Shown piece by piece: positions 1-50,180 of a DNA stretch of 50,180 nt; positions within the stretch are counted from its first letter, which is position 1; the number at the start of each line of letters is the position of its first letter. The stretch is taken from positions 1-50,180 of IMG/VR virus record IMGVR_UViG_3300033141_001359. One strand, given 5' to 3'. Under the pieces are notes generated by a model, which was not told where the DNA came from, searched no databases, and worked only from the letters and a program-made list of their open reading frames with translations. The translations under genes and the position numbers were made by a program. The stretch comes from a virus.

Positions 1-114
1 CGAAGTGTACGATGATGCGCCATCGGTCGTCGAACTTGATGTTGACCAAGCCAAGTTCCGTCAATTGCCTCAGCACCCAGTCACGCCAGATGCAGGCCGC
101 CTCGTGGTGTGTCA
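1..114. repeat. terminal direct repeat, copy 1 (circular overlap)
   Basis: These 114 bases are identical to 50067-50180. A gene reads through the joint without interruption when the ends are fused. The simplest reading is the end overlap of a circularised assembly rather than a physical terminal repeat, because the repeat lies wholly inside a gene and starts and stops at no recognisable boundary. Confidence 0.95.
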
Positions 115-298
115 GCAGATGCCCCGCATATCCGCGATCCCCGCTTCCGTTGACGCGGTATGTGTACCAAACGCTCCAACCTTGTTTTCGGTCTAAATTC
201 AAGTGAGCCTTTTCTCCCCAGCAGCGCCCATCCCATTCCGGCCATCCGCAGACGGCCACCACCGCTTTAGCATTCTCCGCCCATACGTCCTTATCCAT
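1..298 (-). CDS. hypothetical protein, 5' part of a gene spanning the circular joint
   Basis: No function recognised. The gene starts at ATG 298 behind a GAGGAGGG ribosome site and continues from base 1 into 50066 down to the stop at 49975, giving 129 residues. It is a paralogue of the gene at 46943-47236: both open with a (D)K-D-(V/I)-W segment, share G-W-P-(E/K)-W, and contain the motif HEAACIWRDWV. Both are also preceded by the same GAGGAGGGATG leader. The reading frame stays open upstream of the chosen start, where it encodes a relic ASALFADGKT shared with the end of the gene at 47618. Rich in Trp and His; likely a small cytoplasmic early protein. Confidence 0.75.
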   Translation of the reverse strand, partial: MDKDVWAENAKAVVAVCGWPEWDGRCWGEKAHLNLDRKQGWSVWYTYRVNGSGDRGYAGHLLTHHEAACIWRDWVLRQLTELGLVNIKFDDRWRIIVHF

Positions 299-311
299 AG
301 CATCCCTCCTC

Positions 312-344
312 GTCTTGCCGTCGGCAAACAACGCGCTCGCTGGG
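312..344. repeat. 33-bp direct repeat with 47634-47666
   Basis: Thirty-three identical bases. In the other copy they encode the C-terminal ASALFADGK of the helicase-loader-like protein at 47618-48160. Here they sit in the gap between two other genes, still in an open frame, so this looks like a duplicated gene tail left by recombination. Confidence 0.85.
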
Positions 345-379
345 CCTTCACCCTTCAACCGCTCAATCTCGCATGTCTA

Positions 380-547
380 TCAACGGCGCTCTTCAACCTC
401 ATCTCGGTCGATCACACGACCGTCGGGCCCGGGTTGGTTGATGTAGTAGTGATTCCCGATCACTCGTTCCGTCCGCACAGTGATCCATCGACGCAGACGC
501 CGGTCATATAGATCTCCGGTCTCTTCGTCTCGCAAATAACGCTGCAT
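380..547 (-). CDS. small hypothetical protein, 55 aa
   Basis: Not recognised. ATG 547 is preceded by AAGGAGAGGTGAG, which decides the start over longer frames. The product is small and strongly charged (RDEETGDLYDRRLRRW near the N-terminus, RDEVEERR at the end), with a Tyr-rich middle. It lies one base downstream of the zinc/coiled-coil gene and is probably co-translated with it. Confidence 0.6.
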   Translation of the reverse strand: MQRYLRDEETGDLYDRRLRRWITVRTERVIGNHYYINQPGPDGRVIDRDEVEERR

Positions 548-548
548 C

Positions 549-752
549 TCACCTCTCCTTCTTGAGTTCGGCAAGCTCGGCCTTCAACCGCTCATTCTCG
601 GCCTCAAGCTCCGCGATGCGGCAGGTCAAGGTCTGGTATGGTTCCGGCCCGCGCTTGTACGAGCCGCATTTCCATTCGCCAATCCAAGGACGGCGACGGA
701 TGACGTTGTGAACCGGCGCGCCACACCAGGGACACGTATCGTATTTGCTCAT
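549..752 (-). CDS. small CxxC plus coiled-coil protein, 67 aa
   Basis: An N-terminal CPWCGAPV knuckle and a second Cys pair are followed by a short leucine-zipper-like tail (AELEAENERLKAELAELKK). The zipper coding shares 27 identical bases with the coiled-coil gene at 49575 (567-593 versus 49602-49628), so the tail has been duplicated or exchanged. Function unknown; a small zinc-binding, possibly dimeric early protein is the most one can say. Confidence 0.65.
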   Translation of the reverse strand: MSKYDTCPWCGAPVHNVIRRRPWIGEWKCGSYKRGPEPYQTLTCRIAELEAENERLKAELAELKKER

Positions 753-764
753 GGCCTTCTCCTC

Positions 765-1127
765 TCACTTGCTCTTTTGATCAGGAGCACCGGCTGGTCC
801 CTTAAGTCGAAAGGTATAGTGGGGCGGATGGCACAACATATAATTCAGCCAAGCACGCGCCGTTCTACTCGCGTTGTAACCTGATATGTGACGCGATATG
901 GAGAATCCAAACCACTGCTCCGGCTCTGACGGCCACCGATGTTGCACAAAGAAACTCGCGTGTGCTGTGTGAGGCCCCCACACCCTTGTCTCAATTGTAC
1001 CCCACATAACCGTCTTCCCATATTCTGGGCTACCGGGTTCTATGTTCTTGTGCACATCGGTTGTGTAGAAAGTCGGGGCATTCCGTCCGTAATTCATGCT
1101 CTGTCGAAACCTGAATTTTTTCCTCAT
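765..1127 (-). CDS. hypothetical protein, 120 aa
   Basis: No family recognised. Basic start (MRKKFRFRQ), aromatic-rich middle with the segment FFVQHRWPSEPEQWFGF, no membrane segment. Its ATG overlaps the stop of the upstream gene (ATGA), so it is translationally coupled to the small early genes at 1124-2103. Confidence 0.65.
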   Translation of the reverse strand: MRKKFRFRQSMNYGRNAPTFYTTDVHKNIEPGSPEYGKTVMWGTIETRVWGPHTAHASFFVQHRWPSEPEQWFGFSISRHISGYNASRTARAWLNYMLCHPPHYTFRLKGPAGAPDQKSK

Positions 1128-1315
1128 GGCTCGATTTTCTCCACAAACTCGACGACGCGGGTATGCGCAGACATATGTTCTTCCGCCGCTTCCCTTGTCA
1201 ATTTAGGATAAGCATTGGAGAGTTTATTGCCCCAGGCGTCCCATTGGCGTTTCTTGTAGGGCTTACCGTCCAGTCTGAGAATTTCAACTACGAAAATGCT
1301 CAGCGGTTTACTCAT
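1124..1315 (-). CDS. hypothetical protein, 63 aa, paralogue of 1521-1718
   Basis: Shares the plan MSK....I.V.E.L...(K/R)PYK(K/R)R(Q/R)W..WG and the ending RVVEF.E..P with the gene at 1521-1718. The two are tandem duplicates separated by one gene. Both are coupled to neighbours by ATGA overlaps. The conserved K-P-Y-K-(K/R)-R-x-W core suggests a small nucleic-acid-binding or structural fold, but this is inference only. Confidence 0.65.
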   Translation of the reverse strand: MSKPLSIFVVEILRLDGKPYKKRQWDAWGNKLSNAYPKLTREAAEEHMSAHTRVVEFVEKIEP

Positions 1316-1524
1316 GGCTTGACCCCCAGTTTTATCATGCCCGCAACCAAGTTCAGTCCGGCAGCAACCGCCTGTGCGCGTTCTGCGAGTGTCAGCTCAT
1401 CAGCAACCTCATCATAGACGATAGCTGCGCGTCCGTTACCTTCGCCGTCTGGCCCCCATATCACAATGCACTCGACGCCAGCATCGTCTTTCATGGGGCC
1501 GTTTTCATCAACCGTGTAACTCAT
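1312..1524 (-). CDS. hypothetical protein, 70 aa
   Basis: Not recognised. Acidic N-terminal half (VDENGPMKDDAG, IWGPDGEGNG), then an Ala-rich helix (ELTLAERAQAVAAGLNLVAG). Sits between the two paralogous small genes and overlaps both by ATGA junctions, so it belongs to the same translationally coupled string. Confidence 0.65.
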   Translation of the reverse strand: MSYTVDENGPMKDDAGVECIVIWGPDGEGNGRAAIVYDEVADELTLAERAQAVAAGLNLVAGMIKLGVKP

Positions 1525-1718
1525 GGCTTCACCTCTCGAAATTCTACAACACGGTCAGTTGGCCTGCATTCCTCTTCTGCGCATTGCCGGTCTTCATATA
1601 CAATAACGTCCCTGATTTGCCCTCCCCAAGAGGCCCATCGCCGTCTCTTGTACGGCTTCCTCCTCGAATTGAGCACCTCGTGTATATAGATCGTTTTTGG
1701 CGCATCACTTTTGCTCAT
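1521..1718 (-). CDS. hypothetical protein, 65 aa, paralogue of 1124-1315
   Basis: Start taken at ATG 1718, which overlaps the preceding stop (ATGA) and aligns with the start of its paralogue. The longer frame to 1781 would overlap the previous gene. Conserved core RKPYKRRRWASWGG and tail RVVEFREVKP. An insertion with Cys-Ala-Glu-Glu-Glu-Cys distinguishes it from the other copy. Confidence 0.65.
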   Translation of the reverse strand: MSKSDAPKTIYIHEVLNSRRKPYKRRRWASWGGQIRDVIVYEDRQCAEEECRPTDRVVEFREVKP

Positions 1719-1930
1719 GGCTTCCCCTCCAGAATCTTCCACGCCAATGTCTTGATATAGATGAGTGCTGACCGCGACCACCGTTCCATGATTGCCTTGT
1801 TCACCACTCCCCAGTCAGTCATCTCATCGCTTCGTATCGCTTTCGGCTCGGCAATCTCGTCAAGCAGCGTTTGTGTCGTACCTTCAAGCTCAAATGTCAT
1901 GTGTGTCGTACCTTCAAACGCAAATGTCAT
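1715..1930 (-). CDS. hypothetical protein, 71 aa
   Basis: Not recognised. ATG 1930 overlaps the upstream stop (ATGA). The first 20 codons contain an imperfect tandem repeat, MTFAFEGTTH then MTFELEGTTQ, so a second possible start lies at 1900. The rest is helical with IMERWSRSALIYIKTLAWKI. The repeat could be a recent in-frame duplication. Confidence 0.6.
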   Translation of the reverse strand: MTFAFEGTTHMTFELEGTTQTLLDEIAEPKAIRSDEMTDWGVVNKAIMERWSRSALIYIKTLAWKILEGKP

Positions 1931-2103
1931 GGCTTGACCCTCCGTATAGCCCTGCGGCTCGTCGTTACACGCTCGCCGGTGTCCAAGAACTCTAAGAGCA
2001 CAGTATCCATTTTGCCAATCTTGAGCACGCGACATGTGCGCCCCTTGAGCTTCTTGCGCACGGGGTTGTTAGCCCAATGGTAGGTGTAAAGGTTTTCTTT
2101 CAT
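1927..2103 (-). CDS. small basic hypothetical protein, 58 aa
   Basis: ATG 2103 overlaps the stop of the acetyltransferase gene (ATGA). Basic, beta-rich sequence (RKKLKGRTCRVLKIGKMDTVLLEF, then RRAIRRVKP) that resembles small SH3-like/KOW-type barrels in texture, although no family can be assigned. Confidence 0.55.
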   Translation of the reverse strand: MKENLYTYHWANNPVRKKLKGRTCRVLKIGKMDTVLLEFLDTGERVTTSRRAIRRVKP

Positions 2104-2609
2104 ATTGAGTTGCACCGCAAGGTATGAAAAAGAGGCAATTCTAACTGTTTCCGAAAGACTATGATTTTGCGTCCAGATTGTGCTATGGCTGATTCCCCCT
2201 TCCCGGCTAACCAGATACCAACGTTTTCACCCACTACATCAAAACCGAGCGCCTTCCAAAAGCCTACCGACTCCAAGTCCGCAGCACAGCGACATCCAAG
2301 CTGCGTCACAGAACGCCGCAAACCGTCTTGGCGAATAGCATCTACCAATAACCGACCCCGCTCTAGCAAGCGGGCATCGCGCTGAATGGCTATCTGTTGA
2401 ATCTTACTGCATCCGCCGCCATGCGTGGCGTATATAAATCCCACTCGGTCGTCGTTCTCCACCGCAACGAACAGTGAACCGAGACGCTCTCTGCGTATTT
2501 CCATTTCGTATCGCTGTTTAGGGATAAATCCGACAGCATGACCTTCCTTTTTTCGTAGGTCATCAATATAGGCAATATCGGCAAGTGTAGCTCGCTCAAT
2601 CCGTGTCAT
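2100..2609 (-). CDS. GNAT-family acetyltransferase, 169 aa
   Basis: Transfers an acetyl group from acetyl-CoA to an unknown amine acceptor, by family. The start at 2609 (MTRIERATLADI) overlaps the preceding stop (ATGA). Typical GNAT order: the I-x-R-A-T first strand, LFVAVENDDRVGFIYA core strands, the acetyl-CoA loop region around IQRDARLLERGRLLVDA, and the C-terminal V-G-F-W-K-A-L-G-F-D motif. The usual R-x-x-G-x-G/A loop is degenerate (RLLERGRLL). A second, distinct GNAT lies beside the terminase genes. Phage GNATs may modify host or phage proteins; the target here is unknown. Confidence 0.75.
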   Translation of the reverse strand: MTRIERATLADIAYIDDLRKKEGHAVGFIPKQRYEMEIRRERLGSLFVAVENDDRVGFIYATHGGGCSKIQQIAIQRDARLLERGRLLVDAIRQDGLRRSVTQLGCRCAADLESVGFWKALGFDVVGENVGIWLAGKGESAIAQSGRKIIVFRKQLELPLFHTLRCNSI

Positions 2610-2830
2610 ACCGGCCACCATGTTAGAACCATGCGTCCTGAGATGCGGCATTTGCGCTTGTCGCCGTTTTCAACGACGCCCGCCGTCCGAAGCTCCGAGC
2701 CGCGCCGCATGATGGCATAGTAGTCTGTAATGGCGTATCCATTGAGAGCGCCCAATGCCGCAAGCTCATGTCCTGTAGCCCCAGGCCACTGCCGAATCAT
2801 CCAGAGTACCCGTGTCTGCTGGTCGCTCAT
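2606..2830 (-). CDS. small winged-helix-like protein, 74 aa
   Basis: Predicted helices RVLWMIRQWP and GHELAAL, then RRGSELRTAGVVENGDKRKCRISGR, give the helix-turn-helix plus wing look of small phage MarR-like proteins. The last part (KRKC..SGR...TWWPV) is a common ending in such proteins. Could regulate early genes or DNA metabolism. Coupled by ATGA to both neighbours. Confidence 0.6.
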   Translation of the reverse strand: MSDQQTRVLWMIRQWPGATGHELAALGALNGYAITDYYAIMRRGSELRTAGVVENGDKRKCRISGRMVLTWWPV

Positions 2831-3168
2831 TCCGCAAAATCCTCAACGGCCCGCCTCATGGCGCGGCACACAACCGGTGGCGCGTCCGTGTGCAATTTCC
2901 GCAGATGCCCCGCCGTTGACCAGTTCGACGTAAGCCGATATTCCCACACGTTCTTCCTACGCCGACATTCAATCCGATAGCCATTGACGGGGTGACGTAA
3001 CTCCGCGATGCACGAATTGACCGCACAGATTCCCGCAGTCAGTATGAAGTCCAGCGTGCTATGCCACTGATAATCTTTCAGCACTTGCAACGTCCGCTGG
3101 AGTCGCGGTGAATTCTCGATCCTCGCAGCGTGAATCTTGCCTACATCAGGACTTTGTGGCTGTGTCAT
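2827..3168 (-). CDS. helix-turn-helix hypothetical protein, 113 aa
   Basis: Middle segment (residues ~25-65) reads LQVLKDYQWHSTLDFI, AVNSCIAELRH, GYRIECRRR, the pattern of phage helix-turn-helix proteins that sense DNA ends or act as small regulators. ATG 3168 lies behind GAGAGGGCAAG. Followed by another winged-helix-like gene, so this pair may act together; unproven. Confidence 0.6.
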   Translation of the reverse strand: MTQPQSPDVGKIHAARIENSPRLQRTLQVLKDYQWHSTLDFILTAGICAVNSCIAELRHPVNGYRIECRRRKNVWEYRLTSNWSTAGHLRKLHTDAPPVVCRAMRRAVEDFAE

Positions 3169-3177
3169 CTTGCCCTC

Positions 3178-3408
3178 TCAATCCTGCTTTTTAGCCAGAA
3201 GCGCATCCAATTCCTTCGCAATCGCTGAGTCTGAAAGATAAATTTCCACAACTTCCAAAAGCCCTGCCAGGTTTTCCTTTCCAGCCAGCCATCCGCGTAG
3301 CCAATCAAGATAAAGCAAACCCTCGTCTGTCTCGGCAATCTCATCAAGACGTTGCCGGGAATACTTGCCAAACGGCATCGTAAATTCACTGGCTGTTTTC
3401 CAATCCAT
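3178..3408 (-). CDS. DUF3820-like protein, 76 aa
   Basis: The motif MPFGKYSRQRLDEIAETDEGLLYLDWLRGW matches the FGKY-(K/R)-G/Q-x-L-x-E-(I/V) ... YLxWL pattern of DUF3820, a small domain seen alone in phages and fused to exonucleases. ATG 3408 follows TTGGAGGAGAATGTG. The frame continues upstream without a stop through a hairpin element (to 3507), but that part is repeat sequence, not gene. Probably a DNA-metabolism accessory. Confidence 0.65.
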   Translation of the reverse strand: MDWKTASEFTMPFGKYSRQRLDEIAETDEGLLYLDWLRGWLAGKENLAGLLEVVEIYLSDSAIAKELDALLAKKQD

Positions 3409-3427
3409 CACATTCTCCTCCAAATTC

Positions 3428-3506
3428 TGCGCGGCTGGCCGGACTCCCAACCGGCGGACGTTCTGACTTTTTAGTGGATTGCTCCAGCTAACGCCGCAGC
3501 CGCGCA
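3428..3506 (-). repeat. hairpin element A (79 bp)
   Basis: One of eight related elements. The ends TGCGCGGCTGG and CGCAGCCGCGCA are complementary and close a long stem. On the minus strand it begins ATGCGCGGCTGCGG and ends CCGGCCAGCCGCGCAGAATT, directly followed by the ribosome site of the gene at 3178. An inner hairpin GCCGG/CCGGC precedes the 3' arm. Interior differs from the other copies. Confidence 0.8.
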
Positions 3507-3509
3507 TTA

Positions 3510-3662
3510 TTACTTACACATCTCCTTCATCCCTGCGTCAGTCCATTCGTGAGCGACGGGGTTCCAATACCCCTCAGCAACCATACGTTGCCAATACTGT
3601 TCGCACTGGTCACATGGCTCGTTTGGGTCGCAGGGTTGCCCACAATCATCAATATTCTCCAT
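3510..3662 (-). CDS. small Cys-rich protein, 50 aa
   Basis: ATG 3662 (MENIDDCGQPCDPNEPCDQC) behind AGGGAACC. Four cysteines in the first 20 residues suggest a metal site; the rest is YWQRMVAEGYWNPV..EWTDAGMKEMCK. Bounded on both sides by hairpin elements A and B, so it is a single-gene cassette in this array. Function unknown. Confidence 0.65.
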   Translation of the reverse strand: MENIDDCGQPCDPNEPCDQCEQYWQRMVAEGYWNPVAHEWTDAGMKEMCK

Positions 3663-3681
3663 CCTGGTTCCCTGTCAATTC

Positions 3682-3822
3682 TGCGCGGCTGGCCGAGATT
3701 ATGGCCAGGGGCTTCGGCTATCTTGCAGGATAAGTGCGAGACGTAAGCGAATGTGCTTGCGTGCATCGCTCCCACAAGTAGCCGCCTCGGAACGCCCGCG
3801 TGAGTCTTTCCGCAGCCGCGCA
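3682..3822 (-). repeat. hairpin element B (141 bp)
   Basis: The longest copy. Same complementary ends (TGCGCGGCTGGCC and CGCAGCCGCGCA) with a ~115 bp unique interior. Its 5' end, as transcribed, follows the last codons of the gene at 3825. The flanking stretch gcgcatttcaatcaac is shared with element D. Confidence 0.75.
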
Positions 3823-3824
3823 TT

Positions 3825-4013
3825 TCAATCAACGTTCTTCCCTCTGCGACATTCCTCGCAATGTAGCAAATGAAACATTCGCGCAATCCTTGCCGTGATG
3901 CGGTACTGTGCCTTGTCAAGTGTTGCTCGCCATTCATGCTTGCGTACAATACCCCACTGGCCTCCGAGCTTTCGATAGAACAAACCATCAAGCCATTTCC
4001 AAAGCAAATTCAT
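3825..4013 (-). CDS. hypothetical protein, 62 aa
   Basis: ATG 4013 lies just after element C and a GGAAGAG ribosome site. Basic, helical (KWLDGLFYRKLGG, KAQYRITARIARMF) with a C-terminal HCEECRRGKNVD that may bind metal. The last codons (RRGKNVD and stop) are repeated as a relic at 5835-5873. Flanked by elements B and C; function unknown. Confidence 0.6.
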   Translation of the reverse strand: MNLLWKWLDGLFYRKLGGQWGIVRKHEWRATLDKAQYRITARIARMFHLLHCEECRRGKNVD

Positions 4014-4033
4014 GGCGTGCACTCTTCCAATTC

Positions 4034-4121
4034 TGCGCGGCTGGCCGGATTTCCCGATATTCACGAGCGCTTCGGGCCGTGCCCGGCAGCCAGTACACTC
4101 GGCTCACGCCGCAGCCGCGCA
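4034..4121 (-). repeat. hairpin element C (88 bp)
   Basis: Conserved ends as in the other copies; inner hairpin CGGGC-ACG-GCCCG on the transcribed strand. Lies between recT and the gene at 3825, ending at the latter's ribosome site. Confidence 0.8.
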
Positions 4122-4124
4122 TTT

Positions 4125-5255
4125 CTATTCCTTCTCAGGTTCAAGCCCAGTACGACTCCAAATTGCACCGTTGCACCACTCCCCATTTACTTGGTTGGTG
4201 CAGTAGTATGGAGGTCGTGCCTTCTTTTCACGCTTCCCCGCTTCGTAGTCGAACTTTTCCTGTGTGCTCTCGACTACACGCTGACGCATCTGCTGCCCAC
4301 ACTCAGGGCAAGTTGGCGGCTCCGCCATCTTCTCAAGCCAAGAGTGCAGCCGCTCCGCCTGTGCTCGCGTCAGATGCTTGTCTGGTACACAGCCCACCCC
4401 CTGTTTCAGCAGCAGGAAGTCTGGGCTGGACAACCCAATTGCCCGAATCAACGCCGCCATCTTTTCCTTCTGCTCAGGTGTGATTTCCTCTTCGCCCGCC
4501 GCTTCTGCATCTGCGGCCTGTGCTTCGCCATTGAGTACGCCGTCATCCAACGGTTCGACCTCGTGATACCCAGGCGGTGGCTCGTCCTTGTCGAATGCGT
4601 TGGCAAGCTCATCCTGGAGTTCCGCCCCTTCCGCCTTCACTGCTTTGCGTTCCTCCTGCTGCACTATCGCCTTGCTGTCGAGCACAATGTCATCCCCCTG
4701 AACCCTCACAGGCAATTGCATTTCTTCATGTGTGTAAAGACCCGCCAGTGCATCAGGAATGAGCACACGCAGTATCTTGGCCGTGCATCGCCATAGCAAC
4801 ATGACCGCGGGTTGGCTCTTGTATTGCCTGCCCTTGCCGGGTGCTTTGGGTGTCGGTTTTGTCACCCCAAGCTGATGTGCGTCGGCCATTGTGAATGACA
4901 TCTCAAGCGGGCGTGGTGTGCCGACCCGTTGGGCACGAATAACGCACTTGTCGTTCGTCATCTCAAGTATCTCGAATGATTGGAGCCGTCCGCTTTTCCA
5001 TGCAAGCGCGAGCATTGTCTTGCTATCACACGTCACTTTCCCGTGCACAACGTACAGCGATGAGAGAGCTTCCATTGCAGGCATCCCAAGCTCGCGTCCC
5101 CGTTGCACAATCACTACCGCAGTGGCGGGGGTCTTGATGTGCGCGGGCAATAGCCCGCTGTCTATCCAGACTTTCGCTCGCTTCAATTCTTGCTCAACGG
5201 GTTCAAGCGCAAGCGGTACATCCTCGCGTATCGCTACTTCCTTGCTTTCGCTCAT
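4125..5255 (-). CDS. recT: RecT-family single-strand annealing protein
   Basis: Anneals complementary single strands during phage recombination, by family (RecT/Redbeta). The 376-residue product starts at ATG 5255, overlapping the upstream stop. The family core lies at residues ~25-190: WIDSGLLPAHIKTPATAVVI, GRELGMPAMEALSSLYVVHGKV, a MLALAWKSGR segment, and MADAHQLGVTK. An acidic linker (~230-275) leads to a C-terminal region with CPECGQQM and a further Cys pair (YYC...EWC), probably a zinc ribbon not present in all RecT proteins. No classical partner exonuclease is adjacent; the VRR-NUC gene at 46264 is a candidate partner. Sits in the element-rich early operon. Confidence 0.8.
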   Translation of the reverse strand: MSESKEVAIREDVPLALEPVEQELKRAKVWIDSGLLPAHIKTPATAVVIVQRGRELGMPAMEALSSLYVVHGKVTCDSKTMLALAWKSGRLQSFEILEMTNDKCVIRAQRVGTPRPLEMSFTMADAHQLGVTKPTPKAPGKGRQYKSQPAVMLLWRCTAKILRVLIPDALAGLYTHEEMQLPVRVQGDDIVLDSKAIVQQEERKAVKAEGAELQDELANAFDKDEPPPGYHEVEPLDDGVLNGEAQAADAEAAGEEEITPEQKEKMAALIRAIGLSSPDFLLLKQGVGCVPDKHLTRAQAERLHSWLEKMAEPPTCPECGQQMRQRVVESTQEKFDYEAGKREKKARPPYYCTNQVNGEWCNGAIWSRTGLEPEKE

Positions 5256-5473
5256 GGTTTCTCCTTCACGAACTCCAATGAGCACTGAACTTCACGCCGT
5301 TCTCCAAGTGCCATTTTCTTAGCTTCGGCTTCTATGCGCTCGCCGAAGAGGTCATGGATGCAATCAGAGTATAGTCGTGCTAGCTCACAATACTTACCAG
5401 GGCCGTAACCCTCTGGAGTGCAGACCGAAAACCACCTACCGTCATTTGCATCACGAATCAGGTAGTATTTCAT
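5252..5473 (-). CDS. hypothetical protein, 73 aa
   Basis: Not recognised. Begins MKYYLIRDANDGRWFSVCTPEGYGP, a small mixed alpha/beta sequence with a helical, acidic second half. Coupled by ATGA to the gene before and to recT after, so it may assist recombination. Confidence 0.65.
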   Translation of the reverse strand: MKYYLIRDANDGRWFSVCTPEGYGPGKYCELARLYSDCIHDLFGERIEAEAKKMALGERREVQCSLEFVKEKP

Positions 5474-5712
5474 GACATCTCCTTTTCGTTCTGTGCAGCT
5501 TCAAGCTGCCGAATTCTTTCTTGTAACTGTTCATAGGTTGGACGCAGTGCTCGTTCCACGGCCTTCTTTGAGGCCGCTGCCATTTCCTGATGCCGTGCTT
5601 TCCTAGCCTCTTCACGTGTTTTGCCCGTCGCTAAGTCATAGGCGCAGGGATAGCACAAAGTCTTGTTCACAGTGGCAATACCACATACTTCACATTCTAA
5701 AACCTTTACCAT
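5470..5712 (-). CDS. CxxC and coiled-coil protein, 80 aa
   Basis: ATG 5712 behind GGGAGGATGTG. N-terminal zinc knuckle from two Cys pairs (CEVCG and CYPC) followed by a long charged helix (ALRPTYEQLQERIRQLEAAQ). Lies just after hairpin element D. A small zinc-plus-coiled-coil protein resembling the one at 549-752 in design but not in sequence. Confidence 0.65.
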   Translation of the reverse strand: MVKVLECEVCGIATVNKTLCYPCAYDLATGKTREEARKARHQEMAAASKKAVERALRPTYEQLQERIRQLEAAQNEKEMS

Positions 5713-5728
5713 CACATCCTCCCAATTC

Positions 5729-5832
5729 TGCGCGGCTGGCCGGATTCCCTAACATCCCGGCCCAGGGGCTTCAAGACCCCTACGCTGGCACTCCCCACGT
5801 GCCATCGCTCACCGCCACACCACAGCCGCGCA
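5729..5832 (-). repeat. hairpin element D (104 bp)
   Basis: Same conserved ends. On the transcribed strand the interior folds as GGCAC/GTGCC, then AGGGG/CCCCT, then GGCCGG/CCGGCC, a clear multi-hairpin layout. It is followed at once by the ribosome site of the gene at 5470. Confidence 0.8.
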
Positions 5833-5834
5833 TT

Positions 5835-5873
5835 TCAATCAACATTCTTCCCTCTGCGCTTATACGCTCTCAT
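5835..5873 (-). pseudogene. 12-codon gene-tail relic between elements D and E
   Basis: Reads MRAYKRRGKNVD and stop. The RRGKNVD-stop end is the same as the end of the gene at 3825-4013, with one base change in the shared stretch, and is followed by the same start of a hairpin element. It appears to be what is left of a cassette gene after deletion between adjacent elements. Confidence 0.55.
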
Positions 5874-5876
5874 TTC

Positions 5877-5964
5877 TGCGCGGCTGCTTGGTTCTTCGCA
5901 CGGGGTGCGACCCCGCTCTTGTCCGAAGCCCTTATGCGATCCCCGCAGCCAAGCGAGCCGCGCA
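5877..5964 (-). repeat. hairpin element E (88 bp, divergent)
   Basis: Outer stem GCGCGGCT/AGCCGCGC is kept, but the second stem is GCTTGG/CCAAGC instead of the usual GGCCGG. Interior hairpin GGGGT-CGC-ACCCC on the transcribed strand. It follows the stop of the Gp157 gene by 25 bases. Confidence 0.7.
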
Positions 5965-5988
5965 TTATTTCCTCAGCTTGTCAATCGG

Positions 5989-6477
5989 CTACCGAATCCG
6001 TACATGCTCACTGGCAACGAGCACGGCGCCGGGGACGTGTTCGCCGTTCTTGAGCGCATCGCGCACCCGTGCTTTATCAATCGTGGGTGCGGGCTGATGC
6101 CAATATTCTCGAGGCACAAGCCCTTCGTCATTGATACTCACGCTCGCCGGAGACTTCTGCACGGCCACGCTCAGAACCTTCCCCTTGATCTTCGTAACGC
6201 CCGCTACCCGCATGTTATCGAGCAAGTATAGTTTGAGGCGGGCACTTGTATTTTTCCGCGTTCGCGCCTTCCGTGCAAGCCGTTCCGCTTCCGCCCTGAA
6301 GACCTCAGCTTCACCTTCTATGTTGCGGATATACTTGGCAACGTTCTCAGCCTTGGCTTCAAACTTGCCTTCAAGGCGCTGCAAGGCGGTGACCTGCTCT
6401 TCCGTCATCTCGCCCGTCTCAACGTCCACATCCTCTAGTATCGCCAGCATTTCCTCGCTAATTTCGTAGAGCTTCAT
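5989..6477 (-). CDS. Gp157-like protein, 162 aa
   Basis: Matches the siphovirus Gp157 pattern: MKLYEISEEMLAILEDVDVETGEMTEEQ at the start, a long helix with AENVAKYIRNIEGEAEVFRAEAERL, the conserved LKLYLLDNMRVAGVTKIKG segment and the VAVQKSPASV strand near the end. Family members occur beside phage recombination genes, and one streptococcal relative was linked to phage resistance; the molecular role is unclear. ATG 6477 lies inside the end of the upstream gene. Here it precedes recT in the same direction, which fits a role in recombination. Confidence 0.8.
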   Translation of the reverse strand: MKLYEISEEMLAILEDVDVETGEMTEEQVTALQRLEGKFEAKAENVAKYIRNIEGEAEVFRAEAERLARKARTRKNTSARLKLYLLDNMRVAGVTKIKGKVLSVAVQKSPASVSINDEGLVPREYWHQPAPTIDKARVRDALKNGEHVPGAVLVASEHVRIR

Positions 6478-6721
6478 GAACTTTCTCCTTGTTTGCCGCC
6501 GCGAATGCCTTCCGCAACGGCCCATCCGGTAGTTCCTTCCAGTTGCCATCTGCCCCTTGAGATAGCTTCTTTACCACTTCGGTGCACTTATTATGCGCGA
6601 ATAGCGTTGCCTCAAAGCCATCCAAGCTGAAACTCTGCACCTTTTTGCCCAGCAGAATCTCGGCCATAAACGAGTTTCCACATACCGCACATTGGCCCGT
6701 GTTGCCCCCGGGTCCTGGCAT
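6458..6721 (-). CDS. hypothetical protein with CxxC, 87 aa
   Basis: Starts MPGPGGNTGQCAVCGNSFM; one CxxC plus a distant Cys-His pair (HNKCTEVV) could form a zinc site. Ends inside the Gp157 gene (20-base overlap). Function not recognised. Confidence 0.6.
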   Translation of the reverse strand: MPGPGGNTGQCAVCGNSFMAEILLGKKVQSFSLDGFEATLFAHNKCTEVVKKLSQGADGNWKELPDGPLRKAFAAANKEKVHEALRN

Positions 6722-6735
6722 ACCCTGTGGATTAT

Positions 6736-7044
6736 TTATTTTGCGCCCTCCAAATGCTGCTCCTTAAACGGCTCTGGTGCGAGGTACTTGTCTTGCCAAC
6801 GCAATGTGGCGTAATTCTTGCGGCATGTTGGACAATTATGCCCGACAACGACAACATCCGCGTCATCATACATGCCTCCCAAGCCGTCCCCAAGCTGCTG
6901 GCCGCAGCGGCCACAATGGTAATAGCCAAAGCACACTGTCTGGATGCGGCTATGCCCGATAAGTGAGCACACCACTTGGCGCTTGGTCGCCCCATCCATC
7001 TTGCCCAACGCCCTAAGCTTGGTCATAAGTTCCTGTTTCGTCAT
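6736..7044 (-). CDS. zinc-ribbon-like protein, 102 aa
   Basis: Helical N-terminus (TKQELMTKLRALGKMDGATKR), then a ribbon built from YYHCGRCGQQ and NCPTCRKN. Likely a small metal-binding early protein. Its first 32 bases overlap the end of the gene at 7013, in another frame. Confidence 0.65.
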   Translation of the reverse strand: MTKQELMTKLRALGKMDGATKRQVVCSLIGHSRIQTVCFGYYHCGRCGQQLGDGLGGMYDDADVVVVGHNCPTCRKNYATLRWQDKYLAPEPFKEQHLEGAK

Positions 7045-7153
7045 CTTCCTTCATCCCTTTCTCCAGAGCGCGTTGGTATGACGCACCGACGTGCTCAATT
7101 TCGTTGAGCGGGCGTTCAGGCTCGCCGATTTCCTCACCGTCGTAGCCCGTCAT
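7013..7153 (-). CDS. small hypothetical protein, 46 aa
   Basis: MTGYDGEEIGEPERPLNEIE..., with ATG 7153 behind ATTGGAGACGTG. Short and acidic with one helix. Begins right after hairpin element F, as do other genes in this array, which supports its being real. Confidence 0.55.
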   Translation of the reverse strand: MTGYDGEEIGEPERPLNEIEHVGASYQRALEKGMKEDDETGTYDQA

Positions 7154-7166
7154 CACGTCTCCAATG

Positions 7167-7244
7167 TGCGCGGCTGGCCGGAATTGCAGGAGCCGCCAGC
7201 ATTGGCGTCCGGTCGCCGCTGGTATGGACTGCCGCAGCCGCGCA
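7167..7244 (-). repeat. hairpin element F (78 bp)
   Basis: Conserved ends (TGCGCGGCTGGCCGG, CCGCAGCCGCGCA) with an inner CCAGC/GCTGG hairpin. Shortest copy. Located three bases after the stop of the two-TM gene at 7248 on the transcribed strand. Confidence 0.8.
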
Positions 7245-7247
7245 TCT

Positions 7248-7538
7248 TCACTGCCTTATCAGGAGCGTAGCAATCGGGGCCAGCCACCTGTGAATCCCTA
7301 TACCGGTGATAATTAGTCCTGCAACGCAACCCAAGCAGCAGCTAATATACACGAATATACGGATGTCAGAGTTCCACTTGTACCGCCGCCCGATGCGGCT
7401 CACGAATGGGAGCATCGCCAGCGATATGATGAACACGCCTGCGCCGACGGCGACCGTAAATATCGCGCCGGTGATTACCTGTGCGACGGCCTCACGCCCA
7501 ATGGCGGAAAGGCGTTTAGCAATTTCTACTTGTTCCAT
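7248..7538 (-). CDS. small membrane protein, two TM segments, 96 aa
   Basis: ATG 7538 follows AAAAGGAGGATGTGTG. After a short cytoplasmic-type start (MEQVEIAKRLSAIGREAV) come TM1 (ITGAIFTVAVGAGVFIISLAM) and TM2 (IFVYISCCLGCVAGLIITGIG), separated by a basic loop (RIGRRYKW). It lies in the early region, flanked by hairpin elements F and G, so a host-takeover or superinfection role is as likely as a holin; no family assigned. Confidence 0.65.
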   Translation of the reverse strand: MEQVEIAKRLSAIGREAVAQVITGAIFTVAVGAGVFIISLAMLPFVSRIGRRYKWNSDIRIFVYISCCLGCVAGLIITGIGIHRWLAPIATLLIRQ

Positions 7539-7560
7539 CACACATCCTCCTTTTAAACCG

Positions 7561-7664
7561 TGGCGGCTGGCCGATTCACATATCGGCAGCCAGGCTCGGT
7601 ATCCTCCTTCTGGCCGAATCTTGGCGGGCGGTGCACACGAGAGACCCACCAAGCCGCAGCCGCA
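7561..7664 (-). repeat. hairpin element G (about 104 bp, degenerate ends)
   Basis: TGGCGGCTGG at one end and GCAGCCGCACAC at the other; the outermost pairs are mutated but the CGGCTG/CAGCCG stem and the GGCCGATT motif remain. It lies in a gene-free stretch (7539-7812) that holds only elements G and H. Confidence 0.7.
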
Positions 7665-7689
7665 CACGGTTCAGTACTTTGTGACATTT

Positions 7690-7808
7690 CTGCGCGGCTG
7701 GCCGGATTCTCACCGGCAGTGCGTTTAGGCGCGCCTCTCCGCACAGGAATGACTTGGCGTACTCACAAGCCAGGTCCCCAGGGTCCAATTCCCCGCCGCA
7801 GCCGCGCA
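7690..7808 (-). repeat. hairpin element H (119 bp)
   Basis: Canonical ends. On the transcribed strand it has an inner GTGCG/CGCAC hairpin and a GCCGG-TGAGAAT-CCGGC hairpin next to the 3' arm. The 25 bases between H and G repeat the ACTGAACC stretch that ends the upstream gene at 7813, again a gene-tail relic. Confidence 0.8.
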
Positions 7809-7812
7809 TGGT

Positions 7813-8088
7813 TCAGTCCTCTCCTATTGAAAAATGACATGCCGCATTTATGAGTCCCCTACTGACGGACGCTTGTAGGTCGGCGCGGTGCCGCCACACT
7901 TCGCTGAATCGGAGATGTCGCGTCTTGCAACGCACATTGCAGAACCAGTCGCCCGTCGTGCGATCCCAAATGCCAGCCCTATCGCCTTTGAGGTGTCCGC
8001 AGAATTCGCAGTGCACGCACTGAGGCTCTCCCCCGATATAGGGCTGGCCGCACAGCAGGCACCGCGTCATCCATTGATTGATGTTCAT
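7813..8088 (-). CDS. multi-Cys zinc-binding protein, 91 aa
   Basis: MNINQWMTRCLLCGQPY, then CVHCEFCGHLKG and WFCNVRCKTRH: three Cys pairs, giving one or two treble-clef/HNH-like zinc folds. The FCN..C...H ending resembles treble-clef knuckles of small phage proteins, but no nuclease motif is present. ATGA overlap with the gene before. Confidence 0.6.
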   Translation of the reverse strand: MNINQWMTRCLLCGQPYIGGEPQCVHCEFCGHLKGDRAGIWDRTTGDWFCNVRCKTRHLRFSEVWRHRADLQASVSRGLINAACHFSIGED

Positions 8089-8273
8089 TTTCGTATCTTC
8101 CCCTTCAACAGCTTGCGGTACTCGACATTCGGCACGAGGCGGACGCAGACGGGCTTCGCTTCGGGCGAAGGCTTTTGCGTACCCATCAGAACCGCTCTGT
8201 TCGGATGTGCCCAATGGCATAGACCGCCTTCCACTGTCCATGCCCACACTCTCGGATGGTCTAGCTTATTCAT
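8085..8273 (-). CDS. small hypothetical protein, 62 aa
   Basis: ATG 8273 overlaps the previous stop. MNKLDHPRVWAWTVEGGLCHW...; a short beta-rich basic protein ending in KLLKGKIRK. No family recognised. Confidence 0.55.
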   Translation of the reverse strand: MNKLDHPRVWAWTVEGGLCHWAHPNRAVLMGTQKPSPEAKPVCVRLVPNVEYRKLLKGKIRK

Positions 8274-8614
8274 TTCCGCACCTCGCACTCGAACTTGAGC
8301 TTGGGATTCTGTAAGACCAACTTGCCCGCACATCTCGCACAATACGCCTGGCGCACCGTGCGCATCTCATTGGTGTACGGGCTTCGCCCCGAATGGCTCA
8401 GCCAATACACTGTGCCGTCAATCCATTTCGTGCAGCCGGCGCAGACAGGCAGACCCTTCCTCATCTTGGGCTTGCCGTATTTCTCGCGTAGTTTCTTTGG
8501 GCCAGGGATGGCGGGGTAGCTTTCGCCGTCCTCTGGTATCTGGACGCGGCTACGGGCCGACAGCATGAACCAGGGGCTTGCGCCCCAACGAGGCGCGGTC
8601 TGTGCAAATGCCAT
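8270..8614 (-). CDS. hypothetical zinc-finger protein, 114 aa
   Basis: Start at ATG 8614 (MAFAQTAPRW), overlapping the upstream stop as TGATG, with GGGGG nearby. Two Cys pairs (VCAGCTKWIDG and YCARCAGKLV) frame a central SHSGRSPYTNE segment, a plausible zinc-finger. A basic stretch (KKLREKYGKPKMRKG) could contact nucleic acid. Confidence 0.6.
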   Translation of the reverse strand: MAFAQTAPRWGASPWFMLSARSRVQIPEDGESYPAIPGPKKLREKYGKPKMRKGLPVCAGCTKWIDGTVYWLSHSGRSPYTNEMRTVRQAYCARCAGKLVLQNPKLKFECEVRK

Positions 8615-8994
8615 CACGAATCCCCCTTCTTGGGCCGACGCCCGAACCGAAAAGGCCACAGGGCGCATATATCCTTTGACGGGCAGAGTTTGACCTCCTG
8701 GCTACTCCCGTTACAGCACCAGAGACAGTAATGGCGGATGGCTTTGAGGCGCGAACCTCTACCAGCTTTGTGTTGATAGGAGCGTCGGAACTGCCACAGT
8801 GGGCATGGTCCATAGGATTCTGGCCCGAATTCGCATTTTTCAATTGCCCGGAGCGTTGCGGAGCAATCCTTACATCTGAGCCGTATCGCCCGCTGCGGCG
8901 TAGGATGCGATTCTTGCTTCGAAACTCGAATGTCCCAGCGGGTTTTGGCGTCTTGCGGCGGCTTATGGTATATTTGGTATCGGTCATCATTCAT
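8614..8994 (-). CDS. Cys-rich protein, 126 aa (related to 12592-12780)
   Basis: ATG 8994 behind CTGGAGATGA. The C-terminal half carries LKAIRHYCLWCCNGSSQEVKLCPSKDICALWPFR, the AIR-x2-C-x2-C...V-x2-C-x4-C-x-L-W-x-(F/Y)-R pattern also present in the gene at 12592. The N-terminal half has RCKDCSATLRAIEKCEFGPESYGPCPLW, a second, similar module, so the protein looks like two fused copies of one zinc module. Such proteins are common in phage genomes; function unknown. Confidence 0.65.
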   Translation of the reverse strand: MNDDRYQIYHKPPQDAKTRWDIRVSKQESHPTPQRAIRLRCKDCSATLRAIEKCEFGPESYGPCPLWQFRRSYQHKAGRGSRLKAIRHYCLWCCNGSSQEVKLCPSKDICALWPFRFGRRPKKGDS

Positions 8995-9262
8995 CTCCAG
9001 GGGGGTGGGTCTGATGCGGCGTGGGGGGAGCGTGCGTGCATACCGCACCAGACCCGTGGGATATTTTGCGGCGTCGCCAAGCATCACGAGCAAGCGACCC
9101 AAATACGATGAAGACAGCAGCGACATGAAGGCCGCCATCAATCAGACCCTTGCAGAGCCAGAACAAGCCGAAAGTAATGCACATTGCGGTGAAACTCAGC
9201 AGAATCCACCCAACGTTTATTATGAGGAACCATACAGCGACGTCTTCAATGGACGAAAGCAT
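8987..9262 (-). CDS. small membrane protein, 91 aa
   Basis: Two hydrophobic segments (VAVWFLIINVGWILLSFTAM, then FGLFWLCKG...VAAVFIVFGSL), then a basic RDAWRRRK and a Pro/His-rich tail. ATG 9262 lacks a clear ribosome site and the frame is open a little further upstream without another ATG, so the start is uncertain. Its end overlaps the next gene by eight bases. Confidence 0.5.
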   Translation of the reverse strand: MLSSIEDVAVWFLIINVGWILLSFTAMCITFGLFWLCKGLIDGGLHVAAVFIVFGSLARDAWRRRKISHGSGAVCTHAPPTPHQTHPPGDE

Positions 9263-9380
9263 TGTCGCGCCGACGTGGAAATAAAACTGCCGGAGTACCG
9301 CCCGGTCTGGGGGCTCCCGCTGCTCGGAACGAGCAATTGGAGAGTTTCAGGCACTCCGGCAATATCTGTGAAGGGTTCAT
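9246..9380 (-). CDS. small leader ORF, 44 aa
   Basis: First ORF downstream of the promoter at 9415-9443, with GGAGG eight bases before ATG 9380. MNPSQILPECLKLSNCSF.. then Pro/Arg-rich. Overlaps the start of the following membrane-protein gene, so it could act as a coupling leader. No homologue recognised. Confidence 0.45.
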   Translation of the reverse strand: MNPSQILPECLKLSNCSFRAAGAPRPGGTPAVLFPRRRDNAFVH

Positions 9381-9414
9381 GAGAAGAGCCTCCAGACCGT
9401 TTGCTTCTACTTAA

Positions 9415-9443
9415 ATTATATCACACGTTTTCGCTTTCTGCAA
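9415..9443 (-). promoter_or_regulatory. sigma70-like promoter
   Basis: On the minus strand: -35 TTGCAG (9438-9443), 17-base spacer, -10 TATAAT (9415-9420). Overlaps the last codons of the XRE gene and precedes the leader ORF and the hairpin-element early genes, so it allows them to be expressed apart from the upstream operon. Confidence 0.65.
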
Positions 9444-9631
9444 GCGATTTTTTTCGCTCTTGCATATTCTGCCAATCGTGCTCGGATTCCGGCGGCACGC
9501 AAAGACTCGATCTTCCGGTGCCCGTTTTCCCACCGGCTGATGGTCGTGATTGTCACCTCCAGAATCCCGGCAAGCCCGGCTTGGGTCAGCCCGTGCTTCG
9601 CTCGCAATGCTTGAAGTTCCTGTCCTGTCAT
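9416..9631 (-). CDS. XRE-family helix-turn-helix regulator, 71 aa
   Basis: Cro/C1-type DNA-binding domain filling residues 3-57: ELQALRAKHGLTQAGLAGIL, the recognition helix in VTITTISRWENGHRK, then a basic tail (ARAKKIACRKRKR). The start at ATG 9631 follows GGGTGAC; longer frames lack a site. No oligomerisation or cleavage domain, so it is Cro-sized. The palindrome in the 12.4 kb promoter is a natural candidate operator. Part of the early minus-strand operon. Confidence 0.8.
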   Translation of the reverse strand: MTGQELQALRAKHGLTQAGLAGILEVTITTISRWENGHRKIESLRAAGIRARLAEYARAKKIACRKRKRVI

Positions 9632-9635
9632 AACG

Positions 9636-9896
9636 TCACCCTCCGTTCTGCTCAACGTACCGGTGGCCGACGACGCGATTAGCCTCCTCGTCAACCTCGC
9701 GGGCGTGCCGGAGCGCGTCGGCCTTCGCGCTTGCGGCGGCCTTGGCCTCGTGCTTGGCCTGGTCTTGGCGTGCGGCTTCGATTGCGGCGGAGCACAGGTC
9801 ATAGACCTGACCATCAACCGCGTCGTCGCGTGGTAGGAAGATGATTGCGGCGCGACATGCACGATTCAGCATCTCAGCGGTTCTCTGCGTAATCAT
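9636..9896 (-). CDS. hypothetical helical protein, 86 aa
   Basis: Start at ATG 9896 with AAAGGA seven bases upstream; an alternative ATG at 9911 overlaps the preceding stop. Ala/Glu-rich helices (AAIEAARQDQAKHEAKAAASAKADAL) ending HRYVEQNGG. Five bases before the XRE start on the transcribed strand, hence co-expressed with it. No family recognised. Confidence 0.6.
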   Translation of the reverse strand: MITQRTAEMLNRACRAAIIFLPRDDAVDGQVYDLCSAAIEAARQDQAKHEAKAAASAKADALRHAREVDEEANRVVGHRYVEQNGG

Positions 9897-9907
9897 GGTC
9901 AGTCCTT

Positions 9908-10111
9908 TCATCTATTAACCCTATTCCACCGGATCGAGCCGTCGGGACTCTTGCCATGTACGGCTATCAGCGTTTGGCCTGTGTTGGTCACGCGATACAC
10001 GTGGGAGGACGTGCGGGGCTTCGCGTGGCATTCTATCCACCGCTTCGCGTCCCTGAGCGTCCCAAACACCGGCCCGCCGGATGCGCCCTCAAGCAACGCC
10101 AAATATTTCAT
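9908..10111 (-). CDS. small hypothetical protein, 67 aa
   Basis: MKYLALLEGASGGPVFGTLRD..., ATG 10111 behind GGAGGGCTGATA. Alpha/beta texture with a VYRVTNTGQTLIAV strand pair. Belongs to a string of genes sharing almost the same GGAGGGCTGA or GGAGGGAAGGATC ribosome site. Confidence 0.6.
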   Translation of the reverse strand: MKYLALLEGASGGPVFGTLRDAKRWIECHAKPRTSSHVYRVTNTGQTLIAVHGKSPDGSIRWNRVNR

Positions 10112-10113
10112 TA

Positions 10114-10314
10114 TCAGCCCTCCAGGTATAGGTATGTGCCGTCGGGTAGGGTCGTTGCGTGTGTCTCTGTAACCTTCTCCGGCGACACGGGTTCGAGGAA
10201 TCCGGCAGTCCGACACTTCGGGCAAATGTAGTCCTGCTGCGGCCACATGGTTTCCTCGGTCGCGCCGCATACAACACAAACATTCATCAACCGTGTGTAC
10301 CATTTTTCTAACAT
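10114..10314 (-). CDS. zinc-ribbon protein, 66 aa
   Basis: CVVCGATEETMWPQQDYICPKC forms a classic two-knuckle zinc ribbon, followed by a beta-rich tail (TTLPDGTYLYLEG). Start at 10314, in-frame ATG at 10287 also possible. Probably a small nucleic-acid or protein-binding early factor. Confidence 0.65.
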   Translation of the reverse strand: MLEKWYTRLMNVCVVCGATEETMWPQQDYICPKCRTAGFLEPVSPEKVTETHATTLPDGTYLYLEG

Positions 10315-10320
10315 AATTGT

Positions 10321-10494
10321 TCAGCCCTCCGCCTCGAATTGTTCCCGTGCGGCCATGAGGTCAGTCAGATCGATTGTCCCGCCCAACTTGGCTCGCCTGA
10401 ATTCTTCCCGCACATGTGCGTTGTGCTTGGCGATTGCCGTTTGGCGATTGCCCTCGTTGAGCAATCGTCGTACTCGCTCCGTGTGTTTGAGCAT
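10321..10494 (-). CDS. small helical protein, 57 aa
   Basis: ATG 10494 preceded by GGAGGGAAGGATC, which favours it over an upstream in-frame ATG that overlaps the site. Charged helices MLKHTERVRRLLNEGNRQTA and DLTDLMAAREQFEAEG. Unknown function. Confidence 0.6.
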   Translation of the reverse strand: MLKHTERVRRLLNEGNRQTAIAKHNAHVREEFRRAKLGGTIDLTDLMAAREQFEAEG

Positions 10495-10577
10495 GATCCT
10501 TCCCTCCATTTGAACCTTGCCGAAGTTCGCTCCGGCCAGCTATCCAGACCCTCGCAGTACGAGGGCCTGGTACATGG

Positions 10578-10769
10578 TCAGATATGGACGTTGAGGTTCA
10601 ACCGCTTCGCAGCGTCGCGGAGCTTGGCTTTCTCGGCTTTTGCCCACGCCCAAAAAAGCTGTCGCTCTGGTAGGCAGGCATCGTTGCCAGGCCAGCGTTC
10701 CTGGAGTTGGCCGCCCAGCGAGAATGCCCACTCTACGAGGTCCTCTATCGTGTGCTTCTGCGTCTCCAT
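10578..10769 (-). CDS. small hypothetical protein, 63 aa
   Basis: METQKHTIEDLVEWAFSLGGQL..., with GGTGGAGGGCGCATC before ATG 10769. Helical, with a WAWAKAEKAKLRDAAKRL amphipathic segment. No family assigned. Confidence 0.6.
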   Translation of the reverse strand: METQKHTIEDLVEWAFSLGGQLQERWPGNDACLPERQLFWAWAKAEKAKLRDAAKRLNLNVHI

Positions 10770-10802
10770 GATGCGCCCTCCACCCGGGATCCGCCGGGTC
10801 GG

Positions 10803-11030
10803 TTAGTTCCGTAGAACTGATGCGGTCATGTGGTGACCTGCTCCGCCCGTCCACGGGCAAAGCTCGTGTCCGTCATATGGGTGGTGTGTTTCAATCTCGT
10901 GCGCGATTGCGCGGTCTTTTGCCGCTTGGCGACTGCTCGCGGTCACGATGCAGGCCGAAAACGGCTGAACACCTGGCCCGATTGAATCCCACGCGAAAAC
11001 TCTCCAAAACTTCATAGTATGACGCGCCAT
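10803..11030 (-). CDS. hypothetical protein, 75 aa
   Basis: MARHTMKFWRVFAWDSIGPG, ATG 11030 behind GGAGGGAAGGATC. Ends GHELCPWTGGAGHHMTAS. Compact alpha/beta sequence with a KDRAIAHEIETHHPYDGH segment rich in His. Function unknown. Confidence 0.6.
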   Translation of the reverse strand: MARHTMKFWRVFAWDSIGPGVQPFSACIVTASSRQAAKDRAIAHEIETHHPYDGHELCPWTGGAGHHMTASVLRN

Positions 11031-11072
11031 GATCCTTCCCTCCACATGAGATTTGTGCCGGAACCGCTCCGG

Positions 11073-11243
11073 CTATTGTTGAGACAGAACTTGTAGCGCG
11101 CGTTCGTAATGGTCATCCAGCACCCGGAGAGGCAGTCGTGCGCGCCGTTGCACGCGCTTGTCGTGGGCAGGCGGGTAGTCCGCCATGTTCCACAGCGCGC
11201 AGACGACGATTTGCGCCTTTCGCGTCTTGTTTGGCTTCGGCAT
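11073..11243 (-). CDS. small basic protein, 56 aa
   Basis: MPKPNKTRKAQIVVCALWNM..., then KRVQRRARLPLRVLDDHYERAL. ATG 11243 behind GAGGAGGGCTGAGG, right after the preceding stop. Strongly basic; may bind nucleic acid. Too short for confident assignment. Confidence 0.55.
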   Translation of the reverse strand: MPKPNKTRKAQIVVCALWNMADYPPAHDKRVQRRARLPLRVLDDHYERALQVLSQQ

Positions 11244-11245
11244 CC

Positions 11246-11758
11246 TCAGCCCTCCTCCTGTGTCTCGGCCTGGGCCCGCAGCTCTGCGGCTCGGCGCTGT
11301 CGCCAGTCAGCGAGTGCCTGGCGCGCTGCCGAGTAGGGTATATTGTATGAGGTCATGGTCGCTCCGAGGTTCTCGTCATATGTATAGACGGCCCATCCTG
11401 ACCGCAGTCGATACCGCCCGGACTCCCGGCACGCCCGCTGATAGTACATATCGCGGAGCGGCGGCTGCATCAGGCTGGCCGCTTGCCTGTCGGCTTGTAT
11501 GGCCTCCCAGAAGACTTTAGGGATTGCCTGTGCGGGCGTTGGGGCCGCGCCTGACCAGTATGGCATAGTCGGCACGCCAGCGCGGCGGCAGGCTTTGGTA
11601 AGCGTGCCGTCGCCCACGTGGACCCAGCCGGGGATGTAGCGAGCGTTTGACCCACCGCGTGGGCCTGAGTATTGCAGCCGCCGAGCCTCCGGCGGTAGTG
11701 CGTTCCAGATACGCTTTATGCTGTCGGCCAGCGCCTTGATGCTTCTGTGCATCTTCAT
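11246..11758 (-). CDS. hypothetical protein, 170 aa
   Basis: ATG 11758 behind GGTGGAGGGTATATC. Residues 1-25 form a helix (SIKALADSIKRIWNALPPEA), followed by a Gly/Pro-rich middle and a C-terminal helix that is Arg/Ala/Gln-rich (AARQALADWRQRRAAELRAQ). No catalytic motif visible. Second gene of the operon from the 12.4 kb promoter. Confidence 0.6.
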   Translation of the reverse strand: MKMHRSIKALADSIKRIWNALPPEARRLQYSGPRGGSNARYIPGWVHVGDGTLTKACRRAGVPTMPYWSGAAPTPAQAIPKVFWEAIQADRQAASLMQPPLRDMYYQRACRESGRYRLRSGWAVYTYDENLGATMTSYNIPYSAARQALADWRQRRAAELRAQAETQEEG

Positions 11759-11799
11759 GATATACCCTCCACCTGAACCATGACGCGCCGTGTTGCACG

Positions 11800-12336
11800 T
11801 CAATCCCACATACGGCGATTTGCCGCTTCGTCTCGTTCGCGCTGCCGCTCCGCGGTGAACTCAGGATGTGCGGCATCCCACTCATGTACTGCGTGACTGG
11901 CGGCGTCCACCATTGCCTCAGCCTCAGCGCGTGCCGCGAACGCCTCGTCCGTGTTGCCGCGAGCGTGCAGCCGCTCAAAGGCCGCCTCCATATCATCCCG
12001 CGCTCCCTGCCACCGGGCCACCAGGTCAGCCCGTTCGTTGCGCAACCGCTCCCGCTCGGCCTCCGGAGTTTGTGCAGCCTGCGCTTCCGCTTCCGCGAGA
12101 ATGCGGTCAACGGCATCATACTCATTGCGCGTCAGTGCGACCCCTACGCGCTTGCGGCCCATGCAGTACAGTACGCCGTACATACCCGCGGGCGCTCTTC
12201 TGGTCTGCAACTGATTGCGCCCCGCATGGCCGATGTGCTGCCCGGCCACGTAGATTTCCAGGTGTGCGCGGCCATAGGCGACGACCGTCTCGGCCTCGAC
12301 AATGCGTCCGTCCCGTGTCCGCTTGATCTCCCTCAT
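11800..12336 (-). CDS. hypothetical protein with coiled coil, 178 aa
   Basis: First gene after the 12.4 kb promoter. ATG 12336 follows AGGAGGGCAGGAAG; an in-frame ATG at 12372 behind GGAGAGAGAG is an alternative that adds 12 residues. Residues ~1-65 are beta-rich (GRIVEAETVVAYGRAHLEIYV); ~70-178 form a long Ala/Glu/Arg coiled coil (AEAEAQAAQTPEAERERL onward). Perhaps an early regulator or scaffold; not recognised. Confidence 0.6.
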   Translation of the reverse strand: MREIKRTRDGRIVEAETVVAYGRAHLEIYVAGQHIGHAGRNQLQTRRAPAGMYGVLYCMGRKRVGVALTRNEYDAVDRILAEAEAQAAQTPEAERERLRNERADLVARWQGARDDMEAAFERLHARGNTDEAFAARAEAEAMVDAASHAVHEWDAAHPEFTAERQRERDEAANRRMWD

Positions 12337-12394
12337 CTTCCTGCCCTCCTGTTTGCTTTCCGTTGTCCTCATCTCTCTCTCCCTCACTGCATAT

Positions 12395-12423
12395 ATTATA
12401 CGCCGGTATTGACCGGATGTCAA
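12395..12423 (-). promoter_or_regulatory. perfect-consensus sigma70 promoter (main early promoter)
   Basis: Minus strand: TTGACA (12418-12423), exactly 17 bases, TATAAT (12395-12400). Upstream A/T tracts (about 12433-12455) look like an UP element. It begins the early operon at 11800-12336. With every consensus base present, it should fire on host polymerase alone at infection. Confidence 0.85.
12403..12416. promoter_or_regulatory. candidate operator inside the promoter spacer
   Basis: Inverted repeat CCGGT-ATTG-ACCGG sits between the -35 and -10 boxes. A bound repressor would block polymerase; the Cro-sized XRE protein made from this operon is the obvious candidate, by inference. A single TCCGGT half-site also occurs in the spacer of the promoter at 45873. 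Confidence 0.5.
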
Positions 12424-12524
12424 GGGAGAGGCCGATTTTTTTTGAAAATTTTTTAGCCATAATAGCCAATGGTTATGCGGGTTTTGTGAAGATGGCGAAA
12501 AATATTTTGGGGAATTCGGAGGGC
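12424..12524. other. A/T-rich intergenic stretch
   Basis: No gene. Contains runs of T and A on either side of the promoter and terminator, far more A/T-rich than its surroundings. Probably UP element sequence; it could also help DNA melting, but no iterons are visible. Confidence 0.5.
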
Positions 12525-12526
12525 AA

Positions 12527-12557
12527 AAACAAAACTCCCCCGCAAGCACGGGGGAGT
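12527..12557 (-). terminator. rho-independent terminator
   Basis: On the minus strand a nine-pair GC stem ACTCCCCCG/CGGGGGAGT with a six-base loop is followed by TTTTGTTT. It ends the long structural and lysis transcript coming from higher coordinates, insulating it from the early promoter just downstream. Confidence 0.85.
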
Positions 12558-12591
12558 CTAGCACGTCATTTCTCGCTGGCGGCCAAAAGCA

Positions 12592-12780
12592 CTAACTAGA
12601 GTTGGGAGTTATTTTCAGCGTGGGGTTCCCGCCTATGCCGAGACGGCGAGGGTTCGTACCGAGCCTGTACGGCCACAGCGGACAGTCTTCAGACGGGCAC
12701 TCTCTGACCGCTTTCCGACCGCCGACGCAGCAGGTCTCGACGCAGAATTTACGGATGGCCTTAACTGGCGGCAGGTTCAT
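12592..12780 (-). CDS. small Cys-rich protein, 62 aa
   Basis: MNLPPVKAIRKFCVETCCVG, then V-x2-C-x4-C-P-L-W-P-Y-R-L-G. The same AIR...C..C...V..C....C.LW.(F/Y)R signature as the gene at 8614-8994, so these are paralogues. Last gene before the terminator. Zinc binding is likely, function unknown. Confidence 0.65.
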   Translation of the reverse strand: MNLPPVKAIRKFCVETCCVGGRKAVRECPSEDCPLWPYRLGTNPRRLGIGGNPTLKITPNSS

Positions 12781-12800
12781 TCTCACAACTTGCCAGCCCC

Positions 12801-13148
12801 TCAATCATTGTGATGTCTTGCCTTGTATTCGGCCTCTCGCAGGGCGTGCTCGGCCCGTGCGCGGAGAATCACCTTCCCGACATAGAGGGCTTTCGCCAAC
12901 TTCCGGCCTGAAACATGAGCCGCCGTGTAGATCGGGCCGAACTTGTCCATCGCCTGAACGACATCGCGGCCCCACTTCGTCTCCCTCAGCGCGGTGCGAA
13001 TAGTCTCGTCCTTGATAAGCGTCTCCAGGATTTTGACAGCCGAGTCAGCGTCCCACGCCCAGCGCCGGAATACAATCCGCCATACGATCAGGACCAACTC
13101 TGTGATACCGGTTATCAGTCCTGGTATCGCTTCCAGTGGGATTCGCAT
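12801..13148 (-). CDS. hypothetical protein with N-terminal TM, 115 aa
   Basis: ATG 13148 overlaps the stop of the holin-like gene (TAATG). A hydrophobic segment (IPGLITGITELVLIVWRIVF, residues ~7-26) is followed by a soluble, charged helical domain. In this lysis-type neighbourhood it may be a spanin-like or accessory lysis protein, but no lipobox or endolysin motif is present. Confidence 0.5.
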   Translation of the reverse strand: MRIPLEAIPGLITGITELVLIVWRIVFRRWAWDADSAVKILETLIKDETIRTALRETKWGRDVVQAMDKFGPIYTAAHVSGRKLAKALYVGKVILRARAEHALREAEYKARHHND

Positions 13149-13372
13149 TACTTGCCTTTCATTTTGACCTTCGTGCGGCACACCACATATACAATCGGAA
13201 TCAGCGCCGCGCCGAGTTTTGATACGGCATCGGCAATCTCGCCCAACCGCCCTTCGACGGTGTCCGCGACATCCGGCGTGACAATGCCGCTGGCAACCAG
13301 GACGCCGAGCAGCATCGCGCCCAGGGTCACCCAGAATTCGGTCGTGCGAATTCCTCGTCTCTGCTCCGCCAT
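13148..13372 (-). CDS. holin-like protein, 74 aa
   Basis: Short N-terminus (MAEQRRGIRTTEFWVTL) leads into TM1 (LGAMLLGVLVASGIV); a polar helix (DVADTVEGRLGEIADAVSKL) and TM2 (GAALIPIVYVVC) follow, ending in a basic tail (RTKVKMKGK). Size, two TM segments and charged C-terminus suit a phage holin. Neighbours are two other small membrane proteins, supporting a lysis cassette. Confidence 0.6.
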   Translation of the reverse strand: MAEQRRGIRTTEFWVTLGAMLLGVLVASGIVTPDVADTVEGRLGEIADAVSKLGAALIPIVYVVCRTKVKMKGK

Positions 13373-13373
13373 G

Positions 13374-13640
13374 TCAGCCTCCCTTCCGCAAAAGAAAAAC
13401 CAGGACGGTCACAAGACCGCCCAGAATGATGCCGAATATCCCCCACTGCAACCGCAGCCAGAGCCGGTTGCCCCTGATGAGCGCGCCGTACTCCGAGCAC
13501 GGCAGCTTGCCTATTGCGCCCCAGACACGGCTCATAGATTCGCGCAGTTCGTCAATGCTCTCGGCCACGCTTTCCAGCGTCGCCTCAGTGCGACCGTCGC
13601 GCAAGCCGCGCCGGTAGCTCTCGCCGTTTACCTTTGCCAC
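13374..13640 (-). CDS. XhlA/spanin-like membrane protein, 88 aa
   Basis: GTG start overlapping the upstream TAG (TAGTG), with AGGAAGGGA upstream. Residues ~8-40 form an amphipathic coiled coil (TEATLESVAESIDELRESM), and the C-terminus is one TM helix (LQWGIFGIILGGLVTVLVFLL) ending RKGG. This coiled-coil-then-TM plan is that of haemolysin XhlA-type proteins found beside holins and endolysins. Confidence 0.6.
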   Translation of the reverse strand: MAKVNGESYRRGLRDGRTEATLESVAESIDELRESMSRVWGAIGKLPCSEYGALIRGNRLWLRLQWGIFGIILGGLVTVLVFLLRKGG

Positions 13641-16249
13641 TATGCACCGTCCCTTCCTGGTAGTTTGATGACCCCGATTCCGAGATGGCTGACGCGGATG
13701 CGTGCCGGGTCGCCTGGCGCGGAGATCGTCCATACCTGATTGTCTCTGTTCGCACGGAGAGAGTCAAGCAATATGCCGGGCGACTTGTGGCCGGGACTGA
13801 AGATGTCGTGTAGAATTACGAATCCACCCGACCTGACAAGTGGTACGTAGTTTGTATAGTCCGTAAGCGGCTGCAACCCATCATGGTCGCCATCAATGTG
13901 GAGCACGTCAGCCAGTCCGCCTTCGGCCCACTTTCGGGCATCAAGCAGAGCATCATCAGACCGCTTGTTGACAAATCTCACAATATGGCCTCTGGCTGTC
14001 AACTCGTTTACGGCCCGCTCGAATACCGCTTTCTCCCGACTCATATAGGCGGCCTTGTCAGGCCGGGCGACATACCACTGGGGGGCCGGATGGGGGTCAA
14101 TCAGCAGTATTTCCATGCGTCTGTTTAGCGCGCCTGCCAGCGTCAGAATCCACGTCCCGTTGGCGCAACCGATTTCTATGACCCTACGTACCTGCTTGTC
14201 ACGCAGCAAGCCGACGAGTTGCGCGAATTCGGCGTGAAACTGTTGGAATTCGCCGCCGATATTTTCCGTTTGCTGCTTGCGCGATAGATACAGCGAGACC
14301 GCATCGCCGCTTTCCCACGCCGGAGAATTGAGGAGCGACAGGAGCTGGTCGGCTACGTATTCGGGCGAAAGCGCGACCATGCAGGGCCGTTGGTCCTGCT
14401 TCTCGTATCGGCATTTGTCGGCGCGCGGGTGATCCCAGCAAGGCGCACAATCGTATTCGTCCGCGCGGAGGATGCGGCAGTCTGTCGTCCAGGGCCGATT
14501 CTTGCGCTCGCTAGACGGCCCATATAGGGCGAGTACCGGCGTCCGCACCGCCGCCGCGAGATGTGAGAGCCCGTTGTCAATGCCGATGTAATACCGCGCC
14601 GCCCAGAGGATTCCAGCGGCCTGCGCGATGGTCGTCTTGCCGCACAGGTTCTCACCATACAAACTCATCCAGGGCTGGTCATCTTTCGCCGTGCCGAGGA
14701 AGACGAGCGGGACATCTGCCGCTTTCAACCGCTTGCAGCATTCCGCCCAGTGCGGCCAGCTCTTGGACACGAAGCCAGCACAGCCAATGCCGGCCACAAC
14801 ATAGCCTGTTGATAGGTTCGCGGATACCTGTGGCCATGTGGTCAGTTGACCGCTGGGCATCGGCCCCTTGTAGCCAACGGCTTTCGCTGCCCGGAAATTA
14901 CATTCAACCTCATGCTGCGTCCGCCACGCCCGGTCAACCTCAGCGACCCGTGATTCAATCGGCGTGAAGACCGGCCCCCGAGCCCAGTAGCTACCGGCGA
15001 CATAACGATAATAAGCCAAGTCGGGCTCATCCTTGACAACTTTGCGTACCCACGGCTGTAACTCCAACACTTCTTTCACGTCATCCGCCTGCTCCAGGCC
15101 GCGATCCCATACGTCAACCGGTTCGCCGCTGAGTTCAGAGAGAGCCTTGATAGTCGGTACACACATCAGCACGTTGCCCAGTCCGCCGCCGATGCAGTAG
15201 AGAGCGCGCTGCGCACCTTCGGCAACGTGCCAGTCTGCCGGGAACGGTCGCCTCAGAACCTCTGCGAAGAATTCTGCATCCGAACGCACCTTCCGTTCTG
15301 CAAACTCTCGATGCTGAGCCTCGGCTTCTGACTGGGCGAATATCTCCTCAGCCTTTCTGTCGCCATGCCAGCGTCGAAACCACGGTTGCCAGATGGCATT
15401 CCACGTCTTCTCATCGAACACGACTCGATGCGCATACATCCAGTTTGCCGTGCGATGCCCGTCGGGTATCTCATAGGGACTGAGGGCTTTGCCTTGCGGG
15501 TGATTCCACGAGCGGTATCGGTGGAGTACGCAGACATCCCGATAGACGTATATCGGCGTGTCGCTGAACCATGCCCTGAGCGAGATGCCGAGTTCCTGCG
15601 AACCCCACCAGCCGGGATAGCGGTTCCAGCCGCCGAGCCGGTCGAACGTCTCCCGCGAATAGGCGAAGCTCGAAGGGTTTACCGCCTGAGTCTGAGTCAA
15701 CGTTTCGCTCGGCCACTCGATTGTGTTATCGCAGAACAGGCCGACCTTGCGATGGTCGTGCCGGTCAAACGCGAGGATATGCCCTCCGCAGTATGAATTG
15801 TTCGGCACGCCCTCGGAATCGGCATAGTCGGGACATAATAGGTTGCAGGACTTTGTCCCGTGGCGTTTGCACTTGTCGCCGTGCTTGCAGCTCAGAGGGC
15901 CTACCGGCGGCGTAATGATGCAGGGCGAATGTTCAAGGCAGGCCCGTCCCCAGTCGGCCATAGTTCCCCGCGAAATGCGGTTGTGGGCGTCGAGATGCGC
16001 TATCACGTCCGCCCCGGGGTCAAGTGCGTGCTTCACGCCGACCGATTTCGCCTTCCCGATTCCTATTTTCTTTTCCGGCTTGAGCACGAGAACATCATCG
16101 CCGAGATTCTCGCAGCTTCCGTCGGTCGTGCCGTCGGCGACTACAACCACGTCGAGTTCGCAATCGCCCCTGTGCCTTCGGGCGGAGTCAATTGTCCACC
16201 CTACGTCCGGCCCCTCATTATAGGTATTCAGTACCAAGCACACCTTCAT
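13640..16249 (-). CDS. three-domain enzyme: GT2 / GT9 / SAM methyltransferase, 869 aa
   Basis: ATG 16249 behind GAGGGTGACGCAA. Domain 1 (~1-300) is a GT2 glycosyltransferase: VCLVLNTYNEGPDV start, D-A-H metal site (87-89), and FDRLGGWNRYPGWWGSQELGISLR resembling polypeptide-GalNAc transferases. Domain 2 (~345-640) is a GT9 heptosyltransferase-like enzyme: CIGGGLGNVLMCVPTIKAL, and DNGLSHLAAAVRTPVLALYG at ~558-577, plus a Cys-rich CAPCWDHPRADKC stretch as in GT9 proteins. Domain 3 (~680-860) is a class I methyltransferase: VIEIGCANGTW and LHIDGDHDGLQPLTDYTNY. Probably builds and methylates a glycan on the virion or the host surface. Encoded between tail genes and the lysis cassette, apart from the 29-35 kb glycan cluster. 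Confidence 0.8.
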   Translation of the reverse strand: MKVCLVLNTYNEGPDVGWTIDSARRHRGDCELDVVVVADGTTDGSCENLGDDVLVLKPEKKIGIGKAKSVGVKHALDPGADVIAHLDAHNRISRGTMADWGRACLEHSPCIITPPVGPLSCKHGDKCKRHGTKSCNLLCPDYADSEGVPNNSYCGGHILAFDRHDHRKVGLFCDNTIEWPSETLTQTQAVNPSSFAYSRETFDRLGGWNRYPGWWGSQELGISLRAWFSDTPIYVYRDVCVLHRYRSWNHPQGKALSPYEIPDGHRTANWMYAHRVVFDEKTWNAIWQPWFRRWHGDRKAEEIFAQSEAEAQHREFAERKVRSDAEFFAEVLRRPFPADWHVAEGAQRALYCIGGGLGNVLMCVPTIKALSELSGEPVDVWDRGLEQADDVKEVLELQPWVRKVVKDEPDLAYYRYVAGSYWARGPVFTPIESRVAEVDRAWRTQHEVECNFRAAKAVGYKGPMPSGQLTTWPQVSANLSTGYVVAGIGCAGFVSKSWPHWAECCKRLKAADVPLVFLGTAKDDQPWMSLYGENLCGKTTIAQAAGILWAARYYIGIDNGLSHLAAAVRTPVLALYGPSSERKNRPWTTDCRILRADEYDCAPCWDHPRADKCRYEKQDQRPCMVALSPEYVADQLLSLLNSPAWESGDAVSLYLSRKQQTENIGGEFQQFHAEFAQLVGLLRDKQVRRVIEIGCANGTWILTLAGALNRRMEILLIDPHPAPQWYVARPDKAAYMSREKAVFERAVNELTARGHIVRFVNKRSDDALLDARKWAEGGLADVLHIDGDHDGLQPLTDYTNYVPLVRSGGFVILHDIFSPGHKSPGILLDSLRANRDNQVWTISAPGDPARIRVSHLGIGVIKLPGRDGA

Positions 16250-16272
16250 TTGCGTCACCCTCCGTCTCTGAG

Positions 16273-16488
16273 TTATCTCGGCGCATACCATTCGCAATTC
16301 CGACACCGCGTATGCCAGACCTCCTGTCCCCGCTTCGCGCAGTCGAAAATTCGTATCTCGCCACAACAGGGTTTGTGTTCGACGCGCTTGACCGGCCCCT
16401 GATGAATACAGTGGAGTTCCCCGCCTGTCAGCCCTTCGGCGGCTGCCGCCCTCGCCGCCGCGTCTATGCGCCCTAAGAGATTGGTCAT
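16273..16488 (-). CDS. small Cys/His-rich protein, 71 aa
   Basis: Ala-rich N-terminal helix, then HCIH..., KPCCGEIRIFDC and HTRCRNCEWY, six to eight potential metal ligands. Overlaps the previous stop (ATGA). Located between fibre-like genes and the big glycosyltransferase; function unknown. Confidence 0.6.
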   Translation of the reverse strand: MTNLLGRIDAAARAAAAEGLTGGELHCIHQGPVKRVEHKPCCGEIRIFDCAKRGQEVWHTRCRNCEWYAPR

Positions 16489-16889
16489 TTCTCACCTCGT
16501 GTCTGTTCAGGCAAGACTCGCTGCGCGATCCCGCGTGCCCGCTTCCTGGGCATTCCCCGCCTGACTGCCTGAACGAGCGCATCCGCCGCAACATCCGTGC
16601 CTGCGCGGTTGCGTAGTATGCGCACTGAACCTTCAATATCGTCTCTCAGCCGCACCCGGCGTTCAGGCATGTCATCCCAATCCCAATGCAGCACGATGCG
16701 GTTTTTCAGCAGTTGGATTATGGACTCCGCAACTATGCGCGATTCGCCCGTCATCTTATGCCCCTGACACTGGCATTCCTCGCAGATACCGATATGCACC
16801 ACATGGACCCAGCCGACAACATCCGATATCAGGCGACATTTCACTAAATCATCACGGCCAATGAGGCTTTCGGCATACGGGCAGGTCAT
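16485..16889 (-). CDS. hypothetical protein with N-terminal Cys cluster, 134 aa
   Basis: MTCPYAESLIGRDDLVKC... and HIGICEECQCQGH give a zinc-binding N-terminal third (~1-45). The remainder is a helical, basic domain (ALVQAVRRGMPRKRARGIAQR). Coupled by ATGA to the Thr/Val-rich gene before it and to the Cys/His gene after it. Confidence 0.55.
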   Translation of the reverse strand: MTCPYAESLIGRDDLVKCRLISDVVGWVHVVHIGICEECQCQGHKMTGESRIVAESIIQLLKNRIVLHWDWDDMPERRVRLRDDIEGSVRILRNRAGTDVAADALVQAVRRGMPRKRARGIAQRVLPEQTRGEK

Positions 16890-17644
16890 GTAGCTTCCTC
16901 GCAGTTGTCATAATCGTACTGAAAGGCACAAACGCCAGGTATGCCAATGCACGTATGCAGGGCATAGTAGTAACACTGACCTGACGCACCGGTACATCGG
17001 AACGAACACGGTAGTTCCAGCGTTTCAGCGGTACAGTCTTCGTCCTTCTCGCATTCTGCCCCATGCTCAGATTCGTTGCAGCACTTAAAAACGGTCTTCG
17101 TCACCGTCCTGTCACAGGTCGCCCAGTGTGTGAGAACGTCAGTGGCCGTGGCCACGTCCCGCGTGACGCACTTGCTCCCGCTCATCCGCTCATGGGTCAC
17201 GCACTTTTCGGTTGACACATAGCTATAATCCGTGACCGTCCCGTATTTGACTACCGTGGCCGTCGCCCTCGAGACGCATTCTGAAGCAATCGTGACCTCG
17301 TTCGTCGTCCAGTCCGTAACGACGATATAGCCCGCCGTGAGCGTCGCCATCGTCACCGTGATATGGCCGGGAACCGTCAGCGTTGGATGCTCAAGCGTCA
17401 CTGTCTGGTAGGGTCTGCGCGTGACCGTGCGCGCCCGCGTGATTTCCCTCGTAATGTCCCTATCGCGGCTCGCCGTTCGGTAGCGAGTGGCGGTGAGCCA
17501 TTTCGTGACCGTAGGAATTTTGGCTTCCGAGACAAACCCGCCGAGCCGCCAGACATTGTTCCCGCGATGCTGCAAGTTGAGCGCGGCTACCTCCAGGCAG
17601 CTTGTCGGTATCTCGTTGCCGTTCTCGTCCACGACGAGGATCAT
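16886..17644 (-). CDS. Thr/Val-repeat virion-like protein, 252 aa, paralogue of 17641-18189
   Basis: Starts MILVVDENGNEIPTSCLEV, matching MILIVDHDGKVLPADTVIF of the next-upstream gene. Residues ~45-190 are built of short T-V-T/V-T-R units (ARTVTRRPYQTVTLEHPTLTV and so on), suggesting a beta-solenoid or stacked strands. The C-terminal ~60 residues are Cys-rich (CCNESEHGAECEKDEDC ... YYYALHTCIGIPGVC), like a disulfide-bonded or metal-stabilised cap. Position after the tail genes suggests a tail-fibre or surface protein; this is inference. Confidence 0.55.
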   Translation of the reverse strand: MILVVDENGNEIPTSCLEVAALNLQHRGNNVWRLGGFVSEAKIPTVTKWLTATRYRTASRDRDITREITRARTVTRRPYQTVTLEHPTLTVPGHITVTMATLTAGYIVVTDWTTNEVTIASECVSRATATVVKYGTVTDYSYVSTEKCVTHERMSGSKCVTRDVATATDVLTHWATCDRTVTKTVFKCCNESEHGAECEKDEDCTAETLELPCSFRCTGASGQCYYYALHTCIGIPGVCAFQYDYDNCEEAT

Positions 17645-18189
17645 GCCGTAACCTCTCGCGTGATGGTGTTGGTCACGATACATTCCGTAACGGTACGCTC
17701 AGCAGTAACCGGCTTGCTCTGGCAGGTCACCGGCTTCGTGACGACTTTGCTGTGGCACGTTAGTTCCCGCGTGATCGTCTCTTCCTTATCGCTCGTAGCA
17801 TACTCCCACCGTGTCGCGGGTTGCGCCTGCGTCTGACAAGTGACTGGACGGGTCACATACTTCCGCGTGCTCTTTTCAACGGTGACGGTCGCCGTGCCGA
17901 CATAGCGCGCCCGCGACATGGTGTACCACTCGGTCACGGTCACGGGTTGCAGCCGCGTCAGCGTGCGCCAGTTCGTCAGCGTGACAATCGGCTCCCGCGT
18001 CGCGGTATATGAGATGATTCGCGTGACCGTCAGGGGGATAACTCGCGTGCATGTCCGCTCCTTCATAGCGGTGGCAGATGCCCCGCCGATTATCGTCCGG
18101 CCCCAGGGCTGGCTGCGGACGTTGATTCCCTCGAAAATAACGGTATCCGCTGGGAGAACTTTACCATCATGGTCAACAATCAGAATCAT
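17641..18189 (-). CDS. Thr/Val-repeat protein, 182 aa, paralogue of 16886-17644
   Basis: ATG 18189 overlaps the upstream stop. The N-terminal ~40 residues match the paralogue, then ~55-182 are repeats such as PVTVTEWYT, RKYVTRPVTC, VTKPVTC, TERTVTE. It lacks the Cys-rich cap. Thr makes up an exceptional share of residues, and cysteines recur in the VTC motif. Likely extracellular virion component, perhaps an adhesin. Confidence 0.55.
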   Translation of the reverse strand: MILIVDHDGKVLPADTVIFEGINVRSQPWGRTIIGGASATAMKERTCTRVIPLTVTRIISYTATREPIVTLTNWRTLTRLQPVTVTEWYTMSRARYVGTATVTVEKSTRKYVTRPVTCQTQAQPATRWEYATSDKEETITRELTCHSKVVTKPVTCQSKPVTAERTVTECIVTNTITREVTA

Positions 18190-18935
18190 TTGAGCTTGAC
18201 CTTGACGATGCCTTGCCAATATCCACGCAAGGTCACGGAACTATCGAGTTGAATTACTTCGGCGACCCCGCCATCGTGCATGTGGCCTCGCCGGTGAACG
18301 GCCACCCCAGACGTCGGGCGCTTGCTGAAGCGTATCACGGCGAAATATGTCCCAGTGCTGAACCGCCCGATGCTGCCCGCCAGCACCTGTGCCGCGCCCA
18401 GCGGAGTCTTCCGAAGGTACGTCTGGTCAGCGACCGTATCCGCCCTGTCCGGTATTTCGCCTTCCATATATTGCGTGACACGGCGGCGTATGCGGGCGAG
18501 ACAAACGCCTGCGAGCCACACGCGCCCGAGCCGGTTTGCCGGAATGTTCTCGGCGCAAATACAGAATCGCCCGAAGCAATGCTCTGTCGGACGGCAAATC
18601 TCCAGGACGCGGTGAGTATAGAATTCCGGCGTACCGAGAAGTTGACCGCTTCCATAAATCGGATCGCCGTCCGCATTGCTGAATGGCGTAATTTGCGCGG
18701 CGTCGAAAATGTTCAGGTCGGTCTCCCCAGTGTTGACCGCCTCGGCAATTTGTGCGGGTTCGGGAAAGTGTTGAGTCCTGTCCGGCGTGGAAATCGTCAA
18801 ACCGCTGGGCGCGATGTTCACCTTCGCACCGTGCGCGCTAGTATTGAAGACCATGTTAGCGGCCTCGGCCAGCGCATTGTAGTCGCGGGCCGTGAATCGT
18901 TCGCCGCGTGTCCGCTGAGGTACGTGCTTCGCCAC
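18186..18935 (-). CDS. probable tail-associated structural protein, 249 aa
   Basis: N-terminus MAKHVPQRTRGERFTARDYNALAEAANMVF is typical of proteins encoded just after phage tail genes. The middle has FGRFCICAENIPANRLGRVWLAGVCLARI, and a C-terminal strand-rich region follows. No enzymatic motif. Placed between the distal tail gene and the Thr/Val-repeat genes, so probably part of the tail tip or its fibres. Confidence 0.55.
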   Translation of the reverse strand: MAKHVPQRTRGERFTARDYNALAEAANMVFNTSAHGAKVNIAPSGLTISTPDRTQHFPEPAQIAEAVNTGETDLNIFDAAQITPFSNADGDPIYGSGQLLGTPEFYTHRVLEICRPTEHCFGRFCICAENIPANRLGRVWLAGVCLARIRRRVTQYMEGEIPDRADTVADQTYLRKTPLGAAQVLAGSIGRFSTGTYFAVIRFSKRPTSGVAVHRRGHMHDGGVAEVIQLDSSVTLRGYWQGIVKVKLK

Positions 18936-18937
18936 GG

Positions 18938-19762
18938 TCAGACTCCGATTCCGAGTTCTGAGAAGTCCTTTTCCACGTATAGACGGGCATAGTGCACGCC
19001 AATTATCCCATAGGTGAGGACTTTCGTCGTCTTATTCCAGTCGCCGGACGTCGTGAACCAGACGTAGTCCCAGCCCCGCTTGTCAACGCTCACGGAACTG
19101 CCGTCAAGCAGTTTGATCTGTTTTGTGACGCTCGCCTGGCCCGCGAAGCGATAAGTCACCTGCCAGCGCTCGTCATCATGCTGCCGCCCGCTTGCGCCGA
19201 GGAACAGCGCCTCCCGCTTGCCGAACTCCTTCCAGGGATACTTGTTGATGCACCCCGTAAAAGCGTATAGTTTGTGCCGGAACGAGTATGGGCAGTGCTC
19301 CCGCCAGTGCGTCTCCACGAGGTTATAGGTGGGCAGGTAGACGTCCGCGCCCTGCGGCGTGGTCTCACCTGGCACGACGCCTATCAACTGTCCGACCTTT
19401 TCCTGATAGCTGGCAGGCCAATGCTCCTGGGTTCCATATTCTTCAGGCATGGCCTTCAGGTTTTCCGTCTGTGCCGAGGTGTCGAATTCAACGGAACTTC
19501 CCCCCGGCTGCTGCCGGTTGCCAGGCTCCCGTGAAAATGTGATTTTCAGGATGCACGCGGAATCGTCGTCGGGGATGGTATCAGCGATCTTGCGCGAGAT
19601 GAACAGCCCCTCGGCGTCGAAGTCGCCGATCTCCCCGCCCCACTGTACGGCCAGACGGGGATTGTTCGTGCCATTGACCCGGTACGTCCGCTCGTAATAC
19701 CGGCGATTCCGCTCCAGCGTGTATCTCGATTCACGCAGCAGTTCGACTGAGCTTATTGCCAT
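18938..19762 (-). CDS. probable distal tail/tip structural protein, 274 aa
   Basis: Key stretches: AVQWGGEIGDFDAEGLFISRKIADTIPD, HWREHCPYSFRHKLYAFTGCINK, EALFLGASGRQHDDERWQVTYRFAGQ, and FTTSGDW near the end. These recur, in my recollection, in uncharacterised phage proteins encoded right after the tape measure. Seven bases separate it from the tape-measure stop. Assigned by position and texture, not by a named domain. Confidence 0.55.
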   Translation of the reverse strand: MAISSVELLRESRYTLERNRRYYERTYRVNGTNNPRLAVQWGGEIGDFDAEGLFISRKIADTIPDDDSACILKITFSREPGNRQQPGGSSVEFDTSAQTENLKAMPEEYGTQEHWPASYQEKVGQLIGVVPGETTPQGADVYLPTYNLVETHWREHCPYSFRHKLYAFTGCINKYPWKEFGKREALFLGASGRQHDDERWQVTYRFAGQASVTKQIKLLDGSSVSVDKRGWDYVWFTTSGDWNKTTKVLTYGIIGVHYARLYVEKDFSELGIGV

Positions 19763-19768
19763 ATCCTC

Positions 19769-21505
19769 TTATCCTAAAGGTGCGCCAGCGCTGTCACGAA
19801 GCCCCGCTCGAATCTCTTCCTTCAATTGTCGAGTTACATCTACCAGGGTCATTATGCCGTGCAATTGCCTCCGTGGAATGTCCCCTCCGCCCGCGGCCGT
19901 TCCCATGAGCCTCAATAACGCGCCGCTGAAGGTTCCCATCGCCCCCATGCCGCGTCTCGGCTCCGTTACGACTTCGGTCGGCAGTGCCCGTGGGGCCTCC
20001 GAAATCCTGGCACGCTGCGGGATGGCAACCCCGAGCTTCTTCATCCATTCGGCAGGCGCCTTCCAGCCTGGAAAGTAGAATTTCATGGCCTTGAAAAACT
20101 CTTCATTTCTCTTTCGCTCACGCTCTAGAAAACTCGCATCCGCACGCAATGTTTTGCCCCAGTCTTTGATCTGAAGCTTCTCGTCAGTCGTAAGCTTTCT
20201 CCCCTCCACGGCTGCCTGTCTCTGAAGCGATAAGATATTTTCGCGCATTCGGGCTACCTTAGCTTGGGCCTTGACATATCCTGCCAGACGCGCTTGGTAG
20301 GCCGCCTCCGCCGTACCGAGAATGCCTAGCGGAAACTCCGGAGCTTCCTTCTCTTTCGCCTTCAGGCGGCGGCGCAGTTCCTCCATGCTGTCGGCGGCCC
20401 TCGCGCCCCCCTTTGCGACCGCATCCAATGCGTCCGCCTGCGCCTTTGCCGCCTTTGCGCCGGCCTCCATTTCTCTTCCCAGCCTGTGACCTTCCTCCCG
20501 GGCCCGCCTCAGAGGCCCAAGCACGCTCTCTATTTTCGTAATGAGATAACCCGTACCTACGGATATGATACCAATGGCCGCGCTGACAGGGCCTAAAGCC
20601 ACACCCAAGACGCTGGCCGCCTTGCTCGCTGCGGCCATTGCAAGCGCAGCAGCGCCGAGAGCGCCAGCGAGTATGCCCAATGTAAGGCTCGCATTTGCTA
20701 TGGTGCTCGATAGCTCGGAATATTTCTTGCTCGTCGCGAGTGCTTTGTTCGCGGCCTCTGACATTGTAGCGGCGAGCAGTTCAAATGCCGGAGCAAGTTT
20801 CGACCCGATGTGTATTGCCAAACCTTCCGCGCTAGCCTTCAACCGCGTAAATGCGTCCTGCAAGCCCTCTGCGGCAACTGCGGTCTCCGCATCAATTATC
20901 TTCCCCGCTCTCAATGCCTCATCAGCATATCTTCTGAGACCCTCTGCGCCCATGTCGAGAAGAGGAATTAATTCCGTACCCGCGCGCCCGAAGATTTCCT
21001 GGGCAAGGCCAGCCTTTAGGGAAGCATCCTCCACTTTCGATATGCCAGCCGCGAGCATGGCGAATTGTTCTTCGGGCTTTCTGCCGCGCAGCTCATCATA
21101 CGTGAGGCCCAGCATCTTGAACGCATCCAGCGTCGTGGCCATGCCGCGCTCGGCGTACATCATAGAGCGCGCCAGCCGGCGCATACCCTTTTCGACGGCA
21201 TCTAAACTGGCACCAGCGATTTCAGCGGCATAGCCGAGTGCGCTCAGGGCTTCAGTCCCGACGCCGGTGCGCCGTGAGAGTTTCGCAATCCGGTCGCCGT
21301 AGTCAGCGAACTTCTTGGCCGCCAGCGTAAGAGGTACAAGGATCGCGGCGCTCGCGGCCATGAGCTTCAAGCCGATAGCGCCGACCTCCTTGCCGAATTT
21401 CTCCAGCTTCCCCTTCGCCTGGCTCAGCCCCTTGTCGAGCTTGGTCAGGTCGGCGGGAATTTCCACGTAAGCCGAACCTGCCTTTATCGCACCTGCTGCT
21501 GGCAC
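19769..21505 (-). CDS. tail tape-measure protein, 578 aa
   Basis: Sets tail length and may aid genome entry, by family. GTG 21505 lies eight bases after GGAGGAG. Opens AGSAYVEIPADLTKLDKGLSQAKGKLEKFGKEVG, the usual TP901-type start, then SKLSRRTG-type repeats (LGYAAEIAGASLDAVEKGMRRLA). Hydrophobic helices near residues 45-60 and 270-330 and coiled coil at ~380-470. Predicted tail would be short for a siphovirus of this length, if the family's usual length relation holds. Confidence 0.85.
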   Translation of the reverse strand: MPAAGAIKAGSAYVEIPADLTKLDKGLSQAKGKLEKFGKEVGAIGLKLMAASAAILVPLTLAAKKFADYGDRIAKLSRRTGVGTEALSALGYAAEIAGASLDAVEKGMRRLARSMMYAERGMATTLDAFKMLGLTYDELRGRKPEEQFAMLAAGISKVEDASLKAGLAQEIFGRAGTELIPLLDMGAEGLRRYADEALRAGKIIDAETAVAAEGLQDAFTRLKASAEGLAIHIGSKLAPAFELLAATMSEAANKALATSKKYSELSSTIANASLTLGILAGALGAAALAMAAASKAASVLGVALGPVSAAIGIISVGTGYLITKIESVLGPLRRAREEGHRLGREMEAGAKAAKAQADALDAVAKGGARAADSMEELRRRLKAKEKEAPEFPLGILGTAEAAYQARLAGYVKAQAKVARMRENILSLQRQAAVEGRKLTTDEKLQIKDWGKTLRADASFLERERKRNEEFFKAMKFYFPGWKAPAEWMKKLGVAIPQRARISEAPRALPTEVVTEPRRGMGAMGTFSGALLRLMGTAAGGGDIPRRQLHGIMTLVDVTRQLKEEIRAGLRDSAGAPLG

Positions 21506-21831
21506 CTCTTGAACTCCTCCCAACGTTCCTTGATTTCGTCCTCAGTCAGGGTCTTGGGCAACTTCTTCCTCTGTTCGCGCACCCAGTCATGGAGCCTTGC
21601 GACGCTCATCTGCCGCGATTTGCGGAGCGGATTGAAGTCGTCGGGCTTGACGTTCTTCGCGCCTTGCGACACTGCGAAGATATAACACTGCCAGGCCACC
21701 TGGGCCCATGTGAACTCGGTCACGGCGTCCGCGCGCCATTGTAGTTCGCGCAATGTATAGCCCCACGGCTCGACACCCGAAATAGCAGCTAGCTGGTGGA
21801 TGTCTTTCCATGACCAGCCGCGGGAGGGCGG
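21484..21831 (-). CDS. tail assembly chaperone, downstream frame (GT-like)
   Basis: Has no convincing start of its own. In the -1 frame relative to the gene at 21789 the sequence stays open through the overlap and reads WSWKDIHQLAAISG, EPWGYTLRELQWRADAV, the motif of lambda gpT-like extensions, then continues to the stop at 21484 inside the tape-measure start. This indicates a ribosomal -1 frameshift making a G-T fusion, as in many siphoviruses. I see no canonical heptamer; CCCTCCC and GAGAAAG near 21820-21838 are the candidates. The left boundary given is the part beyond the likely slip site. Confidence 0.65.
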   Translation of the reverse strand, partial: PPSRGWSWKDIHQLAAISGVEPWGYTLRELQWRADAVTEFTWAQVAWQCYIFAVSQGAKNVKPDDFNPLRKSRQMSVARLHDWVREQRKKLPKTLTEDEIKERWEEFKRCQQQVR

Positions 21832-22136
21832 GCTTTCTCTTCGGCCTCTGCTTCCGGGAAGAACTCCGCAATCTCGGTCATCACCGCCGCTGTCATCTCC
21901 CCGACCGCCCGTTTCCCGATGCCGTCAAGCCACGCCTCATAAGTCTTGAGGCCGACCTTCTCCGCCTGCTCTCGCACGGCGAAATAGGCCAGCCGCCAGG
22001 CCAGCCGCACCGGAATCCGCCTCGCAGCCATTTCGGCGAAAAAGTTCTCCTGCGTCTGCGCTTCGCAGTCATCTACCATCCGAGCCGTGAGCCTGAACTC
22101 CCACACGCGGCCCTTTACGTCCTTGAACTGCGCCAT
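21789..22136 (-). CDS. tail assembly chaperone, upstream frame (G-like), 115 aa
   Basis: Lies between the tail tube and the tape measure, the fixed place for tail chaperones, and has their size and helical make-up (FRLTARMVDDCEAQTQENFFAEM, RLAWRLAYFAVREQ). The Glu/Ala-rich end (FFPEAEAEEKARPP) is where slippage to the GT frame would occur. Confidence 0.7.
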   Translation of the reverse strand: MAQFKDVKGRVWEFRLTARMVDDCEAQTQENFFAEMAARRIPVRLAWRLAYFAVREQAEKVGLKTYEAWLDGIGKRAVGEMTAAVMTEIAEFFPEAEAEEKARPPAAGHGKTSTS

Positions 22137-22165
22137 TATATCCCTCCTGTTCTGGTTAGCTACCG

Positions 22166-22567
22166 TTAGCTACTCCCCGCCAATGGCGTAAGTGCACCCT
22201 TACTGACGCACGTGATCGAGCACATGACCGCGTTATCGAGGTCTTGCGCGCCCGGGTGGAACTCAGTCACCAGGCAATTGCCCGACCACCCGTAGCCGTC
22301 ATCGTCGGTAATTACGAATGCCAATGTGCTGCGCGCCAGGAATGCCGTCTCGATGGCCTGCAATGCCGTATCCGTCGGCACCCAGAGCATCTCGGTCGTG
22401 AAGCTCATGTCGAGCAGGCCCACCTGCCTGTTCCGCCAGCCACCGTCGCCTCGCGTCGTCGTATCCTGCTCGGCACCCGTGAAAGTCGGGTCGACACTGC
22501 GCGCTATCCCGACCGTGTTGCCGCCGAATTGCAGGACACACTCGAAGCCTCTCTTTCCTTCCGCCAT
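22166..22567 (-). CDS. major tail (tube) protein, 133 aa
   Basis: MAEGKRGFECVLQFGGNTVGIARSVDPTFTGAEQDTTTRGDGGWRNR: the G-x-A-x-(S/D)-(V/I) strand followed by the D-T-T-T-R loop is characteristic of small siphovirus tail tube proteins. Further strands (LLDMSFTTEMLWVPTD, LAFVITDDDGYGWSGNCLVTEF) complete the beta-sandwich. Short member of the family. Position before the chaperones agrees. Confidence 0.75.
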   Translation of the reverse strand: MAEGKRGFECVLQFGGNTVGIARSVDPTFTGAEQDTTTRGDGGWRNRQVGLLDMSFTTEMLWVPTDTALQAIETAFLARSTLAFVITDDDGYGWSGNCLVTEFHPGAQDLDNAVMCSITCVSKGALTPLAGSS

Positions 22568-22570
22568 CGT

Positions 22571-22993
22571 TTATTCCTCCAAAATCCGAACCATGATCCG
22601 TATGAGGTAACCCGGAAACCCATCCGGGTCGGTCAACTTTTGCGGGGGATACGCATAGCAGCCAACCTCACTGTATCCCGTCACCGTCAAGTGTGCACGG
22701 TCGAGGGTCGTCCAGACAACCTCCGCGAGGTCGCGGAGCAATTTCTGGCTCCGGCTCTTGTCGCCCCAGATATTCACGTCCGCGTCCATTTCCGCGCCGC
22801 GCTTCGCTCGCGTGCCGAACCTATCCCCGCCAGCTTCGGTCACGACTATCGCGGGAAGCTCGCAGTCATGCGGTATCGGCTCGATGGTAAAGACCGCCGG
22901 CCCCAGTACATCGCCCCCGAAATCGTATGTAGCAAGTTCGCTCGTTACTGCGAGCGTGTCTATTAGCTTGTCGCGTATCGCTTCGGCAATCAT
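22571..22993 (-). CDS. tail terminator/completion protein, 140 aa
   Basis: MIAEAIRDKLIDTLAV start, a YDFGGDVLGPAVFTIEPIPHDCELPAIVV middle and DADVNIWGDKSRSQKLLRDLAEVVWTTLDR helix match gpU/DUF3168-type proteins that cap the tail tube at the neck. Coupled by ATGA to the gp10-like gene, the standard order. Confidence 0.7.
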   Translation of the reverse strand: MIAEAIRDKLIDTLAVTSELATYDFGGDVLGPAVFTIEPIPHDCELPAIVVTEAGGDRFGTRAKRGAEMDADVNIWGDKSRSQKLLRDLAEVVWTTLDRAHLTVTGYSEVGCYAYPPQKLTDPDGFPGYLIRIMVRILEE

Positions 22994-23409
22994 TTCACAC
23001 AACCCCCGAACTGTCGTGCAAACTTCGACTTTTCACGGTTCAATGCGGGCCGCATAAACGGTCGTTTGGGATGATACCGCCCCCCGAACTCATGTACCTT
23101 GCCATACCATGCCTCCCTCGTAGGGCCGACAATTGCCAGGGTCGGGCTGACCATAGCGTGCGTGATGCTCGCCCGAAGGTTGCCCGTCTGTACGTGCGGC
23201 GGGGTGCCGGGGGCGGAGGGCGTTCCCCTGGCACGGCCACCGCGCGGGCCGCGAGCTTTCGCAGGCCGCCCGCCCTTCTTCATACTCCGCTTCGCCTCGT
23301 TCTCGACAAGCAGGGCGCACTTCGTCAACGGCGACTTGACCGACGATTTCACTCGCCGCATGACCGCTGCTTTCTCTACCCTGATTTGCGATACGCGCAT
23401 TGAAATCAT
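22990..23409 (-). CDS. HK97 gp10-like protein, 139 aa
   Basis: Contains the gp10-type core: APGTPPHVQTGNLRASITHAM and VHEFGGRYHPKRPFMRPALN, i.e. tG-x-L-r-x-S-i ... y-x-x-x-v-E-f-G-t ... r-P-F-(L/M)-rPA. Acts at the head-tail interface. ATG 23409 overlaps the previous stop. Confidence 0.8.
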   Translation of the reverse strand: MISMRVSQIRVEKAAVMRRVKSSVKSPLTKCALLVENEAKRSMKKGGRPAKARGPRGGRARGTPSAPGTPPHVQTGNLRASITHAMVSPTLAIVGPTREAWYGKVHEFGGRYHPKRPFMRPALNREKSKFARQFGGCVK

Positions 23410-23687
23410 CTTGGAACTATCGGCCTTTCCGTCCGCTCCAGCGGAGCTTGCAGGACCGGTGCCCCTTCCGGTCCCGTCGCCCCTGTTACCCGATAATAAG
23501 CACCCCCGGCAGCTACAATGTCCTCTGGTTTCACATCCTCCTCGTTGCGGAAAATAAGCACCGTCTCATTCTCGTGTACGGAGATGGCTCCGTAGAGCAC
23601 ATGGGCCTCGCCGTAAGTCGTGAGCCACCCGCCCTCGCCGTCGCTCGTGCGCGTCGGGCGGTAGCGTTCCAGCCGCGCAAACCTCAT
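23406..23687 (-). CDS. head-tail joining protein, 93 aa
   Basis: Small beta-barrel of the phage head-tail joining (SPP1 gp16-like) family: RYRPTRTSDGEGGWLTTYGEAHVLYGAI, then GGAYYRVTGATGPEG. The order connector - joining protein - gp10 - terminator is the usual HK97-type one. Ends in an ATGA overlap with the next gene. Confidence 0.7.
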   Translation of the reverse strand: MRFARLERYRPTRTSDGEGGWLTTYGEAHVLYGAISVHENETVLIFRNEEDVKPEDIVAAGGAYYRVTGATGPEGAPVLQAPLERTERPIVPR

Positions 23688-24265
23688 GCCTTCATCCTCA
23701 TGTACGGCGACAGCAGAACCCCTACGTCGCCGCTCATAAGCCCATCCCAGTTCGCCGTCCAGCCGGATGCGCCCTCGGATTTGGTTCCGCCCCTTGCATC
23801 ATAGGCGCGCCTCACGAGGTGCATCAGGGCAACCTTCAGGCCGCTCGGAACTTCAATGCTGTCATCGCCCGTACCGCCATAACCTGCCGTGTATGATACA
23901 AGCCATCGTCCGCGTCCGTCTCCCCAGCGCGACTCGCCATCGTGTACGACCTGCGAGTTATACCTCAGATAGTAGTTGTCGGTGCTTTCCACTGTATCCG
24001 TCTCGCTATCAGTCACGGACGCAATGGATATTATGGGGCGGTATTCCGGCCAGAGCGAGACCCCGCCCCCGTCCATGTAGCCCGCATACCTGGATTCAGT
24101 GAGCTTGATTCCGCAGGTGGACTCAATCCATGATTGGCAGCCGTCTATCAGCGTACCAATCAGGTCGTCATGGCTGTCGTGCGAGACGCGGAGAAACTCT
24201 TTCATGTCCGCAACGGACACGATCCGCGCAACGTCTGTAACCGGAATGAGTTCCCAGTCGCTCAT
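23684..24265 (-). CDS. gp6-like head-tail connector, 193 aa
   Basis: Starts with VADMKEFLRVSHDSHDDLIGTLIDGCQSWIESTCGIKL, the helical pattern of HK97 gp6/phage QLRG connector proteins that form the ring under the portal. A beta insert (RYAGYMDGGGVSLWPEYRPI) and a C-terminal helix with ALMHLVRRAYDARGG complete the fold. Separated from portal and capsid by the inserted fibre and glycan genes, which is unusual. Confidence 0.8.
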   Translation of the reverse strand: MSDWELIPVTDVARIVSVADMKEFLRVSHDSHDDLIGTLIDGCQSWIESTCGIKLTESRYAGYMDGGGVSLWPEYRPIISIASVTDSETDTVESTDNYYLRYNSQVVHDGESRWGDGRGRWLVSYTAGYGGTGDDSIEVPSGLKVALMHLVRRAYDARGGTKSEGASGWTANWDGLMSGDVGVLLSPYMRMKA

Positions 24266-26841
24266 ACTGTTACCCTCTTCACGCTAGACGCATAGCCGGA
24301 CGTGAATATCTTGACACGGTACGTCGCGCCCGCCACCACCTGCACGGCATATCCGCCATCACCGTCGGTACGCGAGTCATAGAGTACCGTCTTGCAATCG
24401 GTGTCGCTGTCGGCATAGACGGCGACGACCGCGCCTGTCACCGCGTTCCCGCTTACGACTGCCTTGCCGAGCGCCGCGCCGTTGACATCCAGCGTATCCT
24501 CCGTGATTGTCGCCGCATCGGAGATTGCGCCGGGGATGTTGGAGATTTTCGCATCCAGGTAGTCCACAATTAGTTTTCCGATACTGCCGTCTGTCGTCAG
24601 GGCCGAAGTCAGGCGATTCCATATGTCGGCAATCAACGTACCGAAGCTAGTCAGCGTCCGCGTTCCGACAGCCCAGACATCCGCCGCACTGTGGGTAGAC
24701 GCGTCATCCAAGTGCTTGTCAATAGAGCCTGCTGCCGGAGCACCGGCGCTGGGCGCGAGCTTCATCGCGTCTCGCGTCTCCTGTGCGCTCAAGCCGCCAG
24801 TGGGCGCTTCCCCAAGTGCATGTGCGGTCAAGCGCCGAACACCAGCATCGTCTTCCGTCATCTCCCACAGATGGTCGAGTTTGCTGCCGTTCGCTTCCAT
24901 CTCCGTGCGAATCTCACCAACAGTCGGGGGCGTTGTGGTGTTTGCGCCATAATCGGCCAGAGCCGTATCAACCTCTGCATTTATCTGGTCAACGTCTATC
25001 CGTCCATCGTCGTTCAGCGTACCAGAAAAACCACCAACTACATTATCCTCCAATGTTATGTGGCCGTGGATGCCAACCGTGCCGCCCGCGCAAGAGGCTG
25101 CAAGTATAACCTTACCTGTCCCCTGAATCGTGAACTTGTCAGTGCCAGTCGCGTTCAGATTGGATATCTCAATCCCACCACTCCAGCCAGCAAGCCGCAC
25201 TATTGAATCGCCAACCGCAGCGCCGAAATCAATCTCCGGCGTGGTTGCGCCACCACCCGAATAGCACTCGTCGAGAATGTATGTTTCCGCATCCGAAAGC
25301 GTCAGCTTGGTTATGAGGGATGACTTGACAATGTGCGCCTTCCCAAGCACGACAGTATCCAGATGACAATCCTTGAAATACACTGCGCCCGTGCCGGATG
25401 TGCCTGTACCAGTAACGTCAGCACCCTCAAAATGGGCGTCTTCCACTACCTGACCATTCAAGTCCAGTGTCCACGGATGCGAACCCAAAAGGGTATAGCC
25501 TGTGCTATCTCCGCTCAATGTAATGCTAGAACCGGCTGTAATACGGAATCGCTTGATGCCCAGAGATGCGCTCAACGCCAATGCCGCCGCCCAGGTTGAG
25601 ACTGGGTTGTCAGCCGTGCCGTCAACGAAGTCTTCAGTCTTCGTATTGCTCCCATTGGTGTTGACCCAAATCGCTCCGTTCTGGTATCCGGCAGTCCTGA
25701 CAACGACCGCCTTGCTCACAAATATCTGGTCAATATGCAAGGTGGCAGTACTCAGTGCGCCGTCATTCACGAACCGTATCCGAACCTTACCGATGTCTGC
25801 ACCGACAGTCCCAACATGACCTATCAATAGGTTGGGTATCCAGACTTGATTCTCGGAACCGTTGTAACCAGGCAGCCTCCCGACTTGATCCCATGTGCTT
25901 GTGCCCCAGTTATATGCTTGTATGAGCCATGCGTCGTTCTGGCCTGTCCCGTAACCCGTAATCGTACAGCTAACAGGGATGCCGTCGCCACCGACGTCGA
26001 ATTGGTAGTACAAGTCCATTGCGTTGCCAACGTCAGTGTGCTCATGGTAGGTTCCGTCAAGTGCGGCGGTGTCGGCATAGGTTCCAGAGGATTGTGTTCC
26101 GGTCGTTAGATTGTAGCTTTCCGCTGGTAGATTGATAGCTGCGCCAGTAACTGCAATAGCCCCCAGCTTGACCCCCAATGCCTCCAGTGTCGAAAGCGCA
26201 CGTATGAACGCACTGGTATCTCCCGCTTGGGTCAAGATGTTACTGAGCACTGTCCCGTCCGCGATCTCGGCGGTCATGTCATCACCATCAGCGACAGCAT
26301 CTTTCATCAGATGATTCAGATTCAACTCATCGAGTACCTTGCGGACGGCAAGCGCAATGATGTTAGAGGCGTAGGCCGTCGAGCCTACATCTGCTGCGAA
26401 TGTGGCATTATCAATTGCAGCATCAGCAATCTTATCCGCCGTAATCGCATCTGCACCAATCTTCGCAGCCGTAATAACCCCGTCAGCAATCTGCGTCACA
26501 TCCACTTGCAGTTTATCAGTGCCGTATTTGCTGTCCCAGTAGTTCTGCGTGACGACCATGAACTCCTTCCAGACGGGCAATGCGCCAGATTCCTGTACGT
26601 CGAGCCGCAACCGCCCAAGCGTATTTGTGTCCGTCGCGTCAAGTGGACAATCATAGACGCCGAGTTCGTCATGCGAGCAGGATGTGCTTTCATTCTTCTG
26701 CGCCATGTTCCCGCCGTTTTTCGACAGCCGGACATCAGCCTGTGCAATGGTCAGGGCCGTTTCGGGGTCTTTCCCCGTAGTGTCATCAAGAAACGGCCCT
26801 ATCTTCACCGTGACTGCCGTTGATTGTCGTAGTTCCTGCAT
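24262..26841 (-). CDS. large tail-fibre/receptor-binding-like protein, 859 aa
   Basis: N-terminal ~100 residues (TAVTVKIGPFLDDTTGKDPETALTIAQADVRLSKNGG) resemble the BppU-like baseplate-anchoring domain of phage fibres. Next come short helical repeats (ITAAKIGADAITADKIADAAI), a jelly-roll-like region (~270-390), then a beta-helix-like region with Gly/Asn/Thr-rich turns (~410-620). The last ~70 residues look like a carboxypeptidase-regulatory-like beta domain (VAVYADSDTDCKTVLYDSRTDGDGGYAVQVVAGATYRVKI). Probably binds the host surface. Lies upstream of the connector gene, not after the tail genes where fibres usually are. Confidence 0.65.
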   Translation of the reverse strand: MQELRQSTAVTVKIGPFLDDTTGKDPETALTIAQADVRLSKNGGNMAQKNESTSCSHDELGVYDCPLDATDTNTLGRLRLDVQESGALPVWKEFMVVTQNYWDSKYGTDKLQVDVTQIADGVITAAKIGADAITADKIADAAIDNATFAADVGSTAYASNIIALAVRKVLDELNLNHLMKDAVADGDDMTAEIADGTVLSNILTQAGDTSAFIRALSTLEALGVKLGAIAVTGAAINLPAESYNLTTGTQSSGTYADTAALDGTYHEHTDVGNAMDLYYQFDVGGDGIPVSCTITGYGTGQNDAWLIQAYNWGTSTWDQVGRLPGYNGSENQVWIPNLLIGHVGTVGADIGKVRIRFVNDGALSTATLHIDQIFVSKAVVVRTAGYQNGAIWVNTNGSNTKTEDFVDGTADNPVSTWAAALALSASLGIKRFRITAGSSITLSGDSTGYTLLGSHPWTLDLNGQVVEDAHFEGADVTGTGTSGTGAVYFKDCHLDTVVLGKAHIVKSSLITKLTLSDAETYILDECYSGGGATTPEIDFGAAVGDSIVRLAGWSGGIEISNLNATGTDKFTIQGTGKVILAASCAGGTVGIHGHITLEDNVVGGFSGTLNDDGRIDVDQINAEVDTALADYGANTTTPPTVGEIRTEMEANGSKLDHLWEMTEDDAGVRRLTAHALGEAPTGGLSAQETRDAMKLAPSAGAPAAGSIDKHLDDASTHSAADVWAVGTRTLTSFGTLIADIWNRLTSALTTDGSIGKLIVDYLDAKISNIPGAISDAATITEDTLDVNGAALGKAVVSGNAVTGAVVAVYADSDTDCKTVLYDSRTDGDGGYAVQVVAGATYRVKIFTSGYASSVKRVTV

Positions 26842-27006
26842 CTATGCTTCCCTCAGATTACGATATGCTCGCATTGCCACTGGAATTGAAAGTCCAGCCG
26901 CCGCAGGCGCCTCTGTATCGCCGCCGACAAAGTCAAAATCGAAAGGTAGTTCATCAGTTGTTTGCTCAATAGCTGGATGCGGAAAATCAAATATGGGTTC
27001 TGCCAT
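26842..27006 (-). CDS. small linker protein between fibre genes, 54 aa
   Basis: MAEPIFDFPHPAIEQTTDEL..., overlapping the previous stop (TAATG) and ending TAG directly next to the ATG of the large fibre gene. Acidic first half, basic end. Tight coupling on both sides suggests a fibre-assembly accessory; no family recognised. Confidence 0.6.
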   Translation of the reverse strand: MAEPIFDFPHPAIEQTTDELPFDFDFVGGDTEAPAAAGLSIPVAMRAYRNLREA

Positions 27007-28550
27007 TATGTCACCGACAAATCACAAAGCCGGTCAACGTGAATGAATTTGTCCGCCTCATGTGCCACACTGAACACCGAAATTATCAGAGGCGCTGTCG
27101 AGGAATCTACCTCGATGCCGGATACTCGCACTTTCCTCCATACCCCCTCCGCCAGACCGTCTTGGCTTCCCTCGTCTCGACTATCGAACACCTTCCATTT
27201 CGAGGTCGCCGTATCCCATGCAAGCACTTGTACCCAGACCTCATCGGTGTTCGCGCCTGCTACGCTTGGCACGCTTGCCCATGTCCCGTCCGCTTGAATC
27301 CATACATCTACGACGCCCGTCCCTGTGCTCCCGGGAACCTTCAAGAGTTGAGCGATATTGACCGGCCATGCTGCGTGCAGTTCATCCCCGTTTGTGAACT
27401 TGATTACGGTAGTTGCTCCGCCTGACCTTGCGCCCGCCGTAGTAGAAGCAGACGCTATATTTTCAGCCACGCCGCCCTGGTCGAACTTTGCACACCAGTC
27501 TAAGATAGTGCCATCCTCATCCTGGATTATGCACTTCGATTGCATAGCAAAGTAATTTATAAGCGAAAATTCAGTTGGGCTATTGAACGCACAATTACGG
27601 AAGAACGCACGGCCCGTGGTTATATACATATCCGCTGTACCATGCGCGGTGGTTGCACCGAACGTGCAGTTCTCAAAGTAGCCAAAAGATACTCCGGCAA
27701 AAGCATAGACTCCACCGTCAAATGTCGTATTTCTAGCCCAGACACTAGAGACGTACTCAAAGTTGGAATTACTGTTGAATCCGGCAGCAATGTCGCAATC
27801 GCAACCATCCAAAATGAGGCTACTAATGCTCCCAGACACCCTCGAATGATGACAATTCTCCCATCGGCAGTTCACGAAGTGCACCCATGCAGCATTGTAG
27901 TGCCCTGTTGCCTTTTCATCATCGGTGCCCCGAAAATGGAGATTGGCGACGATACAGGCAAAGGACGAGTTCTGTTTCCACATCAGATAGTATGAGTCAC
28001 TCGTGTCCACATCCCAGATCGGTCTCACATTTCCACTATCCTCACTCCAGACATCATGCGTGTCATTATCGCCGATAACCCACGCGGGTTGATGCAAGCT
28101 GCCGGAAACGGGCATTGCCATACTTGCCGATGCCGTGAAGGTTTGCCCCCGTCGAAGCCAGACGACAATATTCGTACCACCTGCAATCTGGCTCAGATGA
28201 TAGTAGGCGGTATCTTTAGAGGTTCCATCGTTCGTCGTGTGTCTGCCATTTCCCGTCCCGCCGGTTCCAGTATAATTCGCCGCCAAGACAATGTTATCAT
28301 TGTCCGTTATGCTCGATACTTCGGCCCAATCTTCAGGGTTGTCAGCTTCCAATTTGATAAAATCACCAGCCGACACTTCGGCGGTTGCATTTCCGTTAGC
28401 ATCCGTGCAGCTTACAGCCGTACTTCCGTTCGTGAATTGCCAGTTTGTGCCCGTCAACTGCTTACAGTAGATACCATCGCAATACCTATGAGTAAGGCCG
28501 TCCCCAGGAGAGGGCCACTTCTTGACTTCGGGAAAGCATGCGCCTATCAT
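27006..28550 (-). CDS. right-handed beta-helix tail fibre/tailspike-like protein, 514 aa
   Basis: Residues ~180-350 show stacked short strands with Asn/Cys/Gly turns (FVNCRWENCHHSRVSGSISSLILDGCDCDIAAGF, FGYFENCTFGATTAHG, FFRNCAFNSP), the appearance of a pectate-lyase-like beta-helix. N-terminal part carries WQFTNGSTAVSCTDANGNATAEVSAGDFIKL, a strand-rich module. The C-terminal ~110 residues resemble a carbohydrate-binding jelly roll. May bind or degrade host glycans; catalytic residues cannot be assigned. Confidence 0.65.
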   Translation of the reverse strand: MIGACFPEVKKWPSPGDGLTHRYCDGIYCKQLTGTNWQFTNGSTAVSCTDANGNATAEVSAGDFIKLEADNPEDWAEVSSITDNDNIVLAANYTGTGGTGNGRHTTNDGTSKDTAYYHLSQIAGGTNIVVWLRRGQTFTASASMAMPVSGSLHQPAWVIGDNDTHDVWSEDSGNVRPIWDVDTSDSYYLMWKQNSSFACIVANLHFRGTDDEKATGHYNAAWVHFVNCRWENCHHSRVSGSISSLILDGCDCDIAAGFNSNSNFEYVSSVWARNTTFDGGVYAFAGVSFGYFENCTFGATTAHGTADMYITTGRAFFRNCAFNSPTEFSLINYFAMQSKCIIQDEDGTILDWCAKFDQGGVAENIASASTTAGARSGGATTVIKFTNGDELHAAWPVNIAQLLKVPGSTGTGVVDVWIQADGTWASVPSVAGANTDEVWVQVLAWDTATSKWKVFDSRDEGSQDGLAEGVWRKVRVSGIEVDSSTAPLIISVFSVAHEADKFIHVDRLCDLSVT

Positions 28551-28891
28551 AGTGCTACCTCCCCCACGATATTCGACGGGTCAAACTCATGTTCTACGAC
28601 CTTTCGAGCGACCTCATCAGGTGTCATATCATACTTCTCAATGTATGCCTCCTCCTTGACTCGCTGTTCCTCTTCTGCAATCGCCGAATCAATGAGATTC
28701 TGTATGAAAGTTGCGAACACGGAGTCTATCTCTGCCTTGCTCGGAGGCTTCGTAACATCTCTTCCAAAGGACGCTTCATTCTGGACGAGCACAAGTCCAA
28801 GATGCCCTTTATCCTGACGAATCGCTCTCCAAGGGACTCGCCAGCGATTACGAACAAAAGCCGGAACCCCGCGCTCAATCTTATAATCCAT
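28547..28891 (-). CDS. hypothetical protein, 114 aa
   Basis: ATG 28891 behind GAAAGAGGTTGCGTG. MDYKIERGVPAFVRNRWRVPWRAIRQDKGH... followed by charged helices (SAIAEEEQRVKEEAYIEKYDMTPDEVARKV). Ends overlapping the beta-helix gene, so perhaps a fibre chaperone. No family recognised. Confidence 0.55.
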   Translation of the reverse strand: MDYKIERGVPAFVRNRWRVPWRAIRQDKGHLGLVLVQNEASFGRDVTKPPSKAEIDSVFATFIQNLIDSAIAEEEQRVKEEAYIEKYDMTPDEVARKVVEHEFDPSNIVGEVAL

Positions 28892-28904
28892 CACGCAACC
28901 TCTT

Positions 28905-29078
28905 TCAGTTTGCTTCCTTTGCGCCAGCCGAATCCACAATCTCCACGACCTTGCATACGGCCAGGGCCTTCGCCTGCGCCGACGGCAGGAAGTCCTCGTC
29001 GCCCTTGTGCCGGGGCCGCACAGTCCCGTCAAACTGCCATGCCGTATCATGCCGCCAGCGAATAAGTATGCGCTTCAT
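28905..29078 (-). CDS. small hypothetical protein, 57 aa
   Basis: MKRILIRWRHDTAWQFDGTV..., ATG 29078 overlapping the sulfotransferase-like stop (ATGA). Compact, beta-then-alpha sequence. Function unknown; co-translated with the glycan genes. Confidence 0.6.
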   Translation of the reverse strand: MKRILIRWRHDTAWQFDGTVRPRHKGDEDFLPSAQAKALAVCKVVEIVDSAGAKEAN

Positions 29079-29695
29079 GGTTTCGGCCTCTTCGTGGAAT
29101 ACCCCAGTGCTGCCATGACGCGGAGGTCGAGGATGTCCCAGATGTATGCGAGCAATTTCGCGTCGTAGAATTTCATATATCGTTTCTTGACGTAGAATGT
29201 GCGATTGAACATGCGCCGCTTCTTTCTGCCACGGTCAACGTATCGCTCTATGTTGCGGAATTCTCCCGTCGGCGTGAGACTCAATCGCCTGGCAATCTTC
29301 TGGCACGTGCTTTCCGGTTCAGTTACGAGGCTCTCGAATCGGACAAATGCCCACTTGCCTGGACTCGTGTCTTGCATACGCAGCCAATGGTCGTGTGCGA
29401 AGTTCCATAGTTGCACCATCGTCCCGCGCTTCAGATGTGCCCGGAAGGGAGCTCGCATGTGTAGAAATGAGTTCAGATAGCGGTGCATAGATACCATCCA
29501 AGACAGCGGATGCTTGCTGACCACCAGATAATCGGATGCTTGCTCTCCCTGTTTATAATCCTGGTACGTCCCGTGTTTCCAGCCACCGCTATTGACGGCG
29601 ATGTCAACGTCATAGTTTTCGAGCAGCAGCAATCGCAGATAGTTCGTGCCCGAACGCTGGAGACCAAACTGCTTTATGCGCTTCGTCTCAGCCAC
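29075..29695 (-). CDS. sulfotransferase-like P-loop protein, 206 aa
   Basis: KQFGLQRSGTNYLRLLL (residues ~8-24) is the 5'-phosphosulfate-binding loop of PAPS sulfotransferases, and YLVVSKHPLSWMVSMHRYLNS (~56-76) is the 3'-phosphate-binding (K-x-P...S) segment. FVRFESLVTEPESTCQKI gives the usual y-E-d-L strand-helix. By family it would transfer sulfate from PAPS to a sugar or protein. Overlaps the radical SAM gene by eight bases, so the two are likely one pathway. Confidence 0.75.
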   Translation of the reverse strand: MAETKRIKQFGLQRSGTNYLRLLLLENYDVDIAVNSGGWKHGTYQDYKQGEQASDYLVVSKHPLSWMVSMHRYLNSFLHMRAPFRAHLKRGTMVQLWNFAHDHWLRMQDTSPGKWAFVRFESLVTEPESTCQKIARRLSLTPTGEFRNIERYVDRGRKKRRMFNRTFYVKKRYMKFYDAKLLAYIWDILDLRVMAALGYSTKRPKP

Positions 29696-30947
29696 GGTTC
29701 ACTTGTCCCCTCTCTTCCAGCCAGTGCAGCATCTCGTAAAGTTGTGCCGTCAGTTCGTCGCGGCTCATGCCCCCGATGATGCTTATGTGTGCCCGCGCAC
29801 GCGAGCCGTCGCCGCGAAATGTATTGTTGTTCGGGTCGCCCATGTCCTCTATTCTGCAACCGAATGCTTCAGGCATCGCATAGATTGCCGTGCCAGGATA
29901 GGGGATAAACATCTTGAGACTGATGACGCACTCGCGGCCAGCGTCTTCAACCCATGTCTTGTTGCGTTCAAGCGTGTCAGGCGTCTCGCCCGGCGTGCCC
30001 ATCATCATCAGCGGCCTGACCGTCGGTATCCCAGCGGCGATAGCATTCCTTACCGCTCTGGTATTCTCCTCGACGCGCACTCCCTTGTGCAGTAGGTTCA
30101 ATACGCCTTGATCCCCGGATTCCACGCCGAATGAAACTTCCTCGCAGCCGCAATCATGTATGAGTTTATAGGTGTCAATGTCATTCGGCTTGGTTCGGAT
30201 GCTCGCACGCCAACGCATCTCGCGTCGCCGCAATGCGCCGGAAAGCCACCCCAGCCGCGCCGCATTGTGGATGAGATTGTCATCGCTGATACGAACCTGA
30301 CGGATGCCGAGCAACGCAATATCATCAAGCTCACGCTCTATTCGCTCGATGCTGTAGTCTTGAACAAAGCTCTCGTTGCCTGACGTGCAGAACGCGCACC
30401 GATACCGGCAACCCCGACTGGTCAACAGGGTCGTTGATTCTGTGGGTTCTATAGCATGGCGAAAAATCCGGCCTCCCTGATACGGCAAGAGGCGGCGGTC
30501 GGGATAAGGGTAGTCGTTCATGTCGCGTAGAAGCCGATCCGCCTTCACAAACCATTGCGGGCGCTTTGCCGGTCTCAGGAATGCGTCGGCCACCACATCC
30601 TCCCCGTATCCGTCCACCACGCAATCAACCGCATCGTCCAACATCTCCGGCGACTTCCCAATCGGGCCGCCGGCAATGATATAATTTGCCAGCCCATGTT
30701 CTTTCGCGTGTTCGGCAATGCCGTTGAGATATGGCGCATCCACCATGCACCCGCTGAGACACAGCATATCCGTTTTCTTCAACATCAGCTTTGCCGCGTG
30801 CATGGACGAACCCTGGGCGAACACCATTTCGACCTTCGCGCCGAGGTCGCGGCAGTAGGTCGCAATCAATAGCATCCCCAAACCGACCTGCGCGGTCGGG
30901 TTTGTGTGATACGGTTGCGGCGTGTAGAAGAACGTAATGTCTGGCAT
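29688..30947 (-). CDS. B12-binding-type radical SAM enzyme, 419 aa
   Basis: N-terminal cobalamin-binding-like Rossmann domain (~1-130: AQVGLGMLLIATYCRDLGAKVEM, YIIAGGPIGKSPEMLD, VDGYGE). The radical SAM barrel follows with the iron-sulfur motif C180-x3-C184-x2-C187 (RGCRYRCAFC) and later FGVESGDQGVLNLLHKGV and MMMGTPGETPDT motifs. Start chosen at ATG 30947 in a TGATG junction; an ATG nine bases earlier follows GGAGG more closely. Such enzymes methylate or rearrange unreactive carbons; in this cluster a glycan or cofactor substrate is likely. Very unusual cargo for a phage. Confidence 0.8.
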   Translation of the reverse strand: MPDITFFYTPQPYHTNPTAQVGLGMLLIATYCRDLGAKVEMVFAQGSSMHAAKLMLKKTDMLCLSGCMVDAPYLNGIAEHAKEHGLANYIIAGGPIGKSPEMLDDAVDCVVDGYGEDVVADAFLRPAKRPQWFVKADRLLRDMNDYPYPDRRLLPYQGGRIFRHAIEPTESTTLLTSRGCRYRCAFCTSGNESFVQDYSIERIERELDDIALLGIRQVRISDDNLIHNAARLGWLSGALRRREMRWRASIRTKPNDIDTYKLIHDCGCEEVSFGVESGDQGVLNLLHKGVRVEENTRAVRNAIAAGIPTVRPLMMMGTPGETPDTLERNKTWVEDAGRECVISLKMFIPYPGTAIYAMPEAFGCRIEDMGDPNNNTFRGDGSRARAHISIIGGMSRDELTAQLYEMLHWLEERGQVNRG

Positions 30948-31741
30948 CAGAACCATTGACCTCCGCCGCCAGGCCCCATGTGAAGCACATACGCATTGTC
31001 CGGTGCTGGATGCCCTTTGAACTTCTGGTTGATGCGCTGATACCAACAGGCATCTTCGCGCCGCACGAGCGGGAAGCTTGCAAACTCCCAGGCGGCAAGC
31101 GGGAATATCATATTGCAGCCGAGCATTGCCGCACTTCCGTCAGGCCGCCCACGGAAGCCCTTCCAACTATGTGTCGAAAGAGCGTCTAGCTCATTCCAGG
31201 TCATGTCCGGTCGCAGCTTGTCCGCTGTCGGAATCAGGCAGCGCGGGCCGACGTAGATTTCTTCCCACGGATTTGCGATGCGATAAAGCCCTTTCGGGCT
31301 TATCAACTTGGCGTCATTAAGCCCGCGCCCGGTTACTTGGGTAAACGACCATTCCGTCAACTTCCCCTCGAAGATATGCTTGGCTATTTTGATATGATGC
31401 GGTTGGAAGATGCAGTCGCCGTCCGTTTTGACCATGACGTTGCATCCCATCTTGAGGGCCCGTTCGCAAGCTCGGTTCTGCGCTAGTGCTTTTCCACCGG
31501 CCTCTTTCCGTGCCTTCCATTGCTTGTCGTACCCGCCCACCGTGTCGCTCCGACAGATATGCACAGGCAAATCAGCCGGCAATAGCGACAAATCGGGCGG
31601 AGGCATTTCCGTATCATCAATACACAGGAATACGGCCAAGGGTTTTGTGGTCTGATGACGCAGGCCCTTCACCACATACGGCCATTCGACATACTGATTG
31701 AACCATGAAATCATCACGGCTATTGTTGCGTCGGTTGGCAT
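30947..31741 (-). CDS. GT2-family glycosyltransferase, 264 aa
   Basis: ATIAVMISWFNQYVEWPYVVKGLRHQTTKP opening, then D-G-D at VKTDGDCIF as the nucleotide-sugar metal site, in a GT-A fold. Ends with GHPAPDNAYVLHMGPGGGG. ATG 31741 behind GGGAGGGAAC. Likely adds one sugar to the glycan modified by its neighbours. Confidence 0.75.
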   Translation of the reverse strand: MPTDATIAVMISWFNQYVEWPYVVKGLRHQTTKPLAVFLCIDDTEMPPPDLSLLPADLPVHICRSDTVGGYDKQWKARKEAGGKALAQNRACERALKMGCNVMVKTDGDCIFQPHHIKIAKHIFEGKLTEWSFTQVTGRGLNDAKLISPKGLYRIANPWEEIYVGPRCLIPTADKLRPDMTWNELDALSTHSWKGFRGRPDGSAAMLGCNMIFPLAAWEFASFPLVRREDACWYQRINQKFKGHPAPDNAYVLHMGPGGGGQWF

Positions 31742-32385
31742 AGTTCCCTCCCAGGATTTACCATCTTGAGTACCGCCCAATACCGCTTGCTATCGAACCA
31801 GTTGACCCCCATCTGCGACTCCCTGATGATAGACCAGGGCAACTGCGGGTTGCAGATTAGCTTCCGAAACTCACCCAAAGCCCAGGCATGAAGATGGTAC
31901 GGATTCTTATCAATACCTTGCACTATCGGCCCCGCAATGAACAATGTCCCGTGCGGCAAAAGCCAAGTCGCAATCCTCGCCAGCAACTCCGACGGATTCC
32001 TGACGTGCTCTAGAATGTCGCAGCATACGACCAGGTCAAAGCGCTGCGTCGGGCGAAATTGCTCTACTGGTTTGTGCACGAATTCGACGCCCTCGGCCTT
32101 TAGCAGTGCGGCGGCTGCCGGATGCTTATCCACGGCCATGATATTTCGATAGCCCTTCGATTTCAGCACGAGACAACCCTGACCAGCACCACAGCCCAAC
32201 TCTAGTACGCGCGCCATGCGGGCCTTAGCCGGAGGCAGTGTCGGCACAAATAGATAACGGCGAATAGACGATGCGAAGGGGAAATATGCTCGATTCAACT
32301 TGCTATCCGTTATCGGCAGTGCGCCTGCTCCAATAATGCGCTTCACCGCCTTGCGAATGTCAGGATATATTGCGCGTTCAGCCAT
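31720..32385 (-). CDS. SAM-dependent methyltransferase, 221 aa
   Basis: Motif I ARVLELGCGAGQGCLVLKSKG, acidic motif II (MAVDKHPAAA), and FDLVVCCDILEHVRNPSELLARIATWLLPHG as motifs IV-V: a class I methyltransferase like those that act on sugars or small molecules. N-terminal ~50 residues are extra. TAATG overlap with the preceding methyltransferase gene. Confidence 0.8.
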   Translation of the reverse strand: MAERAIYPDIRKAVKRIIGAGALPITDSKLNRAYFPFASSIRRYLFVPTLPPAKARMARVLELGCGAGQGCLVLKSKGYRNIMAVDKHPAAAALLKAEGVEFVHKPVEQFRPTQRFDLVVCCDILEHVRNPSELLARIATWLLPHGTLFIAGPIVQGIDKNPYHLHAWALGEFRKLICNPQLPWSIIRESQMGVNWFDSKRYWAVLKMVNPGRELCQPTQQ

Positions 32386-32960
32386 TACCTTTTCCCAAAC
32401 TCAATCATGCCGCAGATGTGGTCGTCATTTCCCGCCATGAAGGATACCTCGCCGAACTTTTCGAATGCCTTGCAGCAAGCTTTCTCATTATCCCAGCCCG
32501 CCAAATGCCCATCGTGAAAGCGGGCCGAATGCGTCGGTTGCCCGCGAGGTACACTGAACAGGCAGCGCCGTCGCGCGACTTTGCGAAGCTCAGCCACCAC
32601 GTCTGCGGGATTCTCAAAGTGTTCCAAGAACTGGAATGCCGCGACGGTCTCGAAGGCCCCATACCATACCGGGCTGAAGCTCGCCCCGTTTGCTACGAGG
32701 AAGATTCTCCGTGGGAAGCGGAGCCGTGCACGAGCCACCATGTATCGGCTGATGTCAACGCCCACATAGTGCATATCTTCGGGCAGGTATGGCGTGAACC
32801 CGCCAAAGGCCGAGCCGACCTCCAAGACCGGCCCAATGCAGTATTTGGCCGCTTCCTCGAATTCTGCTGCGCGGTCGCGCATGTCATTCCGTTCGGCATA
32901 TTTGCGGCCTCTCGCTTCCCAGAATTCGGGGCTATTCAGCATAGGCTTCTTATTATCCAT
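32385..32960 (-). CDS. SAM-dependent methyltransferase, 191 aa
   Basis: GPVLEVGSAFGGFTPYLPEDMHYVGVDISRYMVARA (motifs I and II) and FETVAAFQFLEHFENPADVVAELRKVARRRCLFSVP (IV-V). ATG 32960 behind GCGGAGAGAGCAC. It and the next gene are not close copies, so they probably methylate different positions of the same product. Confidence 0.8.
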   Translation of the reverse strand: MDNKKPMLNSPEFWEARGRKYAERNDMRDRAAEFEEAAKYCIGPVLEVGSAFGGFTPYLPEDMHYVGVDISRYMVARARLRFPRRIFLVANGASFSPVWYGAFETVAAFQFLEHFENPADVVAELRKVARRRCLFSVPRGQPTHSARFHDGHLAGWDNEKACCKAFEKFGEVSFMAGNDDHICGMIEFGKR

Positions 32961-34986
32961 GTGCTCTCTCCGCACTCGCCATAGCCCGCCTGACGATGTC
33001 GGGCAGCTTCCAGTTCACCTTGCAGATAATGCCGTCGCCGCAGTTGCCAAGTTTGCCGTCCCATTCATGCCATGCCGCCTTGCGACCAATCCGGCCAGGG
33101 TCGCGCCCGTCACGCTTCAGGTAGAACTCGTGCTTGATGGCCATGGACTCCTTGCTCAGGACGTGGCCGAAATGGTAGATTGCACAGCCGGGCACCCGTT
33201 CCGCCGTCTGCTTGTGTGCGTCCAGACCAGGGTTCAATCGCTGCTTCGCTGCATCCGTAGGCGTGTGGTGTTTCCAATACAAGTAGCTGGGCCTCCACCA
33301 ACTCCACCGATAATGCGGGCATACCGAACCATACGGCTCTAGGCTGACACCCCAGCGCTGGCCACGCAACTCCGGGCTATCGTGCACCCAGTAGCGTCCG
33401 TCGTGCCAGAAGTTCACCCAACGCGGACAGCCCCAGGCGATGCCGGAATCAAGCCACTTGTCGAGGCCGACCCACACTTCGTCGGCGTCAAGCATGAGCA
33501 CATAGTTGCCTTGCGTATGCCGTGCCGTCCAGTTTCTCATCTCACACTTATCTCGCCATTCCCGTCTCACTTCAAGCCTGATTTTATGCTTCGGGTCTGG
33601 GAATTTCTTAATCCGCTCAAGACTGCCGTCCGGCGGTGTACCTAGCATGAGCTTTGTCGGCCCATGGGCAATCACAATCTGGTCAACATAGGGATAGACC
33701 GATTCCAGCGACTGCGTGACCGTCGGGCCCCACCAGCAGATCATCTGCGCCGTGACGCTCTTTTTGGATACCGCGTGGTACGGGAGCGCTTCGACGCGCT
33801 TTCGCATCGCATCCAGCCCATAAGACTTCGTCGCCCACGCTTGCGCCTTTGCAACATCAGGTTTTCCTTTGGCAGCAATGCAGGACACCGCTCGCTTGTA
33901 AGCATCCTTGTCCCCCCACGAAACGTAAATCAGCCGGTCGCCGTAGTTCTGACGGAGCACCGGCAGGTCATAGACGATGCACGGAGTCCCGCTCGCAAGG
34001 GCCTCAGCCGGCACCATGCCGAAGCCCTCGAACAGGCTCGGCGCAAGCACCATGTGGGCATCCCGCATCAAGCCGAATTTGCTCGCGTCATTTTGGTCGG
34101 TGCAGATATGGCACTTGTGCTTGCTCGTATCTGCGGGCAGGTTATTGATGCGCCCGAATACCACCAGGTCGAATGGCTGCTTCAGGCTCCAAATAGCTGC
34201 AATGGCCGTCGCCCCGCCCTTGTACGCCTGCGAACGGGCGCTCCATACCGCATAGGGCCTCGCTATTGGGCGCGGTATCTTGAACCGTTCCAGCGCATAG
34301 GTGTTGACGGCAGGCGGCAGGACATAGACCGGATGTTCCTTCCCCATCCAGCGTTTCAGCCATTTGGCCGATTCACCGCTGTTCGCAAGCCACAAATCCG
34401 CCGCGTCATAGAGTGGCTTCCAGCCGGAACTTCCCATGTGTTTGCCCGCATCGGGGAGCGTCTGCCCGAGCCACTTCGAGTTCTCGAAATGCAGTAGGGC
34501 CAAAACTTGCCTAGGATGCTTTCGCTTCCAGTCCAATGCCGTCTTCGCAATGGCACCCTTCCCGTCCGTGACCGCCACATCAAGGTCTGGAGGAACCCCG
34601 TCCTGCCCTACAATCGCAAGCCGCAATGTCTTGAGCACGGGATAATCGGCCATCCACTTTGGCCGAGTGTTCGTTATCAGCCACACCTCGGCCCCCAGAC
34701 TGGCAAGCGAGTGCGCGTACTGATAGAGATGTATGCGCCCGCCGGAATAGAATGTGCTCGCGTGCATAAAGAAGCCGAAGCGTCTTGTCTTGGCGAAGCG
34801 CGCCACCGGTGCCGACGTTTTCTCGCGGCTCTGGAAGCTGTATTCCTTCTCGCCGATGATGCCATCGCGCAGAAGCCGTTCGGCCTCGTGTCGGTTCAGG
34901 ATGTCAATCAGTTGGCCGGCCCGCTTGAAGACCTTTTGCCTCCGCTGGCCGGTGAATTCATGTTCTTTCAGGACTCGGAACCACAT
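32953..34986 (-). CDS. fused GT4-GT2 glycosyltransferase, 677 aa
   Basis: Residues ~68-400 are a GT-B, GT4-type enzyme: FFMHASTFYSGGRIHLYQYAHSLASLGAEVWLIT, and the E-x7-E motif EGFGMVPAEALASGTPCIVYDLPV. Residues ~415-660 are a GT2-like domain with TARHTQGNYVLMLDADEVWV (D-A-D) and an aromatic-rich acceptor region (WSWWRPSYLYWKHHTP). Two transferases in one chain suggest consecutive sugar additions. First large gene of the glycan cluster after capsid; its end overlaps the methyltransferase start. Confidence 0.8.
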   Translation of the reverse strand: MWFRVLKEHEFTGQRRQKVFKRAGQLIDILNRHEAERLLRDGIIGEKEYSFQSREKTSAPVARFAKTRRFGFFMHASTFYSGGRIHLYQYAHSLASLGAEVWLITNTRPKWMADYPVLKTLRLAIVGQDGVPPDLDVAVTDGKGAIAKTALDWKRKHPRQVLALLHFENSKWLGQTLPDAGKHMGSSGWKPLYDAADLWLANSGESAKWLKRWMGKEHPVYVLPPAVNTYALERFKIPRPIARPYAVWSARSQAYKGGATAIAAIWSLKQPFDLVVFGRINNLPADTSKHKCHICTDQNDASKFGLMRDAHMVLAPSLFEGFGMVPAEALASGTPCIVYDLPVLRQNYGDRLIYVSWGDKDAYKRAVSCIAAKGKPDVAKAQAWATKSYGLDAMRKRVEALPYHAVSKKSVTAQMICWWGPTVTQSLESVYPYVDQIVIAHGPTKLMLGTPPDGSLERIKKFPDPKHKIRLEVRREWRDKCEMRNWTARHTQGNYVLMLDADEVWVGLDKWLDSGIAWGCPRWVNFWHDGRYWVHDSPELRGQRWGVSLEPYGSVCPHYRWSWWRPSYLYWKHHTPTDAAKQRLNPGLDAHKQTAERVPGCAIYHFGHVLSKESMAIKHEFYLKRDGRDPGRIGRKAAWHEWDGKLGNCGDGIICKVNWKLPDIVRRAMASAERAHG

Positions 34987-35047
34987 TATTGCTTACCCCG
35001 AAGTCGCTTTTTTGTTCGGCCTTGTAATACTCCCAGCAGAACACCCC

Positions 35048-35179
35048 TCAGCATTCCGATGACAATGTATGCAATAATTCTTGAGACCTCGCCACAAAAA
35101 ACTGTACAATGCTGACCGGAATCAGCAGACTCATACCGAGTAGGAAACTTTTCCACGATAGCTTTTCGATTTCCGCCAT
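35048..35179 (-). CDS. small membrane protein, 43 aa
   Basis: MAEIEKLSWKSFLLGMSLLI.., one TM segment (FLLGMSLLIPVSIVQFFVA). ATG 35179 eight bases after GGGGAGG. Overlaps the end of the preceding gene in another frame. A 22-codon frame continues from its stop to 34986 but is too short to call. Confidence 0.5.
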   Translation of the reverse strand: MAEIEKLSWKSFLLGMSLLIPVSIVQFFVARSQELLHTLSSEC

Positions 35180-35409
35180 CTTGTCCTCCCCACATTCACT
35201 TGATAACTTGGCTCAACCCCGTGACCGCAACACGCCGATGCGACCCCGGGAAGCACTCCGAGGCAGGCATCATGACCGTTTGCATCCGGCCTCCGGTGAC
35301 ATCGGATACATGGGCGAGAGCCATCAGCAATCTGCCCACTATCAGCATATCGCCAATATCCAGCTTGAAAAACGATTTTGTGTCCGCGCTCGTGAGATGT
35401 GGCAGGCAC
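35131..35409 (-). CDS. Cys/His-rich phage protein, 92 aa
   Basis: GTG 35409 behind GGGAGGCTAATAAGG. Core SRPCIRCHRRPDANGHDACLGVLPGVASACCGHGVEPSYQ is a familiar phage motif (C-x2-C...GHDACLG-x-(L/I)-PGV-x2-A-CCGHG), probably a zinc-binding fold of unknown role. The C-terminal ~25 residues are basic. Confidence 0.7.
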   Translation of the reverse strand: MPATSHERGHKIVFQAGYWRYADSGQIADGSRPCIRCHRRPDANGHDACLGVLPGVASACCGHGVEPSYQVNVGRTRWRKSKSYRGKVSYSV

Positions 35410-35439
35410 CCTTATTAGCCTCCCGTCATCATCCTCAAT

Positions 35440-35637
35440 TCATTTACGAGAAAAAGGGTCGTACAGTGGGTTGCCCATGCAAGGTGCCCATACTGCCCAA
35501 AGGAACAACGGGATCATAAACACCATTAGCAGTGATGGATGTTTATAAACCACACTCTCGTTGGCCCAATACTGCAAGATTCCGTAACCCATAATGCCCA
35601 TAGCGACCAGCCAAGTGCCTACTACGAGCCACTTCAT
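35440..35637 (-). CDS. small membrane protein, two TM segments, 65 aa
   Basis: TM1 LVVGTWLVAMGIMGYGILQYW and TM2 LLMVFMIPLFLWAVWAPC, with a short loop. GGAAGGTGCGACA before ATG 35637. Directly downstream of the capsid gene. Could be a second holin-like or a superinfection protein; no family assigned. Confidence 0.6.
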   Translation of the reverse strand: MKWLVVGTWLVAMGIMGYGILQYWANESVVYKHPSLLMVFMIPLFLWAVWAPCMGNPLYDPFSRK

Positions 35638-35663
35638 TGTCGCACCTTCCTCTGAATCCTGTC

Positions 35664-35703
35664 GGCGGGGCGGCGAGTCATGTCGAACGCAAGCCGCCCC
35701 GCC
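35664..35703 (-). promoter_or_regulatory. strong hairpin after the capsid gene
   Basis: Perfect 11-pair GC stem GGCGGGGCGGC/GCCGCCCCGCC with an 18-base loop, 40 bases past the capsid stop on the transcribed strand. No T-run follows, so it is more likely an mRNA-stabilising or attenuating hairpin that favours capsid mRNA over the downstream genes than a full terminator. Confidence 0.55.
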
Positions 35704-35742
35704 CCTCGATTTGCCGGTTACCTACCTGTCCTTACCTACTCC

Positions 35743-37101
35743 TTACGAAGTCCCCGCTTGAAGAATGGCCATCGCACGCGGCTGTACCAACTGTCCGCCG
35801 ACCGCCGCGCTCACGGTGAACGCGGTGACGTTCTTACGGAAGTTGTAGTGCTCAGAACGCTTCACGACGACTTCCTGCTCTATCGGCACGATGTATTCCT
35901 TGAGGTCGCCGAAGATCACGTCACCATCAGCGTATGCCGTCAGCCGGTGTGTGCTGATGTACGGATAGCCGACCAGCTTCTGGAAGACCTGGCCCGCGAC
36001 GCTCTCGACGAACAACGGGCGACCCTGTGTGTCCTTGTCCTTCTTCAGGTTCTGCATACATCCGTCAGCAACGATGTACGTCGCTCGCGCCCGATGATAT
36101 GCACGAACCGCGAATTCCAGGTTCACCAGGTCGTCGTACTGGATGTCGTTCTGCGCCGTGCGGTTGACGGTGCGAATGCCGGTGGTGTTCACGATGCCCG
36201 TCGGCTGACCAGTGCCGGAGCCGCTTAGGAACGCGACGTCCAGCGCGTGGTTGAGCGCGCCCTTGAACAGCCGCGTGAGCAGCGGCTCAAGGGGAATCGC
36301 CGAGCGATTCAGCAGCCGGTTGCTGATTTCGGTGTAGGCCGCGACCTCGTGCGTCTCAATCGTGACCTGTTCGAACTCCGGCTCCGTCTCCGGCTTCTCG
36401 CCGCCTTCGTCGATCCACGACACCGTCACCCCACCGTATTCCTGCGCGTCCGTCTGCACGAGCCGCGGCCACACAATCGCTCCGGTATCCGACGGGACGA
36501 TGGTCGCCCTACCCAAGATGTGCGGTGCTTCAGCGTCAAGCTCAAGGAGTTCCCGGCGGTAGTCCTGGGGGATCAAGGCGCTACGCGCTGCATCCCCGGA
36601 GACCATCGGGATGGCCTTTCCTGCCGGCAGACCCGCGACCTTGGCGTATTCGTCGCCGAAAATTTGGACGACCATGTCTGGCGGCATCCGCACGCCGTCC
36701 AGCTTGTCCTTGAACTTCGGCAACTCGGGCCGCATCTCGACCATCAACCCGGGCTCGACGTCCTTGCCGTTGCAGTAGTCGAGGAACGCTCGCCGTTTCG
36801 CCTGTGCCTCCTTCTCGTGATCCTTCGGCTCCGCCGGAATCTTCGGCGTTAGCGTCTTCCCATCAACGTCAGTCTCGGCGGCCTTCTTGGCAGCCTGCAA
36901 CGCTACGCGCCGCGCTGCCTGCGACTTGGCCGTCTCAATCTTTTCCTTGAACGCCTTAAACTCAGCGTCCTTGCCCTTCAGGGCCTCCTCGACGGGCTTC
37001 CGCTTTTCAGCGTCCGGTTCCGCATCGAGTTGCGCCTGAAGGGTGTCCATCTCGGCAAGAACCGTCTCAGCCTTGCCGATGAGTTCTGCTAGTGTAATCA
37101 T
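35743..37101 (-). CDS. HK97-fold major capsid protein, 452 aa
   Basis: Forms the icosahedral shell. Residues ~1-80 form a charged coiled-coil delta domain used as scaffold and normally removed by the protease encoded upstream. The shell domain shows YRRELLELDAEAPHILGRATIVPSDTGAIVWPRL, EISNRLLNRSAIPLEPLLTRLFKGALNHALDVAFLSGSGTGQPTGI, and the ending FTVSAAVGGQLVQPRAMAIL, all typical of HK97-type capsids. Starts one base after the protease stop. Confidence 0.9.
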   Translation of the reverse strand: MITLAELIGKAETVLAEMDTLQAQLDAEPDAEKRKPVEEALKGKDAEFKAFKEKIETAKSQAARRVALQAAKKAAETDVDGKTLTPKIPAEPKDHEKEAQAKRRAFLDYCNGKDVEPGLMVEMRPELPKFKDKLDGVRMPPDMVVQIFGDEYAKVAGLPAGKAIPMVSGDAARSALIPQDYRRELLELDAEAPHILGRATIVPSDTGAIVWPRLVQTDAQEYGGVTVSWIDEGGEKPETEPEFEQVTIETHEVAAYTEISNRLLNRSAIPLEPLLTRLFKGALNHALDVAFLSGSGTGQPTGIVNTTGIRTVNRTAQNDIQYDDLVNLEFAVRAYHRARATYIVADGCMQNLKKDKDTQGRPLFVESVAGQVFQKLVGYPYISTHRLTAYADGDVIFGDLKEYIVPIEQEVVVKRSEHYNFRKNVTAFTVSAAVGGQLVQPRAMAILQAGTS

Positions 37102-37102
37102 C

Positions 37103-38836
37103 TTACCCCTCTTCGAGGCCGAGGGCTTTCCGGTGCTTCTGGAGATGCCCCTTCACCGCTGCGCTCGCCTCCTCGCCAGAGCGTGCTCCCTGAGCCGCCG
37201 CCCAGGCCGCATTCAGTCCGCCCTTGTGGAGGTAGAGCGTGCCCGTCGTGAAGCGTCCACTGTCATCAGGGCTTCCTCCGCCCTTGACCCAGTGATGTGG
37301 ATACCGCCACGTACTCACGCTCTCCGGCTTTCCCATATCGGCGAAAGCCAGTCGCGGGAGCTTGGCCTTGTCCACCTTGCCCCAGGCCGGTTCCCCTTCG
37401 GCCACTTTGCTGTTGTGTGAAAATGATTTTGCATCCAGCGCCAGACGTTCCAGCGCCAGCCGATGCCTCTTGACCTGGATGCCCCATGAGTGAAGTGCGG
37501 TCCGCCCCTCGGCAGATGCCTTCGGCTCCGTCTCCTTCAAGAGGCTTTCGAGCTCGTCAGAGAGTTTGCGTAAGCTCTCCAATGTGCTCTGTACCCGGCT
37601 TCGGTTTCGCGCCGAGAGAACGCGGCCTTCCTTCCCCTCCGACTCGCAAGGTGCGTTCACGTCCCGTCGCAACGCCTCCGCCGCTTCCGTCGCGGCCTTC
37701 GCCGCCGTAATCGTTGCCAATTCGTTCGCCGGTATCGTCGTAACGGTCACCTCAAGCAGCATGATCTCCAGCAAGTCCCGCACACTCTTCCCGCCTTCCT
37801 CGGTGTCCGTCCATTTCTTGGGGATGTAGCCGATACTCAGGCCATTGACGTGCCCCTCCACGATCTTCTGTCGCGTCTCCTGGGCTATGGGCGTGGCCGA
37901 GAATTCCGCGTGAATCCAGAGGCCAAAATCATCTTCCTTCGCCTCGGTCACTGTGCCAATAACTTCAAGGGTGTCGCCCCCGTGCGCATAGTGCCGCACC
38001 ATTAATTTGACCTTGCCCGCCGGGACGCGCTCCTTGATCGTCTTTTTGAATGCGCCCGGCTTGATGCGTTCCCCCTGCCCGTCCACGTTACCGAAGGCCG
38101 CACCATGTCCCTCCATCCAGCCAGCATCCCCCTCGTCCTTCTTGCCCTCGGCTACGTCCGCCAACGGCGCAACTTTCAGGTCGGGCTTCGGCGACGGCTT
38201 CTCAAGTCGCACATGTGTGTCAAGCTCCTTTCCCGGCTGGCCTGGCCCCGGTCTCTCAGCCCGCCGCATCTGGCCGCCGCACTTCGGGCATTTGATATTT
38301 GCACAGTGCTCGTCAGTTTTGAGCTTATGCCCGCATTCAATGCACTCGCAGTTATACTTTCTTTCGCCTTCGGACTCATCATCAGCCTTGCCCTTTTTGG
38401 CCGCCTCAAACGTGCCGTCATGTGCCTTGCAATGTGACCGCGCCTCCTCTACATCCCACGTTCCCTTCGGATAGCGGTAAGCCTGTTCGCTCATGGTTGT
38501 TTCGCCCTTGAGCTTCCCGATGATCACGTCATATTCCTTGCCGTCGTGCTTGCGACTTACGCGCCGGAAGGTCTCTTTCTGGAAATCCCCGGGCGGGCGC
38601 AGACGACAGGCGTGCTCATTCGGGTAGGGCTTGCCCTGAATGACCTGGAGCGCCTTGTCCAGAACCTCTTGTTCGCCCTCTGAGAGGCTCTTGCCCATGA
38701 CCGTGCGCCACTGGATATAGCACGCAGCGGAGCGCGCCTCGCGGTCAACGTACTTGGCGGCCATTCCTTCGTCTTCCATGCAGCGGGCGATGAATTCCCT
38801 CTGCGTCTCGTCCTCGTTCGGTTTCAGCTTTGCCAT
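37103..38836 (-). CDS. prohead (maturation) protease with extra domains, 577 aa
   Basis: HK97-type S78-family protease at residues ~235-390: GHGAAFGNVDGQGERIKPGAF, catalytic His in LMVRHYAHGG (~282-285), and Ser334 in GHVNGLSIGY. Longer than the ~200-residue norm. Residues ~60-150 form a helical domain with LRPPGDFQKETFRRV, ~163-190 a zinc ribbon (CECIECGHKL ... IKCPKCGGQM), ~410-470 a coiled coil, and the C-terminus is a module with YPHHWVKGG ... LYLHKGGLNAAWAAAQGARSG. The extra parts may position the protease or scaffold the prohead. Confidence 0.85.
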   Translation of the reverse strand: MAKLKPNEDETQREFIARCMEDEGMAAKYVDREARSAACYIQWRTVMGKSLSEGEQEVLDKALQVIQGKPYPNEHACRLRPPGDFQKETFRRVSRKHDGKEYDVIIGKLKGETTMSEQAYRYPKGTWDVEEARSHCKAHDGTFEAAKKGKADDESEGERKYNCECIECGHKLKTDEHCANIKCPKCGGQMRRAERPGPGQPGKELDTHVRLEKPSPKPDLKVAPLADVAEGKKDEGDAGWMEGHGAAFGNVDGQGERIKPGAFKKTIKERVPAGKVKLMVRHYAHGGDTLEVIGTVTEAKEDDFGLWIHAEFSATPIAQETRQKIVEGHVNGLSIGYIPKKWTDTEEGGKSVRDLLEIMLLEVTVTTIPANELATITAAKAATEAAEALRRDVNAPCESEGKEGRVLSARNRSRVQSTLESLRKLSDELESLLKETEPKASAEGRTALHSWGIQVKRHRLALERLALDAKSFSHNSKVAEGEPAWGKVDKAKLPRLAFADMGKPESVSTWRYPHHWVKGGGSPDDSGRFTTGTLYLHKGGLNAAWAAAQGARSGEEASAAVKGHLQKHRKALGLEEG

Positions 38837-38848
38837 TTCTCTGTCCCC

Positions 38849-41800
38849 TTAGATTGAAGCGAGCAATGTGCATCGGCAGTTGCTTGACACCACCCCGTTG
38901 GCAATGTATAATGATGGTATTGTTTGGAGGTCGTAAACATGACCACGAAAGTTTCGGCGTCTTGTGAACGTGACGTTTGTCGGCAGTATCTCTCCGGCAT
39001 ATCCGCTCAAAAGCTCGCGGAATTCACGGGCATCAACCTTGCGACTGTGTTTAGAATCCTTCACAGAAATGCCATCAAGCCCAATCAGAGAATACTGCTC
39101 TTGGACACGAGCGATATTGTCCGGCGCTATGTCGCCGGGGAATCTGAATTGGCGCTTTCCCGCTCGTTTCACGTTTCCAGAACAGCCATTCGCCGCCGAC
39201 TTCTTGCTGCTAATATCACTCCGCGAAGTGGAAGCGACGCCAACAAAATCAGAATGCAAAAGCTCTCTCCGGCTGAACGCCTCAGCCTCACGTCTGCCGC
39301 CCATGATGCTATCCGCAACCGCCCCCAATCTGAGGAGCATCGTTGCAAAATCGCGTTCACCAGGGAGAGGAAGCAACTCGGCATAGCTCCCGCTGAAACC
39401 CGTCTCGCCATTGCTCTTGCGGGTCGGGGTTTGACCGTGACTGCGCAAAAAGCTATCGGTCGCTATAACGTTGACCTTGCCATTGAGGAAGGTTCCGTCG
39501 CCGTGGAAATATTCGGGGGTCATTGGCACACGACCGGTCGTCATGCCCTTGGATGCCGCAAGCGCCTTGACTACATCATCAATGCGGGTTGGGTGCCCGT
39601 TATTATTTGGGTGACTCCCGATTATCCTCTCGAAGCTGGGGCAGTAAATTACTTGGTCTCCCTCTCGAAGGCTCTTAGCCTTGGCAAAGCCCCAAGGGGT
39701 CAAGAGCATGTGATTCGGGGTGACGGTAAGCCGACCGGAATCGGCAAAACCAAGCTCAATTACCGGGCCGTTGTAGGGGGCGACAAAACCGGCAAGCTTA
39801 CCAGGGGCCAGGATGGCCGTTTCACCAGCGACGCAGTTGGGATGTAACGGCGGATGTTCCACGTCAAACGGTATGTCCATGTGGCCGCCGGTCAATTCCG
39901 TGTATCCGTCCACTTCTGTCTCCCCCTCAAGCCGCGTCCCCGCCGCGACAAACCGGTCGTTTATCGGTATCTCCATTCCGTCAAACGCTGAGCAGTAGTC
40001 GCAGTTGTGAACGAGGATACCATTCGCATAGAAGCACGCCGCATCCTCAACTTTGATGTCAAATACGGTTGCTTTGCCTTGCCACAGATGATATAATGCC
40101 CGAAGTCCTGTCAGGAGTATAGAGCCATGTATCATCTTACCTGTGAGTATTGCGGCAAGGCATTTGAGCGCCCTTCGCATCCAGTTGGTGCACACACATA
40201 TTGTAGTACTCGCTGTTATCATGCCGCGACGAAGAAAGCTCCGACTTTGACTTGCCAGATATGCGGCGCGAAATTTATCGTACCTACATCCACCGCCAAT
40301 CGGGGACGACGCTTCTGTTCTCGTGCCTGTTATCTGCGAAGCACAGCCAACAAGGTACTGAAGGTCTGCGCCGTTTGTGGCAAGACTTTTGCTATCAACG
40401 CCAGCATTGCCGAGCGATATACCGTTTGTAGTTGGAAGTGCCGGGCACATGTTCGGCGAACTCAAATCTGTGTCCGCTGTGGTAAATCGTTTATTACCAA
40501 CAGACCAAAGGGGAAGTATTGTTCCGAAGCATGTTATCGGCCCCCCCACCTTTTTACCTGCCTCACATGCGGCAAGAAGTTTCGGAGGCAACCCACGAGT
40601 AATCGCCGATTTTGTTCTATTGCCTGTTACCGACGCTATCAGGGCGAAACTAGAATCGAAAAGATTGTCCGCAAAGCCCTGGAGGCTGCGCACATTTCGT
40701 TTAATCAAGAACGTCAGGTCGGACGTTACTCGATTGATTTTGCGCTTCCAAAAGGCAAGATTGCGCTGGAGGTAGATGGTAAATATTGGCACCAAGATAT
40801 GCGCCGCGACGCCCGCAAAACGCGCTATCTTCAGAAGCGGGGATGGACGGTCATTAGGATTACCGAAGACCAAATCAACAACAGTCACAACATGGTCGCC
40901 CTTGTTATCGGGATTTTGAATAACATCCCCGGTTTTCAGATTACCCGCCTTGACCCACCCGCGTGACTTCTCGTATATTCGATGATTCGCCGTGCATAGG
41001 AGCATCCCGTTCTCACAGCACACCAATGACAGCGGCCCATCTGTGGCTCGTTGGCTCTTCGCCATGACTCTTCGCAGACCTTCCGGCGTACACACGAGGT
41101 CGCCTGGTTCAATATCCTTGATTGCCACAGTTCCGTCAGCACTAAGTACCCTGCTATACCCATCCAAACACAACGCATCGTCGTCCGTTACCAGCCAACT
41201 TACCGTCCCAACGCCCTCATCGGCATAAAGCTGCTTCGCGCCCTCGTTGTAGCTCCATATCGTGGTTGTACGGGTTATCAGTTCCGCACGAGTCTTGCTT
41301 CGCGCAAGCCCCTGTGAGAGCAGTTGCTTTTGCATATCACGCGGCGTTAGGCCCTCTGCCGCCCCCCGCCTGACAATCCGCTCTATCTCGCGTGCGCTTG
41401 TCTCCGTCTCCCATTTCGAAGTCATCGCCACCCAATCACCGACCGGCGTATGGAGCCGCTGCGCGAGATACGCCTCATGCCCGAACGCCGTCTCAAGCTC
41501 GCCGATTGAAATCGGCGGGGTCGGCGGCTCAGCATCCAGTATGATTTCGTCCTTCGCCATCATCTCGCGTATCGCAGCCCCCTTGCCGAATTCCACCTCG
41601 GCCAGGTGGTAGCCGTCCATTGTCATGGCGAGCATCAGCGGCAGCTTCACCGCCGCCAGCGATTTCGCCCATTTCGGCGCGAGTTCGGCGGCCCACTTCT
41701 GCCGCCCCTCGCCCACGGCCTTTGCCGCTTCCTTGACGTGTGCAGCCAGCTCTCTCCGCATCGCCTGCCGCATCTTCGGCAGCCAGCCGTCGGATATTGC

Positions 41801-41854
41801 TGCCCGCCTTATGGCGACGGCGGGGTTACTTCTCCGTTTGGCCATCAGCGGCAT
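38849..41854 (-). CDS. Mu F/SPP1 gp7-like minor head protein carrying two inteins
   Basis: About 1001 residues unspliced, 293 if both inteins are removed. Start taken at ATG 41854; the ribosome site is weak and ATG 41845 is possible. The extein N-part (to VSWLVTDDDAL) has the helices of the head-morphogenesis domain. The conserved cysteine cluster CDYCSAFDG ... PPLHPNCRC is split twice: intein 1 lies directly before the first Cys of CDYC, intein 2 directly before the Cys of N-CRC. Each junction leaves Asn/Cys, as needed for splicing. The protein is thought to act inside the head near the portal, early in packaging. Both inteins carry antisense nuclease genes (38939 and 40127). Confidence 0.9.
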   Translation of the reverse strand: MPLMAKRRSNPAVAIRRAAISDGWLPKMRQAMRRELAAHVKEAAKAVGEGRQKWAAELAPKWAKSLAAVKLPLMLAMTMDGYHLAEVEFGKGAAIREMMAKDEIILDAEPPTPPISIGELETAFGHEAYLAQRLHTPVGDWVAMTSKWETETSAREIERIVRRGAAEGLTPRDMQKQLLSQGLARSKTRAELITRTTTIWSYNEGAKQLYADEGVGTVSWLVTDDDALCLDGYSRVLSADGTVAIKDIEPGDLVCTPEGLRRVMAKSQRATDGPLSLVCCENGMLLCTANHRIYEKSRGWVKAGNLKTGDVIQNPDNKGDHVVTVVDLVFGNPNDRPSPLLKIARFAGVAAHILVPIFTIYLQRNLAFWKRKINRVTSDLTFLIKRNVRSLQGFADNLFDSSFALIASVTGNRTKSAITRGLPPKLLAACEAGKKVGGPITCFGTILPLWSVGNKRFTTADTDLSSPNMCPALPTTNGISLGNAGVDSKSLATNGADLQYLVGCASQITGTRTEASSPIGGGCRYDKFRAAYLASQSRSFLRRGMITASTTICVCTNWMRRALKCLAAILTGKMIHGSILLTGLRALYHLWQGKATVFDIKVEDAACFYANGILVHNCDYCSAFDGMEIPINDRFVAAGTRLEGETEVDGYTELTGGHMDIPFDVEHPPLHPNCVAGETAILAPGKLAGFVAPYNGPVIELGFADSGRLTVTPNHMLLTPWGFAKAKSLREGDQVIYCPSFERIIGSHPNNNGHPTRIDDVVKALAASKGMTTGRVPMTPEYFHGDGTFLNGKVNVIATDSFLRSHGQTPTRKSNGETGFSGSYAELLPLPGERDFATMLLRLGAVADSIMGGRREAEAFSRRELLHSDFVGVASTSRSDISSKKSAANGCSGNVKRAGKRQFRFPGDIAPDNIARVQEQYSLIGLDGISVKDSKHSRKVDAREFRELLSGYAGEILPTNVTFTRRRNFRGHVYDLQTIPSLYIANGVVSSNCRCTLLASI
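38879..39835 (-). other. intein 2 (319 aa) in the minor head protein
   Basis: Starts CVAGETAILAPG (block A) and has block B as LTVTPNHMLLTPWGFAKAKSLREGD with the T-x-x-H motif. Block F is GHVYDLQTIPSLYIANG, ending VVSSN before extein Cys. Cys1, TxxH, Asp in block F, terminal Asn and +1 Cys are present, so it should splice. The penultimate residue is Ser, not the usual His, which may slow the last step. No LAGLIDADG or HNH domain in its own frame; the middle is the complement of the nuclease gene on the other strand. Confidence 0.88.
38884..38912 (+). promoter_or_regulatory. perfect-consensus promoter inside intein 2, for the antisense nuclease
   Basis: TTGACA (38884-38889), 17 bases, TATAAT (38907-38912), then GGAGG (38926-38930) eight bases before ATG 38939. 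On the other strand the same bases encode the splicing end of the intein: -10 lies over Ser-Leu-Tyr, -35 over Val-Ser-Ser next to the terminal Asn. Only two plus-strand promoters of this quality are evident, both before nuclease genes. Confidence 0.85.
38939..39847 (+). CDS. antisense homing-endonuclease-like protein 1 (HTH + Vsr/DUF559 nuclease), 302 aa
   Basis: ATG 38939 is set by GGAGG eight bases upstream. Residues ~12-95 hold two helix-turn-helix-like units (YLSGISAQKLAEFTGINLATVFRIL and YVAGESELALSRSFHVSRTAIRRRL), then a NUMOD3-like stretch (PQSEEHRCKIAFTRER, ~129-144). Residues ~150-245 are a PD-(D/E)XK nuclease of the Vsr/DUF559 type: E153, D179 in YNVDLAI, E190 in VAVEIFGGHWH, then the helix with RKRLDYIINAGW. 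The last ~50 residues are the complement of intein blocks A and B, and its final VGM-stop is complementary to extein codons Leu-His-Pro-Asn. Expected to cut intein-less alleles of the minor head gene; this is inference from design. Confidence 0.85.
   Translation: MTTKVSASCERDVCRQYLSGISAQKLAEFTGINLATVFRILHRNAIKPNQRILLLDTSDIVRRYVAGESELALSRSFHVSRTAIRRRLLAANITPRSGSDANKIRMQKLSPAERLSLTSAAHDAIRNRPQSEEHRCKIAFTRERKQLGIAPAETRLAIALAGRGLTVTAQKAIGRYNVDLAIEEGSVAVEIFGGHWHTTGRHALGCRKRLDYIINAGWVPVIIWVTPDYPLEAGAVNYLVSLSKALSLGKAPRGQEHVIRGDGKPTGIGKTKLNYRAVVGGDKTGKLTRGQDGRFTSDAVGM
40069..40097 (+). promoter_or_regulatory. extended -10 promoter inside intein 1, for the antisense nuclease
   Basis: TTGCTT (40069-40074), 17 bases, TATAAT (40092-40097) preceded by TGA, an extended -10. 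AGGAG (40113-40117) stands nine bases before ATG 40127. The minus strand here encodes intein residues just before block F. Same layout as the promoter in intein 2. Confidence 0.75.
40127..40966 (+). CDS. antisense homing-endonuclease-like protein 2 (five zinc fingers + Vsr/DUF559 nuclease), 279 aa
   Basis: Residues 1-170 hold five units of C-x2-C-G-(K/A)-x-F ... (F/Y)-C-S-x2-C-Y starting at C6, C43, C81, C115 and C145 (the third has C-S-W-K-C-R), treble-clef-like zinc fingers seen in phage homing nucleases. Residues 172-270 are the nuclease: E174 (GETRIEK), YSIDFAL with D204, IALEVDGKYWH with E215, D217 and H222, then RKTRYLQKRGWTVIRI. This is the textbook DUF559/Vsr-like order. Lies wholly inside intein 1 on the opposite strand and ends opposite intein block B. 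Probable site-specific endonuclease for intein 1 spread. Confidence 0.88.
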   Translation: MYHLTCEYCGKAFERPSHPVGAHTYCSTRCYHAATKKAPTLTCQICGAKFIVPTSTANRGRRFCSRACYLRSTANKVLKVCAVCGKTFAINASIAERYTVCSWKCRAHVRRTQICVRCGKSFITNRPKGKYCSEACYRPPHLFTCLTCGKKFRRQPTSNRRFCSIACYRRYQGETRIEKIVRKALEAAHISFNQERQVGRYSIDFALPKGKIALEVDGKYWHQDMRRDARKTRYLQKRGWTVIRITEDQINNSHNMVALVIGILNNIPGFQITRLDPPA

Positions 41855-41890
41855 ATTCAACTTTTAGAGCCAATCCAATTAGCCAAATGC

Positions 41891-43159
41891 CTATTCTTCC
41901 GGCTCCTCTGCCGGCTTGCTCCGCACGGGCTGCTCCACAATATTGATTGGCAGCAGGTACACGTCCCCGTCATCCACAGCCTCCAGTCCGGCCATGTCAC
42001 GCGCCTCGTTGCGCGTTATCGCCCCGCCCCTGAGCAGTTCCGCCGCCCGCTTCGCCCGCTGGTTCACGTCCTCCTGAAGCTCCGGTATGTCATCCAGCTT
42101 GAAGCGTATCTCAAGGCGCTCCTCGCCCTCGTTACGGAACAGGCCCCGCGTCAGCGTCCCCGCCAACGCCGCCCATAGTGGCCTCAGCGTCTCGGTGTAG
42201 AACGATTTGCGGGCCGTGGCGTAGTTCGAATACGTCGCGCTTTCGATGCCCACACGGACGCCCACGAGGATCGGCGGCACGGCGAATGCCGCGCAGATAC
42301 GCGACTCCGACAAGGCCGCGAATCCAGGCCAGTCCATGTCTTTCAGGATGCCGGGGAATTCGATTGAGACGCCGGGTGGCAGGATCGGCGTTCCGCCCCG
42401 TTTCCCCTTGCCCGCGATGTCGTGCAACGACTGCCGCAAATCAGCCTTCTGCCGCTCGCTCAAGGGGGCATTCCCAGGCTCTCGCTTCAGCGTAAGGCCG
42501 GGCACCTTGAGGTTCGTGAGCATTTCAACGAGATAATTCTCCCGTTCACAGTCAAGCTGATAGTCATGCAATGCGGCCTGAAGCGGCCCCACGCCGTCAT
42601 AGACGCTGGATGGGTCTATGAACCGCGCATAGAACATGTCTTCCGTCTCGACCTTGCGGACTTGATGCCTATCCTGGATCACCTCGTAATAGTCAATCAG
42701 CTTGCCGCCCGTGCCGCCGGTCTTGACCGAGACCCAGCTTGTCGGAACCGGCCAAAGCTCTGCGAGTTCACCGGCCCGCGTCCGCCATTTCCAGATGAAC
42801 GATTTCCCGGCCAGCAGTAGCCGAGAGACCCATTCCTGCATCAGGCTGTTGTAGTCCCCGAATTCGTTAGGGCTATTCAGCAGGTCGGCTATCGGATGCG
42901 CCGGTGCGGCTTCCCAACCGTCCGGCGTCTGTAGCCCGACCTCGACACCCGCATCCGCGATTGATGTCGCAATCTCCTGCACGCAGGCGCGGATGACCGC
43001 GTGGTTCCTGTACGCCTTTTCCCTTTCGGCGGTCGAGTAGCTCTCCCAGATATTGTCGCTGACAATCCACGGGATGCCCGCGAGGACTTCCCAGCCGCTC
43101 GCATTGACGCCAGTGTCCTGCGCCTTGCCGCCCCATAGCCGCTTCAGCCAGCCCCTCAC
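41891..43159 (-). CDS. HK97-family portal protein, 422 aa
   Basis: Forms the dodecameric DNA gate at one capsid vertex. GTG 43159 overlaps the TerL stop (GTGA); a GTG at 43204 is possible. Motifs: ESYSTAEREKAYRNHAVIRACVQEIATSIADAGVEV, PIADLLNSPNEFGDYNSLMQEWVSRLLLAGKSFI, and FAVPPILVGVRVGIESATYSNYATARKSFYTETLRPL, all standard for HK97-type portals. Ends EPVRSKPAEEPEE-like acidic. Order TerL-portal-minor head-protease-capsid is conserved. Confidence 0.9.
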   Translation of the reverse strand: MRGWLKRLWGGKAQDTGVNASGWEVLAGIPWIVSDNIWESYSTAEREKAYRNHAVIRACVQEIATSIADAGVEVGLQTPDGWEAAPAHPIADLLNSPNEFGDYNSLMQEWVSRLLLAGKSFIWKWRTRAGELAELWPVPTSWVSVKTGGTGGKLIDYYEVIQDRHQVRKVETEDMFYARFIDPSSVYDGVGPLQAALHDYQLDCERENYLVEMLTNLKVPGLTLKREPGNAPLSERQKADLRQSLHDIAGKGKRGGTPILPPGVSIEFPGILKDMDWPGFAALSESRICAAFAVPPILVGVRVGIESATYSNYATARKSFYTETLRPLWAALAGTLTRGLFRNEGEERLEIRFKLDDIPELQEDVNQRAKRAAELLRGGAITRNEARDMAGLEAVDDGDVYLLPINIVEQPVRSKPAEEPEE

Positions 43160-44382
43160 AGCAGTTCGATCCTCATGCTGTCCTCTGCTTTCGCCCCAGA
43201 CCACGCCAGCATCAACGCGGTCACGCAGTCATCGTGCATCCCCTCTGGCGCACTGTATCGCAGCATCCCTCCCGGCAGCCGCGTCATCCCGTATGCCTGC
43301 AACTCGCCGATCAGCACCGGATCGGGGATAATTTTCAGTTCGCCCCGCTGGAACGCCAACGCAAGCGCCTCCACGGCATTCTTCTTGCTCCCCGCCGTCG
43401 TCGTAAAAGGCTGCACGGGAAGCTCATCGCCTATCAACTGCTCTATCAGCGGCTCGCCCATGCTGTTGCGTTCGGCCACGATCAGGTCGGGCCTGAACCG
43501 GTCATAGACCGCCCTCAGCCGCTTCAACTGTAGCGTGTAGTCAATCTCGTTGAACCTGTCCTGGTACACGCAGGCCCTCTGGGTCGCGTCAATCACGGAG
43601 AGTACCGTGAAGTCCCGCAGCTTGCCCCAGTCAACGCCCATCACGTAACTGTGGCCATCAACGGCCCCTTCCTGCCATACGGCAGTCGCGGCGTCATTTA
43701 CGGCCCGGAACACCTCGCCCGCGTCGTCCATGAACTCTGCGAGGAACTCCTGCCGGAATATCCGGTCGGGCAGTGTCCGCCGGGCATCCTCTATCTCCGG
43801 TGCGGGGATAAACGGATTGTCCGAAGTCGGCAGTCGCCACGACGCCCACGCGGGCAGCTTGTCATCTATGCCCCGCTGGTATAGCCCGAATGCCCAGTTC
43901 CGCCCCTTTGGTACGCCTATAAACATCGCCCAGCCCCGATAGTCAGCCAATGTAGGCCGCACGAATTCCGACCACACCCGCTCCGGCATCATAGAGAATT
44001 CGTCCAGAACGACGCCCCGCACGCCCTCCCCGCTCAAGCTGTCAGGCCGCTCGGCGGTTCGGAGCCATATCTCGCTCCCGTTCGGAACCCGAATTTCCTT
44101 GTCCGCCTCTCTAATCTGTGCCCCAGCGGGCCGTAGCCGCCGCCCCAGTAGCCGCCAGGCGCGCTTCATAGACGCCGACCGCCAGGACAGCCCGACCCAC
44201 CAGTAGAGTCCCGGCGTCTGGCAGATTCCCCTGATGATCCGGTCAACCCCGAGCTCCGTCTTGCCCCAGCGCCTGCCTGCAAATACGACCTGAAACCGCG
44301 CACTGGAACTAAAGATTTGCCGCTGCGCGGGATGAGGCCGAGGCATCGCAATAGTGATTGTGCCGCCACCTTCACTCCGCAT
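43156..44382 (-). CDS. terL: terminase large subunit, 408 aa
   Basis: Packaging motor and nuclease. Walker A in AGRRWGKTE (35-43), Walker B VVLDE (124-128), then a coupling motif region (FIGVPKGRNWAF). The RNase H-like nuclease begins at YVMGVDWGKLRDFTVLSV with the first catalytic Asp, followed by LIVAERNSMGEPLIEQL and a late Asp pair (GMHDDCVTALMLA). On the short side for TerL but all elements are present. Start overlaps TerS by 11 bases. Confidence 0.92.
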   Translation of the reverse strand: MRSEGGGTITIAMPRPHPAQRQIFSSSARFQVVFAGRRWGKTELGVDRIIRGICQTPGLYWWVGLSWRSASMKRAWRLLGRRLRPAGAQIREADKEIRVPNGSEIWLRTAERPDSLSGEGVRGVVLDEFSMMPERVWSEFVRPTLADYRGWAMFIGVPKGRNWAFGLYQRGIDDKLPAWASWRLPTSDNPFIPAPEIEDARRTLPDRIFRQEFLAEFMDDAGEVFRAVNDAATAVWQEGAVDGHSYVMGVDWGKLRDFTVLSVIDATQRACVYQDRFNEIDYTLQLKRLRAVYDRFRPDLIVAERNSMGEPLIEQLIGDELPVQPFTTTAGSKKNAVEALALAFQRGELKIIPDPVLIGELQAYGMTRLPGGMLRYSAPEGMHDDCVTALMLAWSGAKAEDSMRIELL

Positions 44383-44773
44383 CCCCGTTATGGTTTTCCT
44401 CGTCCTCGAACACGAATTTCACCGCCATCGGCCCGCCGCCGGAGCCGGTCATCTCGATTTTCTGCGCCCTCAACTGCCGACAATGGTTCAACAGGCTGTG
44501 CGCCGCCGCCTGCTTAACGCGGTCATCATCTGAGCGCAGCAATGAACGCTGCGTCAGGAGTGCTTCGGCCTCTACCTCGTCAAGGTACTTCGCACGGGCG
44601 AGTTCGTATTCCGCGCGCCAAACGTCTGAATGCTTATGCGTCAAGGCGATTCGTGCGCTGTCATCATTGGTGTAGCCGAACTGCTTCGCAATCACGGCCC
44701 ACGTCACGCCGGTGACGCGCAGATGCGCCACGCGCTCTATTTTGTCCCGTAACTCAGGTGATAACTCACTCAT
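44372..44773 (-). CDS. terS: terminase small subunit, 133 aa
   Basis: N-terminal helix-turn-helix-like DNA-binding part (ERVAHLRVTGVTWAVIAKQFGYTNDDSARIAL) followed by a long oligomerisation helix (VEAEALLTQRSLLRSDDDRVKQAAAHSLLNHCRQL). Recognises phage DNA and passes it to TerL. Position directly upstream of TerL is diagnostic. Confidence 0.8.
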   Translation of the reverse strand: MSELSPELRDKIERVAHLRVTGVTWAVIAKQFGYTNDDSARIALTHKHSDVWRAEYELARAKYLDEVEAEALLTQRSLLRSDDDRVKQAAAHSLLNHCRQLRAQKIEMTGSGGGPMAVKFVFEDEENHNGDAE

Positions 44774-45227
44774 TTGGCATCACCTTGCCCGATTCGGTCT
44801 TTGCCTTTTTGCGCATCAGATTGATATTGTGCTTTCGGCCCATATTGCGCTCAATAACCTCGTATCCCAAATGCTCGTAAAATGCGGTTGGATCGCCAGT
44901 GCTTTGGTCTGCCTTACTGCGAATGTAGCTCGGTCGAAGATGTGCAACGAGATTACTGCCGATATGGCGTCCGCGATAATGAGGATGCACAAGCAGATTC
45001 CAGAGCCCGCGTCTCTTTTGATTTCCGAGCGTGGCCCACGCCACGAGGCGTTCAGCGTCAAACACCACCCAAGTTTCGTCATTCTGCATCTTGTCCACAA
45101 GATAAGCGCGTCTGACCAACCAATCCTTGCGGAGATAGATGTCCACGAACGCAAGAATCTTGGGAATATCATCTTGTGTCGCCCGACGAAATGTCAGTCC
45201 GTCTTTCTCAAAAGCCGAAGCAGACAA
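44766..45227 (-). CDS. GNAT-family acetyltransferase, about 153 aa
   Basis: Start uncertain: a TTG at 45227 stands just after GGAGGGAGAC, another TTG lies at 45239, and there is no ATG. GNAT motifs are clear: FRRATQDDIPKILAFVDIY, WVVFDAERLVAWATLG, LLVHPHYRGRHIGSNLVAHLR (acetyl-CoA loop R-G-R-H-I-G), and FYEHLGYEVIERNMG. Distinct from the GNAT at 2100. Encoded between ParB-like and TerS genes, where phages often carry GNATs; target unknown. Confidence 0.75.
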   Translation of the reverse strand: MSASAFEKDGLTFRRATQDDIPKILAFVDIYLRKDWLVRRAYLVDKMQNDETWVVFDAERLVAWATLGNQKRRGLWNLLVHPHYRGRHIGSNLVAHLRPSYIRSKADQSTGDPTAFYEHLGYEVIERNMGRKHNINLMRKKAKTESGKVMPNE

Positions 45228-45832
45228 GTCTCCCTCCAACCCAGATCAAGTGTTTCGCCTGCATCTTCGCGCTCTGTGTGCAGTCGCTCCTGAACATAGG
45301 CCGCATCGTCCTTGGTAAACTTGAACATGAGAGTGTAGGAATCCATCTCAATCTCACGCGAAGTCACATCCACAGAATCAAGCGTCATGCTCAATCTATC
45401 CAGTCTCAGATTTTGCGACAGGTCAGGAAGGTCGGTCTTGATCTCATCAAGCACCGTCTTGAGCTCGGGCGTGAACTCCCCGACAATCTCCGGGCTGTTG
45501 GCCGCTACGTTGGCCGCCTTCTCGGTTGCATCATCCCAGTCCACGACGCGAATCGGCCAGCGGTCGCCGTTCGGACAGACGACCGAATGGTTGTCTAGCT
45601 TCAGCCGGTCGCCCCATTGACTGCGCAGTGCCTTCATGCGCTGATGCCCGGTCACGAGATGGCCGCTGCGCGAATTCCAAGTCAGGCCCGAAATGTCCCC
45701 GAAATGCCCGACGGAATGCTTCAGGGCCGTGAACGCCTCCGGCGAAATCTCGCGCGGGTTGTACGGCGAGGGCTTCAAATCCTCTATGCTCGTAAGTTCA
45801 CTCACCCATCTTCCCCCGGCAGCCCGTCCCAT
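45194..45832 (-). CDS. ParB-like nuclease-domain protein, 212 aa
   Basis: SIEDLKPSPYNPREISPEAFTALKHSVGHFGDISGLTWNSRSGHLVTGHQRMKAL is the ParB/Srx core with G-H-Q-R. A second part has GDRWPIRVVDWDDATEKAANVAANSPEIVGEFT, typical of phage ParB-like proteins located next to terminase and methylase genes. ATG 45832 follows AAGGAGCGA. May bind DNA near the packaging site or regulate late genes; its exact job is unclear. Confidence 0.8.
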   Translation of the reverse strand: MGRAAGGRWVSELTSIEDLKPSPYNPREISPEAFTALKHSVGHFGDISGLTWNSRSGHLVTGHQRMKALRSQWGDRLKLDNHSVVCPNGDRWPIRVVDWDDATEKAANVAANSPEIVGEFTPELKTVLDEIKTDLPDLSQNLRLDRLSMTLDSVDVTSREIEMDSYTLMFKFTKDDAAYVQERLHTEREDAGETLDLGWRETCLLRLLRKTD

Positions 45833-45872
45833 TCGCTCCTTCTTCGACCCCTATGAAACTCCTTCGCCCTTA

Positions 45873-45901
45873 ATCATATCACCGGACATGCTTCGGCGCA
45901 A
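45873..45901 (-). promoter_or_regulatory. probable promoter of the packaging/structural operon
   Basis: Minus strand: TTGCGC (45896-45901), 17 bases, TATGAT (45873-45878). A GAAAAATTTTTC palindrome (45911-45922) sits where an UP element would be. No gene lies between 45833 and 46009; apart from this promoter and imperfect GC-rich hairpins I see nothing else there. The weak -35 suggests it needs an activator or is a later promoter. Confidence 0.6.
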
Positions 45902-46009
45902 GTCCTCTGAGAAAAATTTTTCAGGCAGGGCCTCGACGCCTGTCTACGTGCACCGTACAGGCAAGCCCGAATCGCTTTTGCCCTAACATGCAAGGTAGCC
46001 TGTCCGCCA

Positions 46010-46267
46010 TTATCTTTTCAGGGCAATGCCCACGCACCAGAAGAAGCAACCTTTAAGAACCCCGAGACCAGCCAATACCCCCGCAATCCCATATTCGACC
46101 GTGCCGAACTCGAAACTCCTGCCCAGCGTGACTACCAGGGCCCCGCCAAGCAAGGACAGAGTGAACACAAATAACCCTATAATCTTGCAGAATTCCGAAA
46201 GCGGGCCCAGGTCTCCGTCCCACTTTCCAGGCGCTTCCCGCCAACTACCCGGTCTTTCCGCTTTCAT
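46010..46267 (-). CDS. small membrane protein, 85 aa
   Basis: A ~25-residue soluble start (MKAERPGSWREAPGKWDGDLG) is followed by TM1 (IIGLFVFTLSLLGGALVVTLG) and TM2 (YGIAGVLAGLGVLKGCFFWCVGIAL). ATGA overlap with the VRR-NUC gene. Last gene of the replication operon before the structural promoter; function unknown. Confidence 0.6.
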   Translation of the reverse strand: MKAERPGSWREAPGKWDGDLGPLSEFCKIIGLFVFTLSLLGGALVVTLGRSFEFGTVEYGIAGVLAGLGVLKGCFFWCVGIALKR

Positions 46268-46590
46268 TCTGGCCTCCTTGTCTCAAGCCCAAGATATTCT
46301 ATTACCGCATCTATGCCGCCCACAACGACCTTGCCACCCAATGCCTCCTCGCGTTCCTTGAACTCCCTCTGCGCAGACGAGAGCCTATCGCGGCCAGCCT
46401 TGATTTCGACCCAGAACCGCAGGCCGTTGGGAATCACGCCGTATCTCGCGGGAAGTTGAATCCATAGGTCTGGCAAACCCGCAGTACCATATAGGCGACC
46501 TACCTGCGAAAGCACATTAGCCGTTCCACCCATTGCCGCCACGAGCCTGCGCACAGCTTCAATCGCGGTCTTGTGTGGGCTTCGTGTCAT
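46264..46590 (-). CDS. VRR-NUC domain nuclease, 108 aa
   Basis: AGLPDLWIQLPARYGVIPNGLRFWVEIKAGRDRLSSAQREFKEREEALGGKVVVG holds the PD-(D/E)XK signature: G-x-PD near residues 37-41, then E-I-K, and the Q-x-x-F helix. Stand-alone phage VRR-NUC proteins act on branched or replicating DNA. Could pair with the RecT protein or resolve packaging intermediates. Confidence 0.85.
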   Translation of the reverse strand: MTRSPHKTAIEAVRRLVAAMGGTANVLSQVGRLYGTAGLPDLWIQLPARYGVIPNGLRFWVEIKAGRDRLSSAQREFKEREEALGGKVVVGGIDAVIEYLGLETRRPE

Positions 46591-46946
46591 GGCTTCTCCT
46601 TGATTCCAAGCTGCCGAAACGTAATGCGGCGCATATCAGCAAGATGCCTTTCGGTAGCCTCAAGCTGTGCCCGTGTAGCCGTGTTCGGCATGTCAATGCC
46701 GCCTCGTCGGTCAAACTGTCGCGCTAGTTCTTTCATAAGCAAGCGGGCGATGTTCTTCTCCAGCGTAAGCGACGGCTCATCTCGGCGAACGCCAAAATTC
46801 ACAATCTCAGCCCATTCCAGCTTCACGGGTTTGACAACGAATTGATTGTCGCCGACGATTCTGAAAATATCTATGCCGATGGCATTGTGTTCCATCGGTA
46901 AATCATAGACCACAACCTCCAACGGCTTCTGAAGAATAATACTCAT
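46587..46946 (-). CDS. hypothetical protein, 119 aa
   Basis: Not recognised. Strand-rich first half (LEVVVYDLPMEHNAIGIDIFRIVG, FVVKPVKLEWAEIVNFGV), helical basic second half (ATRAQLEATERHLADMRRITFRQL). Coupled by ATGA both ways within the replication operon. Confidence 0.6.
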   Translation of the reverse strand: MSIILQKPLEVVVYDLPMEHNAIGIDIFRIVGDNQFVVKPVKLEWAEIVNFGVRRDEPSLTLEKNIARLLMKELARQFDRRGGIDMPNTATRAQLEATERHLADMRRITFRQLGIKEKP

Positions 46947-47236
46947 GATTTTTCCTTCAGGGCGAATTCAATCATCTCCGCGTCCGGCGCGCCGTAGGCA
47001 AAACGTATATCTCGCTCAGCGAGTTTCCGCCCAACCCAATCCCGCCAGATGCAGGCCGCCTCGTGGTTGCTAACAACGTGGTCAAAATTCCATGTATTGG
47101 TTTCCTCCACGTGCCACCATACGAGCCAACCGGTAGGGCACACTTGGAGCCTCTTCATAAGGCCCTTGTATTCCCACTTCGGCCAGCCTACGACCTTCGC
47201 CAGTTCTTCGGCGTGCTGCACCCAAATATCCTTCAT
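46943..47236 (-). CDS. hypothetical protein, 97 aa, paralogue of the joint-spanning gene
   Basis: ATG 47236 (MKDIWVQHAEELAKVVGWPKW) after GAGGAGGGATGTT. Shares HEAACIWRDWV and the G-W-P-x-W motif with the gene at 1-298/49975. The stretch upstream (47238-47284) contains ATTCCGTTCTGA, also found at the end of the 47618 gene, a duplication scar. Confidence 0.65.
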   Translation of the reverse strand: MKDIWVQHAEELAKVVGWPKWEYKGLMKRLQVCPTGWLVWWHVEETNTWNFDHVVSNHEAACIWRDWVGRKLAERDIRFAYGAPDAEMIEFALKEKS

Positions 47237-47284
47237 AACATCCCTCCTCAAAAGGTCAGAACGGAATCGGCGTCCTATTGGCCG

Positions 47285-47599
47285 TCAATCTGTTCCATTG
47301 CCATCGGTTACCTTACACGGCGTCTCGCCATACTCTACGGCAATCCAGTCCGACCATCGAGATTCTCCCTCCCGCAGCCACGCGATAAACGCTTTGCGTC
47401 TTTCGTTGCCAATGTCGCTATCTTCCCAGCCTTCCTTGCTCCCGTCTGGCGCAACAAGAAAACTGGCATAACCATTTATCGGGCTACGGACTATCTCTGA
47501 AACCGTCAGGCCAAGAGATATGGCCTTTTCGCGTATAGAATTCAAGCCTTCTTCGTCGCAACTCGTTACGATAATAGCGTCGTGTTTTATCCAGCCCAT
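47285..47599 (-). CDS. hypothetical protein, 104 aa
   Basis: MGWIKHDAIIVTSCDEEGLNSIREKAISLGLTVSEIV...FLVAPDGSKEGWEDSDIGNERRKAFIAWL: strongly resembles uncharacterised phage proteins with the pattern H-x-A-I-(I/V)-V-T, D-G-S-K-E-G-W. ATG 47599 behind GAGGAGGGATGCT. Role unknown. Confidence 0.65.
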   Translation of the reverse strand: MGWIKHDAIIVTSCDEEGLNSIREKAISLGLTVSEIVRSPINGYASFLVAPDGSKEGWEDSDIGNERRKAFIAWLREGESRWSDWIAVEYGETPCKVTDGNGTD

Positions 47600-47617
47600 A
47601 GCATCCCTCCTCCGAAG

Positions 47618-48160
47618 TCAGAACGGAATTGCTGTCTTGCCGTCGGCAAACAACGCGCTCGCTGGGACTTCGCCCTGCTTGTGCGCGTAATATTCGCGGT
47701 GACTCGCGTATGGCCGCTCATCCACAGGCCACCCGATGCGCCTCGCCTCCGCCAGGAACGTATCAATCGCCTGCACGCGGTCTGCGTAGTTTGGCGATAG
47801 CATCCCCTTGCAACACGCGCTCGATATGCGATGCTGCTCGTCTGTGCCGATTCGGCCCCAGAACCTGCCGTTTTCCTCTTTCTCTGCGTATCGTTCATCC
47901 ACCTCAACCGAGTCGCCAGCTTTGTATGTGGCACGCCGCTTCTGGCCTGGCGTCGGCTCCATGTCCACGGAGGGCGGGCGAAAGCTCGACATCTTCGGCC
48001 TGAACTTCGTATCGGCAACGACCTGCGATACTATCCGCTCAAGCGGGGCCTGGGGCCGGTTGCGCCACCAGCCGCGCACCATCCGCGTCTCGAACTCCGT
48101 AATATTCGGCCAGCGTTCGAGCACCGGTTGCCAAGTCTCCGTGAACTCCGCGTCCGTCAT
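47618..48160 (-). CDS. helicase-loader-like (G39P-type) replication protein, 180 aa
   Basis: FTETWQPVLERWPNITEFETRMVRGWWRNRPQAPLERIVSQVVADTKFRPKMSSFRPP resembles the N-terminal domain of SPP1 G39P-like loaders (w..l...yP..t.....WyrtL.......i..A...yi...kf.P...d). The position after a replisome-organiser-like gene supports this. C-terminal half is unlike the family; it ends ASALFADGKTAIPF, duplicated near 312-344. Tentative. Confidence 0.5.
   Translation of the reverse strand: MTDAEFTETWQPVLERWPNITEFETRMVRGWWRNRPQAPLERIVSQVVADTKFRPKMSSFRPPSVDMEPTPGQKRRATYKAGDSVEVDERYAEKEENGRFWGRIGTDEQHRISSACCKGMLSPNYADRVQAIDTFLAEARRIGWPVDERPYASHREYYAHKQGEVPASALFADGKTAIPF
47634..47666. repeat. 33-bp direct repeat with 312-344
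   Basis: Coding copy of the repeat, at the 3' end of the helicase-loader-like gene. Confidence 0.85.
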
Positions 48161-48891
48161 CGCTTTTCTCCAGGAAACATACGCTCAAGCCGTTCCTTCG
48201 CAGTCTCCTTGAACAAGACCTCTTCAAACTCCCAGGGCTTCATGCCGACCGTCGCCTTCTTCTCAATCGCATCTGATATGGCCGCCGTGTCCTTGCCCTG
48301 GTCAATCGCGGATTGCAGCCGTTTCCTTACACCCTCTGGATGACCGCCGTACTTCGTCTTGTTGATGAACTGCTTTACGAGCATATAGATTTCCATATCA
48401 GGTGAACCCGGTTGTTTCCTTTCTTCTGCTTCTGTATCTCCATCTGCATCTACTTCTGCATCTAGTGACCCGATTTTGTCCCGATTTTGTCCCAGTTCTG
48501 TCCCAGCTTCGGCGCTGCCAAGTCCGTCGCGCCGAGGTCGTAAAGGACTGCGGCGTTGATGCTTAGCGAAATTTGGAAAGCCCCAAGCACCATTTTTATC
48601 CTTATTCATTAGCCCCATTTTTGCAAACTTTTCAACGCATTTTTGCCCCGTTCTTGCGTCAATTCTCAAGAATCGCCACACATCTTCGAGCGATGCAGGT
48701 ACATTATGTTCGTAGAAATAGCCGCGACGGGAACTCGGCTGAGCTAAGCTCGCCAAGTCGTACATACGGCGATATACTCCCTCTTCCGTCACGCTAAGGG
48801 AAGCCCACCGGAGCGATGTGAGCGCCTTTGTTGGAAACCATTTGTACCAGACATATTCATTTGGTGCGGGCATTCCTTTTGCCTTTCCCAT
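48157..48891 (-). CDS. replisome-organiser-like protein, 244 aa
   Basis: ATG 48891 (MGKAKGMPAPNEYVWYKWFPTKALTSLRWASLSVTEEGVYRRM). The N-terminal ~110 residues have the winged-helix character of phage replication initiators: GVYRRMYDLASLAQ, LEDVWRFLRIDARTGQKCVEKFAKMGL, NKDKNGAWGFPNFAKHQRR. An acidic linker (~125-160) leads to a C-terminal helical domain (EIYMLVKQFINKTKYGGHPEGVRKRLQSAI) reminiscent of DnaD-like tails. First strong gene after the promoter at 49024; the origin may lie within or near it. Confidence 0.65.
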   Translation of the reverse strand: MGKAKGMPAPNEYVWYKWFPTKALTSLRWASLSVTEEGVYRRMYDLASLAQPSSRRGYFYEHNVPASLEDVWRFLRIDARTGQKCVEKFAKMGLMNKDKNGAWGFPNFAKHQRRSPLRPRRDGLGSAEAGTELGQNRDKIGSLDAEVDADGDTEAEERKQPGSPDMEIYMLVKQFINKTKYGGHPEGVRKRLQSAIDQGKDTAAISDAIEKKATVGMKPWEFEEVLFKETAKERLERMFPGEKR

Positions 48892-49023
48892 AACTGAGCT
48901 TTCCAAACAGAGCAAGCGCCGGAAGTGTGGACAGGCGATCCCACCAAAGGAGGGAAAGTCATCTTCCGACGCTCGCAAATTTGTGCTGTTGGGTTCATGG
49001 TGAAACCGCCTTCCACTACCCCT

Positions 49024-49051
49024 ATTGTACCACAATGCTACGTATTGTCAA
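49024..49051 (-). promoter_or_regulatory. sigma70-like promoter of the replication operon
   Basis: Minus strand: TTGACA (49046-49051), 16 bases, TACAAT (49024-49029). Starts a transcript through the replisome-organiser, loader and VRR-NUC genes. A short leader with a possible small ORF (ATG 48998) precedes the 48891 start. Confidence 0.7.
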
Positions 49052-49138
49052 GCATATTTTCAGCGTCACGAGTTGGCGTGCACTAGCCAATGGCGGATGC
49101 AGTGGCCGCAGTATGCCCACCATTCCACCCTCTTAGCC
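49052..49138 (-). other. intergenic stretch with possible mini-ORF
   Basis: Between the replication promoter and the zinc-ribbon gene. A minus-strand frame from a GTG (about 49122) reads VEWWAYCGHCIRHWLVH, with GAGG eight bases upstream. The Cys/Trp/His content is suggestive, but about 20 residues is too short to call a gene. Confidence 0.3.
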
Positions 49139-49339
49139 TCAAAGAAATCCCTCAAAGAGCATTCGCGTCCGGCCACATTTTGAGCACGTCGCGTTGGGCT
49201 GGTCGCTCAAACCTTTGGCCTCACTGCTTTCAATGGTCAAGTCCGCCTTGACGAATCGCCCGCATGTCTCGCACACGGGCACAAACGTCGCGCCGTCCTC
49301 GTATTGGATGCGCCGTATGCTCTCGTACTCCCCGCTCAT
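49139..49339 (-). CDS. zinc-ribbon protein, 66 aa
   Basis: MSGEYESIRRIQYEDGATFV, then VCETCGRFVKADLTIES and NATCSKCGRTRML: two Cys pairs spaced as a zinc ribbon. ATG 49339 lies five bases after the preceding stop. Probably a small nucleic-acid-binding early protein. Confidence 0.65.
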   Translation of the reverse strand: MSGEYESIRRIQYEDGATFVPVCETCGRFVKADLTIESSEAKGLSDQPNATCSKCGRTRMLFEGFL

Positions 49340-49343
49340 TCTT

Positions 49344-49544
49344 CTACAGTATCTTCCATTCGACAGGCGGCTCCTTCGGGAAACACACAGATTCCGCTTT
49401 GAGCACGTACACCCGCCGCTTTTCCTGCTTGCAGATGCGTTCGGCCTCAACCTGGGCCTGCCTGCATGTCCGATGCACCTTAGCCGGTGTGCGCCTACCG
49501 TCGCACCATACCATCCAGAATGTCTGCTCTATTTCCGTTTCCAT
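49344..49544 (-). CDS. hypothetical protein, 66 aa
   Basis: ATG 49544 behind AAAGGAGAAGTG. METEIEQTFWMVWCDGRRTPAKVHRTCRQAQVEAERIC...: small alpha/beta protein in which a strand with WMVW is followed by a long helix, similar in texture to small phage proteins of unknown role. Confidence 0.6.
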   Translation of the reverse strand: METEIEQTFWMVWCDGRRTPAKVHRTCRQAQVEAERICKQEKRRVYVLKAESVCFPKEPPVEWKIL

Positions 49545-49574
49545 CACTTCTCCTTTCTGTCATATGATTCAGCT

Positions 49575-49982
49575 TCACGGCTTGCCTTTCTCTGTCTGTG
49601 CTTCGGCAAGCTCGGCCTTCAACCGCTCGACCTCGGCCTTGAGCGCCTTGCGTTCGCCACGTACTTTGTCAAAGTTCACCTCTGGAATCATACCGTCGAG
49701 GGCATCTGTGAGAATGGTCTTGAGGCTTTTCGGGTCGTCGGGGCCTTCGAGCGTGTAGCGTATCATGCGTTCCAGCCGCCTAATCTCCGCATCCTTGCCT
49801 TTCTCACGCAGTCGTATCTGTGTAGCGAGCGCCTGCCACTTGTTGGCAGCTTTCTTCAAGCGCTCAATCTCTTCATTTGCAAGAGCCAAGTCCATTTCAA
49901 GCTGCGCGATTTCCTGGCACGCGAATATCGGGATAGTGAGTTCCGCCCCGTCTGGGCAGGTGATATGGAGTGTATCAATCAT
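49575..49982 (-). CDS. coiled-coil protein, 135 aa
   Basis: MIDTLHITCPDGAELTIPIF... is a short strand-rich start. From residue ~28 on the chain is almost wholly helical with heptads (IAQLEMDLALANEEIERLKKAA, and VERLKAELAEAQTEKGKP at the end). The final zipper shares 27 identical bases with the gene at 549. ATG 49982 overlaps the stop of the joint-spanning gene. Confidence 0.65.
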   Translation of the reverse strand: MIDTLHITCPDGAELTIPIFACQEIAQLEMDLALANEEIERLKKAANKWQALATQIRLREKGKDAEIRRLERMIRYTLEGPDDPKSLKTILTDALDGMIPEVNFDKVRGERKALKAEVERLKAELAEAQTEKGKP

Positions 49983-50180
49983 TGGGCTGCGCCTCAACAG
50001 CAAGCCTGAGCTTGATAAGTGCCGAATCGTAGGTCTCCTGGCTCCCACTATCAACGGACTCGTCTGCGAAGTGTACGATGATGCGCCATCGGTCGTCGAA
50101 CTTGATGTTGACCAAGCCAAGTTCCGTCAATTGCCTCAGCACCCAGTCACGCCAGATGCAGGCCGCCTCGTGGTGTGTCA
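49975..50180 (-). CDS. hypothetical protein, 3' part of the joint-spanning gene
   Basis: Continuation of the gene that starts at 298; 50067-50180 repeats bases 1-114. Here the chain runs through HEAACIWRDWV to ADESVDSGSQETYDSALIKLRLAVEAQPND and the stop, which overlaps the next start (ATGATTGA). The tail after the conserved motif differs from that of its paralogue at 46943. Confidence 0.75.
   Translation of the reverse strand, partial: THHEAACIWRDWVLRQLTELGLVNIKFDDRWRIIVHFADESVDSGSQETYDSALIKLRLAVEAQPND
50067..50180. repeat. terminal direct repeat, copy 2 (circular overlap)
   Basis: Identical to 1-114; see the first copy. Removing one copy gives a circle of 50,066 bp. Confidence 0.95.

Follow-up and report, generated by a model that had tools for sequence, protein, structure and literature searches.

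The window analysed here is a 50,180-bp phage record with its head operon on the - strand. The minor head gene (MuF/SPP1 gp7-like; 38849-41860, -) is flanked by the portal (41891-43204, -) and TerL (43156-44382, -) genes on one side and by the maturation protease (37103-38836, -) and major capsid (35743-37101, -) genes on the other. It encodes a 1,003-aa precursor (P0001), which scores 46 bits against Pfam Intein_splicing and has two Intein_splicing/intein_Cterm matches (Pfam and the TIGR intein C-terminal model). Intein 1 (40004-41170, -; 389 aa, residues 231-619 of P0001) has the junctions DDAL/C...VHN/CDYC, at the first Cys pair of the MuF protein, and intein 2 (38879-39835, -; 319 aa, residues 676-994) has the junctions HPN/C...SSN/CRC. 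Each precedes a conserved Cys of the minor head protein, and both carry the class 1 hallmarks, that is, Cys1, a TxxH block B (TANH at 40982-40993, -, in intein 1; TPNH at 39710-39721, -, in intein 2), blocks F/G, a terminal Asn and Cys+1. The penultimate residue of intein 2 is Ser, not His. Intein_splicing was matched by 32 of 33 intein 2 homologues, and the structural model of intein 2 aligns with the splicing domain of the Mtu RecA intein (Z 12.5, rmsd 1.4, 106 residues aligned), which gives it a predicted Hint fold. The site of intein 1 is also filled in 12 further loci (L092, L215, L216, L218, L219, L227, L228, L232, L234, L237, L238 and L252). With the intein 1 protein as query no close relatives were found among viral contigs, and its relatives came only via the nuclease described below.

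Several familiar architectures can be set aside for these inserts. No endonuclease family (LAGLIDADG, HNH or Vsr) was matched in the intein frame of either intein or of the intein 2 homologues, which excludes a bifunctional intein with an in-frame endonuclease. A split intein is excluded by the single open frame of 1,003 aa, unbroken in all complete relatives examined, and a group I intron or other RNA element by the lack of any Rfam match at the gathering threshold and by the nature of the insert, which is a translated Hint domain. Elsewhere in the window, a 998-aa ORF (13640-16636, -) has a DNA-methyltransferase match solely near its C-terminus (residues 800-949).

Each intein is overlapped on the + strand by a complete nuclease gene. 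Nuclease 1 (40127-40966, +; 279 aa) is antisense to intein 1, spans 72% of it and joins a zinc-finger array to a DUF559/Vsr-like PD-(D/E)XK domain, whereas nuclease 2 (38939-39847, +; 302 aa from its ATG) spans 94% of intein 2 and joins two HTH units to an EDxHD/Vsr-like PD-(D/E)XK domain; both N-termini are predicted to bind DNA sequence-specifically. Both genes are in codon alignment with their inteins: reverse-complementing an intein codon of the overlap yields a nuclease codon (the aligned antisense register). Nuclease 2 reads on past the intein and stops in the upstream extein (39836-39847), opposite the Leu codon of LHPN, which means that its ORF ends in sequence provided by the target gene. 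Profile searches with nuclease 1 matched DUF559 (E 2.4e-13), Vsr (E 1.2e-5) and zinc fingers, and its best solved relative by sequence is 3r3p (I-Bth0305I; phmmer, E 5e-6). Nuclease 2 matched the MTES_1575 REase and HTH profiles, MTES_1575 being matched by 32/32 proteins of its family. Its predicted catalytic domain is placed at 39389-39679 (+) by alignment, model and Foldseek; residues E153, D179, E190 and W196-H197 are invariant or nearly so in the alignment, the model has a mean pLDDT of 87, and the best Foldseek matches are I-Bth0305I and Vsr, at a probability of 0.98 but with an E value of only 0.022. Both nucleases thus have a predicted EDxHD/Vsr-like fold with an E...D...E catalytic pattern. 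In the annotated element-bearing phage records that we examined, the nuclease is listed in none of the deposited annotations.

A first-pass annotation of this DNA had proposed two inteins with complete splicing blocks in the minor head gene, no endonuclease domain in their own frame and full antisense Vsr/DUF559-like nuclease genes with different N-termini. The intein coordinates are confirmed, the sole qualification being the Ser for His in intein 2; the family searches agree on the missing in-frame endonuclease; and the N-termini indeed differ, one being a zinc-finger array and the other a double HTH.

The start of nuclease 2 is accompanied by predicted expression signals that are themselves part of the splicing domain. 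A predicted sigma-70 promoter with perfect consensus (TTGACA-N17-TATAAT; 38884-38912, +) lies antisense in intein block G, and a Shine-Dalgarno sequence (GGAGG; 38926-38930, +) lies antisense in block F, 8 nt before the ATG at 38939. The DNA of promoter, Shine-Dalgarno sequence and ATG is the reverse complement of the intein blocks reading SLYIANGVVSSN and HVYDLQT. In shuffled sequences the promoter motif is expected 0.00 times per window; a second perfect copy is present at 12395-12423 (-), away from the head operon. Among 62 scored loci (window counted; spacer 17 or 18), 14 have a 12/12 promoter at the same place, promoter scores average 9.48 and those of synonymous recodings of the region 7.82, and many single loci exceed their recodings at p <0.005. 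The exact N17 motif occupies this position in additional intein loci too and is rare elsewhere, and the Shine-Dalgarno sequence is present in 43/62 loci, with sequence and ATG at fixed spacing. The predicted promoter, ribosome-binding site and start codon of nuclease 2 are thus conserved beyond synonymous chance. The TTGACA promoter is mostly absent where inteins end in THN or VHN (L046, L051, L053, L059-L070). In several such inteins a TATAAT lies closer to the junction, which would place the -35 element in the extein. For nuclease 1, a promoter-like sequence (TTGCTT-N17-TATAAT; 40069-40097, +) has a weak -35 and a perfect -10 element and was too weak to be listed in the promoter scan of the window; a Shine-Dalgarno sequence (AGGAG; 40113-40117, +) stands 9 nt before the ATG at 40127.

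Probable mobility of the elements

Presence and absence of the element can be compared directly in phage Snoke (L084), where it is an 816-nt insert at HPN/CRS and homologous to intein 2. The insert is exactly absent from K1ind1, Sciku and ST521_2H4, whose flanks are 82-92% identical to those of Snoke. The deposited intein mat_peptide of Snoke, at 630 nt, matches neither the 816-nt insert nor the extent given in a note of the same record (Cys244-Cys516). Between two distant phages (L001 and L002), identity is 57% for the nuclease and 50% for the intein but 20% for the extein; nuclease and intein identities so far above that of the host protein are as expected if the element was transferred horizontally.

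Relatives of nuclease 1 also occur as free-standing genes, at 16 distinct loci. Two of them (L071, 3905-4727; L094, 1041-1850) lie just downstream of an intein-less MuF gene, convergent with it and overlapping its 3' end, and a third (L105, 3935-4672) lies near an intein-less MuF gene. Such arrangements suggest an intermediate stage on the way to an intein that has taken up a nuclease. The design also occurs outside MuF genes: on one contig (L247/L112) a zinc-finger nuclease is nested antisense within an intein whose host is a different, protease-like head gene (KGE/C...VHN/CKLP).

We read these elements as mobile inteins in which the homing endonuclease is encoded antisense and expressed on its own, and give this reading, which draws on sequence comparison and structural models, a probability of roughly 0.88. 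The likeliest alternative is that the antisense nuclease is real and merely housed in the intein, its work being superinfection exclusion, anti-phage cutting or packaging rather than homing. DUF559 and MTES_1575 folds do occur in restriction and defence proteins as well, and the gene is located in the head operon. However, among solved structures the nearest relatives are the homing enzyme I-Bth0305I and Vsr, the free-standing cousins adjoin the same target gene, nuclease and intein identity exceeds extein identity, and the antisense nuclease always lies within a mobile insert that occupies either of two conserved sites in MuF, the protease-gene insert being the one exception. We therefore consider a non-homing role unlikely. 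Several observations count against the antisense homing endonuclease reading: the Foldseek E value of nuclease 2, the penultimate Ser of intein 2, and the TTGACA promoter, which is missing in the THN/VHN sub-clade and weak for nuclease 1. Recent gains and losses of the intein could in principle also have had a driver other than this nuclease.

Splicing blocks and dual coding

The two frames of the element can be examined separately for selection. In a permutation test, the silent choices in one frame were shuffled while the other protein was held fixed, using pairs with <40% nuclease identity. Conservation was 0.769 against 0.257 ± 0.008 for the intein frame and 1.312 against 0.201 ± 0.008 for the nuclease frame, which shows that each translation is conserved more than the other frame imposes. 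Along the element, nuclease conservation dominates in the HTH and catalytic parts and intein conservation in blocks A/B and F/G. The same division is seen in dN/dS among nine Guernseyvirinae phages, for which we used a Nei-Gojobori-type estimate that is not designed for overlapping genes, so that the evidence is the contrast between regions and not the absolute value: the intein middle gives 0.13 in the nuclease frame and 1.27 in the intein frame, the intein C block 0.13 in the intein frame and 0.56 in the nuclease frame, and the exteins 0.14 and 0.06 in the host frame. The contrast in the middle indicates that this part is kept mainly for the other strand.

These values bear on a reading in which the inteins are degenerate, read-through is all that keeps the splicing frame open and an unspliced or cleaved product is assembled into the head. 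The penultimate Ser of intein 2 and the long middle with its predicted disorder would fit such decay. Against it, the splicing blocks are under strong purifying selection (the C block value of 0.13), Cys1, TxxH, the terminal Asn and Cys+1 are conserved, the predicted fold matches active inteins, and the insert has conserved Cys residues of an essential head protein on either side. We hold decayed inteins to be very unlikely.

The middle of intein 2 is mostly disordered in the AF2 prediction. Residues 81-126 are ordered (pLDDT about 90), and an intein-frame motif, PxxxEYFHGDG (39494-39526, -), lies opposite the nuclease motif VEIFGGHWH. This EDFHGDG segment, paired codon-to-codon with the VEIFGGHWH core, is an exception within the middle: in the intein frame it is more conserved than the permutations predict (z 23 and 10.6). 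Although its Guernseyvirinae substitutions follow the nuclease frame, the segment may have an intein-side function. One could go further and take the middle for an accessory or endonuclease domain of the intein's own frame (PxSAEDFHGDG), with the antisense similarity secondary, as the peak of intein-frame conservation opposite the nuclease core and the ordered AF2 segment might invite. Such a domain has no in-frame nuclease family match, however, and single changes in the segment among Guernseyvirinae follow the nuclease frame (149 nonsynonymous and 28 synonymous in the intein frame; 41 and 136 in the nuclease frame), which makes this idea very unlikely.

Antisense frames across relatives

From the window alone, with phage codon usage, the probability of an open antisense frame is 0.015 and 0.098 for the two inteins. 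This is not very improbable, and relatives are needed to exclude chance. A tblastn search with nuclease 2 matched 121 phage records, with hosts including Gordonia, Salmonella, Pseudomonas, Vibrio, Cronobacter, Mycobacterium and others, and in the regions inspected the match lies opposite a head or minor-capsid gene or an unnamed equivalent. For the nuclease 2 family we sampled 70 IMG/VR loci and 7 annotated phages. The aligned register has 0 stops across the nuclease match in every locus, against several to 34 in the other two registers. Codons that would create an antisense stop (TTA, CTA and TCA) number 0 in 64 distinct relatives, against 158.5 expected from the codon use of neighbouring genes (log10 P -75.9, uncorrected for shared ancestry), and the count includes loci of 38-47% GC. 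When loci were instead picked by their intein (287 relatives found, 80 kept, 61 distinct), an antisense ORF of at least 228 codons was retained in 61/61 distinct loci, a sample that is not fully independent because the search pattern overlaps the dual-coded core.

The cleanest contrast between nested and free-standing genes is provided by the nuclease 1 family. The 14 nested genes (the window and 13 further distinct loci) use such Leu/Ser codons at 0/463 positions and the 16 free-standing cousins at 106/472 (Fisher 5e-35). When GTDB genome contigs were searched with the P0003/L071 profile, two matches came up, both weak and neither of them nested. A shadow ORF, open by chance in GC-rich genes that shun TTA, CTA and TCA, might be argued from the window-only probabilities and from the aligned antisense register being known as the one most often open by chance, but we reject it with near certainty on the codon counts against flanking genes (low-GC loci included), the free use of these codons in free-standing cousins, the purifying selection on the nuclease frame and the family matches on both strands (MTES_1575 in 32/32 nucleases, Intein_splicing in 32/33 inteins).

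The remaining proposals of the first-pass annotation are supported. A long antisense-derived stretch within the intein accords with a middle under purifying selection in the nuclease and not the intein frame, and separate production of the nuclease would fit selection on its frame and the conserved promoter, Shine-Dalgarno sequence and ATG on its strand. A role of the nuclease in homing gains indirect support from its kinship with I-Bth0305I, the exact presence and absence of the insert and identities of nuclease and intein far above that of the extein. Disrupted antisense frames in close relatives had been considered there as well, and the opposite was found, the frames being intact. Phages lacking the intein were to be sought, and K1ind1, Sciku and ST521_2H4 are such phages, each without exactly the Snoke insert; among the loci picked by their intein, all 61 distinct ones keep the antisense frame open.

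Discussion

The antisense homing endonuclease reading builds on features observed in the elements themselves: both frames, their shared register, separable selection, conserved signals, exact variable insertion and homology to homing nucleases. Splicing, transcription, cleavage specificity and homing are what we infer, and they can be put together as follows. On the late-gene (-) strand, the insert would be read as an in-frame intein and translated within the minor head protein late in infection; blocks A/B and F/G would there form a Hint domain, linked by a spacer that is largely disordered, and the intein would splice itself out of the protein. Read antisense from the + strand, the identical codons would specify a second protein, a homing endonuclease of the EDxHD/Vsr type that has a DNA-binding N-terminus of its own; host RNA polymerase would transcribe its gene from a host-type promoter inside the C-terminal block of the intein. 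With its HTH or zinc-finger module the nuclease would bind the head gene of a resident or co-infecting phage that lacks the intein and cut it at the conserved Cys codon, after which repair would copy the whole element.

Parts of this design have counterparts in known systems. Some nuclear group I introns carry homing endonuclease genes that run antisense to the host gene, again within an element that splices itself, but these are RNA introns, in which the other strand is free of protein-coding demand. Dassa et al. 2009, which PMC10448857 cites, reportedly described split inteins whose halves flank a free-standing EDxHD (Vsr-like) endonuclease; the same nuclease superfamily is there tied to inteins in phage-like genes, although host gene and intein are broken in two, whereas here one continuous ORF is opposed by an antisense nuclease. 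I-Bth0305I (PDB 3r3p), an EDxHD homing endonuclease of a group I intron, shares the catalytic fold and the E...D...E motif, but its home is that intron and not the antisense strand of an intein. Canonical bifunctional inteins, such as PI-PfuI and the mycobacteriophage TerL inteins, carry an in-frame LAGLIDADG or HNH endonuclease (PMC5050341). They share the Hint domain, the conserved insertion in an essential protein, the sporadic distribution and the endonuclease-driven mobility, but their endonuclease is a domain in the same strand and frame, whereas here it is a separate antisense gene with a predicted promoter and ribosome-binding site. The nearest published overlap that we found is the ShiLan element, an out-of-frame HNH endonuclease within an insertion in a phage methylase, in the third frame of the host gene (PMC11855218). 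There, too, the nuclease overlaps a stop-free in-frame insertion, the distribution is disjunct and free-standing relatives lie near the target. However, the ShiLan element is without a splicing domain or detectable ribosome-binding site, whereas the present insert is a true intein with a codon-aligned nuclease on the opposite strand that has a predicted promoter and Shine-Dalgarno sequence.

Antisense intein nucleases were not described in the open-access literature that we searched, which did not extend to a 2025 preprint on the 'non-canonical architecture' of actinophage inteins that PMC11855218 cites for overlapping frames. Judged by its title and that citation, the preprint may describe related overlaps or constitute prior art, and Gordonia phages, which are actinophages, are among the carriers of the element. 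We see about an even chance that these two-sided mobile inteins make up a widespread class that had not been described before. In such a class, opposite strands would use the same codons, the C block would double as promoter, ribosome-binding site and start, and the nuclease core would be paired with EDFHGDG; DNA-binding architectures of at least two unrelated kinds (HTH and zinc finger) would have been captured, and free-standing genes beside the target gene would be ancestors or descendants of the zinc-finger group.

Endonucleases are usually sought in the intein's own frame, and hence such elements are filed as mini-inteins or as large inteins with an unknown middle and the nuclease is missed. 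The two-sided design recurs in scores of unrelated phages. It would decouple expression of the nuclease, from a host promoter on the opposite strand, from late expression and splicing of the structural gene. As a natural codon-on-codon sense/antisense pair with separable selection, it enables direct tests of how two protein families share one DNA, and the set of elements supplies putative rare-cutting endonucleases with predictable targets. How endonucleases enter inteins is a long-standing question, for which the free-standing nucleases beside intein-less MuF genes offer a source population. Distant relatives of nuclease 1 in Mycobacterium phages (such as KilKor and Fishburne) overlap an annotated DNA methyltransferase gene, and in KilKor the methyltransferase alone is annotated at the overlap.
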